From: Pseudomonadota bacterium
Lineage (GTDB): Bacteria > Pseudomonadota > Gammaproteobacteria > Xanthomonadales > Rhodanobacteraceae
Reading direction: 5' to 3'
DNA length: 42,530 nucleotides
NCBI GenBank assembly: GCA_021781425.1
Contig: JAJXWU010000205.1
Location: 1 to 42,530 of the forward strand
Of the stretch, positions 1 to 42,530 are shown one piece after another (the stretch's first letter is position 1; each line of letters starts with the position of its first letter). The notes beneath the pieces are model-generated. The model did no database searches and was not told the origin of the DNA. It worked only from the letters and a program-made list of their open reading frames with translations. Made by a program: the position numbers and the translations under genes.

Positions 1-1
1 A

Positions 2-616
2 CAACGCGCATTCGAAACGCATTGGACACGCTACGGCCTCGACCTTTCCACTACTGTCCCGGACTGGCAGCAGGTGTTCGGACGGCGCACGGCGCTGGTA
101 CTGGAAGTCGGTTTCGGCAATGGCGAACAATTGCTGTGGTCAGCCCTGCACGAGCCGGACAAGGATTTTATCGGCGTCGAGGTCCACCGCCCCGGCGTCG
201 GCCGCTTGCTCAACGCCCTGGCAGCGCACAATGTGGACAATGTGCGTTTGTATAATCACGATGCGGTCGAGGTGCTGGAACAGGCGTTCACAACGCGCGC
301 CTTGAACGAGGTACGCATCTACTTTCCCGATCCATGGCCGAAGAAACGCCAGCACAAGCGCCGTCTGCTCCAGCCGGAATTCGCCGCGAATCTCGCCACC
401 CGCGTCGTGCCCGGCGGGCGCTTGCATCTGGCCACCGACTGGGCGGACTATGCCGCGCAGATGCGCGAAGTCCTGGACAACGCCGCACAATGGCGCAACC
501 TCGGTGGTGCCGATGGCTGTGTCGCGCGCCCGCCTTGGCGCATCGAAACCCATTTCGAGAAACGCGGGCGCAAACTCGGCCACGGCGTTTGGGACCTGCT
601 GTATGAACGCTGTTGA
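2..616 (+). CDS. trmB: tRNA (guanine-N7-)-methyltransferase, 5' end truncated by window edge
   Basis: Frame open from base 2 ([15 protein letters not shown]...) through [14 protein letters not shown] motif and [18 protein letters not shown], typical of TrmB; stop at 614-616. Confidence 0.93.
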
Positions 617-668
617 CTGCCACACCTGACGCCGCCGAACAACAACAAACCCCGATGAACGGCCAGCC

Positions 669-2513
669 ATGAATTCCGGACTCGTCCTCAGCCACGACAT
701 GCTGCTCGTGCTAGGGCTGCTCGTGTTCACGGTGCTCATGCTGGTGCTGGAATGGGTGCGCGGCGACCTAGTCGCCTTGCTGGTCGTGGTGGTCATCGGC
801 ATCACACGCCTGATCCCGGTCGAGCAACTGTTCGACGGTTTCGCCGGCAATGCGGTGATCTCGCTGATTGCGGTGATGATCATGGGTGCAGGCCTGGACC
901 GCACCGGCGTGCTGAACAAGGCGGCCTCGCTAATCCTGCGTCTGGCCGGCGGCGTGGAAACGCGCCTGGGTCTGCTCATCAACGCGATGGCGGGCGCGTT
1001 GTCGTCGGTGATCCAAAGCCAGGCGCTGGCGGCACTGTTCCTGCCCGTAGCCAGCCGCGTCAGCGCGCGCACCGGCGTGCCGCTCGGGCGCCTGCTGCTG
1101 CCGATGGCATTCTGCATTCTGGCCGGCACCAACACCACGATGATCAGCAATTCGCCACTGATCCTGCTCAACGACCTGATCGCCAGCGCCAATCGCAACC
1201 TGCCGCCCGGCGCGCAAACCATCGAGCCGTTCTCGCTGTTCGCGATCGCGCCGATCGGCATTTCCTTGCTGCTGGTTGGTCTGGCCTATTTCGCTCTGCT
1301 CACACGCCGGCTGCTGCCGGCGGACGAAGATAGCCAGGGTGTTACGCCCGGCCGTACCGAAACCTACTTCGCCGAAACCTACGGCATCGACGGCGAGGTC
1401 AGCGAACTTACCGTCACCACGGAAAGTCCGCTGGTGGGCATGAGTGTGGTCGAAGCCGAAGCGCTGCGCGGCGCGCCGCTGATCCTGGCGATCAAGAACG
1501 GCGAGGAAACGCGCCTGGCGCCGCCGGCCGACACCATGATCTGGGTCGGCACCGTGCTCGGCGTACTCGGCAAGCGCGAGCAAGTCAACGAATTCGCCAA
1601 CCTCAACCTGCTGCGCGTGCAGGCGCGCCTGAGCGTGTTCCGCGACATGTTCAATCCGAACCGCGCCGGCATCGCCGAGGCCGTGGTGCCGCCGACCTCG
1701 CGCTTCGTCAAGCAGGAGGTAGGCGATCTGCGCCTGCGCAAGCGTTTCGGCGTCAGTGTACTCGCGGTCTACCGCGGCGAGGAGGTGTTCCGCGAAGACG
1801 TACGCAAGACCGCACTGCGGGCCGGCGATACTCTGGTGCTGCACGGCTTCTGGCGCGACCTCACGCTCGCCGCCGACGAACGCGATTTCGTCGTCGTCAC
1901 CGACTATCCCAAAGAAGACCACCGCCCGAGCAAGATCTGGCACGCGGTGGCGTTCTTCGCCCTGGCGATGGGTTTGGGCCTGTTTACCGACGTCAAGCTC
2001 TCGGTGGCGATGATGACCGGCGCGGTCGGCATGCTGCTGGCCGGAGTGCTCAACATGGACGAGGCCTACCGCGCAGTCAACTGGAAGACGATCTTTACTC
2101 TTGCTTGCCTGATTCCGTTGGGCTGGGCGATGGACTCGACCGGCACGGCGGCATGGATCGCGCAAGAGGCGTTGCGTTATCTCGGCGGCCTGCCGCAGTG
2201 GGGGCTGCAGGCCTGCATCGCTGTGCTTGCCCTGCTGTTCTCGCAAGTCATGTCCAATGTCGGCGCGGCGGTGATGATGGTGCCGATGGCGATCAACTTC
2301 GCTCTCGCCTCGGGCGGCAATCCTGCCGCCTACGCCATGATCGTGGCGATATCCACTTCGAACACCTTCCTGATTCCGGCAGCCAGTCCGGTGCTGCTGG
2401 TCGTGGCCGGCCCCGGAGGCTATACCAGCCGCGACTTCCTGCGCGCCGGCCTGCCATTGACCGCACTTCTGCTCGTCGTAATGCTGGTAGCCGTGAACCT
2501 GGTATTCCGCTGA
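669..2513 (+). CDS. SLC13-family permease with central TrkA-C (RCK_C)-like domains
   Basis: 614 aa polytopic protein; two soluble RCK_C-like segments (ESPLVGMSVVEAEAL..., FVKQEVGDLRLRKRFGVSVLAVYR...) between membrane halves. Confidence 0.85.
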   Translation: MNSGLVLSHDMLLVLGLLVFTVLMLVLEWVRGDLVALLVVVVIGITRLIPVEQLFDGFAGNAVISLIAVMIMGAGLDRTGVLNKAASLILRLAGGVETRLGLLINAMAGALSSVIQSQALAALFLPVASRVSARTGVPLGRLLLPMAFCILAGTNTTMISNSPLILLNDLIASANRNLPPGAQTIEPFSLFAIAPIGISLLLVGLAYFALLTRRLLPADEDSQGVTPGRTETYFAETYGIDGEVSELTVTTESPLVGMSVVEAEALRGAPLILAIKNGEETRLAPPADTMIWVGTVLGVLGKREQVNEFANLNLLRVQARLSVFRDMFNPNRAGIAEAVVPPTSRFVKQEVGDLRLRKRFGVSVLAVYRGEEVFREDVRKTALRAGDTLVLHGFWRDLTLAADERDFVVVTDYPKEDHRPSKIWHAVAFFALAMGLGLFTDVKLSVAMMTGAVGMLLAGVLNMDEAYRAVNWKTIFTLACLIPLGWAMDSTGTAAWIAQEALRYLGGLPQWGLQACIAVLALLFSQVMSNVGAAVMMVPMAINFALASGGNPAAYAMIVAISTSNTFLIPAASPVLLVVAGPGGYTSRDFLRAGLPLTALLLVVMLVAVNLVFR

Positions 2514-2603
2514 ACGGATCTGCGTCGGCGCGGCTGCGTTGCGCTAGAATGGCTGCGGGAATTCGCTCCGCACGGATGCGCAACGCATCACCGGAGGTTC
2601 GCT

Positions 2604-2966
2604 ATGATCCGTCCCATCCTGATCCTGGTTCTTTGCGCTCCCACCGTCGCCGCCGTCGCGGCAACCGGTACGTGCAGCGTTTCCGGCACTGCCTACGACT
2701 TCGGCGGGCGTCCGCTGCGCGCCGCTGTCGTGCGCCTGATCGACACGCAATCGCAGCGTGCCGAACTGCTCGCCACCGATGCCCACGCCGACTACGCGTT
2801 CGCTGATCTCGCGCCGGGTGCGCGCTATCAGCTGGATTTGCTCAGCGTGCCAACCGTGGTCACCGGCACGCACCTGCCGACGCGGTCGGTCGTCGGCAAG
2901 TCGTCCGCATTTGCCTGCGCGGCCGGACAGACCGCGCGTGACGACGTGCGCGTGCAAGTCGACTGA
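2604..2966 (+). CDS. small secreted protein, carboxypeptidase-regulatory-like (Ig-like) fold
   Basis: Signal peptide MIRPILILVLCAPTVAAVAATG; SVSGTAYDFGGRPLRAAVVRLIDT...; RBS-like ggagg upstream. Confidence 0.6.
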   Translation: MIRPILILVLCAPTVAAVAATGTCSVSGTAYDFGGRPLRAAVVRLIDTQSQRAELLATDAHADYAFADLAPGARYQLDLLSVPTVVTGTHLPTRSVVGKSSAFACAAGQTARDDVRVQVD

Positions 2967-2972
2967 CGCGAC

Positions 2973-3305
2973 TCAGGGCAGGCACACTTGCCCGTCGACC
3001 ACTTCGACGGGCACCGAGCGCAAACCGGCGCCACGGCACGGGCCACCGAGGCAATGACCGGATTCAAGGCCGAACACCGCGCCATGCGCGGCGCAGATCA
3101 GTGTGCCGTTGTCGATCAGAAACTTGCCAGGCGCGTAATCCAGACGCCGCCCTGCATGCGGACATTCGTTGTGATAGGCGGCAACCGCATCGCCGACACG
3201 GACCAGAATCAAATCGAAGCCGCCGGTACTGGAGTCCACGTGCACGGCCACAGCGCCGCCGTCAGGGATCGCGTCGAAGCCGCATAACGATTTTCTAACG
3301 TCCAT
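2973..3305 (-). CDS. Rieske (2Fe-2S) domain protein
   Basis: CPHAGRRLD...CAAHGAVF Rieske ligand motifs; start chosen at internal MDVRKSL. Confidence 0.85.
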   Translation of the reverse strand: MDVRKSLCGFDAIPDGGAVAVHVDSSTGGFDLILVRVGDAVAAYHNECPHAGRRLDYAPGKFLIDNGTLICAAHGAVFGLESGHCLGGPCRGAGLRSVPVEVVDGQVCLP

Positions 3306-3357
3306 TGGCGTATCTAGCCCTTCCCCGTCCACGATTCATTCTGCCACAGGGAGCGAT

Positions 3358-3627
3358 ATGGCCATGTTCCAATGGCACTGGTTCAACCGCTCGCAGCATC
3401 CTTTGCTGCGCGTGCTCTTGACCGCGCTGGGCATCGTGCTCGTGGCCGGCATCCTCGTGCTCGGGTTTTTCGCCCTGATCGCATTCGCCTTCGTCGGCGT
3501 CGTCGTCGCCGTTGTGCGCGCGCTGACGCGTTCGCATGCGCCCGCCGCCTCGTGCGTGAACGACCCCAGCGTCATCGAAGGCGAATACGTGATCGTGCGC
3601 AACGATCCGGCCGCCTTGAAACACTGA
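3358..3627 (+). CDS. small membrane protein of unknown function
   Basis: 89 aa with one long hydrophobic segment; ORF bounded by plausible intergenic spacing. Confidence 0.55.
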   Translation: MAMFQWHWFNRSQHPLLRVLLTALGIVLVAGILVLGFFALIAFAFVGVVVAVVRALTRSHAPAASCVNDPSVIEGEYVIVRNDPAALKH

Positions 3628-3725
3628 TTCAACCGGCGGTTCCATCACCGACATGACAAGTGGCGCTGTCGTCGGACTGCGCCGCTCGCTACAGTGCGCG
3701 TTCCGCTTTTTTCGACTGCGCCCGC

Positions 3726-4655
3726 ATGGACCAAGCCGTTTCCGCCACCGACTCACCCCCACTCACGATGTCCTCGCCGCGCATCCTGGTGCCGCTCGCG
3801 CTCGCTGGCGTCTACCTGATCTGGGGTTCGACCTACCTTGCCATTCGCATCGGCATCGAAGGCTTCCCGCCGTTCCTGATGGCAGCGATCCGCTTTCCCA
3901 TCGCCGGCGGATTGATGTACGCGTTTCTGCGCTGGCGCGGCGTCGCTGCGCCAACGCGGCGACAATGGTTCAACTGCCTGGTCACTTCGTGTCTGTTGTT
4001 AGGCCTGGGCAACGGCCTGGTGTGTTACGCGGAGCAGACCGTCCCATCCGGCATCGCTGCGGTGGCGGTCGCCAGCGTCGGCCTGTTCATGGCGATCTTC
4101 GCCGGCCTCTACGGCCATTGGCCGAACCGGCTCGAATGGCTGGGACTCGTCGTCGGTTTCGCCGGCGTCGTAGTGCTCAATCTCGGCAATGGGCTACGCT
4201 CCTCGCCGCTCGGCGCCGCTGCGCTCGTGCTGGCGTCGATCGGCTGGGCCTGTGGATCGATCTGGAGCCGCCACCGCGACATGCCGGCGCCGACGATGGG
4301 CGCCGCCGCGCAAATGTTGTGCGGCGGCATTCCGCTCGGGCTGATGGCATGGGTCAGCGGCGAACGCCTCACGCAGATGCCGTCGTTGCATGCCGCGCTG
4401 GCACTGGGCTACCTCATCGTCGCCGGATCGATCCTCGGCTTCACAGCGTACATCTACCTGCTGCACAACGTACGTCCGGCGCTGGCGACGAGCTACGCCT
4501 ACGTCAATCCGCCCGTCGCCGTGCTGGTCGGCGTCGTCCTTGGCGGTGAGGCGGTGCACCGGCTCGACGTCGCCGGCACCATCGTGATCCTTGCCGGCGT
4601 GGTGGCGATCACGCTGGCGAAGTCGAACCTGACGCGTTCACGCGATGCGGAGTAA
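3726..4655 (+). CDS. EamA/DMT-family transporter (YedA-like)
   Basis: VPLALAGVYLIWGSTYLAIRIGIEGFPPFLMAAIRF signature; ~10 TM helices. Confidence 0.88.
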   Translation: MDQAVSATDSPPLTMSSPRILVPLALAGVYLIWGSTYLAIRIGIEGFPPFLMAAIRFPIAGGLMYAFLRWRGVAAPTRRQWFNCLVTSCLLLGLGNGLVCYAEQTVPSGIAAVAVASVGLFMAIFAGLYGHWPNRLEWLGLVVGFAGVVVLNLGNGLRSSPLGAAALVLASIGWACGSIWSRHRDMPAPTMGAAAQMLCGGIPLGLMAWVSGERLTQMPSLHAALALGYLIVAGSILGFTAYIYLLHNVRPALATSYAYVNPPVAVLVGVVLGGEAVHRLDVAGTIVILAGVVAITLAKSNLTRSRDAE

Positions 4656-4732
4656 CGCATCGCGTGCGCCGAGCGAGGGTGAGACAGGGACGTCGATCGT
4701 CAAACGCACCAGGGATGGTTCTCGGAAAGACT

Positions 4733-6043
4733 TTACTGCTCGCGCAACGCCACCGTCACCGGCAAACGCGCAGCGCGCAGCGCCGGGAACGCGCCACCGA
4801 CGAAGCCGATCACCAGCGCCCACTTCAAGCCGGTCAGCACCAGCGCCGGCGAGACCTTGAAGTTGAACACCACCTGGCTGAAGTTCTGGCTCAGCGTCGA
4901 CACCGTGTAGTTGTCGAAGATGAGCCAGGCGATCGCCGCGCCGAGCACGCCGCCGAGCAGGGCCAGCAACATGGTCTCCAGCAACACTGAAACCACGACC
5001 GGAAGACCGCGAAAACCGATCGCGCGCAGGGTGGCGATTTCGCGCGCGCGCGTGGCCACCGCCGCATACATCGTGTTGAGCGCGCCGAACACCGCGCCGA
5101 TCGCCATGATCGTACCGACCACGCCACCGATGATGCGGATCAGCTTGGCCAGGCCTTCGGACTGCTTGCTGAAATAATCGCGCGTGGTCTGCACGTCGAC
5201 GGTCAGCTGCGGATTCCCCGCGAGCGCAGCCTTGAACGCATCGAATGCGCCGGGGTCGGTGAGCTTGACCGCGGCATCGGTCACGCTGTCGCCGCGCCGG
5301 TAGGTCGAGGCAACGATGTCGGTGTCGCCCCACAAATCCGAATCGTAGGCATCGCCGGAATCGAAGGTGCCAACGATGGTCCAGACCTGGTTGTTGAGTT
5401 TGATCGTCGAACCCAGGCCCAAGCCCTGGAATTGCGCCTCCGCGCCCTTGCCGGCGATCAGTTCGCGCAGTCCCGGCGTGAACTTGCGTCCGCTGGTGAT
5501 CTTTACGTTCGGGCGCAGATTCCACACCTGCGCACCCACGCCGCGGATCTCCACGTTTGCGTCCAGGCCGCTGCCCTTGCGCGGCAGCGAGGCGACGACC
5601 ACCAGTTCCGGCGAGACGATGGGTTGGCCCTTGGCATCCTTGAGGATGCCCGGCGTTTGCTCAATCTGTACCACCGCATCGTGCATCAGCACGGAATTGA
5701 GCTCGGCGTTCGCGCCGGCACGCATGACCAGCACGGTGTCATCGGTGCCGGTCTGCTTGAGCGTGGCCTGGAAGCCCTCGCCCATCGCCAGCAGCGCGAC
5801 CAGCACGCCGACCACGCCGGCGATGCCGATGATCACCACGGACGAGGATCCCAGCCGTTGCGGAATCGTGGCGAGGCCGACCCGCGTCACCGACCAAGCC
5901 TGGCGTCCGCGGCGGCCGAATGCCATCCACAGCGCGAGCAGCACGGCGATCGCCACAAGGGCAACCCATGGCAGCATGGCCAGCAAAACGGCAGTGGCGA
6001 CCAGCAGGATGCCGATACCGAGGTTCGCGATAAATTTGCGCAT
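4733..6043 (-). CDS. MacB/FtsX-type ABC transporter permease
   Basis: 436 aa; FtsX-like C-terminal domain (MYAAVATRAREIATLRAIGF) and MacB-type periplasmic core. Confidence 0.88.
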   Translation of the reverse strand: MRKFIANLGIGILLVATAVLLAMLPWVALVAIAVLLALWMAFGRRGRQAWSVTRVGLATIPQRLGSSSVVIIGIAGVVGVLVALLAMGEGFQATLKQTGTDDTVLVMRAGANAELNSVLMHDAVVQIEQTPGILKDAKGQPIVSPELVVVASLPRKGSGLDANVEIRGVGAQVWNLRPNVKITSGRKFTPGLRELIAGKGAEAQFQGLGLGSTIKLNNQVWTIVGTFDSGDAYDSDLWGDTDIVASTYRRGDSVTDAAVKLTDPGAFDAFKAALAGNPQLTVDVQTTRDYFSKQSEGLAKLIRIIGGVVGTIMAIGAVFGALNTMYAAVATRAREIATLRAIGFRGLPVVVSVLLETMLLALLGGVLGAAIAWLIFDNYTVSTLSQNFSQVVFNFKVSPALVLTGLKWALVIGFVGGAFPALRAARLPVTVALREQ

Positions 6044-6055
6044 TGTATACTCCTG

Positions 6056-7216
6056 TCAGCGTCCGGCCAGCGCATCAACGATCTTCAGGCGCATGCCGCG
6101 CAGCGCCGGCAACCAGCCGATCAGCAGACCGATGCCGAACATCAGCGCCACGCCGAGCGCCCACGTGTTCCAGCGCACGCCGTCCGGCAACAGACCCTGC
6201 ACCTTGCTGCTCATTGCCGGCACGATCACGGCGGCGAGGCCGATGCCGATCAGTCCGCCGAGCAAAATCAGCAGCACCGATTCGGCCAACACCAGCCCGA
6301 GCACGCCACGGTTGGAAAACCCGATCGTCTTGAGCACCGCGAGTTCCGGGATGCGCTCGCGCACCGCCTGCGCCATGGTATTGCCGGTGAGCAGAATGAG
6401 TGTGAAAAACACCGCGCTCATGATGCCGCCGACGATCAGGCCAATGTCGGCGAACTGGCTCACGAAGGAACGGTTGAACGCGTTCTCGCTCTCGGTCTTG
6501 GTCTCGTGGTCGGAGTTGGCCGAGATCGCGTCGATCGCCTTGGCCACCTGATCGGCCTGATTCGGATCGTTCAATTTCTCGATGTACCAGCCGATGCGGC
6601 CGTTGCCGAACTGGCGCGCCTCGTCGAAATACTTCCAGTTGAAGAACAGGATCGGTTCCTTGTTCTTCTCTTTCGGATCGCGCGCATGGAAAATGCCGAC
6701 CAGATCGAAGGTCCAGGTGTTGTTGCCGTCCTTCTGCGGAAAGATCGTCGCCTGCAGCGGAATCTTGTCGCCGATCTTCCAGCCGTATTTCTTCGCCAGC
6801 GACTCGCCAACGATGCAGCCGGTGCGCGTGTTCTTGAATGCCGCCAATTGATCGGGCGGAATCTCGTATTCCGAAAACAGATCCATGAAGTTCGGGCTCA
6901 CCGCTTCGTTCGGGAAGAAGTTCTTCGGATCCTGGTAGATGCCGCCGAACCAGTTCGCGTAAGCCACTTCCTTCACGCCCGGCACTGTCTGGATGCGGGC
7001 GAGCAGGCTCTGCGGCTGCGACACGGTGAAACTGATCTTGGACATGGTGATCATGCGGTCGACGCCGGCCACGCTGTTGCCGGCATCGCTGAACGCGTTG
7101 CGCACAGAATCGAGCAGACCGAACAACAGGAAGGCCGCCAGCACCGAAGCGATGGTGAAGAAGGTGCGGGTTTTGCGCCGGAACAGCGCCGCCCAGACCA
7201 GATGCAAGTATTTCAT
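6056..7216 (-). CDS. MacB/FtsX-type ABC transporter permease
   Basis: 386 aa; ERIPELAVLKTIGFSNRGVLGLVLAESVLLILLGG FtsX motif. Confidence 0.88.
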   Translation of the reverse strand: MKYLHLVWAALFRRKTRTFFTIASVLAAFLLFGLLDSVRNAFSDAGNSVAGVDRMITMSKISFTVSQPQSLLARIQTVPGVKEVAYANWFGGIYQDPKNFFPNEAVSPNFMDLFSEYEIPPDQLAAFKNTRTGCIVGESLAKKYGWKIGDKIPLQATIFPQKDGNNTWTFDLVGIFHARDPKEKNKEPILFFNWKYFDEARQFGNGRIGWYIEKLNDPNQADQVAKAIDAISANSDHETKTESENAFNRSFVSQFADIGLIVGGIMSAVFFTLILLTGNTMAQAVRERIPELAVLKTIGFSNRGVLGLVLAESVLLILLGGLIGIGLAAVIVPAMSSKVQGLLPDGVRWNTWALGVALMFGIGLLIGWLPALRGMRLKIVDALAGR

Positions 7217-7373
7217 CGGATTTCTCCTTTACCGAACCTTCGTCCAAGCGTCGCGAGCGATGGCGGATTGTGCGAAAACGGAACGCAGGAACCGCAGTTT
7301 ACGTGCAGAGTAAATGAGGATTCCGAGCACCGGATTCGGGCAAACCGCCGAGCGCGGCAGCTTGTGCGTAGGT

Positions 7374-8063
<690 letters not shown>

Positions 8064-8085
8064 CGTTCGATCCTCTGCGAATGCG

Positions 8086-9321
8086 TTACTTGCCGGCTGT
8101 TTCGACTTTCAGTTTTGCGCCATCGTTCATTTCCGCCGGTGGTTGCTTGACCACCGGCGTGCCCGCGGCGATGCCTTCGACCAGGCGCAAATCCGAATAC
8201 GTCTGGCCCGGCGTCACCGCGCGCGCCCGCGCGTGACCGCCGTCGATTGCGAACACGACATTTTTGCCGTCGCGCCGCACAATGCTCGCGGACGGAACCA
8301 GCACGCCCGTGAGCGGCACTGCGTTCGTGTTTTTCTTCGCCTCTTCCAGAAACGACACGCGCGCGCCCATGTCCGGCAGCACGCGTGCATCCTTCTGATC
8401 GAGCGCAATGCGCACCTTGACCGTGGCCTTGCTCCTGTCCGCGGTCGGAATCACCGCGATCACGTGCGCGGGTATCGTCCAGTTCGGATACGCATCGAGC
8501 ACCGCCTGCGCGGACTGATTCGGCTGCACGCGATTGATGTAGGCCTCGTTCACGTCGACGTCGACCTCGAGCGAATCCATGTCGACGATGGTGCCGACGC
8601 CGGTGCGGGTGAAGCCGCCGCCGGCGGAAAATGGTGAAACGATCTCGCCGACCTGTGCATTCTTGGCGATGATCACGCCGGCGAACGGGGCGCGCACGGT
8701 GCAGTAATCGAGCTGGACTTGCGCCGCCTTCACGCCGGCCGCAGCCAGTTCGATCTGCTTGCGCTGCGCATCGACCTGCGCGCCGAGCGTCGCCACCTGC
8801 GTCTGCGCGTCCTCCAGCGCCTGCTGCGAGACCAGATGCCGGCCGACCAGATCCTGTGCGCGCTTGAGATCGCGCTGCGCCTGCGCCAATTGCGCCTGGT
8901 ACTGGAGCAGTGTCGCCTGCGCCGCCTGTCGCTGCGCCTGCGCTTGCGCCAGCGCGGCCTTCTGCGCGGTGTCGTCCAGCCGCGCCAGTACCTGATCCTT
9001 GGCGACATGCTCGCCTTCCTCGATCAGGACTTCGGTCAAGGTGCCAGTGATCTGCGCCGACACGGTCGCCTCGCGCCGCGCGGTGATGTAGCCGGTGGCC
9101 TGCAGCACGGCGGTATCGCCGCTGTTCGCCGACGGCGCGATCGCGGTGGCCGCTTGCACGGCGAAGCGCTGCCCGCCGAAAAAGAACCAGGCCCCGCTGC
9201 CGATCAGCACGATGGCCGAGACGAGCGCGCCCGCGATCCATGGCCAGCGCGAGCCGCCGCCGGCGTCCTCGCGCTGGCGCGAGTCGATGCGCAGTTCCTT
9301 CAACAAGTCGGATTGATCCAT
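8086..9321 (-). CDS. HlyD/MacA-type periplasmic adaptor subunit
   Basis: Start at MDQSDLLKELRI; membrane anchor, biotinyl-lipoyl-like motif, long coiled coil, beta-barrel (YCTVRAPFAGVI). Confidence 0.88.
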   Translation of the reverse strand: MDQSDLLKELRIDSRQREDAGGGSRWPWIAGALVSAIVLIGSGAWFFFGGQRFAVQAATAIAPSANSGDTAVLQATGYITARREATVSAQITGTLTEVLIEEGEHVAKDQVLARLDDTAQKAALAQAQAQRQAAQATLLQYQAQLAQAQRDLKRAQDLVGRHLVSQQALEDAQTQVATLGAQVDAQRKQIELAAAGVKAAQVQLDYCTVRAPFAGVIIAKNAQVGEIVSPFSAGGGFTRTGVGTIVDMDSLEVDVDVNEAYINRVQPNQSAQAVLDAYPNWTIPAHVIAVIPTADRSKATVKVRIALDQKDARVLPDMGARVSFLEEAKKNTNAVPLTGVLVPSASIVRRDGKNVVFAIDGGHARARAVTPGQTYSDLRLVEGIAAGTPVVKQPPAEMNDGAKLKVETAGK

Positions 9322-9534
9322 GACGCCCATTGTCGGTGACGGTCGGCCCTTAAGTGTGCCATAGGCTCGCAGCCGATGGCGCAGCGCAACAGGGCCGGCG
9401 GTCACGATTCGCGGGTGACAAATGTCAGCCGCCGTTTCGGGACTTCGTGCCTTCTGGCACGTGCCGCCGGAAGTGCAACATGGTGTTCTTGGAGGATTCC
9501 AGTTTTGCCCTGCCCGCCCCGACAGAGATTTTCA

Positions 9535-12201
9535 ATGCCTGACATCGTGCGCCCCTTTCTTGGCGTCGGCCTTGCGCTGATCTGTGCGTCCGTTTTCGCC
9601 GCGACGCCGGACCAGCCGCCACTCGAAACCCTGCCACGCTGGGCCGTTCCCGAATCCTACGCGCTCGATCTGCGCATCGATCCGGCACAAACCGATTTCA
9701 GCGGCAGTGTGACGATCAAGCTGCAGCTGATGCAGGCTTCCGATCACGTCTGGCTGCACGCGAAGGATCTCACCATCGAGAAGGTCACGGTCGCCGACGC
9801 CAAGGGCAAGACGCACGCGGCCAGGTACGTCGATGCCGCGCCGCAAGCAGGTGTCGTGCGCGTGGATTTCGGCGGCAAACTCCCCGCGCAAGAACTGACC
9901 TTGCACTTCCGCTTCAAGGCGCCCTACAACGGCCAACTGCAGGGACTGTACAAGGTCGAGCACGCCGGCAAGCCCTACGTGATGACGCAGATGGAGCCGA
10001 TCAGCGCGCGCTATGCCTTCCCGAGCTTCGACGAGCCGGATTTCAAGACACCTTTCGACATCCGCATCACGATGCCCGGGCACGACGTCGCCGTCGCCAA
10101 CACTGCGCAGGTCAAGACGAGTAGGGCCGGCAAGGGCTGGAAGACGGTGACGTTCGCGACGACGAGGCCGCTGCCGACCTACCTCGTCGCCTATGCGGTG
10201 GGCCCCTGGGACATCCAGAGCGCGCCCGACATCGCGCCGGATCGCTGGCGAAAACAGCCCCTGCCACTGCGCGGTGTCGCCGCGGCGGGACAGGCGCACC
10301 GCATGGCGCACATACTCGGCGAGACGCCGGTGATCATTCGCACGCTGGAGGATTACTACGGCTTCGGCTATCCGTTCGGAAAGCTCGATCTCGCGGCCGT
10401 GCCGGATTTCAGCGCCGGCGCGATGGAGAACGCGGGCCTGGTCACGTTTCGCGACTGGCTGCTGCTGCTCGATCCGGATTCCGCGCAGCGTTACGTGCAA
10501 AGCTCTTTCGACGTTACCGCGCACGAACTCGCGCACCAGTGGACCGGCGATACCGTCACCATGACCTGGTGGAACGACATCTGGCTCAACGAGGCCTTCG
10601 CCACCTGGATGCAGCAGAAAGTGACCGAGAAGGTGCATCCGGAATACCGCGCCGATCTCGAACGCGTCGACGGTGCCGAAGGCGCGATGGCCAACGACAG
10701 CCTGGTCAGCGCGCGCAAGATCCGCCAGCCGATCACCGGCAATGGCGACATCCAGACCGCCTTCGACGGCATCACCTACGAAAAAGGTGCCGCCGTGCTC
10801 GGCATGTTCGAGGCCTTCGTCGGCGAAGACACGTTCCGCAACGGCATGCGTGCCTACATCCGGGAACACAAATTCGGCAACGCCAGCGCCGATGACCTGA
10901 TCGATGCCATCGCCAAGGCGGCGGACAAGGGCGCAAATTTCAAGCAGGCGTTTGCCAGCTTCCTCAACCAGTCCGGCGTGCCGATGGTGACGACCGAACT
11001 CGACTGCAGCGGCAAACGGCCGGTACTCAAGCTGGCGCAGAGCCGCTACCTGCCGCTCGGCTCCAGCGGCAGCACCGAGCGCGTCTGGGGCGTGCCGATG
11101 TGCGTGCGCACGCCGGCCGGAACGCGTTGCGAGCTGTTCGAAACCGCCACCGGCAGCATGACGCTTGCCGACAAGTCGTGCCCCGCGTGGTACATGCCCA
11201 ATGCCGGTGCGCGCGGCTATTACCGCTTCAGCATGGCGGCGAAGGATCTGGCCAAACTCAACGGCGCGCTCGATCAACTCACCGATACCGAGAAACTGGC
11301 GTACGCCGATGCCATCGACGCCGCTTTCCGCCGCGGCGACATCGATGCCCACGACGTTCTCGCAGCGCTGCGCCAGCTGGCGCCATCGAAGACGACGGCG
11401 GTGGCGTTGGCGCTCATGCCCACGTTCGACTGGATCTGGCATCACGAGGCGCAGACCGGGGCACAGAAAGCGCGACTGCGCGAGGTGGCCAAGGCCGCGT
11501 ATCTGCCGCGCCTGCTAGCGCTCGGTTACGCGCGCAAGGCCGGCGAGCCCGTGGACGACACCCACATGCGCAGCGCTCTGGCCGGCACGCTCGGCCAGAC
11601 GCTGAAACTGCCCGACGTGCGCGCCGCGCTGCTCGAACAAGGCGATGCGGTGCTGAAGAAAACCGCCGATGGCAAGCTCGATTTCGCTGCCGCCAATCCC
11701 GACCTGATCGGCACCGCGCTGACGGTTGCGGTCTCTGAGCACGGCAAACCGGCTCTGGACGAATTGATCGCCGCACTGCCCGCGACCAGCGATCCCGCAC
11801 AGCGCAACGCCATCCTCGCCGGCCTCGGCGGTGCGCCCGCCGACCAGGCCGACCGCGTGCGCGACGTCGCGATCGGCAATGACGTCAAGGTCGGCGAAAT
11901 GGCTCGCCTGTTCTTCGCCAATCGCGACACTGCGCAAGGCCGCACCGCCATGTGGGACTGGTTCGTGAAGCACTATGCCCAAGTGGTCGCGCGCACCGGC
12001 ACGTTCGCCAGCGGTTACCTGCCGCGTCTGGCTGGCGGCGGCGGCTGTTCCCGCGCCGAAGCGGAGCGGATGCAGGAATTCTTCACGCCGCGCCTGAAGG
12101 ATCTGTCCGGCGCCGATCGCGGCCTTGCGCAAAGCAGCGAATCCACGCTGTTGTGCGCGGCGCTGAAAGCCAAACAGAACCCCGCGGCGATTCTGGAATA
12201 A
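9535..12201 (+). CDS. M1-family metallopeptidase (aminopeptidase N-like)
   Basis: GAMENAG and HELAHQWTGD...NEAFA zinc-site motifs; signal peptide from MPDIVRPFLG. Confidence 0.93.
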   Translation: MPDIVRPFLGVGLALICASVFAATPDQPPLETLPRWAVPESYALDLRIDPAQTDFSGSVTIKLQLMQASDHVWLHAKDLTIEKVTVADAKGKTHAARYVDAAPQAGVVRVDFGGKLPAQELTLHFRFKAPYNGQLQGLYKVEHAGKPYVMTQMEPISARYAFPSFDEPDFKTPFDIRITMPGHDVAVANTAQVKTSRAGKGWKTVTFATTRPLPTYLVAYAVGPWDIQSAPDIAPDRWRKQPLPLRGVAAAGQAHRMAHILGETPVIIRTLEDYYGFGYPFGKLDLAAVPDFSAGAMENAGLVTFRDWLLLLDPDSAQRYVQSSFDVTAHELAHQWTGDTVTMTWWNDIWLNEAFATWMQQKVTEKVHPEYRADLERVDGAEGAMANDSLVSARKIRQPITGNGDIQTAFDGITYEKGAAVLGMFEAFVGEDTFRNGMRAYIREHKFGNASADDLIDAIAKAADKGANFKQAFASFLNQSGVPMVTTELDCSGKRPVLKLAQSRYLPLGSSGSTERVWGVPMCVRTPAGTRCELFETATGSMTLADKSCPAWYMPNAGARGYYRFSMAAKDLAKLNGALDQLTDTEKLAYADAIDAAFRRGDIDAHDVLAALRQLAPSKTTAVALALMPTFDWIWHHEAQTGAQKARLREVAKAAYLPRLLALGYARKAGEPVDDTHMRSALAGTLGQTLKLPDVRAALLEQGDAVLKKTADGKLDFAAANPDLIGTALTVAVSEHGKPALDELIAALPATSDPAQRNAILAGLGGAPADQADRVRDVAIGNDVKVGEMARLFFANRDTAQGRTAMWDWFVKHYAQVVARTGTFASGYLPRLAGGGGCSRAEAERMQEFFTPRLKDLSGADRGLAQSSESTLLCAALKAKQNPAAILE

Positions 12202-12905
12202 TGCACCAAACCATGCCTACCCCCGCCGTCACGTTTTCGGTTGTTCCCGCCACTGCCGCCATCGCCGGAAGCGCCGTGCGCTTTCCGGTGCGCCGCATCT
12301 TCTGCATCGGCCGCAACTACGCCGAGCATGCGGCCGAGATGGGCGCAAGCGTGGATCGCGGCAATCCGGTGTTCTTCTGCAAACCGGCCGATGCCGTGGT
12401 CGACGACGGCACGCAGATTCCGTATCCACCGGCCACGCAGGAGTTGCACCACGAAGTGGAGATGGTCGTGGCCCTGCATTCGGGCGGCGCGGATATTTCC
12501 GAGCAACGCGCGCTGGAACACGTATTCGGATACGGCGTGGGCCTCGACCTGACCCGCCGCGATCTGCAGGCGGTGGCGAAGGCGAAAGGCATGCCATGGG
12601 ATTCGGCCAAGGCCTTCGACCATTCCGCGCCGTTGTCGGCGATCCGCGCGTCGAGCGAGATCGGTCATCCGCAAAGCGCCGCGCTCACGCTCGAAATCAA
12701 CGGCAATGTGCGCCAGCAATCAGATATTTCGCAGATGATCTTCAGCGTGCCGGAAATCCTCGCCCGCCTGTCGCGCCTGTTCGAACTCAAGGCCGGTGAC
12801 CTGATCTTCACCGGCACGCCCGCCGGCGTCGGCCCGCTCGTGCGCGGTGACCGTTTCCACGCACGCCTGGGCGACATCGCCGAGTTGCGCGGCTGCATAG
12901 TCTGA
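12201..12905 (+). CDS. fumarylacetoacetate hydrolase (FAH) family protein
   Basis: FCIGRNYAEHAAEMG...; GVGLDLTRRDLQ; IFTGTPAGVGPL; start overlaps the upstream stop (TAATG). Confidence 0.92.
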   Translation: MHQTMPTPAVTFSVVPATAAIAGSAVRFPVRRIFCIGRNYAEHAAEMGASVDRGNPVFFCKPADAVVDDGTQIPYPPATQELHHEVEMVVALHSGGADISEQRALEHVFGYGVGLDLTRRDLQAVAKAKGMPWDSAKAFDHSAPLSAIRASSEIGHPQSAALTLEINGNVRQQSDISQMIFSVPEILARLSRLFELKAGDLIFTGTPAGVGPLVRGDRFHARLGDIAELRGCIV

Positions 12906-12999
12906 AGCCGCAGCGCGTCACGCTTTTTCGCATCGGTTGCGCTAAATTCGGCACGCCGCGATGGGGAGCGGCTCCGGTTCAACGACAAGGAGAAGGCGC

Positions 13000-13410
13000 A
13001 TGAGTTTCTTCGGCGAGTTCAAGACCTTCGCGATGAAGGGCAGCGTGGTCGACATGGCCACCGGCATCGTGATCGGCGCGGCGTTCGGCAAGATCGTTTC
13101 GTCGCTGGTCGACAACGTGATCATGCCGCCGATCGGCGTGCTCATCGGCGGCATCGATTTTTCCAGCCTCGCGGTCAATATCGGCAACCCGGTCGTCGAT
13201 GCCAAGGGCGTGGTCACGGGCGGGGCGATCATCAAGTATGGCGTGTTCCTGAACACCATCATCCAGTTCATCATCATCGCGCTCGCGATCTTTCTCGTGA
13301 TCAAGCTGATGAACCGGATGATCAAGAAGCAGGAAACCGCGCCGGCCCCGCCGCCAGCGCAGGAAAAGCTGCTCACTGAAATCCGCGACCTGCTCAAGGC
13401 GCAGAAGTAG
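13000..13410 (+). CDS. mscL: large-conductance mechanosensitive channel
   Basis: [46 protein letters not shown] is characteristic of MscL. Confidence 0.97.
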
Positions 13411-13415
13411 GAAAC

Positions 13416-13516
13416 GCCGTTCGCCCTGAGCGCAGCGCCGCAGGCGCGAAGTCGAAGGGCAAGAAATGTGTTTCGACTTCGCTGCGCTTCGCGCAGCGAC
13501 GCTCAACACGAACGGC
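13416..13516. repeat. Intergenic inverted-repeat element, copy 1 (opposite orientation to copy 2)
   Basis: GCCGTTCGCCCTGAGCG...AAGTCGAAGGGC...TTTCGACTTCGC...CGCTCAACACGAACGGC; reverse complement closely matches 33779-33888. Confidence 0.85.
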
Positions 13517-13533
13517 TGTATTCGGCCCCGGTT

Positions 13534-14340
13534 TCAGCGCTGCGGCGGGCGCTGCGGACGCGGTGTGCGATGCTGCCGCCAGTATTCGCCGAACAACACC
13601 GCCGCGCTGGCGGCCACATTCAGGCTTTCCACCGCACCCGAGCCGGGGATGGTCAGGTGCAGATCCGCACGATCGATCAGGCCTCGGCGCAAGCCTTCGC
13701 CTTCGGCGCCGAGTGCGAACACCAGACGCGGCTGCAAACGCGCGCCGAACAGCGCCTCACCTTCGCGCGGCACCGTCGCGGCGAGCGCAAAACCGGCATG
13801 GTGCAATGCGCCGTGTGCATCCTCGCCCGCTGCGATACGCGCCATCGGCACGGCTTCGGCGCCGCCTTCGGCCACGCGGTAAGCGGCGCCAGACAAGGCC
13901 GGTGCGGCATCGGCGGATAGCAAGGCGCCGGCCGCGCCGAAATTCGCCGCACTGCGCAGCACTGCGCCGATGTTGTGCGGATTGCCCACGCCGTCCAGCC
14001 ATACGAGCAGCGCCGGTTGCGGCGCGCGCGGCAGACGTTGCAATAGCGCGGTCAGCGCCAGAAACGGAATCTTGCGCGCCTCGAAACACACGCCTTCGTG
14101 GTGCTGGCTCGCCGCGAGTTTTTCCAGATCGGCGTTGGCCACCACGCGATAACCGAGCTTTTTCTGCACGCACCAGGCGAGCACGGCCTTGAGCTGGGGA
14201 ATGCGCGATTCGAGCAGGTAAACCTTGCGCAGATCGTGCGGGCGCCGCGCGAACAGCGCCAGACACGCGTTGAGTCCGTACACGCGCACTTCATCGCGGT
14301 TGCGCTGCGCTGTCGCGCGGGCGGGAGTAGCTTCGCTCAT
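13534..14340 (-). CDS. SpoU/TrmH-family RNA 2'-O-methyltransferase
   Basis: VRVYGLNACLALFARRP; LDGVGNPHNIGAVLRSAANFG; FALGAEGEGLRRG; LTIPGSGAVESLNVAASAAVLFGEY. Confidence 0.93.
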   Translation of the reverse strand: MSEATPARATAQRNRDEVRVYGLNACLALFARRPHDLRKVYLLESRIPQLKAVLAWCVQKKLGYRVVANADLEKLAASQHHEGVCFEARKIPFLALTALLQRLPRAPQPALLVWLDGVGNPHNIGAVLRSAANFGAAGALLSADAAPALSGAAYRVAEGGAEAVPMARIAAGEDAHGALHHAGFALAATVPREGEALFGARLQPRLVFALGAEGEGLRRGLIDRADLHLTIPGSGAVESLNVAASAAVLFGEYWRQHRTPRPQRPPQR

Positions 14341-15863
14341 TCGGCGGCCATTGCAGGATCGGCGGGTGCAGTGTGCCGGGGCGGCCGCAACAAGGCCAGC
14401 AAGGGCACTGCCGCAAGAGTCAGGATCATCATCAGCCAGAAGTCGTTCAAGTAGGCGATCGTCGCCGCCTGGCGTGTCACCTCGCCGTTGAGCGCTTCCA
14501 TGCTGGCTGCCAGCGACAGGCCGCTCATGTGCGGCAGCGGCGCCGCATCGAACGGGGTCAGGCGTGCGGCGAGTTCGGCATGGCTGACCTGGGTGTTGTG
14601 CGCAAGCAGCGCCATCATGATCGAGATGCCGGCGCTGGAGCCGATGTTGCGGGTCAGGCTGTAGATGCCCGCCGCCTCGGTGCGCGCCGCCATCGGCAGG
14701 GTCGAATAGGCAACCGTCGACACCGGAACGAAGACGAGTCCAACGCCGATTCCCTGCACGATGCCGGCGTAGATGATGTCCCACTGCGGCACATCGGAAG
14801 TCCACTGCGTCATCTGCCACATCGAATACGCGGTCAGCAGCATGCCGATGCCGGCGACCAGACGCGCGTCCGCGCCGCGCGCGAGCAGGCGCCCGACGAT
14901 GACCATGGCAATGAGGGTGCCGATGCCACGCGGCGCGAGCAGCACGCCGACCGTAACGACCGGATAATTCATCAGCGTCTGCAGGTAAGGCGGCAGCAAC
15001 GCCATGGTCGCGAACAGGACGATGCCGATGAGGAAGATGAAGATGTTGCTGGCAAGAAAGTTGCGGTCGCGGAACAGGCCGAGGTTCACGAACGGGCGCT
15101 CGACACTGAGCCAGTGCACGGCGTAAAGGTAAAAACCGAGGAAGGCCAGCGCCGCTTCGATGCGGATTTCGCCCGCGTCGAACCAGTCCTTGAGCTGGCC
15201 GCGATCCAGCATCATCTGCAGTGCGCCGATGCCGATGGCGAGGAACGCGAAGCCGCTCCAGTCGAAGCGCGAGGCGCGCGTGTCGTCGGCCGGCAGGCTC
15301 GTCGCCACGCCGAACAGACACAATGCGCCGACCGGCACGTTGATCAGGAACACCCAGTGCCAACTGTAGTTGTCGGTAAGCCAGCCGCCGAGCGGCGGGC
15401 CGAGAATCGGCCCGACCATCACACCCATGCCCCACATCGCCATTGCTGCGCCGTGCTTTTCGCGCGGGAAAACATCCAGCAGTGTGGATTGCGACACCGG
15501 TACCAGGGCTGCGCCGAACAAACCTTGCAGCAACCGGAACAGCACCATCTGGTCGATGTCGGTGGCGATGCCGCACAGGATCGAGGCGCCCGTGAATCCG
15601 GCCACGGAGACGAGCAGCAGGCGGCGACGGCCGAGCACGGAAGCCAGCCACCCGGTCGCGGGCGTCGCGATCGCCGCCGCCACGATGTACGAGGTCAGCA
15701 CCCAGGCGATTTCGTCCTGCATCGCCGATAGCGAGCCCTGCATGTTCGGCAGCGCGACGTTGGCAATGGTGGTATCCAACGCCTGCATCAAGGTCGCCAG
15801 CATCACCGAGACGACGAGCAGGCTGCGGTTATCGACCTCGCGATGGCTTGGCGCGTGGCTCAT
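14337..15863 (-). CDS. emrB: DHA2-family MFS efflux permease (EmrB-like)
   Basis: LATLMQALDTTIANVALPNMQGSL...; 14 TM architecture; downstream of HlyD-type EmrA. Confidence 0.92.
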   Translation of the reverse strand: MSHAPSHREVDNRSLLVVSVMLATLMQALDTTIANVALPNMQGSLSAMQDEIAWVLTSYIVAAAIATPATGWLASVLGRRRLLLVSVAGFTGASILCGIATDIDQMVLFRLLQGLFGAALVPVSQSTLLDVFPREKHGAAMAMWGMGVMVGPILGPPLGGWLTDNYSWHWVFLINVPVGALCLFGVATSLPADDTRASRFDWSGFAFLAIGIGALQMMLDRGQLKDWFDAGEIRIEAALAFLGFYLYAVHWLSVERPFVNLGLFRDRNFLASNIFIFLIGIVLFATMALLPPYLQTLMNYPVVTVGVLLAPRGIGTLIAMVIVGRLLARGADARLVAGIGMLLTAYSMWQMTQWTSDVPQWDIIYAGIVQGIGVGLVFVPVSTVAYSTLPMAARTEAAGIYSLTRNIGSSAGISIMMALLAHNTQVSHAELAARLTPFDAAPLPHMSGLSLAASMEALNGEVTRQAATIAYLNDFWLMMILTLAAVPLLALLRPPRHTAPADPAMAAE

Positions 15864-15870
15864 GAACGTA

Positions 15871-16992
15871 TCAGTGCGGCGCTTCGGTCATGCGTGTTTC
15901 GGGGGCGGCGCGAGCACCTTGGATTCGGCCGAGCAGCGAATTCTGCTTGCCGGTGTCGATTTTCACGATCGCGCTCATGCCGGCGCGCAGAGTCGGACCG
16001 GAATTCTCCACGTCCAGCGCGATGCGCACCGAAATGCGTTGCACGATCTTGACCCAGTTGCCGGTGGCGTTCTGCGCCGGCAGCACGGAGAATTCCGCGC
16101 CCGAAGCAGGGCTGATCGAGGCGACGTGGCCCTTCCAATGATGGTCGGGATAGGAATCGACCGCAATATCCACCGGCTGGCCCGGGCGCACATGGGTCAG
16201 GTCCGTCTCCTTGAAATTGGCGTCGATCCACAGTCCGCGCGTGGCCACCAGCGGCATCGCCGCCTGGCCCGGCGCGAGAAAATCGCCGGGCTGCAGATTC
16301 TGCTTGCCGATGGTGCCGTCGATTGGCGCACGCACGGTGGCGTGATCCAGGTCCAGTTGCGCGGCCTCGAGCTGCGCCTTGGCGAACTTGTAACCGGACA
16401 ACTCCGCATCGGGCGTTTCCGGCAGTCCGCCGAGCAGGCTCTGCGCCTTGGACACGGCGGCGACATCGGCATCGCGGTTGCCGCGTGCCGTGGCGAGATT
16501 GTTCGCGGCATCGTCCACGTCCTTCTGCGCGACCAGCCCCTTGCGACGCAGGTCCTGCATGCGCCTGTACTGGGCCTCGTTCACGCGCAAAGCCTCGTCA
16601 GCCGAACGCACGTTCGCCTGCGCGGAGCGGAATCCCGCGCGCGCGGCGTCGAGCAGGCTGCTGATGCCTTCCATCTGCGCCTGCGCGCGCGCCACGGCAA
16701 TTTGCAGCGGCTCGGCATCGATGCGGAACAACACGTCGCCCTTCTTCACCGACTGATTCTCGCGCACATCGACCTCGACGACGCGGCCGGCGACTTGAGG
16801 CGCGATGGTGGCGCGATCGGCCTGCACGTAGGCGTTGTCGGTGGACACGTAGCGCCCGGACGTCAGATACAACCAGGCGCCGATGATGATCACCAGCGCC
16901 GGGCCGAGGATCCACAGCAGCGTGTTGCGGCGCCGGCGTCTCGATGGCGCGGGCGCGGGTGCGGCGGGCGCTCCGTATTGCTTGTCGGTCAT
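15871..16992 (-). CDS. emrA: HlyD-family secretion protein (EmrA-like)
   Basis: GRYVSTDNAYVQADRATIAPQVAGRVVEVDVRENQSVKKGDVLFRID. Confidence 0.92.
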   Translation of the reverse strand: MTDKQYGAPAAPAPAPSRRRRRNTLLWILGPALVIIIGAWLYLTSGRYVSTDNAYVQADRATIAPQVAGRVVEVDVRENQSVKKGDVLFRIDAEPLQIAVARAQAQMEGISSLLDAARAGFRSAQANVRSADEALRVNEAQYRRMQDLRRKGLVAQKDVDDAANNLATARGNRDADVAAVSKAQSLLGGLPETPDAELSGYKFAKAQLEAAQLDLDHATVRAPIDGTIGKQNLQPGDFLAPGQAAMPLVATRGLWIDANFKETDLTHVRPGQPVDIAVDSYPDHHWKGHVASISPASGAEFSVLPAQNATGNWVKIVQRISVRIALDVENSGPTLRAGMSAIVKIDTGKQNSLLGRIQGARAAPETRMTEAPH

Positions 16993-17011
16993 GTTCGTTC
17001 CCTAACTGGTT

Positions 17012-17043
17012 GTTGAAAAAGTGCTGTCCTGCACTTTTTCAAC
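17012..17043. terminator. 13-bp perfect hairpin between marR and emrA (terminator/attenuator-like)
   Basis: GTTGAAAAAGTGC-TGTCCT-GCACTTTTTCAAC. Confidence 0.6.
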
Positions 17044-17503
17044 GCGCCGAGTCCGGCGCAGGTCCGGACTCGTCCAGCGCGTTCAGGTTGTCCTTCATCC
17101 GCGCGAGCATGCCCATCATCGCCTTCATGTCGGCGGCGGATATTCCGCGCTGTGCCTGACGGAAAAGTTCGGAGGAGATCTGCTCCATGTCGCCGACCAC
17201 GCCGTGCGCGCGCGGCGTCAGGTACAGGCGCCAGGCGCGGCGGTCCGCCGGATCGGCGCGGCGTTCGACGAAACCGGCCTTTTGCAGGCGATCGATGACG
17301 CGGCCGATCGCGATCGGCTCCATTTCGAGCTGCTCGGCCAGCTCGTTCTGGCGCATGCCCTCGTCGCGGTGCAGGCGCTTGAGCGCGCGCCACTGCGCTC
17401 GCGTCATCTGGAAACGCACTGCGCGGCGGTCGAAGTGCTTGCGCAGCAGGCGAGTGACGTCAGCGACGAGGACGCCGACCGTGATTTTATCCGCTGGTTT
17501 CAT
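17039..17503 (-). CDS. MarR-family transcriptional regulator
   Basis: 154 aa; LTRAQWRALKRLHRDEGMRQNELAEQLEMEPIAIGRVIDRLQKAGFVERRADPADRRAWRLYLT wHTH. Confidence 0.93.
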   Translation of the reverse strand: MKPADKITVGVLVADVTRLLRKHFDRRAVRFQMTRAQWRALKRLHRDEGMRQNELAEQLEMEPIAIGRVIDRLQKAGFVERRADPADRRAWRLYLTPRAHGVVGDMEQISSELFRQAQRGISAADMKAMMGMLARMKDNLNALDESGPAPDSAR

Positions 17504-17592
17504 AATAGCCAGCTATATTATGTCCTAGGCAATTATTTTTCAAGAGCGGCGATGGATAATCGCCATGTCCTTGGTGCGACAGCGGAAACCGC

Positions 17593-18132
17593 ATGCCCGC
17601 GATGATCGAAATCGTCGAAGCCGACATCACCGCGCTGCGCGTGGACGCCATCGTCAACGCCGCCAACGAGACCTTGTTGGGGGGAGGCGGGGTCGACGGC
17701 GCCATCGACCGCGCGGCCGGTCCGCGCCTCGTCACCGCCTGCCGCGCCCTGCCGCAGGTGCGGCCGAATGTACGCTGCCCGACCGGACAGGCGCGCATCA
17801 CGTCCGGCTTCGACCTGGCGAAATTCGTGATCCACACCGTGGGTCCGATCTGGCACGGCGGCGCGCGCGGCGAAGCGGAGCTGCTCGCCTCGTGCTACCG
17901 CGAATCGTTGCGCCTGGCGCGGGAAAACGGCGTGCGCCGCATCGCCTTTCCGGCGATCAGTTGCGGCGTGTACCGGTATCCGCTGGATGCGGCCGCGATG
18001 ATCGCCGTGCGCGAAGTGCGCGCCTGGCAGGTTGCGAATGCGCGTGCTTCAAGCGTGATTTTCTGCTGCTTCGGCGTGGCAACCCGCAACGCCTACCGGC
18101 GCACCATCGGGATAGCCGAGAACGAAAACTAG
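17593..18132 (+). CDS. macro-domain protein (O-acetyl-ADP-ribose deacetylase-like)
   Basis: [27 protein letters not shown]...; [14 protein letters not shown]. Confidence 0.95.
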
Positions 18133-18158
18133 CGTAGCGACAGCAACCCGATCCGCGT

Positions 18159-18674
18159 TCAGCCGCCCCAGCCGAAGGGCGATTGGCGGCTCGAAACACG
18201 GCCTTTGCCGGTGAAGAAAACCGAGCCACGTCCGATACCCGGATAGGCGTAGTACCAGACGCGGCGGCCGTCGATCATAAACTGGCGCGAAGGGGCGCCG
18301 AGCAACGTGGCCACCTCGTCCTGACTCATCGCCGGCCGGATCTGCGACCAGCGTTCCCTGAGCGCCTCTTCCGGGCTGACCTGGCCGGCCTGAAGCACCG
18401 CCGCCGGGGCGGCGGTAGTGGGTGGGACGGCAACAGCTGCCGCTGGGGCCGCCTGCGGCACGGGCGGTTGCGGGGCGGCAGGTGCCGGCGCGGCGGCGGC
18501 AATTGCCGCCAGCCGGTTCACCTGTTCCTGCAGCTGCACAACGAGGGTGCGCAGCGCGTCGACCTGCTCGCGCAGCGCCGCCTCCTCAGAAGAGGCGGCG
18601 TGCACGGGAGCAGCAGCCAGAGTCAGCGCCAATAGCAGCGCCCGGCATGCGGTGCCGTTAACGCGACGCCGCAT
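18159..18674 (-). CDS. periplasmic protein: signal peptide, coiled coil, Pro/Ala linker, C-terminal SmpA/BamE-like domain
   Basis: EEAALREQVDALRTLVVQLQEQVNRL coiled coil; WSQIRPAMSQDEVATLLGAPSRQFMIDGRRVWYYAYPG...GRV resembles SmpA/OmlA. Confidence 0.7.
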   Translation of the reverse strand: MRRRVNGTACRALLLALTLAAAPVHAASSEEAALREQVDALRTLVVQLQEQVNRLAAIAAAAPAPAAPQPPVPQAAPAAAVAVPPTTAAPAAVLQAGQVSPEEALRERWSQIRPAMSQDEVATLLGAPSRQFMIDGRRVWYYAYPGIGRGSVFFTGKGRVSSRQSPFGWGG

Positions 18675-19260
18675 AGGTAGCCACCGCTTTCATCTGCTCG
18701 GGCGTAAGTGTGCGCGCAACAGCCAGCATGATCGGCGCGTTGGAGCGCGTTCCCGACTTGAAGCCTTCCAACTGCGCGGCGAGATAGTCCACGTGCTGAC
18801 CGGCCAGCCGCGGAAATGCCTTGTCACCAAGCGCTTGTGCACCGTGACAAGTGGCGCAGGCTGGAACCCCTTGGGTCGGAATCCCTTTTGTATAGATTTT
18901 CTCTCCTTCGGCCATCAGCACCGGACTGCCCGGTTGGCCCGGTGCCGGCTTCTGCGCTGCGTAATAGGCGGCCAGGCCCTTGATTGTGTCGTCGCTCAAT
19001 TGCGAAGCCATGCCCCACATGTATGCCTGCGCATTCGGGTCGCCTCGCTGATGGTCGCGGAAGGCATAAAGCTGCAGCGTGATATAGGCAGGCTGCTGGC
19101 CGGCGAGGTTGGGGAATACCGGCGAAATGCTGTGCCCTTCGGGTCCATGGCACGCCGAACAAACGCCCTGGGTGAGCGAAGCTGGGTCCTGTTGTGCGAT
19201 GGCGGAGCCTGCGATCGCGGCTAATACCACCACTGCAGCCCCAGCGAGAAACTTGTTCAT
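18658..19260 (-). CDS. diheme cytochrome c (c4-like)
   Basis: Signal peptide; two CxxCH motifs (CSACH, CATCH); YMWGMASQLSDDTIKGLAAYYAAQ and PRLAGQHVDYLAAQL c4 signatures. Confidence 0.9.
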   Translation of the reverse strand: MNKFLAGAAVVVLAAIAGSAIAQQDPASLTQGVCSACHGPEGHSISPVFPNLAGQQPAYITLQLYAFRDHQRGDPNAQAYMWGMASQLSDDTIKGLAAYYAAQKPAPGQPGSPVLMAEGEKIYTKGIPTQGVPACATCHGAQALGDKAFPRLAGQHVDYLAAQLEGFKSGTRSNAPIMLAVARTLTPEQMKAVATYAASR

Positions 19261-19272
19261 GATCCTGACTCC

Positions 19273-20640
19273 TCAGAAGTTGATCCAGCCCAGCAGGTAC
19301 AGCGTGTTGTTGTCGCTCGCATTCCTGCCTGACCCGTCGTAGTTGGTACCACCGCCGTTGAACCTGCTGTAGTTCGTGTACTGCAGCGCCAATTTGGTGT
19401 TCTCGTATGGCACCCAGTCGAGCTCTGCCGTCCACCCCTTGGTGTCGGGCCGGCTGTTGCCGTAGCCGGAGAACAGCACCGGTGCGTACAGCAGGGCGTC
19501 GGCCGAACCGGTGGTCGAGAAGTAGCCGAGCGCGGCGCCATAGGTGCGGCGGAAGTAGTAGCTTGCGCCCAGCCGCAGCGTCTTCAGATTATCGCTCCGG
19601 TTGCTCGACGCTCCGGCGGCGAAAGAGGCATCCAGCGTCTGCGTCTCGCGGATGTAGGTGGCGGTGGCCGTGAACAAGTGGTCGTCTCCGATGTACTGGT
19701 ACTGCGAGTCCCCGGCCCAGTCACGGTAGCGATTGGTCGGCCCGGTCAGCGGTGCACCGCCACCGGGGTAAAGGTCGGCGTCAATACCGTAGGTGCCCAC
19801 CTCCCAGGACTGCCGGTCCCACTGCCGCTCGTAGGCCAGACGCCAGTAGGGCGCGTTGGCGTTGACGACGCTCTTGCTCGTGCTATCGATGACCGCCGCG
19901 GCCGGCGCCGAGCGGTAGGCCCCGAGCTCGGCATAAAAGGCATTGTCCCAGGAAGCGTACGCGCTCAGGCCGGCGACGCCGGCGCCTACGAGGCCGCCGT
20001 CTATCATCGTGGTCGCGCCCGCCGAGGGCGCAGTCGAACTGCGCTGGTCGAACGGCGTCTGCCACGCCGGCGTGCTGTTCCACAAGTCCTGCACGGTGGG
20101 ATTGTTGTTGAAGCTCATGCCCCAAAGGAAATGGTCATTCACCATCTTCGCATAGCGGATGTCGGTGTTGTCCCAGCCGAACGATCCGGCCGTGCCGTCG
20201 TAGGTCATCTGTATGAAAGCACCCAGATTCGGCGCGATGCGCCCAGCGTAGAACAGGCTCGCCTGCTGCGGGAACAGCACCTGGCCATTCTTGGCCTGTG
20301 CATCGGGTACGCCGGAATCGGGAACGGCTTTTTGGGTTTGCGAGTACGAGGTCTGGAACATCATCGACAGCGGCGGCAGCTGATTGAGCAACAATGTTTG
20401 TTCTTTGCTTGTGTTCGTGCCGCTGACCTGCTGCAGGTTGTCAATCGTGTAGCCATTGAGCTTGAACCGACGACCGAAGGGCGTCAGCTCGGGAAAGACC
20501 GTGTGGCAAGCCTCGCAGGCCATCCCGGTCTGGCGGGCGAAGCTCGGCACAGCCCGTGCGCTGCCCGGGGCCAGCAGCAGTGCGCCACATGCCACCGCCA
20601 GCAACGCGAGGAATGATCCGCATTTGCTCTGCATCTTCAT
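19273..20640 (-). CDS. Cyc2-like outer-membrane protein: N-terminal monoheme CxxCH segment fused to a beta-barrel
   Basis: 455 aa; signal peptide; PSFARQTGMACEACHTVFPELTPFGRRFKLNGY; then alternating barrel-type strands, ending in aromatic F (LYLLGWINF). Confidence 0.8.
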   Translation of the reverse strand: MKMQSKCGSFLALLAVACGALLLAPGSARAVPSFARQTGMACEACHTVFPELTPFGRRFKLNGYTIDNLQQVSGTNTSKEQTLLLNQLPPLSMMFQTSYSQTQKAVPDSGVPDAQAKNGQVLFPQQASLFYAGRIAPNLGAFIQMTYDGTAGSFGWDNTDIRYAKMVNDHFLWGMSFNNNPTVQDLWNSTPAWQTPFDQRSSTAPSAGATTMIDGGLVGAGVAGLSAYASWDNAFYAELGAYRSAPAAAVIDSTSKSVVNANAPYWRLAYERQWDRQSWEVGTYGIDADLYPGGGAPLTGPTNRYRDWAGDSQYQYIGDDHLFTATATYIRETQTLDASFAAGASSNRSDNLKTLRLGASYYFRRTYGAALGYFSTTGSADALLYAPVLFSGYGNSRPDTKGWTAELDWVPYENTKLALQYTNYSRFNGGGTNYDGSGRNASDNNTLYLLGWINF

Positions 20641-20700
20641 TGCGCTCTCCTATCGAATCTGATCTGTGGGGAAATTTACTACGCCACTCCATGGCTCGCA

Positions 20701-20714
20701 TTGATGCAAGTCAA
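20701..20714. promoter_or_regulatory. FNR/Anr-type box
   Basis: TTGATGCAAGTCAA, 9/10 match to TTGAT-N4-ATCAA, between divergent 20640(-) and 20749(+) starts. Confidence 0.75.
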
Positions 20715-20748
20715 TGCAACCCTCGGGTTCGACGTTCACCATTGCCCA

Positions 20749-22143
20749 ATGTCAACCCATGCCACCTTCGACCCCGGCCTTATCGCGCGCTACGACGTGA
20801 ACGGTCCGCGCTACACCTCCTACCCGGCCGCGCCACAGTTTCACGCCGGATTCGGCGAGATGCAACTGCGCGCTGCCGCGCTCGCCTCCAACGACGATCC
20901 GATTCCGCGGCCGCTGTCGCTGTACGTGCATATTCCATTTTGCCTGAGTCCGTGCTTCTACTGCGGCTGCACGCGCCTCATCACCCGCGACAAGGGCAGG
21001 ACGCCGATCTACCTGCAGCGCCTGCACCGCGAGATCGAGCTGACCGCGCCGCTGTTCGACCGCGACCGGCCCGTGTTGCAACTGCACTTCGGCGGCGGCA
21101 CGCCGAATTTTCTTGATCCGGCGCAGATGGCCGAACTGCTCGAATCGCTGGCTCAGCATTTTTCCTTCAGCCGCGATGCACGGCGCGAATTCGGCATCGA
21201 ACTCGACCCGCGCTTCTGCGACGCTGCCTATGTGCGCGCATTGGCCCCGCTCGGCTTCAATCGCGTCTCGGTCGGCATCCAGGACTTCGATCCCGAGGTG
21301 CAGGCGGCGGTGAACCGAATCCAAAGTGTGGCGCAAACGCGCGCGGTGCTCGATGCGGCGCGGGAAGCGGGATTCCGCTCGGCGAGCGTGGACCTGATCT
21401 ACGGTTTGCCGAAGCAAACCTTGAGCGGCTTTGCACGCACGCTCGACGAGGTGATTGCACTGGCGCCTGACCGCATCGCCGCCTACGCCTACGCGCACCT
21501 GCCGGAACGCTTCAAGGCGCAGCGCCAGATCCACGCCGCCGACCTGCCGGATGCGGCCGGGCGTCTGAACCTGCTCGGCCTGACGGTGGAAAAGCTGACG
21601 CAAGCCGGCTATCGCTACATCGGCATGGATCACTTCGCGCGCGCGGACGACGAATTGGCGCGCGCGCAGGACGCTGGCACCCTGCAGCGCAATTTCCAGG
21701 GCTACTCCACCCACGGCGGCTGCGATCTGATCGGCCTGGGCATGAGCGCGATCTCGCACGTCGGCGCGAGCTTCAGCCAGAACGCACGCGCGCTGCCCGG
21801 CTATTACGCCGCGCTCGACACCGGTCGCCTGCCGACCGCGCGCGGGCTGGCGCTGAGCGAGGACGACCTGATCCGCGCCGATGCGATCACGCAACTCATG
21901 TGCCACGGCGCGCTCGACATCGCCGCGTTGCAGACGCGCCATCGCCTGGACTTCGGCTTGTACTTCGCGGCGGAACTGCAGCGCCTGGCACGGCTGGAAA
22001 ACGACGGTTTGATCCGGATCGCGCCGGAGGCCCTGCGTGTCACTCCGCGCGGCCGCTTCCTGCTGCGCAATATCGCCATGTGTTTCGACGCCTACCTCGC
22101 GCACGAGGCCGCACCTGCGGTACGCTATTCGCGAACCCTGTAA
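20749..22143 (+). CDS. hemN: oxygen-independent coproporphyrinogen III oxidase
   Basis: HIPFCLSPCFYCGCTR radical SAM motif; YNGPRYTSYP-like N-terminus; HFGGGTPNF; GYSTHGGCDLIGLGMSAISH. Confidence 0.95.
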   Translation: MSTHATFDPGLIARYDVNGPRYTSYPAAPQFHAGFGEMQLRAAALASNDDPIPRPLSLYVHIPFCLSPCFYCGCTRLITRDKGRTPIYLQRLHREIELTAPLFDRDRPVLQLHFGGGTPNFLDPAQMAELLESLAQHFSFSRDARREFGIELDPRFCDAAYVRALAPLGFNRVSVGIQDFDPEVQAAVNRIQSVAQTRAVLDAAREAGFRSASVDLIYGLPKQTLSGFARTLDEVIALAPDRIAAYAYAHLPERFKAQRQIHAADLPDAAGRLNLLGLTVEKLTQAGYRYIGMDHFARADDELARAQDAGTLQRNFQGYSTHGGCDLIGLGMSAISHVGASFSQNARALPGYYAALDTGRLPTARGLALSEDDLIRADAITQLMCHGALDIAALQTRHRLDFGLYFAAELQRLARLENDGLIRIAPEALRVTPRGRFLLRNIAMCFDAYLAHEAAPAVRYSRTL

Positions 22144-22175
22144 CCCGGCCACCCGCCGGGCGGCCGGACACGCGC

Positions 22176-22934
22176 ATGACCCAATGGTCCCAACGCGGCA
22201 GGTTGCTGCCGCAGAATTCGATCGCCGACGACGGCGACGAAGTGCATTTCTGCTCGACCTGTGCGTTCGGCTCGGCCTGTCTGCCGGCCGGTCTGGACAA
22301 GACCGCGCTGAACGAATTGCACATGCTGGTCGGACACGTCGGCCCGTTCCACGACGGCGACATCGTGTTCCGCAGCGGCGAACGCTTCGGCGCAGTGTTC
22401 GCGGTGCGCGCCGGCATGGTCAAGACGCGCCAGCTCGACGACGAGGGCCATGAGCAGGTGCTTGGCTTTCATCTGCCCGGCGAGATGATCGGACTGGACG
22501 CGATCCATCCGGCGAAGTATCCCTGCGATGCGATCGCGCTGGATACGGTGTTCGTGTGCCGCTTTTCGTTTCCTGCTCTGTCCACTCTCGCAACGAAGAT
22601 CCCGGATGTGCAAGGACGCCTGTTCGATCTGCTCAGCGCCGACATCGGCAAGTCCGCCCGCTATTCCGGCGACCACGCGGCGGACGAGCGCCTCGCTGCC
22701 TTTTTGCTCGATCTGAGCGGCCGCTACGCCGCGCGCGGCTTTGCGCCGAATGCGTTCCGCCTGGTCATGCCACGCGCCGACATCGCCAATTTCCTGCGTC
22801 TGGCCGCCGAAACGGTGAGCCGCGTGCTACGCCGTTTCCAGGATCAGAACCTGATCCGCGTCGACGGCCGCGAGGTAGAGCTGACCGACAAGGCCGCGCT
22901 GCACAAGCTCGCACGGCATATCCTGCGCGATTGA
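22176..22934 (+). CDS. fnr: FNR/Anr-type Crp-family oxygen-responsive regulator
   Basis: CSTCAFGSAC (Cx2Cx5C) plus downstream Cys; cNMP-binding-like domain; MPRADIANFLRLAAETVSRVLRRFQ HTH. Confidence 0.93.
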   Translation: MTQWSQRGRLLPQNSIADDGDEVHFCSTCAFGSACLPAGLDKTALNELHMLVGHVGPFHDGDIVFRSGERFGAVFAVRAGMVKTRQLDDEGHEQVLGFHLPGEMIGLDAIHPAKYPCDAIALDTVFVCRFSFPALSTLATKIPDVQGRLFDLLSADIGKSARYSGDHAADERLAAFLLDLSGRYAARGFAPNAFRLVMPRADIANFLRLAAETVSRVLRRFQDQNLIRVDGREVELTDKAALHKLARHILRD

Positions 22935-22990
22935 AGAAGCCGGCGCTGAGGGTCGGTCACCCGCAAGAGCGACAGAAGGTCACACCATCA

Positions 22991-23461
22991 CTAGCCACGA
23001 CCCTTCTTGCCTCGTCTCGCACGGGCAGACTGAATACTCTCGAGACGAGACTGTGCTTCGCGCTTACCCAGTCCCCGCATCGCGCTGATGGCAACCACCT
23101 GCTCCTTGCGTGGCGTGGCTTTCTTGGCTTCCCAGTTGTAGACCGATTGCTCGCTGACGCCCAAAAGCAGCGCCAATTGCACCGCGGACAACCCGAGCCG
23201 CTTGCGCAACGAGCGCAACCCCTTCGCAACGAATCTGAGGGGCCGATCGGGAAGCGCTCCGGCTTTGATATCGACGTCATCCTTTGTGCGCCTTTCCAGC
23301 AATGCCGACTTCCTCTGCAGCGCGATTACCTGGCGCTTCAGCGCGGCAATCTCACGCCGGTACGAAGCGGACGCCTTTTTGACGCCCGCCATTTCCTGGC
23401 GGATTTCCCGTTTGCTAAGTCGCGTTATTTCCGCCTTCAAGAGTGCGCCGATATTGGGCAT
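22991..23461 (-). CDS. coiled-coil plus XRE-type HTH DNA-binding protein
   Basis: RLGLSAVQLALLLGVSEQSVYNWEAKKATPRKEQVVAI; N-terminal charged helical region. Confidence 0.8.
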   Translation of the reverse strand: MPNIGALLKAEITRLSKREIRQEMAGVKKASASYRREIAALKRQVIALQRKSALLERRTKDDVDIKAGALPDRPLRFVAKGLRSLRKRLGLSAVQLALLLGVSEQSVYNWEAKKATPRKEQVVAISAMRGLGKREAQSRLESIQSARARRGKKGRG

Positions 23462-23477
23462 GACTCGCAATCCTCGA

Positions 23478-23855
23478 TCAGGCGGCGGCGTCTTTGAGTT
23501 TCTTCAATGGACGCACCTTTACCCGGACCGAGGCCGGCTTGGCCGCGAACCATTGTTCCTGCTTGGTGAACGGATTGATGCCCTTGCGCTTGGGCTTGGC
23601 CGGGATCGCAGCAACCGTGATCTTCAGCAGGCCTGGCAGCACAAACGTGCGCGCACCGTTCTTGTTGACCGAACCGACCACTGCGCCTTCAAGCGCCGCG
23701 AGTACGGAGCGGACGTCCTTGACCATGACGCCACACGTGTCTGTGATGTACTCGACCAACCCGGATTTGCTGAGAACCTGCTTGATCGGCTTGTTGGCGG
23801 GCGACTTGGATGCGGACTTCGGTGCGACTTTCTTCGCGGCCTTCTTGGTTGCCAT
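23478..23855 (-). CDS. HU/IHF-like DNA-binding protein with Lys/Ala/Pro-rich N-terminal tail
   Basis: MATKKAAKKVAPKSASKSPANKPIKQVLSKSGLVEYITDTCGV...; FVLPGLLKITVAAIPAKPKRKGINPFTKQ. Confidence 0.85.
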   Translation of the reverse strand: MATKKAAKKVAPKSASKSPANKPIKQVLSKSGLVEYITDTCGVMVKDVRSVLAALEGAVVGSVNKNGARTFVLPGLLKITVAAIPAKPKRKGINPFTKQEQWFAAKPASVRVKVRPLKKLKDAAA

Positions 23856-23911
23856 GATCTTTCCCTTTTGATGTTTGTAAAGGCGCATGCCGACGAGCCA
23901 TGCGGAACCGT

Positions 23912-23928
23912 GAATGTACGCTACATTC
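23912..23928. promoter_or_regulatory. Perfect 7-3-7 palindrome, candidate operator
   Basis: GAATGTA-CGC-TACATTC, 57 nt upstream of the HU-like start codon. Confidence 0.55.
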
Positions 23929-24364
23929 TACGCGCGGCCAAGCGATTTGGTGTGTGTTCTAGCCATGGTGGCCGATTAGGCGTGTTCTGTCGGCTGCTGC
24001 GAAATCCCCGGCGTTCGGTTGCGATCGATGGATTTTTTCAACGGTTTCGACTCGAGAAGCGATCCACGAATGCACCTTCGCCGGAGTCTGGTTTCCCGCG
24101 TTTTCATCGTCCGGCTGGCGCACCCAGCATCGATCAGCGCGGCTTGCCACGATCACCCTTGCCGTCGACTTCGGTGCGGATCAGCGTCAGGCGACAGAAA
24201 ACCCTATTTTTCTCGACACCTTTGAAGGCTACTGATACTTACAGCGGGCGATAACCCCCGCGGGCCCGCCTCGTCCCAATCCGCGTTTTTGTCCCGCCTA
24301 TCGCGCGGTATCGCGTCGGCAGGGCTACGCCACCATCCGAACATCGCCACTACGCACGCGGCAA

Positions 24365-24772
24365 TCAAGCCGGGGAAACATCCGACCCCGCCGCGGCGGC
24401 TTTGCCGGCAGAGTCGGCCTCCAGTGCAGCGTTCAATTCCGCAATCAGCACCCGTGCCTGATCGCGCAGCGCCGCGTAGGCGGGCTCCCACTGCTCCGGC
24501 CGCGGCGCAGCGAGTCCGAAACGCTGCAAGCGCGATGCCGCCGAGCGCAGTTGCGCGCGCAGACGCGTGATTTCGGCGAGCGCCGCATCGTGCTCGTCCT
24601 TGCCGATGAGCAGCACCTTGCGGTCGCGGCACACGCCGATGCACGGTTGCGGTGCCTCGATCCTGCCGCAGCCGATGCATTGCCATGCCTGGATATATTC
24701 GGCCACGCGCGTCTCTCCTGCCAGGCCGTGAGCATGCGCTGTCGCAGTCGGTGTCGCGTTGATCGCGGTCAA
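24365..24772 (-). CDS. hypothetical protein with Cys-containing (zinc-ribbon-like) N-terminus and coiled coil
   Basis: WQCIGCGRIEAPQPCIGVCRDRK followed by predicted coiled coil; only plausible long frame here. Confidence 0.6.
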   Translation of the reverse strand: MTAINATPTATAHAHGLAGETRVAEYIQAWQCIGCGRIEAPQPCIGVCRDRKVLLIGKDEHDAALAEITRLRAQLRSAASRLQRFGLAAPRPEQWEPAYAALRDQARVLIAELNAALEADSAGKAAAAGSDVSPA

Positions 24773-24852
24773 ACGATCCGCGCCCGCGGGTGCGGCGTTC
24801 GCCGTGAATCCCTTTCAGCCCGGCCGCGACAAAATTCCCGGATAATGTATGG

Positions 24853-25257
24853 ATGCTCGAGCTCTATCCGCAGATCAAACTGATCCACATCGCTTGCGTC
24901 GTCCTCTCCGGCAGCCTGTTCGCGCTGCGCGGAACGATCCTGATTCTGGCCGGATCGCAATGGGTCCATCACCCGATCGTGCGTCGCACGACGTACCTGA
25001 TCGACACCACCCTGCTGGCCGCCGGCATCGCACTCGCCGCGATGCTGCACCAGTATCCGTTCGTGCAAGCCTGGCTCACCGCCAAGGTGCTGCTGCTCGT
25101 GGTCTACATCGTGCTCGGCGTGTTCGCCCTGCGCCGCGGACGCACGCGCGGCAGCCGCGCCGGATTCTTCTTTGCCGCGCTCGCGGTGTACCTGTTCATC
25201 GCGAGCATCGCGATTGCGCACGATCCGCGCGGCCTATTCACGCGGTTCGTGCGCTGA
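24853..25257 (+). CDS. SirB2-family membrane protein
   Basis: YPQIKLIHIACVVLSGSLFALRG...; four hydrophobic helices; SirB2-like. Confidence 0.85.
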   Translation: MLELYPQIKLIHIACVVLSGSLFALRGTILILAGSQWVHHPIVRRTTYLIDTTLLAAGIALAAMLHQYPFVQAWLTAKVLLLVVYIVLGVFALRRGRTRGSRAGFFFAALAVYLFIASIAIAHDPRGLFTRFVR

Positions 25258-25266
25258 TGCGCGCGA

Positions 25267-26478
25267 TCAGAATTTGTATTCCAGGCCGGCCCAGATCTTG
25301 CGCTCGTCGGTGCTGAAGCCGTCGCTGCGGTAATCGGCAAGCTTGAGCAATCCGGTCACGCATGCGGCTAACGGATAGGTCAGCATGGCGTCGAATTCAG
25401 CGCCGTAGGCGCGTCCGCCGCGGTCGGCGTGGAAATCGTGCCAGACGGCCGTCCACGCCGCCTTGCCAAAATTGCCGTTGGCGCCGATGTAGCGGTCGTC
25501 GATGCCGTCGAGCGGGGTTGTCAGAAAACGGTCGGCCCAGCCGTCGAAAGCGTGCAAGGTCGCGTAAGGCGTGGCGAAGCCGTAGCGCCCGTTGCCACCC
25601 ATTATTTCGTCGCCGGCCTTGAAGGTGATGCCACGCCACGTCAATGCCGGTTCGATCAGGCGGTAATCGGCGCTTTGCGAGGCCGGATTGTTGGCATAGC
25701 CATTCTGGTGCGCATATTCCAGCGTCCAGCCGAACTTCCAGTCGCCGTTTGCATGCGCTCCTGCCCAACGCGCACCGACGGTTTTCGTCGACAGGGTGGC
25801 TACGCTGTCGTTCTCGACCAGATAGGCGTAGCCGGTCATGGTTCCTACCGGCGTCGCCTGGCTCAGATTGAACAGATTCCCTTGCAGATCCCAGGCACGC
25901 AGCAGCGCATTGGGATTGGCGTTGCCGAACACGCGCTGCACGCGATCGAGGTACGCGTAGCGCACGACCGGACCGTCGCCGCCGAAGCCGTAGCGCAGCG
26001 ACAGCGCATCGAAGGTCTGCTCGTTCTGGCGCCAGCCGGAATTGCCGAAGAAGCGCTGGTTGTCGAAAGCCACGATCTGCCGCCCGAGCGCGGCATCAAG
26101 TCCGCCATCCGCATAACCGACGTAGGCCTCGTGGAATTCGCTGGATTGCGGATCGGCGACGATCGGATACTGCGTCTTGCCGTTCGCGGTGCTGTTGTAG
26201 TCGGCGCCGACCAGCGCCTGTACGCGATCGCCGGAAGCGACCAGCCGCCAGCCCGGCGCGAACGCCCAGCGGTAGCCGAGGCGCAGGCGCACGGTGTTGG
26301 CATCGGCATTCTTGGCGAACGCGGCGTCATCGACGCCTTCGTACCGGTAGCGCAATTCCACGATTGGCTTGTTCTGCTCCACGGCTTGCGTGGCCGCCAC
26401 CGGCGGTGCGGCGGCGGTTAATGCCAGGATCAGGAAAAGATACGGCGCCCCGAGGCGCGAGCATCGGCGGGAATGCAT
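25267..26478 (-). CDS. outer-membrane porin (alginate-export/OprE-like barrel)
   Basis: Start at MHSRRCSRLG; signal peptide; IVELRYRYEGVDDAAFAKNADANTVRLRLGYRWAFAPGW; C-terminal LEYKF. Confidence 0.8.
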   Translation of the reverse strand: MHSRRCSRLGAPYLFLILALTAAAPPVAATQAVEQNKPIVELRYRYEGVDDAAFAKNADANTVRLRLGYRWAFAPGWRLVASGDRVQALVGADYNSTANGKTQYPIVADPQSSEFHEAYVGYADGGLDAALGRQIVAFDNQRFFGNSGWRQNEQTFDALSLRYGFGGDGPVVRYAYLDRVQRVFGNANPNALLRAWDLQGNLFNLSQATPVGTMTGYAYLVENDSVATLSTKTVGARWAGAHANGDWKFGWTLEYAHQNGYANNPASQSADYRLIEPALTWRGITFKAGDEIMGGNGRYGFATPYATLHAFDGWADRFLTTPLDGIDDRYIGANGNFGKAAWTAVWHDFHADRGGRAYGAEFDAMLTYPLAACVTGLLKLADYRSDGFSTDERKIWAGLEYKF

Positions 26479-26544
26479 GATGTGTTCTCCGATTGCATGA
26501 CGTTGGATTCGGGTGCAATCTGCAACCGGTTTTTTCCTTCGGCC

Positions 26545-26558
26545 TTGACCGGGATCAA
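26545..26558. promoter_or_regulatory. FNR/Anr-type box (porin-proximal)
   Basis: TTGACCGGGATCAA, 9/10 match to TTGAT-N4-ATCAA. Confidence 0.75.
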
Positions 26559-26593
26559 GAACGTCTGCGATGTGCCGATGCATGCCGCATCGC

Positions 26594-26607
26594 TTGATTC
26601 CGATCAA
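26594..26607. promoter_or_regulatory. FNR/Anr-type box (nirK-proximal), perfect consensus
   Basis: TTGATTCCGATCAA, 10/10 match. Confidence 0.85.
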
Positions 26608-26669
26608 GGTTGTCGCACCATCCGCTTTCGACAATGCGCGCATCGTTCGACTACAGCGGAGAAGCCATC

Positions 26670-28085
26670 ATGAAAACGTCCAATGCCATCATTGCGTGCA
26701 TCGCACTGACCGCTGCCGGCTTCGGTGTGCCGTCGCATGCGGCAGCGGCTGCGGCAGCGCCGGGCTCCGGCACGCGGATCGAGGAAAAGCTGGTGGCTCC
26801 GCCGAACGTGCCGCCGCCGATCCACCGCGACCAGCCGGCGCGCGTAGTCGTGCACCTGGAGACGCGCGAAGTCGTCAAGGAAATCGCCGACGGTGTGCGT
26901 TACGATTTCTGGACTTTCAACGGCAGCGTGCCCGGTCCGCTGATCCGCGTGCGCGAAGGCGACACCGTCGAGTTGCACCTGCGCAACGACCCCAGCTCGC
27001 ACATGGCGCACAACATCGACCTGCACGCGGTCATGGGGCCGGGTGGCGGCGCCGCCGCCACCGTCACGCCTCCCGGCCACGAGAGCGTGTTCGCGTTCAA
27101 GGCCATGCGCGCCGGCCTGTTCGTCTACCACTGCGCCACCGCGCCGGTGCCGATGCACATCGCCAACGGCATGTACGGAATGATCCTGGTGGAACCGCCG
27201 CAGGGACTGCCCAGGGCCGACAAGGAGTACTACGTGATGCAGGGCGATTTCTACACCGCCGGCGCCTATCACGAGCCGGGCCAGCAAGCCTTCGACATGC
27301 AGAAACTGCTGCTGGAGCAGCCGACCTACGTGCTCTTCAACGGCCGCGAAGGATCGCTCAGCGGCGACAGCGCGCTGACCTCCAAAGTCGGCGACACCGT
27401 GCGTCTGTTTGTCGGCGATGGCGGACCGAACCTGGCGTCGAGTTTCCACGTCATCGGCCAGATCTTCGACGACGTCGCCATCGAGGGCGGCAGTCTGGTC
27501 AATCACAACGTGCAGACCACGCTGATCCCGGCCGGTGGGGCGACGATGGTCGACCTCAAGACCCTGGTGCCCGGAACATTCCTGCTGGTGGACCATTCCA
27601 TCACCCGCGCCTTCATGCAGGGCGCGCTGGGCGAACTCAAGGTAGCCGGCGCCGCGCAACCGGCGTTGTACGAGAAGATTTCCAGCGGCCCGATCCCCGG
27701 CGCCGCGGTGGCCGCAAGCGCCCCCGCCGTCACCGCCTCGCGCGATGCAACGGCCGAGGGCAAACGCGTGTTCACGCAGATCTGTTCCGCCTGCCATCAA
27801 GGCAATGCGATGGGTCTGCCCGGCGCGTTTCCGCCGCTGGCGATGTCCGATTACCTCAACGCCGATCCGCACCGCGCCATCGGCATCGTGCTGCATGGCT
27901 TGAGCGGCAAGATTACCGTGAACAGCACCGGCTACGAAAACGTCATGCCTGCGCTGGGCGGGCAGCTGAGCGACGCCGAGATCGCCAACGTGTTGACCTA
28001 TGTGCTCAACAATTTCAACAACCAGGGCGGCACGATCAGTACCGATCAGGTCAAGGCGGTGCGCACCCGGGGTCAGCAACCCTGA
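26670..28085 (+). CDS. nirK: copper-containing nitrite reductase with C-terminal cytochrome c domain
   Basis: [47 protein letters not shown]-terminal [19 protein letters not shown] heme c domain. Confidence 0.96.
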
Positions 28086-28086
28086 C

Positions 28087-28884
28087 ATGCGCACGACCAG
28101 CGGCATGACGCGGTGCCACAGCTTGCCGGGTCTCGCCCTGCTTGCCGTGGTCGCAGCGACGGCCCATGCCAGTGCCGATTACCGGCCGTTGCCGGCCGCC
28201 GCGTTTCGCAGCGCGCTGGCCATCGATGGTGCGTCCGCACGCATTGCTCTGCCTGCGTTCGCGATGCGAACGGAGCCGGTGACGGTCGCGGAATTCGCCG
28301 CATTCCTGACGCGGCATCGGCAATGGCGGCGCGACCGCATCCTGCCGTTCTATGCGAATGCGGACTACCTGCGTGATTGGCGAACGCCGACCGTCGCCGG
28401 CCCCGAGTTCGCCGACCGCCAGCCGATAACCCAGGTCAGCTGGTTCGCTGCACGCGCCTACTGCGCCAGCGAACATGCGCGCCTGCCACGCTGGTATGAG
28501 TGGGAATACGCCGCGGCAGCCGATGCGACGCGACCCGATGCACGCAGCGATCCATTGCGCAACCAGCGCCTGCTCGCCGACATCCTGCGCGCCGGCGGCG
28601 AGCCGCCGCGGCTGATCGGAACGCAGCCGGCGAATGTCTACGGAATCGCCGACCTGGGCAGCCTGGTGTGGGAATGGACCGAAGACTACGCAGCGCTGTT
28701 TCCGAATGCCGACGCGCGTGTGGCTGGCGGCGGCCCGGTAGTGGCGCTGTGCGGCGGCTCCGCGCTCGCCTTCGCTGCCAAGAACGAGTACGCGCTGATG
28801 TTGCGCGTGGCGGCGCTGACCGCACTCAAGCCGGTCGATGCTTCGCCGCATGTCGGCTTTCGCTGTGTGCGCGACCCGGAATGA
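28087..28884 (+). CDS. nirV: NirV-like formylglycine-generating-enzyme (SUMF1)-fold protein
   Basis: ITQVSWFAARAYCASEHARLPRWYEWEYAA; GSLVWEWTEDY; GFRCVRD; directly after nirK. Confidence 0.85.
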   Translation: MRTTSGMTRCHSLPGLALLAVVAATAHASADYRPLPAAAFRSALAIDGASARIALPAFAMRTEPVTVAEFAAFLTRHRQWRRDRILPFYANADYLRDWRTPTVAGPEFADRQPITQVSWFAARAYCASEHARLPRWYEWEYAAAADATRPDARSDPLRNQRLLADILRAGGEPPRLIGTQPANVYGIADLGSLVWEWTEDYAALFPNADARVAGGGPVVALCGGSALAFAAKNEYALMLRVAALTALKPVDASPHVGFRCVRDPE

Positions 28885-29477
28885 GCATGGCGCGCGCGGC
28901 TCTGGCGTGGCTGTTGTGCATTCCGCTTCTTGCGGGCGCACGCGCCGGGGCTGCACCGCCCGGTCGCGCCGATCTGCCCGCGGACTCGCTCTATCGCATC
29001 GCCCCGCTGCAACTGCGCGACCAGGATGGCGCGCGTTTCGATCTGGCTTCGCTGCGCGGCCGGCCGGTCGTGCTCGGCATGTTCTACGCTTCGTGCCAGG
29101 TGGTATGCCCACTGCAGATCGATACGCTCAAGCGCCTGCAACGTGCGCTGCCGCAGGCGCTGCAGGTAGTGTTGATCAGCTTCGATCCGGCACACGACGG
29201 CGTGGCGCGTCTGCACGCGGTCGCCGCCGGGCATCGCGTGCGCGCGCCGGCGTTTCGGCTGACCCGGCTGGAGCACGGCGATCTTGACGCGCTCGGCGCG
29301 GTGCTCGGCATCGCCTGGCGGATCCTGCCCGGCGGCGGCGGCTACAGCCACAACGTCGTCTTCAACCTGCTCGATCGCGACGGCCGCATCGCCGCGCGCT
29401 CGGAAAAGATGGATGGTCTGGACGCGGATTTCGTGGCGGCAGCGCAGAAGGCGCTGGCGCAATCCGCGTCGAATTGA
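28881..29477 (+). CDS. SCO1/SenC-family copper chaperone-like protein
   Basis: GMFYASCQVVCPLQ (CxxxC); thioredoxin-like fold with late His; ATGA overlap with nirV. Confidence 0.85.
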   Translation: MSMARAALAWLLCIPLLAGARAGAAPPGRADLPADSLYRIAPLQLRDQDGARFDLASLRGRPVVLGMFYASCQVVCPLQIDTLKRLQRALPQALQVVLISFDPAHDGVARLHAVAAGHRVRAPAFRLTRLEHGDLDALGAVLGIAWRILPGGGGYSHNVVFNLLDRDGRIAARSEKMDGLDADFVAAAQKALAQSASN

Positions 29478-29560
29478 AGGCACCTGTCCAAGGTCGGATT
29501 GACGCGACCGGCGCGTACGCGGATTGTGGCGTTCCTGAATTTCTTGCGGGAATGCGCGCA

Positions 29561-29989
29561 ATGGGTGTCCGTTTATCGTGTCTCGCGTCCGTTGCGTGGT
29601 TGGCCTTGATTGCGGCGCACTCGGCATTCGCCGCGAACTTCACGGTTATGGTCGGCCAGAATGGTTCCGGCCAGTCGGCCTTCGCGTTCAATCCATCCGC
29701 ATTGACGATCCATACCGGCGATAGCGTCACGTTCACCAACTTCTGCCCCGGCGGTTCGTGCGGTTTCCACAATGTCGACTCGACCGGCGGACCGACCCCG
29801 TTCAAGTGTTCGGTAAATTGCGCGAGCACCAATACTCCGAACTCCACCGCATGGAGCGACGTGGTGACATTCCCGACGCAGGGCACCATCACCTACCAAT
29901 GCGATCAGCATTTTAGTTTCGGCATGACCGGCACGATCAACGTGCTGTCCTCGGTGCCGGTGCGGCTGCAATCGTTCGAGGTGAATTGA
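29561..29989 (+). CDS. plastocyanin/azurin-like cupredoxin, secreted
   Basis: Signal peptide; IHTGDSVTFTNFCPGGSCGFHNVDS and YQCDQHFSFGMTGTI (His...Cys-x2-His-x4-Met). Confidence 0.85.
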   Translation: MGVRLSCLASVAWLALIAAHSAFAANFTVMVGQNGSGQSAFAFNPSALTIHTGDSVTFTNFCPGGSCGFHNVDSTGGPTPFKCSVNCASTNTPNSTAWSDVVTFPTQGTITYQCDQHFSFGMTGTINVLSSVPVRLQSFEVN

Positions 29990-30003
29990 ACGGCCGAAAA
30001 CGA

Positions 30004-30028
30004 CGATGCCGGCGCGAGGCCGGCATCG
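30004..30028. terminator. Bidirectional intrinsic-terminator-like hairpin between convergent cupredoxin and fba genes
   Basis: CGATGCCGGC-GCGAG-GCCGGCATCG; minus-strand tail GTCGTTTTC. Confidence 0.7.
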
Positions 30029-30047
30029 TTGCGAACGTGTCTGCGAA

Positions 30048-31058
30048 TTACGCGGCTTTTTGCCACTGCCCCAGCGCGGCGAGTCCATTCTCTTTCGCGC
30101 GCATCGACACCGTCTTCTGCGCCTCGGCGAAGTTCTTGGCCATGTCCTTGGCCCAGAGCTTCAACGCGGCCGATTGCATGGCGCGGCCGTAACTGAAGGA
30201 CAATGGCCACGGATGCGGGCCGATCTGATTCATCGCGTTGAGGTGCGCGGTGGCTTGCTCGTCGCTCTGCCCGCCGGACAGGAACACGATGCCCGGAATC
30301 GCCGCCGGCACCGCAGCTTTCAAGCAACGCACGGTCGCTTCGGCGACTTCATCCACGTCGGCCTGCTCGGCGCAGCCCTTGCCCGAGATCACCATGCTCG
30401 CTTTCAGAATTGTGCCTTCGAGCATCACATTCTGTTCGTACAGCGATCCGAACAGCGAACGCAGCGTCGCTTCGGTCACGTCATAGCACACCTCAAGGTC
30501 GTGATCGCCGTCCATCAGCACTTCGGGTTCCACCATGGGCACTATGCCGGCCTCCTGGCATAGCGCGGCGTAGCGCGCCAGCGCGTGGCAGTTGGCCTCG
30601 ATGCAGGTGCCGGAAGGCGAATCCTCGCCGATGGTGATGACCGCGCGCCACTTGGCGAACTTGGCGCCAAGCTTGGCGTATTCGTTCAGGCGCTCGCGCA
30701 GGCCATCCAGACCTTCGGTGACCACTTCGCCGGGGAATCCGGCCAGCGACTGCGGCCCCTTGTCCACCTTGATGCCGGGCAGGATGCCGTTATCCATCAT
30801 CACCTTGGTAAACGGCACGCCGGCGCGGGTCGACTGGCGCAGGGTTTCGTCGTACAGGATCGCTCCGGAAATGTGCTCACCGAGGTTCGGTGCGGTCAGC
30901 AGCATTTCGCGGTAGGCGCGGCGATTTTCCTCGCTGTTCGGCACGTTCACCGCGGCGAAGCGCTTCGCAATCGTGTTGGTGGATTCGTCGATCGCGATGA
31001 TGCCCTTGCCGGGCGCGACCATCGCCTGGGCGATGGCTTCCAGTTGTTCGATGCTCAT
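30048..31058 (-). CDS. fructose-bisphosphate aldolase class I
   Basis: GKGIIAIDESTNTIAKRF; VPMVEPEVLMDGDHDLEVC; FLSGGQSDEQATAHLNAMN. Confidence 0.96.
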   Translation of the reverse strand: MSIEQLEAIAQAMVAPGKGIIAIDESTNTIAKRFAAVNVPNSEENRRAYREMLLTAPNLGEHISGAILYDETLRQSTRAGVPFTKVMMDNGILPGIKVDKGPQSLAGFPGEVVTEGLDGLRERLNEYAKLGAKFAKWRAVITIGEDSPSGTCIEANCHALARYAALCQEAGIVPMVEPEVLMDGDHDLEVCYDVTEATLRSLFGSLYEQNVMLEGTILKASMVISGKGCAEQADVDEVAEATVRCLKAAVPAAIPGIVFLSGGQSDEQATAHLNAMNQIGPHPWPLSFSYGRAMQSAALKLWAKDMAKNFAEAQKTVSMRAKENGLAALGQWQKAA

Positions 31059-31200
31059 GGCTGACTCCGCGGATGCGCGACGGCCCGAGCCGTCGGATGG
31101 GGCGCGAATTATAGTCCGGGCGGGGTCTCGGCGCGAGCCGAACTGTGGAACCTGGAATAACCGGCCGCGCTCGGCAGCTTGCGCCGGTTCTCCGGGTTCT

Positions 31201-31680
31201 CTAACGCACTGGAATCACGACGTCGTTGTCGTTGCCGTAACCGCTGAGCTTGCAAGGCGCCAACGCCCGCTCGCGCCTGGCACGATCGGCGGCATTCGGC
31301 GCTTTCGCATCCGGCAAGTTGAACGGCATCACCACATAGGTGCGCACTGGCAGGCGGCCGGAGTTCTGCGGCGTGGCCGCAAAGCGCATCCGTGAAACCA
31401 CGTTCACCGCCACTTTGGCGAGATCTCCGTCCGGAACGATCTTTTCCAGCGTGACGTCGCGCGTGCGGCCGTCGTTGCCGATGGTATACGCCACCGCCGC
31501 GCAGGTCGCCGCATTCAGATTTTTGCCGCGAAAGGGAACATTGGCTTCCTGCGCGGTCTTGGATTCCAGCAGCCAGTAACGCGCCAGATTTTCCGGCGGA
31601 ACCTTCTTCACATTTTCGACGGCAATGGCGCTGCCGGCGCACACTGTCGCAAGGATGGCGATCGATAGTTTGTTCATCAC
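31201..31680 (-). CDS. secreted TonB-C-terminal-like protein
   Basis: Signal peptide; CAAVAYTIGNDGRTRDVTLEKIVPDGDLAKVAVNVVSRMRFAATPQNSGRLPVRTYVVMPFNL. Confidence 0.65.
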   Translation of the reverse strand: MMNKLSIAILATVCAGSAIAVENVKKVPPENLARYWLLESKTAQEANVPFRGKNLNAATCAAVAYTIGNDGRTRDVTLEKIVPDGDLAKVAVNVVSRMRFAATPQNSGRLPVRTYVVMPFNLPDAKAPNAADRARRERALAPCKLSGYGNDNDVVIPVR

Positions 31681-31686
31681 CTTCTC

Positions 31687-33153
31687 CTACAAATCCCCCA
31701 ACCCTTCCGCCACCCCGCCTGCCCCCACGCGCAGTAACTTTAGCGTATTCGTGCCGCCATGCTGACCGGTGTGGTCGCCGTGGGTGAGGATGACACGGTC
31801 GCCCTCGGCGAGGCGCGATTGATTGTACAGATGCTGGATCGCGGCCTTGGCCGCGTGCGCGGCATCCACGCCGTGCGGATCGAACTCGACCGGAATAACG
31901 TCGCGCAAAAGCAGCATGCGCCGGCGCGCGGCCTCGCGCCGCGACAACGCATAGATCGGAACCGCCGAGCGGTAGCGCGACAGCCATTGCGCAGTGGCGC
32001 CGGATTCGGTCAGCGCCACGATCGCGCGCGGGTCGACCTGTGCGGACAGGAACATTGCCGCCATCGCCACGGCCTGATCGGTACGGTCGAACTTGTGCGT
32101 GCCCGGCTGATAGCGCTCGGTGGTATCGAACTGGTGTTCGGCGCCCAGACACACGCGCCGCATCGCCGCCACCGCCTTGTCGGGATGCTTGCCGGCGGCG
32201 GTTTCCTGCGACAGCATTACCGCGTCGGTGCCGTCGAGTACGGCGTTGGCAACGTCGAGCACTTCGGCACGCGTGGGAATCGGCGACTCGACCATCGACT
32301 GCATCATCTGCGTGGCGGTGATCACCGCCTTGTTGCGCGAGAGCGCCTCGCGGATGATCTTCTTCTGGATGCCGGGCAACTCGGCGTCACCGATTTCCAC
32401 GCCCAGATCGCCGCGCGCGACCATCACCGCGTCGGAGGCGTCGATGATCTCACCGAGCGCGACGATCGCCTCGGCGCGTTCGATTTTCGCCACCAACGCT
32501 GCGCTGCCACCCGCCGCGCGCAGAAGTTTGCGGCTTTCGATCATGTCCGCGGCGGACTTGGCGAAGGACACGGCCAGGAAGTCCGCGCCCAGTTCCGCGG
32601 CAAGCCGGATGTCGAGCTTGTCCTTTTCCGCGAGCGCAGCCAGCGACAGACCGCCGCCGAGGCGGTTGATGCCCTTGCGGTCGGAGAGCGCGCCGCCCAC
32701 GGCAACGACAGTGCGGATCGTGGTGCCGTCGATGCGTTCCACGCCAAGCGCGATCAGGCCGTCGTCAAGCAGCAGGGTGTCGCCTGCGCGTACATCGTTA
32801 TACAAATCCAGATAGCTCACGCCGACCCGATGCACATCGCCCGGCGCGGCGTTGGCGTCGCACTCGAGCGCGAACGGCTGGCCCGGCTCCAGCATGACCG
32901 GCGCAGAGGCAAATTTCGCAATGCGGATTTTCGGACCCTGCAGATCGGCGAGCACACCAACCTCGCGCCCGAGACTGGCGGCGGCGGCGCGCGCCTCGCG
33001 CGCGCGCCGGCGATGATCGTCCGCCGCGCCATGCGACAGATTCAGGCGCACCACGTCGGCGCCTTCGACGAGAATCTTCTCCAGCATTCCCGGCGCGTCG
33101 GTGGCCGGACCGAGTGTGGCGATGATCTTGGTGCGGCGCAGTTGCGAATCCAT
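31687..33153 (-). CDS. pyk: pyruvate kinase
   Basis: RRTKIIATLGPATDAP; VMVARGDLGVEIGDAELPGIQKKII; ITATQMMQSM. Confidence 0.97.
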   Translation of the reverse strand: MDSQLRRTKIIATLGPATDAPGMLEKILVEGADVVRLNLSHGAADDHRRRAREARAAAASLGREVGVLADLQGPKIRIAKFASAPVMLEPGQPFALECDANAAPGDVHRVGVSYLDLYNDVRAGDTLLLDDGLIALGVERIDGTTIRTVVAVGGALSDRKGINRLGGGLSLAALAEKDKLDIRLAAELGADFLAVSFAKSAADMIESRKLLRAAGGSAALVAKIERAEAIVALGEIIDASDAVMVARGDLGVEIGDAELPGIQKKIIREALSRNKAVITATQMMQSMVESPIPTRAEVLDVANAVLDGTDAVMLSQETAAGKHPDKAVAAMRRVCLGAEHQFDTTERYQPGTHKFDRTDQAVAMAAMFLSAQVDPRAIVALTESGATAQWLSRYRSAVPIYALSRREAARRRMLLLRDVIPVEFDPHGVDAAHAAKAAIQHLYNQSRLAEGDRVILTHGDHTGQHGGTNTLKLLRVGAGGVAEGLGDL

Positions 33154-33213
33154 GCGGGAATCCCGAAAGAAGATTCCTTAAACTACCACAGCATTGCTTG
33201 CGAGGAACGGCGT

Positions 33214-33768
33214 ATGAGCGATATCGACGAAGGCAAGGGACTGGACCTTGCAGGATCGAAGAGCAAACCGCTTTGGTGGCTGCTGATAATTGCAGCCATT
33301 CCGATTGCTGGGTTTACGGCGGCGCTGCTACTTGCGCCTCGTTACACCGCATACGTCGCTTCCACGCACGCGCTCGACTTGCGTTTCGCCGCGCCCGTGC
33401 TGGTGCTGCTCGTGCTGCTCGTGATCGCGAAAACGATCGCGGGCGCAGGTGTGTGCGTCGATCAAGGCGTCCTCATCATCCACACCAGCGTCGGCACCAA
33501 ACGCATCCCACTCGCGAACCTGCGCGCGCACGGCGTGCGCATCGTGAATTTCAGCGAGCATCCCGAACTGTGCCCCATCATCAAACTTTGGGGCACTGGC
33601 CTGCCTGGCTTTGCCGGTGGGTGGTTCAAGCTGCGCAATGGCGACAAGGCTGTGTGTGTGTTGCTGGATCGAAGCCAAATAAGCTGGCTGCACAGCAACG
33701 AAGACAAACTTACGCTGTTGCTATCTCTGGCCGAGCCGGAAAAGCTGCGCGCGATGCTGGAGCACTGA
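33214..33768 (+). CDS. membrane protein with bacterial PH-like domain
   Basis: Start at MSDIDEGKGLDL; two hydrophobic segments then GVCVDQGVLIIHTSVGTKRIPLANLRAHGVRI. Confidence 0.65.
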   Translation: MSDIDEGKGLDLAGSKSKPLWWLLIIAAIPIAGFTAALLLAPRYTAYVASTHALDLRFAAPVLVLLVLLVIAKTIAGAGVCVDQGVLIIHTSVGTKRIPLANLRAHGVRIVNFSEHPELCPIIKLWGTGLPGFAGGWFKLRNGDKAVCVLLDRSQISWLHSNEDKLTLLLSLAEPEKLRAMLEH

Positions 33769-33778
33769 ACCGTCAATT

Positions 33779-33888
33779 CCGTTCGTGTTGAGCGTAGCGG
33801 AGCAAGGCTCCGCGAAGTCGAAACACCTGACTGTGATAGTCACAACCCTTCGACTTCGCGCCTGCGGCGCTACGCCCAGGGCGAACGG
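33779..33888. repeat. Intergenic inverted-repeat element, copy 2
   Basis: CCGTTCGTGTTGAGCGTAGCG...CGCGAAGTCGAAACAC...CCCTTCGACTTCGCGCC...CTACGCCCAGGGCGAACGG. Confidence 0.85.
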
Positions 33889-33892
33889 TCAT

Positions 33893-35068
33893 TTACTTTG
33901 CGCGCGCCCTCAACGCCGCCACCGCCGGCAACTCCTTGCCTTCCAGAAATTCCAGGAACGCACCGCCGCCGGTGGAGATGTAGGAAATATCCTTTTCCAC
34001 GCCGTACTTTTCCACGGCCGCGAGCGTGTCGCCGCCGCCAGCGATGGAAAACGCGTTCGATGCCGCGATTGCGCGCGCAAGCGTTTCCGTGCCTTTACCA
34101 AACGCATCGAACTCGAACACGCCAACCGGCCCGTTCCATACCACCGTGCCGGACTTGGCGATCAGCGCGGCGTAGCGCGCGGCGGTTTCCGGGCCGATGT
34201 CGAGGATCATGTCGCCAGATGCGACAGCTTCCACTTTTTTCACCGTGGCCGGCGCGTCCACCTTGAACTCCGGCGCGACGACAACATCGGTCGGCACCGG
34301 CACCTCGGCGCCACGCGCTTTCGCCGCGGCCATGATCTTTTTCGCCATGTCGATCAGATTCGCCTCGACCAGCGACTTGCCGATGCTGTGGCCAGCCGCG
34401 GCGATGAAGGTATTGGCGATGCCGCCGCCGACGATCAGCTGATCCACTTTCGCGATCAGGCTTTCGAGGAGTGCGAGTTTGGTCGAAACTTTCGAGCCGG
34501 CGACGATGGCGAGCAAGGGTCGCGCCGGGTGTTCCAGCGCGCGCGCCAATGCATCGAGTTCGGCCATCAGCAGCGGCCCGCCACAAGCGACTCTTGCCGC
34601 GCGAATCGCACCGTGGGTGGATGCCTGAGCGCGATGTGCGGTGCCGAAGGCGTCCATCACGTAGATGTCGCACAGCGCGGCGTATTTCGCCGACAACTCG
34701 GGCGAATCCCCGCTCTCGCCCACATTCATGCGGCAATTTTCCAGCAGCACGACTTCGCCCGGCGCCACGTCCACGCCGTTGAGGTAATCCCGCACCAGCC
34801 GCACCGGCTTGCCGAGCGCATGGCCGAGCCAGTCGGCGACGGGCTTCAGCGATTCGGATTCCTCGAACACGCCTTCCTTGGGTCGGCCAAGATGCGAGAG
34901 CACCATGACCTTCGCACCCGCGTCGCGTGCACGTTCGATCGTCGGCAGGGCGGCATCCAACCGCTGCGCGGCGGTGATGCGGCCGTCATGCAGCGGTACG
35001 TTCAGATCCTCGCGGATCAGCACGCGCTTGCCGGCCAAGTCGAGATCGTTCATGCGAAGAATGGACAT
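33893..35068 (-). CDS. pgk: phosphoglycerate kinase
   Basis: [70 protein letters not shown]. Confidence 0.97.
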
Positions 35069-35355
35069 GGGCGCTCCGGAGTAGGGTGAGCGTGTATTGT
35101 AATTCGACCTGCCCTCAGGCCGCGACAGCGGCGAGTTCCGCACGCGTACCGGGGACTGGCGACTGTCAGCGGCACCGCTGATGGATGCGCGACACGCATT
35201 CCGTTCGTTTTGGATATATAGCCGTCTAGATTGCCAGATCGATATCCTTGAATGTGCGGTCGATTGAGGTATGAGCCACGAGGCCGGCACGTGGCGGACT
35301 TGCGCATGCTGCGGGCTTCGGCGACCATTGCCTTGACCTTGCCGTGGCATCAGTG

Positions 35356-37104
35356 ATGCACACGATCGCCTTCATTCAGGATCTGGCCGTGATTATGCTC
35401 GCCGCGGGCATCGTCACCGTGCTGTTCCATCTGCTGCGTCAACCGGTGGTGCTCGGCTACATCGCCGCCGGGGTGCTGATCGGCCCGCACACGCCGCCGT
35501 ACACGTGGGTCACGGACGCGCAGAGTATCCAGACCGTGGCCGAACTCGGCCTGATCTTCCTGCTGTTCTCGCTGGGTCTGGAATTCTCGTTGCGCCACCT
35601 GCGCCGGGTCGGCGCCACTGCCGTCGTCGCCGCGCTCGCCGGCATCGTCACCATGCTGTGGCTCGGCTACGAACTGGGACTCGCTTTCGGCTGGCGCGCC
35701 ATGGACGCGCTGTTCCTCGGCGCGATGCTGTCGATCTCCTCGACCACTATCACGATCAAGGCGATCGACGAGCTGGGTCTGAAAAAGCAGGCGTTCGCCC
35801 ACATCGTCTTCGCCGTGCTCATCGTCGAAGACGTGCTCGCCATCGCCATGATCGCATTGCTGTCCGGCGTCGCCGCGACCGGCACGGTCATTCCCGGCGA
35901 AGCGCTCGCCACACTCGGTGGCCTGACCGTGTTCCTGGTCGCCTCGCTCGTCATCGGCATCCTTGCCGTGCCGCGTCTGCTTGACTACGTGGCCCGCTTC
36001 CATCGCGACGAGATGCTTCTGGTTGGCGTGCTAGGTCTGCTGTTCGGTTTCTGCCTGCTCGTCACCTGGCTCGGCTACAGCGTCGCGCTCGGCGCCTTCG
36101 TGATCGGCGTAATCGTCGCCGAGGCGCGCAGCCTCGCGCGTATCGAGCACCTGATTGCACCGCTGCGTGACATGTTCAGCGCGGTCTTCTTCGTCGCCGT
36201 GGGACTGCAACTCGATCCGCGCGCCTTGGTCGAATACGCCGGCCCGATCGCCGCGATCACCGCCATCGTGATCTCCGGCAAGATCCTCGCGCGCTGTGCC
36301 GGCGCGTTCGCCGCGGGACAGAGTGGCCGCGTGTCGCTGCGTGTTGGCATGAGCCTGGCACAGATCGGCGAATTCTCGTTCATCATCGCCGCCCTCGGCG
36401 CATCATTGAAAGTAACGAGCGATTTTCTGTATCCCGTCGCGGTCGCGGTGTCCGCAATCACCACGTTGTTCACGCCGTATCTGATCCGCGCTTCCGACCC
36501 GCTGGCGCGGCGCCTGCACATCGCCCTGCCCTACTCGCTGCGCCGCATTGCGCATTTGTATACGCACTGGCTGCAAGGCCTGCGCCTGCAGGGCGACCGG
36601 GCAGTCATCGCCGCGATGGTGCGACGGATCCTGCTGCAGACCTTCGTCAATCTGTGCCTGGTCGCGGCGATCTTCGCCGGCGTCGCCTGGCTGGGGCGTG
36701 CGCGCGCCGCCGACATCGCCACGTTGCTGCCGAGCCGGCCCATGGCGAATGCACTTCTGTGGGGAGCGGCGCTATTGCTGTCGCTGCCGTTCCTGATCGC
36801 CGCCTACCGCAAGCTCAAGGCGCTGGCCATGCTGCTCGCCGAGATGGGCGTGCACGCCGGACGCCACACCGAGAGAGCGCGCCGTGTCGTCGCCGAAGTG
36901 CTGCCGGCGGCATCGATCGCGGCCATGCTGCTGCTGGTCGGGGCGCTGTCGTCGAGCATCCTGCCGCCCGCGGAACTGCTGGTCGCGGTGCTGGCGATGG
37001 GCGCGCTGGTTCTGGTCTTGCTGCGGCACATCCTCGTCAAACTGCACTCGCGCCTGCAGATCGCCCTGATCGAGACGTTTCAGTCGGACAAGAGCGAGCA
37101 CTGA
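35356..37104 (+). CDS. CPA2-family cation/proton antiporter (Kef/YbaL-like) without RCK domain
   Basis: [24 protein letters not shown]...; [13 protein letters not shown]-terminal ~180 aa has further TM helices and no Rossmann GxGxxG. Confidence 0.88.
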
Positions 37105-37131
37105 TTCTTCTCGCAACAGCTGAGCAAAACC

Positions 37132-37157
37132 GCGGCGCGCCCGGGCTGGCGCGCCGC
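37132..37157. terminator. Perfect 10-bp GC hairpin between convergent genes
   Basis: GCGGCGCGCC-CGGGCT-GGCGCGCCGC with minus-strand GGTTTTGC tail. Confidence 0.65.
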
Positions 37158-37186
37158 ATCCGCTTCGGCTGCGATCATTCACCGCT

Positions 37187-37837
37187 TCAGTTGACAGTCA
37201 CGCGCGTAGCCGTGACGACACCCTTGACACCACCGAGCACCGTCGTTCCGTCTGGTGCGTACTGGGTGAGTGAGAACGTGCCCGAGTAATTGTTGCCGGG
37301 TCCGTCGACACTCACTCGTTCCTGGATGTTCGTCGGCCCGACGAATACCGTCGGCTTTCCCGTATCCGGATCGAAATCCCAGGACAACGCCCAGTGGTTG
37401 AGACTGTAGGTACCCCAGTTGATTTGCTCCCATACGCCCTGACAAAAACTGCCGGTCGCCGGCGGGCGGCCGGAGTTCATCAGTTCGGTACGGTCGATGT
37501 GCCAGGTCTGAAATCCGGCATCGATGGGCGTGCCGTCGGGCGGACCGGCCGCGCCATTGCCCTGCGCCGTGAAGGCGAATTTCCACATGCCCACGATCGG
37601 CGGTGTGAGCGCGTATCCCAGGTAAATTGCAGAGATCGCACCCTGCCCGTTGGCAGCCGGCGCCGCACCCGCCGCCATCGCAGCGATTTCCGCGCTCGGC
37701 AATGGCTGCACTGCCCAAGCGGCTACGTTTCCGCCTTTCAGGCTGGGCGCCGAACAGGCCTGTGCCTGTGTCGGCCACACGGCCTGCAACAGGCACCCGG
37801 ATATGGATGTTGCCAGCATCAAATTTCGCATACTCAT
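37187..37837 (-). CDS. secreted hypothetical protein
   Basis: Signal peptide MSMRNLMLATSISGCLLQAVWPTQAQA; long coding frame with no recognised family. Confidence 0.7.
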   Translation of the reverse strand: MSMRNLMLATSISGCLLQAVWPTQAQACSAPSLKGGNVAAWAVQPLPSAEIAAMAAGAAPAANGQGAISAIYLGYALTPPIVGMWKFAFTAQGNGAAGPPDGTPIDAGFQTWHIDRTELMNSGRPPATGSFCQGVWEQINWGTYSLNHWALSWDFDPDTGKPTVFVGPTNIQERVSVDGPGNNYSGTFSLTQYAPDGTTVLGGVKGVVTATRVTVN

Positions 37838-38049
37838 TTTGTTGTCTCCCGATTGCTGCACCGATTCGCGCAGACGCAACCTGCGGATTGCATCCGCTAC
37901 GCGACAGGAGAATCTTCCTGTCTGCCCAGTGTATTCGGCGATTGCGCGCGCGAATTACACGGGCGCAGCGGGACGCGCTGGTCAGACCGGCGGGCGAGTA
38001 CCGGAAATTTGGGTTGGACTCGCGGCAGATCGAGCCCGGCCGGGGAACT

Positions 38050-39063
38050 CTACTTCGCCGCCATCAGCGCCAGCGTCATGTCGAGCATGCGGTTGGAGAA
38101 GCCCCACTCGTTGTCGTACCAGCCCAGTACCTTCACGAGGGTGCCGCCCATCACCCGGGTCTGGGTCGCGTCGTAGGTACACGACGCCGGGTTGTGGTTG
38201 AAATCGCACGACACCAACGGCTGGGTGTTGACCGCGATCACGCCCTTCATCCTGCCGTTTGCAGATTCGCCAATCACGCTGTCGATTTCTTCCCTGCCGG
38301 TTACGCGTTGCGCGACAAAGGAAAGATCAACACACGACACGTTGATGGTCGGAATACGCATGGAAAAGCCGTCCAGACGTCCGTTCAATTCCGGCAACAC
38401 CAAGCCCACAGCTGCCGCGGCGCCGGTCTTGGTCGGGATCTGGCTCATCGTCGCGCTGCGCGCACGGCGCAGATCCTTATGATAGACGTCGGTGAGCACC
38501 TGATCGTTGGTGTAGGCGTGGATCGTGGTCATGAGGCCATGCACGATGCCGATCTTCTCGTGCAGCACCTTGGCCAGCGGCGCCAGGCAATTCGTCGTGC
38601 ATGAGGCATTCGAGATGACTGTGTCCGTCGACTTGATCTTGTCGTGATTGACGCCGTAGACGAACGTGCCGTCCACGTCCTTCTCGCCCGGCGCGGAAAT
38701 GATCACCTTCTTCGCGCCGGCTGCGATATGCGCACCGGCCTTGGCCTTGGACGTGAACAGGCCCGTCGACTCGAGCACCACGTCCACACCCAGCGACCCC
38801 CACGGCAGCTTGGCCGGATCGCGCTCGGCGCAGACCTTGATGCGGTCGCCCTTGATAATCAGATCGCCGTCGTCGACGGAAACCTCGTGGGGAAACTTGC
38901 CATGCGCGGTGTCGTACTGGGTCAGGTGCGCGTTGGTTTCGGCGTCGCCCAGGTCGTTGACCGCAACCACACGAATCTCGTGCGTGCGGTTGGCTTCGTA
39001 CAGCGCGCGCAGGATGTTGCGGCCGATGCGGCCGTAACCGTTGATCGCGACTTTCACCGTCAT
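38050..39063 (-). CDS. gap: glyceraldehyde-3-phosphate dehydrogenase
   Basis: [46 protein letters not shown]. Confidence 0.97.
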
Positions 39064-39119
39064 GACTGGCTCCGAATACGCAGGGGAATGCGTATTGTAA
39101 CCCAAGCCAATTCGGTGTC

Positions 39120-39145
39120 GCGCTCCGGGAGCATGCCCGGAGCGC
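39120..39145. promoter_or_regulatory. Perfect 10-bp dyad in the tkt-gap intergenic region
   Basis: GCGCTCCGGG-AGCATG-CCCGGAGCGC; no U-tract; lies just upstream of putative gap promoter (TTACAATACGC). Confidence 0.5.
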
Positions 39146-39159
39146 AGTAGCTTACGTCC

Positions 39160-39320
39160 CTACAGTTCAGTAAGGCAGAACGTAATCGGCACGTGCACCC
39201 AGCCGTCCACCGCCTTGCCGTGCTTGCGCTCCGGATTGAACTGCCATTGCATCACGGCAGCGATCACGGCGTTACCGAGTTTCGGCGAGAGCCCGCGTGA
39301 TCCAGACGACTGCGACGCTG
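39160..39320 (-). pseudogene. Remnant of a TonB C-terminal-domain gene (5' truncated, no start codon)
   Basis: Minus frame ...QSSGSRGLSPKLGNAVIAAVMQWQFNPERKHGKAVDGWVHVPITFCLTEL*, with a TGA in frame right after the tkt 3' end. Confidence 0.7.
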
Positions 39321-39343
39321 AAAGTAAGCGATGGTCGCAGCGA

Positions 39344-41341
39344 TCAGTTCATCGACTTCACCGCCGCCACGACCGCCTCGACCGTGAAGCCGAAATGCTT
39401 GAACAACACTTCGGCCGGGGCGGAGGCGCCGAAGGAGTCGATGCCGACGACACGGCCATCGAGACCGACATATTTGCGCCAGAATTCGGTGACGCCGGCT
39501 TCGATGGCAGCGCGCTTGCGGATCGCTGGCGGCAGCACGGCGTCGCGATACGCTTGCGGCTGGCGGTCGAAAAGATTTGTGCACGGCATGGAGACGACAC
39601 GTGCACCGATGCCAGCGGCTTCCAACGCCTCGGCGGCCTGCATCGCCAGACCGACTTCGGAGCCGGTGGCGATCAGGATTGTGTCCACAATTCCACCTTT
39701 TGCCTCACGCAGCACATAGCCGCCGCATTCAATCAGCGCAAGCTGCGCCTGCGTGCGCGGCTGATGCGGCAGATTCTGGCGTGAGAAGACCAGACATGAT
39801 GGACCCTCACGGCGCTCGATCGCGGCCTTCCACGCCACCGCGCTTTCGACTGCATCGCAGGGCCGCCAAACCATGTTCTTCGGAATCAGGCGCAAGCAAG
39901 CCAGATGCTCGATCGGCTGGTGCGTGGGGCCATCTTCGCCGAGGCCGATGGAATCGTGCGTGTAGATATGAATCGCATGCGCCGGAATCAGCGCCGACAT
40001 GCGCACTGCATTACGCGCGTAGTCGGAGAACACGAGGAAGGTGGCGTCGTAGGGAATGAATCCGCCGTGCAAGGCGAGGCCATTGCTGATCGCACTCATG
40101 CCGAATTCGCGCACGCCGTAGTAAACGTAGTTCGCGTTCGTGTCCGAGGAATTGACGTCGCGGCTTCCCTTCCAGATCGTCAGGTTGGATCCGGCAAGAT
40201 CGGCCGAACCGCCGATCAATTCCGGCAGCAGCGGGCCGAAGGCGTCGAGTGCCATCTGCGAGGCCTTGCGCGAGGCGACGACCGGGCCGTCTGACTGCAA
40301 CTTGGCGATGTACGCATTCGCCTTGGCGCCGAAATCGTCGGGCAGGTCGCCCTTGATGCGGCGTTCGAATTCGGCCGCCGATTCCGAATGCACATTTTTA
40401 TACTTTGCGAATAGTGCGTTCCACTGCGCTTCGCGATCGACGCCCTGCTTCTTCGCATCCCAGCCGGCGTAGATTTCGGCCGGAATCTCGAATGGCGGAT
40501 GGTTCCAGGCCAGTGCCACACGCGCCGCGGCGACTTCGTCCTTACCCAACGCCGCGCCGTGCGCCGCTTCCTTGCCCTGCTTGGTCGGCGCGCCGAAACC
40601 GATGATGGTCTTGCAACAGATCAAGGTCGGCTTGTCCGGATCGATTGCTGCGGACACCAGCGCCGCCTTGATCGCCTCGGGGTTGTGCCCGTCCACGTCC
40701 CGCAACACTTCCCAGCCGTAGGCCTCAAAGCGCCTGCTCGTGTCGTCGGTAAACCAGCCCTGCACTTCGCCATCGATGGAAATGCCGTTGTCGTCGTAGA
40801 TCGCGATCAACTTGCCAAGTTTTAGCGTGCCGGCGAGCGACGCGGCCTCGTGCGAAATGCCTTCCATCAGGCAGCCGTCGCCGAGAAAGACATAGGTGTA
40901 GTGATCGACGATGGAAAAATCGGATTTGTTGAAGCGCGCGGCCAGCACCTTTTCCGCCAGCGCCATGCCGACCGCATTCGCGAGTCCTTGTCCTAGCGGG
41001 CCGGTGGTCGTTTCGATACCGGGGAATTCGCTGGCTTCCGGGTGTCCCGCAGTCTTCGAGTGCAACTGGCGGAAGCGTTTCAGCTCATCGATCGGCAGAT
41101 CGTAGCCGGACAGATGCAGCAGCGAATACAGCAGCATCGAGCCGTGTCCGTTCGACAACACGAAACGATCACGGTTGAACCATTTCGGATTCGCCGGATT
41201 GTGGCTCAGGAAATCGTTCCACAACACTTCGGCGATATCCGCCATGCCCATCGGCATGCCAGGATGGCCGGAATTGGCGGCCTGTACCGCATCCATGGAC
41301 AGCGCACGAATGGCGTTGGCGAGTTCTCGGCGGCTGCGCAT
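39344..41341 (-). CDS. tkt: transketolase
   Basis: [79 protein letters not shown]. Confidence 0.97.
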
Positions 41342-41416
41342 GATCGTTCCCGGCGTGGATCGCGGGCCGGACGGCGCCGCATGCCCATTTTCGCCGATTC
41401 GTTGCGGAATGTCGCG

Positions 41417-41446
41417 AAAAAAAACCCCGGCGGGTCATCGCCGGGG
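41417..41446 (-). terminator. Intrinsic terminator of the collagen-like gene
   Basis: Minus strand CCCCGGCG-ATGACC-CGCCGGGG followed by TTTTTTTT. Confidence 0.9.
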
Positions 41447-41468
41447 CTTTGTCAGACACACGTCGAAC

Positions 41469-42530
41469 TCAATTGGCGCAGATAGCGTAGCCGGTGATGA
41501 CAATCGGTCCACCGTTGCCGGCCCAGTTCATCGCCGATACGGTCCAGGCATTGCTTGCACTTGGATAACTCTCGGTGATATCCAGGAATTTCGCGGCTGT
41601 CGCCCCGCCCGCCGACAGACCGCCGCTGACCACCTTCATGGTGCCGGTGCACGTGATGGTCACCGTGCAGGTGCCATTATTGTTCGCGCAGTTCGCCGTC
41701 GCCGAGGTGATGATGCTTGCGGATGAAGCGATCGAACCCGTTGCACCTGTAGCACCCGTTGCGCCCGTCGCACCAGCAGGACCGGTTGCACCTGTCGCAC
41801 CATTGCTGCCGTTCGTTCCGGCTGCGCCCGTCGCCCCGGTCGGACCCGCGGCACCCGTATTACCTGTTGCGCCCGTCGCACCAGCAGGACCGGTAGCTCC
41901 TGTCGCACCATTGCTTCCGTTCGTTCCCGCTGCACCCGTAGCACCGGTCGGACCTGCTGCACCAGCAGGGCCGGTTGCTCCCGTCGCACCATTACTGCCA
42001 TTCGTCCCGGCTGCGCCCGTCGCACCAGTCGGACCCGCTACACCAGCAGGACCGGTTGCTCCAGTCGCACCATTGCTGCCGTTCGTTCCGGCTGCGCCTG
42101 TTGCACCGGTAGGACCCGCTACACCAGCAGGACCGGTTGCTCCAGTCGCACCATTGCTGCCGTTCGTTCCGGCTGCGCCAGTGGCGCCCGTAGCACCAGC
42201 AGGACCGGTTGCACCTGTCGCACCATTGCTGCCGTTCGTTCCGGCTGCGCCTGTTGCACCAGTCGCACCCACTGCACCGGTGTTGCCGGTTGCGCCCGTT
42301 GCACCAGCAGGACCAGTTGCACCCACTGCACCGGTGTTGCCGGTTGCGCCCGTTGCACCAGCAGGACCGGTTGCACCTGTCGCACCATTGCTGCCGTTCG
42401 TTCCGGCTGCGCCTGTTGCACCAGTCGGACCCGCCGCGCCCGTGTTACCCGTCGCACCAGCAGGACCAGTTGCACCCACTGCACCGGTGTTGCCGGTAGC
42501 GCCCGTTGCACCAGCAGGACCGGTTGCACC
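41469..42530 (-). CDS. collagen-like Gly-X-Y repeat protein with C-terminal globular domain; N-terminus beyond the window
   Basis: Open frame to the edge; repeated [27 protein letters not shown] units; C-terminal [24 protein letters not shown]...AICAN. Confidence 0.9.
41740..42530 (-). repeat. Tandem coding repeat, predominant 81-nt period with 9-nt sub-period
   Basis: GTTCGTTCC-type landmark near 41811, 41919, 42000, 42081, 42162, 42234, 42396: spacings 108, 81, 81, 81, 72, 162. Confidence 0.85.

Follow-up and report, generated by a model that had tools for sequence, protein, structure and literature searches.

The 42,530-nucleotide stretch of Rhodanobacteraceae DNA analysed here (the window) carries an operon for a Cyc2-type cytochrome-porin, a diheme cytochrome c4 and a BamE-like periplasmic protein, and upstream of it an FNR-type operator that recurs at many relatives of the cyc2 gene. 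We consider it rather probable that the operon encodes a Cyc2 conduit induced under anoxic conditions, which would pass electrons, most likely derived from Fe(II), via cytochrome c4 to denitrification, a substrate and a direction that we infer. Cyc2 itself and the pairing of cyc2 with c4 are of a known kind. What appears to be new is the BamE-like companion and, for this Cyc2 subfamily, control of the FNR type; a search of the mostly open-access literature yielded no description of FNR control of cyc2 or of a BamE-like partner. The preliminary description of this DNA had recognised the three genes but not the FNR-type operator, the neighbouring fnr gene or nirK elsewhere in the window, all of which argue for a role under anoxia that is tied to denitrification. 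The features are listed in Table 1.

Table 1. Coordinates of the operon and of the associated genes and FNR-type boxes in the window.
Feature	Position	Strand	Remarks
cyc2-like gene, cytochrome-porin	20640-19273	minus	455 aa; putative signal peptide, a single heme site near the N-terminus (CEACH), predicted 16-strand barrel
Diheme cytochrome c4 gene (putative Cyc1-like periplasmic partner)	19260-18658	minus	200 aa, two CXXCH
Gene of BamE/SmpA-fold periplasmic protein (predicted fold)	18674-18159	minus	171 aa; coiled coil, Ala/Pro-rich linker, BamE-like domain
FNR-type operator TTGAT-GCAA-GTCAA	20701..20714		one mismatch; between cyc2 and hemN
hemN, oxygen-independent coproporphyrinogen III oxidase, divergent from cyc2	20749..22143	+	TIGR00538, 548.7 bits
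FNR-type regulator gene	22161..22934, likely start near 22176	+	CSTCAFGSAC, ETVSR; Pfam HTH_Crp_2 and cNMP_binding over cut-off
Perfect FNR-type box upstream of nirK	26594..26607		no mismatch
Second FNR-type box upstream of nirK	26545..26558		one mismatch
nirK, copper nitrite reductase with fused C-terminal cytochrome c domain	26670..28085	+	TIGR02376 353.1 bits, cut-off 296.3; Cytochrom_C

The two partner genes lie, as had been described before, downstream of cyc2 on the same strand; all three genes are on the minus strand. According to the ORF coordinates, a gap of 12 nt separates cyc2 from c4 and the c4 and BamE-like genes overlap by 17 nt, which is compatible with a single transcript for the three genes. 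The same gene order was found in up to ten loci of other species. Among the collected loci, cyc2 is adjoined by c4 in 28, with c4 directly 3' of cyc2, and all matches to the BamE-like protein (16/16) are encoded directly downstream of cyc2 or c4, four of them in loci without c4; taken together, this linkage goes far beyond chance. Homologues of cyc2 are present in 145 of the 234 genomes of the window's family; the order-level sample around G192 consisted of four genomes only.

By its sequence, the 455-aa protein is a Cyc2. Members of this family were reported to carry the motif AXPXFAR[Q/K][T/Y] before a single CXXCH and PXL after it, to comprise at least 365 aa and to form a 16-strand porin (PMC8406198). 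The heme segment of the window protein, AVPSFARQTGMACEACHTVFPELTPFGRRFKLNGY, contains the motif string AVPSFARQT-GMA-CEACH-TVF-PEL, in which AVPSFARQT precedes CEACH, the only CXXCH of the protein, and PEL lies four residues downstream; by eye, the N-terminus is a hydrophobic leader ending in ARA. Seventeen relatives from public genomes (46-91% identity) share with it the heme site and, towards the C-terminus, a YDG.GRNASDNNTLY block, and A30, P32, R36-QTG, C42, C45-H46 and P50-E-L-T are kept by all relatives in the 18-row alignment. The protein matched nothing in Pfam or NCBIfam, neither of which has a Cyc2 model, and sequence searches of the PDB returned no relative. In the AlphaFold2 model (18 sequences; mean pLDDT 61.6, pTM 0.69) 16 strands follow short N-terminal helices, and Foldseek matched the model to 16-strand general porins (best E 3e-10). 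Of the barrel with an N-terminal heme segment that had been expected from the preliminary description, the model thus reproduces the 16-strand barrel with modest confidence and the heme segment itself poorly, while the identification as Cyc2 is backed by motif, length, barrel prediction and tree. Among the homologues, three of the window's clade (L012, L013, L014) lie on separate contigs of one MAG (REEB109), two with 46% identity (L016, L017) come from Campylobacterales MAGs labelled LacPavin, and that of congener G008 (L089) is broken across two frames and is probably a pseudogene or a sequencing error.

The placement within the family was anchored on a canonical Cyc2, L102 of genome G322, whose rus operon was recognised from its gene order. 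A rusticyanin search over the class detected there a gene that scored 137 bits, just under the cut-off of 146.7. This rusticyanin-like gene and cyc2 share a strand and are 7 kb apart, and the genes in between look like those for a small cupredoxin-like protein (judged by eye), CoxB, CoxA (confirmed), a further cox subunit, CtaA and CtaB. The rus-operon layout of Acidihalobacter (PMC10654088) matches this operon, except that no c4 gene follows cyc2 in G322. The window Cyc2 is 38.9% identical to L102 over the full length. In the tree, a 68-row group of full-length sequences is split from remoter Cyc2-like proteins with an SH-aLRT support of 100%, and the window Cyc2 falls together with the rus-operon sequence into a 29-row group with a support of 94, in a quick tree with flagged long branches. 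The protein was therefore placed, as had been proposed, within the Cyc2 group and in one clade with L102, an anchor from which it is probably of the 'Cluster 2' type. Its general architecture and heme-segment signature are common also to Cluster 1 of the neutrophilic iron oxidisers (Mariprofundus, Gallionellaceae), whereas Cyc2-like proteins with CHFQHFP-type heme segments match it in the N-terminal part only.

Like the rus operons of Acidithiobacillus, Acidihalobacter and Acidiferrobacter, the window locus encodes a cytochrome-porin fusion with one heme and, after it, a diheme c4. The latter scored over the cut-offs of both Pfam Cytochrom_C and Cytochrome_CBB3, its two heme domains align with 1h1o, 6q2u and 1etp over residues about 30-199, and its nearest solved structure in the PDB is 1h1o (E 6.8e-38), which is the cytochrome c4 from the iron respiratory chain of Acidithiobacillus. 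Unlike the rus operon, the window locus is without cup, cox and rusticyanin genes, none of which is in the gene list of the window (a rusticyanin match was also not found in its assembly, G000), and has the BamE-like gene, the divergent hemN-fnr genes and the FNR-type box. For A. ferrooxidans, control of the rus operon by RegBA and Fe(II)-regulated promoters have been reported (PMC5506826). A different set of partners was seen in congener G437, where cyc2 (L145) is followed by a monoheme cytochrome and then by a NapC/NirT-like tetraheme cytochrome that might provide a connection to the quinone pool; the homologue of Caballeronia is paired with a HiPIP and that of Methylocystis with three c cytochromes.

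The third protein of the operon matched Pfam BamE with 24.0 bits (cut-off 23.2), and its BamE-like domain was modelled with a pLDDT of 93-97, the top Foldseek match being Neisseria BamE (E 6e-4). It resembles the BamE/SmpA lipoprotein of the barrel assembly machine in its predicted fold, but by eye it has an apparent type I signal peptide and no lipobox cysteine, it carries an extra coiled coil and an Ala/Pro linker, and in the examined loci it is linked exclusively to cyc2. No heme or other cofactor motif was found in it, and the possibility of an electron carrier was dropped for this reason. The missing cofactor motif and the BamE fold make an accessory for assembly or scaffolding more likely, and the protein probably aids in assembling or positioning the heme-carrying barrel. 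Of the three-gene conduit suggested earlier, the cyc2-c4 pair, which is like the cyc2-cyc1 pair of rus operons, was retained, but not the BamE-like member.

The operator in the cyc2/hemN-fnr intergenic region, TTGATGCAAGTCAA, deviates in one position from the FNR consensus TTGAT-N4-ATCAA, and the window contains five sites within one mismatch of this consensus where 0.43 are expected. In the neighbouring regulator, CSTCAFGSAC has the spacing of the 4Fe-4S ligands of FNR and ETVSR represents the recognition helix; against the Fnr model NF008365 the protein reached 194.7 bits, under the curated cut-off of 228. A box with at most one mismatch was detected upstream of 33 of 67 Cyc2 relatives and a perfect box upstream of 12, compared with 1.1 and 0.025 expected from simulated sequence. 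Control genes of the same loci have a box in 40 of 669 cases (Fisher 5.5e-19), and the difference persists (1.6e-15) once the five loci with divergent hemN are removed. Since the pattern was first noticed in this set, a hold-out of 39 further Cyc2 relatives was drawn from the window's family, in which 28 genes have a box, 12 of them a perfect one (0.33 expected). No box within one mismatch was detected at 11 of the 39 hold-out relatives or at roughly half of those in the first set. The same family of genomes contains another Cyc2-like subfamily, whose heme site is CADCH (L203-L222); none of its 20 examined members has a box, and the remote CHFQHFP-type group is mostly without one (2/22 have a box).

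The gene hemN adjoins cyc2 also in L002, L003, L005 and L010 and lies nearby in L097, and the box could partly serve hemN in five loci; FNR-like regulators are adjacent in several distant loci. A -10-like hexamer about 21-22 nt past the box scores at least 5 in 30% of cases on the cyc2 side, 9% on the other side and 4% at random, and this bias fits an activation of cyc2, so that the cyc2 box may be that of a class II promoter. The consensus is compatible with both O2-sensing FNR and NO-sensing DNR and does not separate them. The recurrence of a low-oxygen, FNR-type control site among the relatives of the window operon suggests that this branch functions while nitrate or nitrite is respired and not under air. 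A further FNR-type box of the window (24759-24772) lies beside a gene for a SirB2-like membrane protein (24853-25257, plus strand).

Denitrification genes are found in the neighbourhood of cyc2 as well. In the window, nirK is preceded by two FNR-type boxes; it lies back to back with an alginate-export-like outer-membrane barrel gene (25267-26643, minus strand). In congener G436, nirK and a norB gene, probably of the qNor type, are divergent from cyc2-c4 with a perfect box in between; this probable NorB was assigned by a match to the heme-copper oxidase family (PF00115) and the look of its N-terminus, NCBIfam giving no name. Apart from the window, nirK was seen within about 6 kb of cyc2 in a single congener. 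The sister genome G435 (its contig with cyc2 matches L002) has a full-length narG, but no narG was found in the window's own assembly. This assembly, in which the window is contig C27, is a fragmented MAG of 2.65 Mb in 265 contigs (90% complete, 5.7% contaminated), and absences from it are weak evidence. RuBisCO was not found in it and is present in 2 of 16 congeners, which argues for mixotrophy, and a mixotrophic rather than an autotrophic host is probable. Heme-copper oxidases were likewise not found in the MAG but are present in 14 of the 16 congeners, including all seven well-assembled ones; their absence is thus likely an assembly gap, and a strict denitrifier without heme-copper oxidase was dropped as a description of the host.

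We propose that, when oxygen runs out, the neighbouring FNR would activate the cyc2 operon from the conserved box. At the cell surface, the 16-strand barrel would then accept electrons from a donor, which is most likely Fe(II); the N-terminal heme domain would sit at the periplasmic mouth of the barrel, and the Cyc2 heme would hand the electrons to the diheme cytochrome c4, from which they could reach NirK and related denitrification enzymes through the periplasmic c pool. HemN would supply heme without oxygen, and the BamE-fold protein would probably aid the assembly or positioning of the heme-carrying barrel. The whole Cyc2 subfamily, which is widespread in the window's family and also in betaproteobacteria that are not known to oxidise iron, might also be dedicated to anoxic electron uptake, controlled by FNR-type regulators and coupled to denitrification via a c4 shuttle, with one branch adding the BamE-like assembly factor; this extension is tentative, and we would put it at somewhat below even chances.

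The same proteins could also work as an ordinary aerobic or microaerobic Cluster 2 Fe(II) oxidase, as in Acidithiobacillus ferrooxidans, with c4 delivering electrons to a cytochrome oxidase and the FNR box providing low-oxygen tuning, for example during microaerobic growth. The rus-operon Cyc2 belongs to the same family and has the same type of c4 partner, and the oxidases of the congeners, together with the probable assembly gap in the MAG, would provide the terminal enzyme. However, cup, cox and rus genes are not beside cyc2 in the window, and the conserved FNR-type boxes and the nearby fnr, hemN and nirK genes point to anoxia, and we regard aerobic or microaerobic iron oxidation as a rather unlikely function of this operon.

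That the donor is something other than Fe(II), such as reduced humics, Mn(II) or electrodes, or that electrons are disposed of outward under anoxia, seems unlikely to us. The authors of the Cyc2 survey call the functions of Clusters 2 and 3 unverified and possibly different (PMC8406198), homologues occur in many soil genera and in most genomes of the window's family, and the homologue is paired with a HiPIP in Caballeronia and with three c cytochromes in Methylocystis; yet the Cyc2 members with demonstrated activity in the cited literature oxidise Fe(II). An anaerobically induced porin for nitrate, nitrite or another anion, in which the heme would be structural or sensory, would agree with FNR-type control and with the report that phosphate-selective porins are structurally closest to the Cyc2 barrel (PMC8406198), but the dedicated diheme c4 that follows cyc2 in 28 loci and the invariant residues of the heme site make such a role very improbable. 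The anoxic, denitrification-linked conduit is the reading that we prefer.

The proposed anoxic conduit bears on a dispute about Rhodanobacter and other denitrifiers, in which Fe(II) oxidation is ascribed either to enzymes or solely to nitrite chemistry. For nitrate-reducing cultures, a model has been proposed in which Rhodanobacter oxidises Fe(II) mixotrophically (PMC12622760), and Cyc2-like proteins have been detected in Rhodanobacter, although an isolate from culture KS reportedly did not oxidise Fe(II) alone (PMC11366258), an observation that counts against an anoxic conduit fed by Fe(II). The window is similar to the Rhodanobacter of nitrate-reducing, Fe(II)-oxidising cultures in that a Cyc2-like protein occurs in a denitrifier (PMC12622760, PMC11366258), whereas these reports concern gene presence, with no mention of FNR control, a c4-BamE operon or adjacency to nirK and norB. 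The conserved low-oxygen operator at this Cyc2 subfamily provides a precise, testable condition, namely anoxia with nitrate or nitrite, and c4, NirK and the BamE-like protein are named as likely partners. The operator also bears on the Cyc2 homologues outside the known iron oxidisers, most of which lack an assigned function. Genes similar to cyc2 are further located on a plasmid of Acidithiobacillus ferrooxidans, with a transposase beside, and on a Caballeronia megaplasmid in the order HiPIP-cyc2-c4 (L038, L039), a location that suggests mobility.
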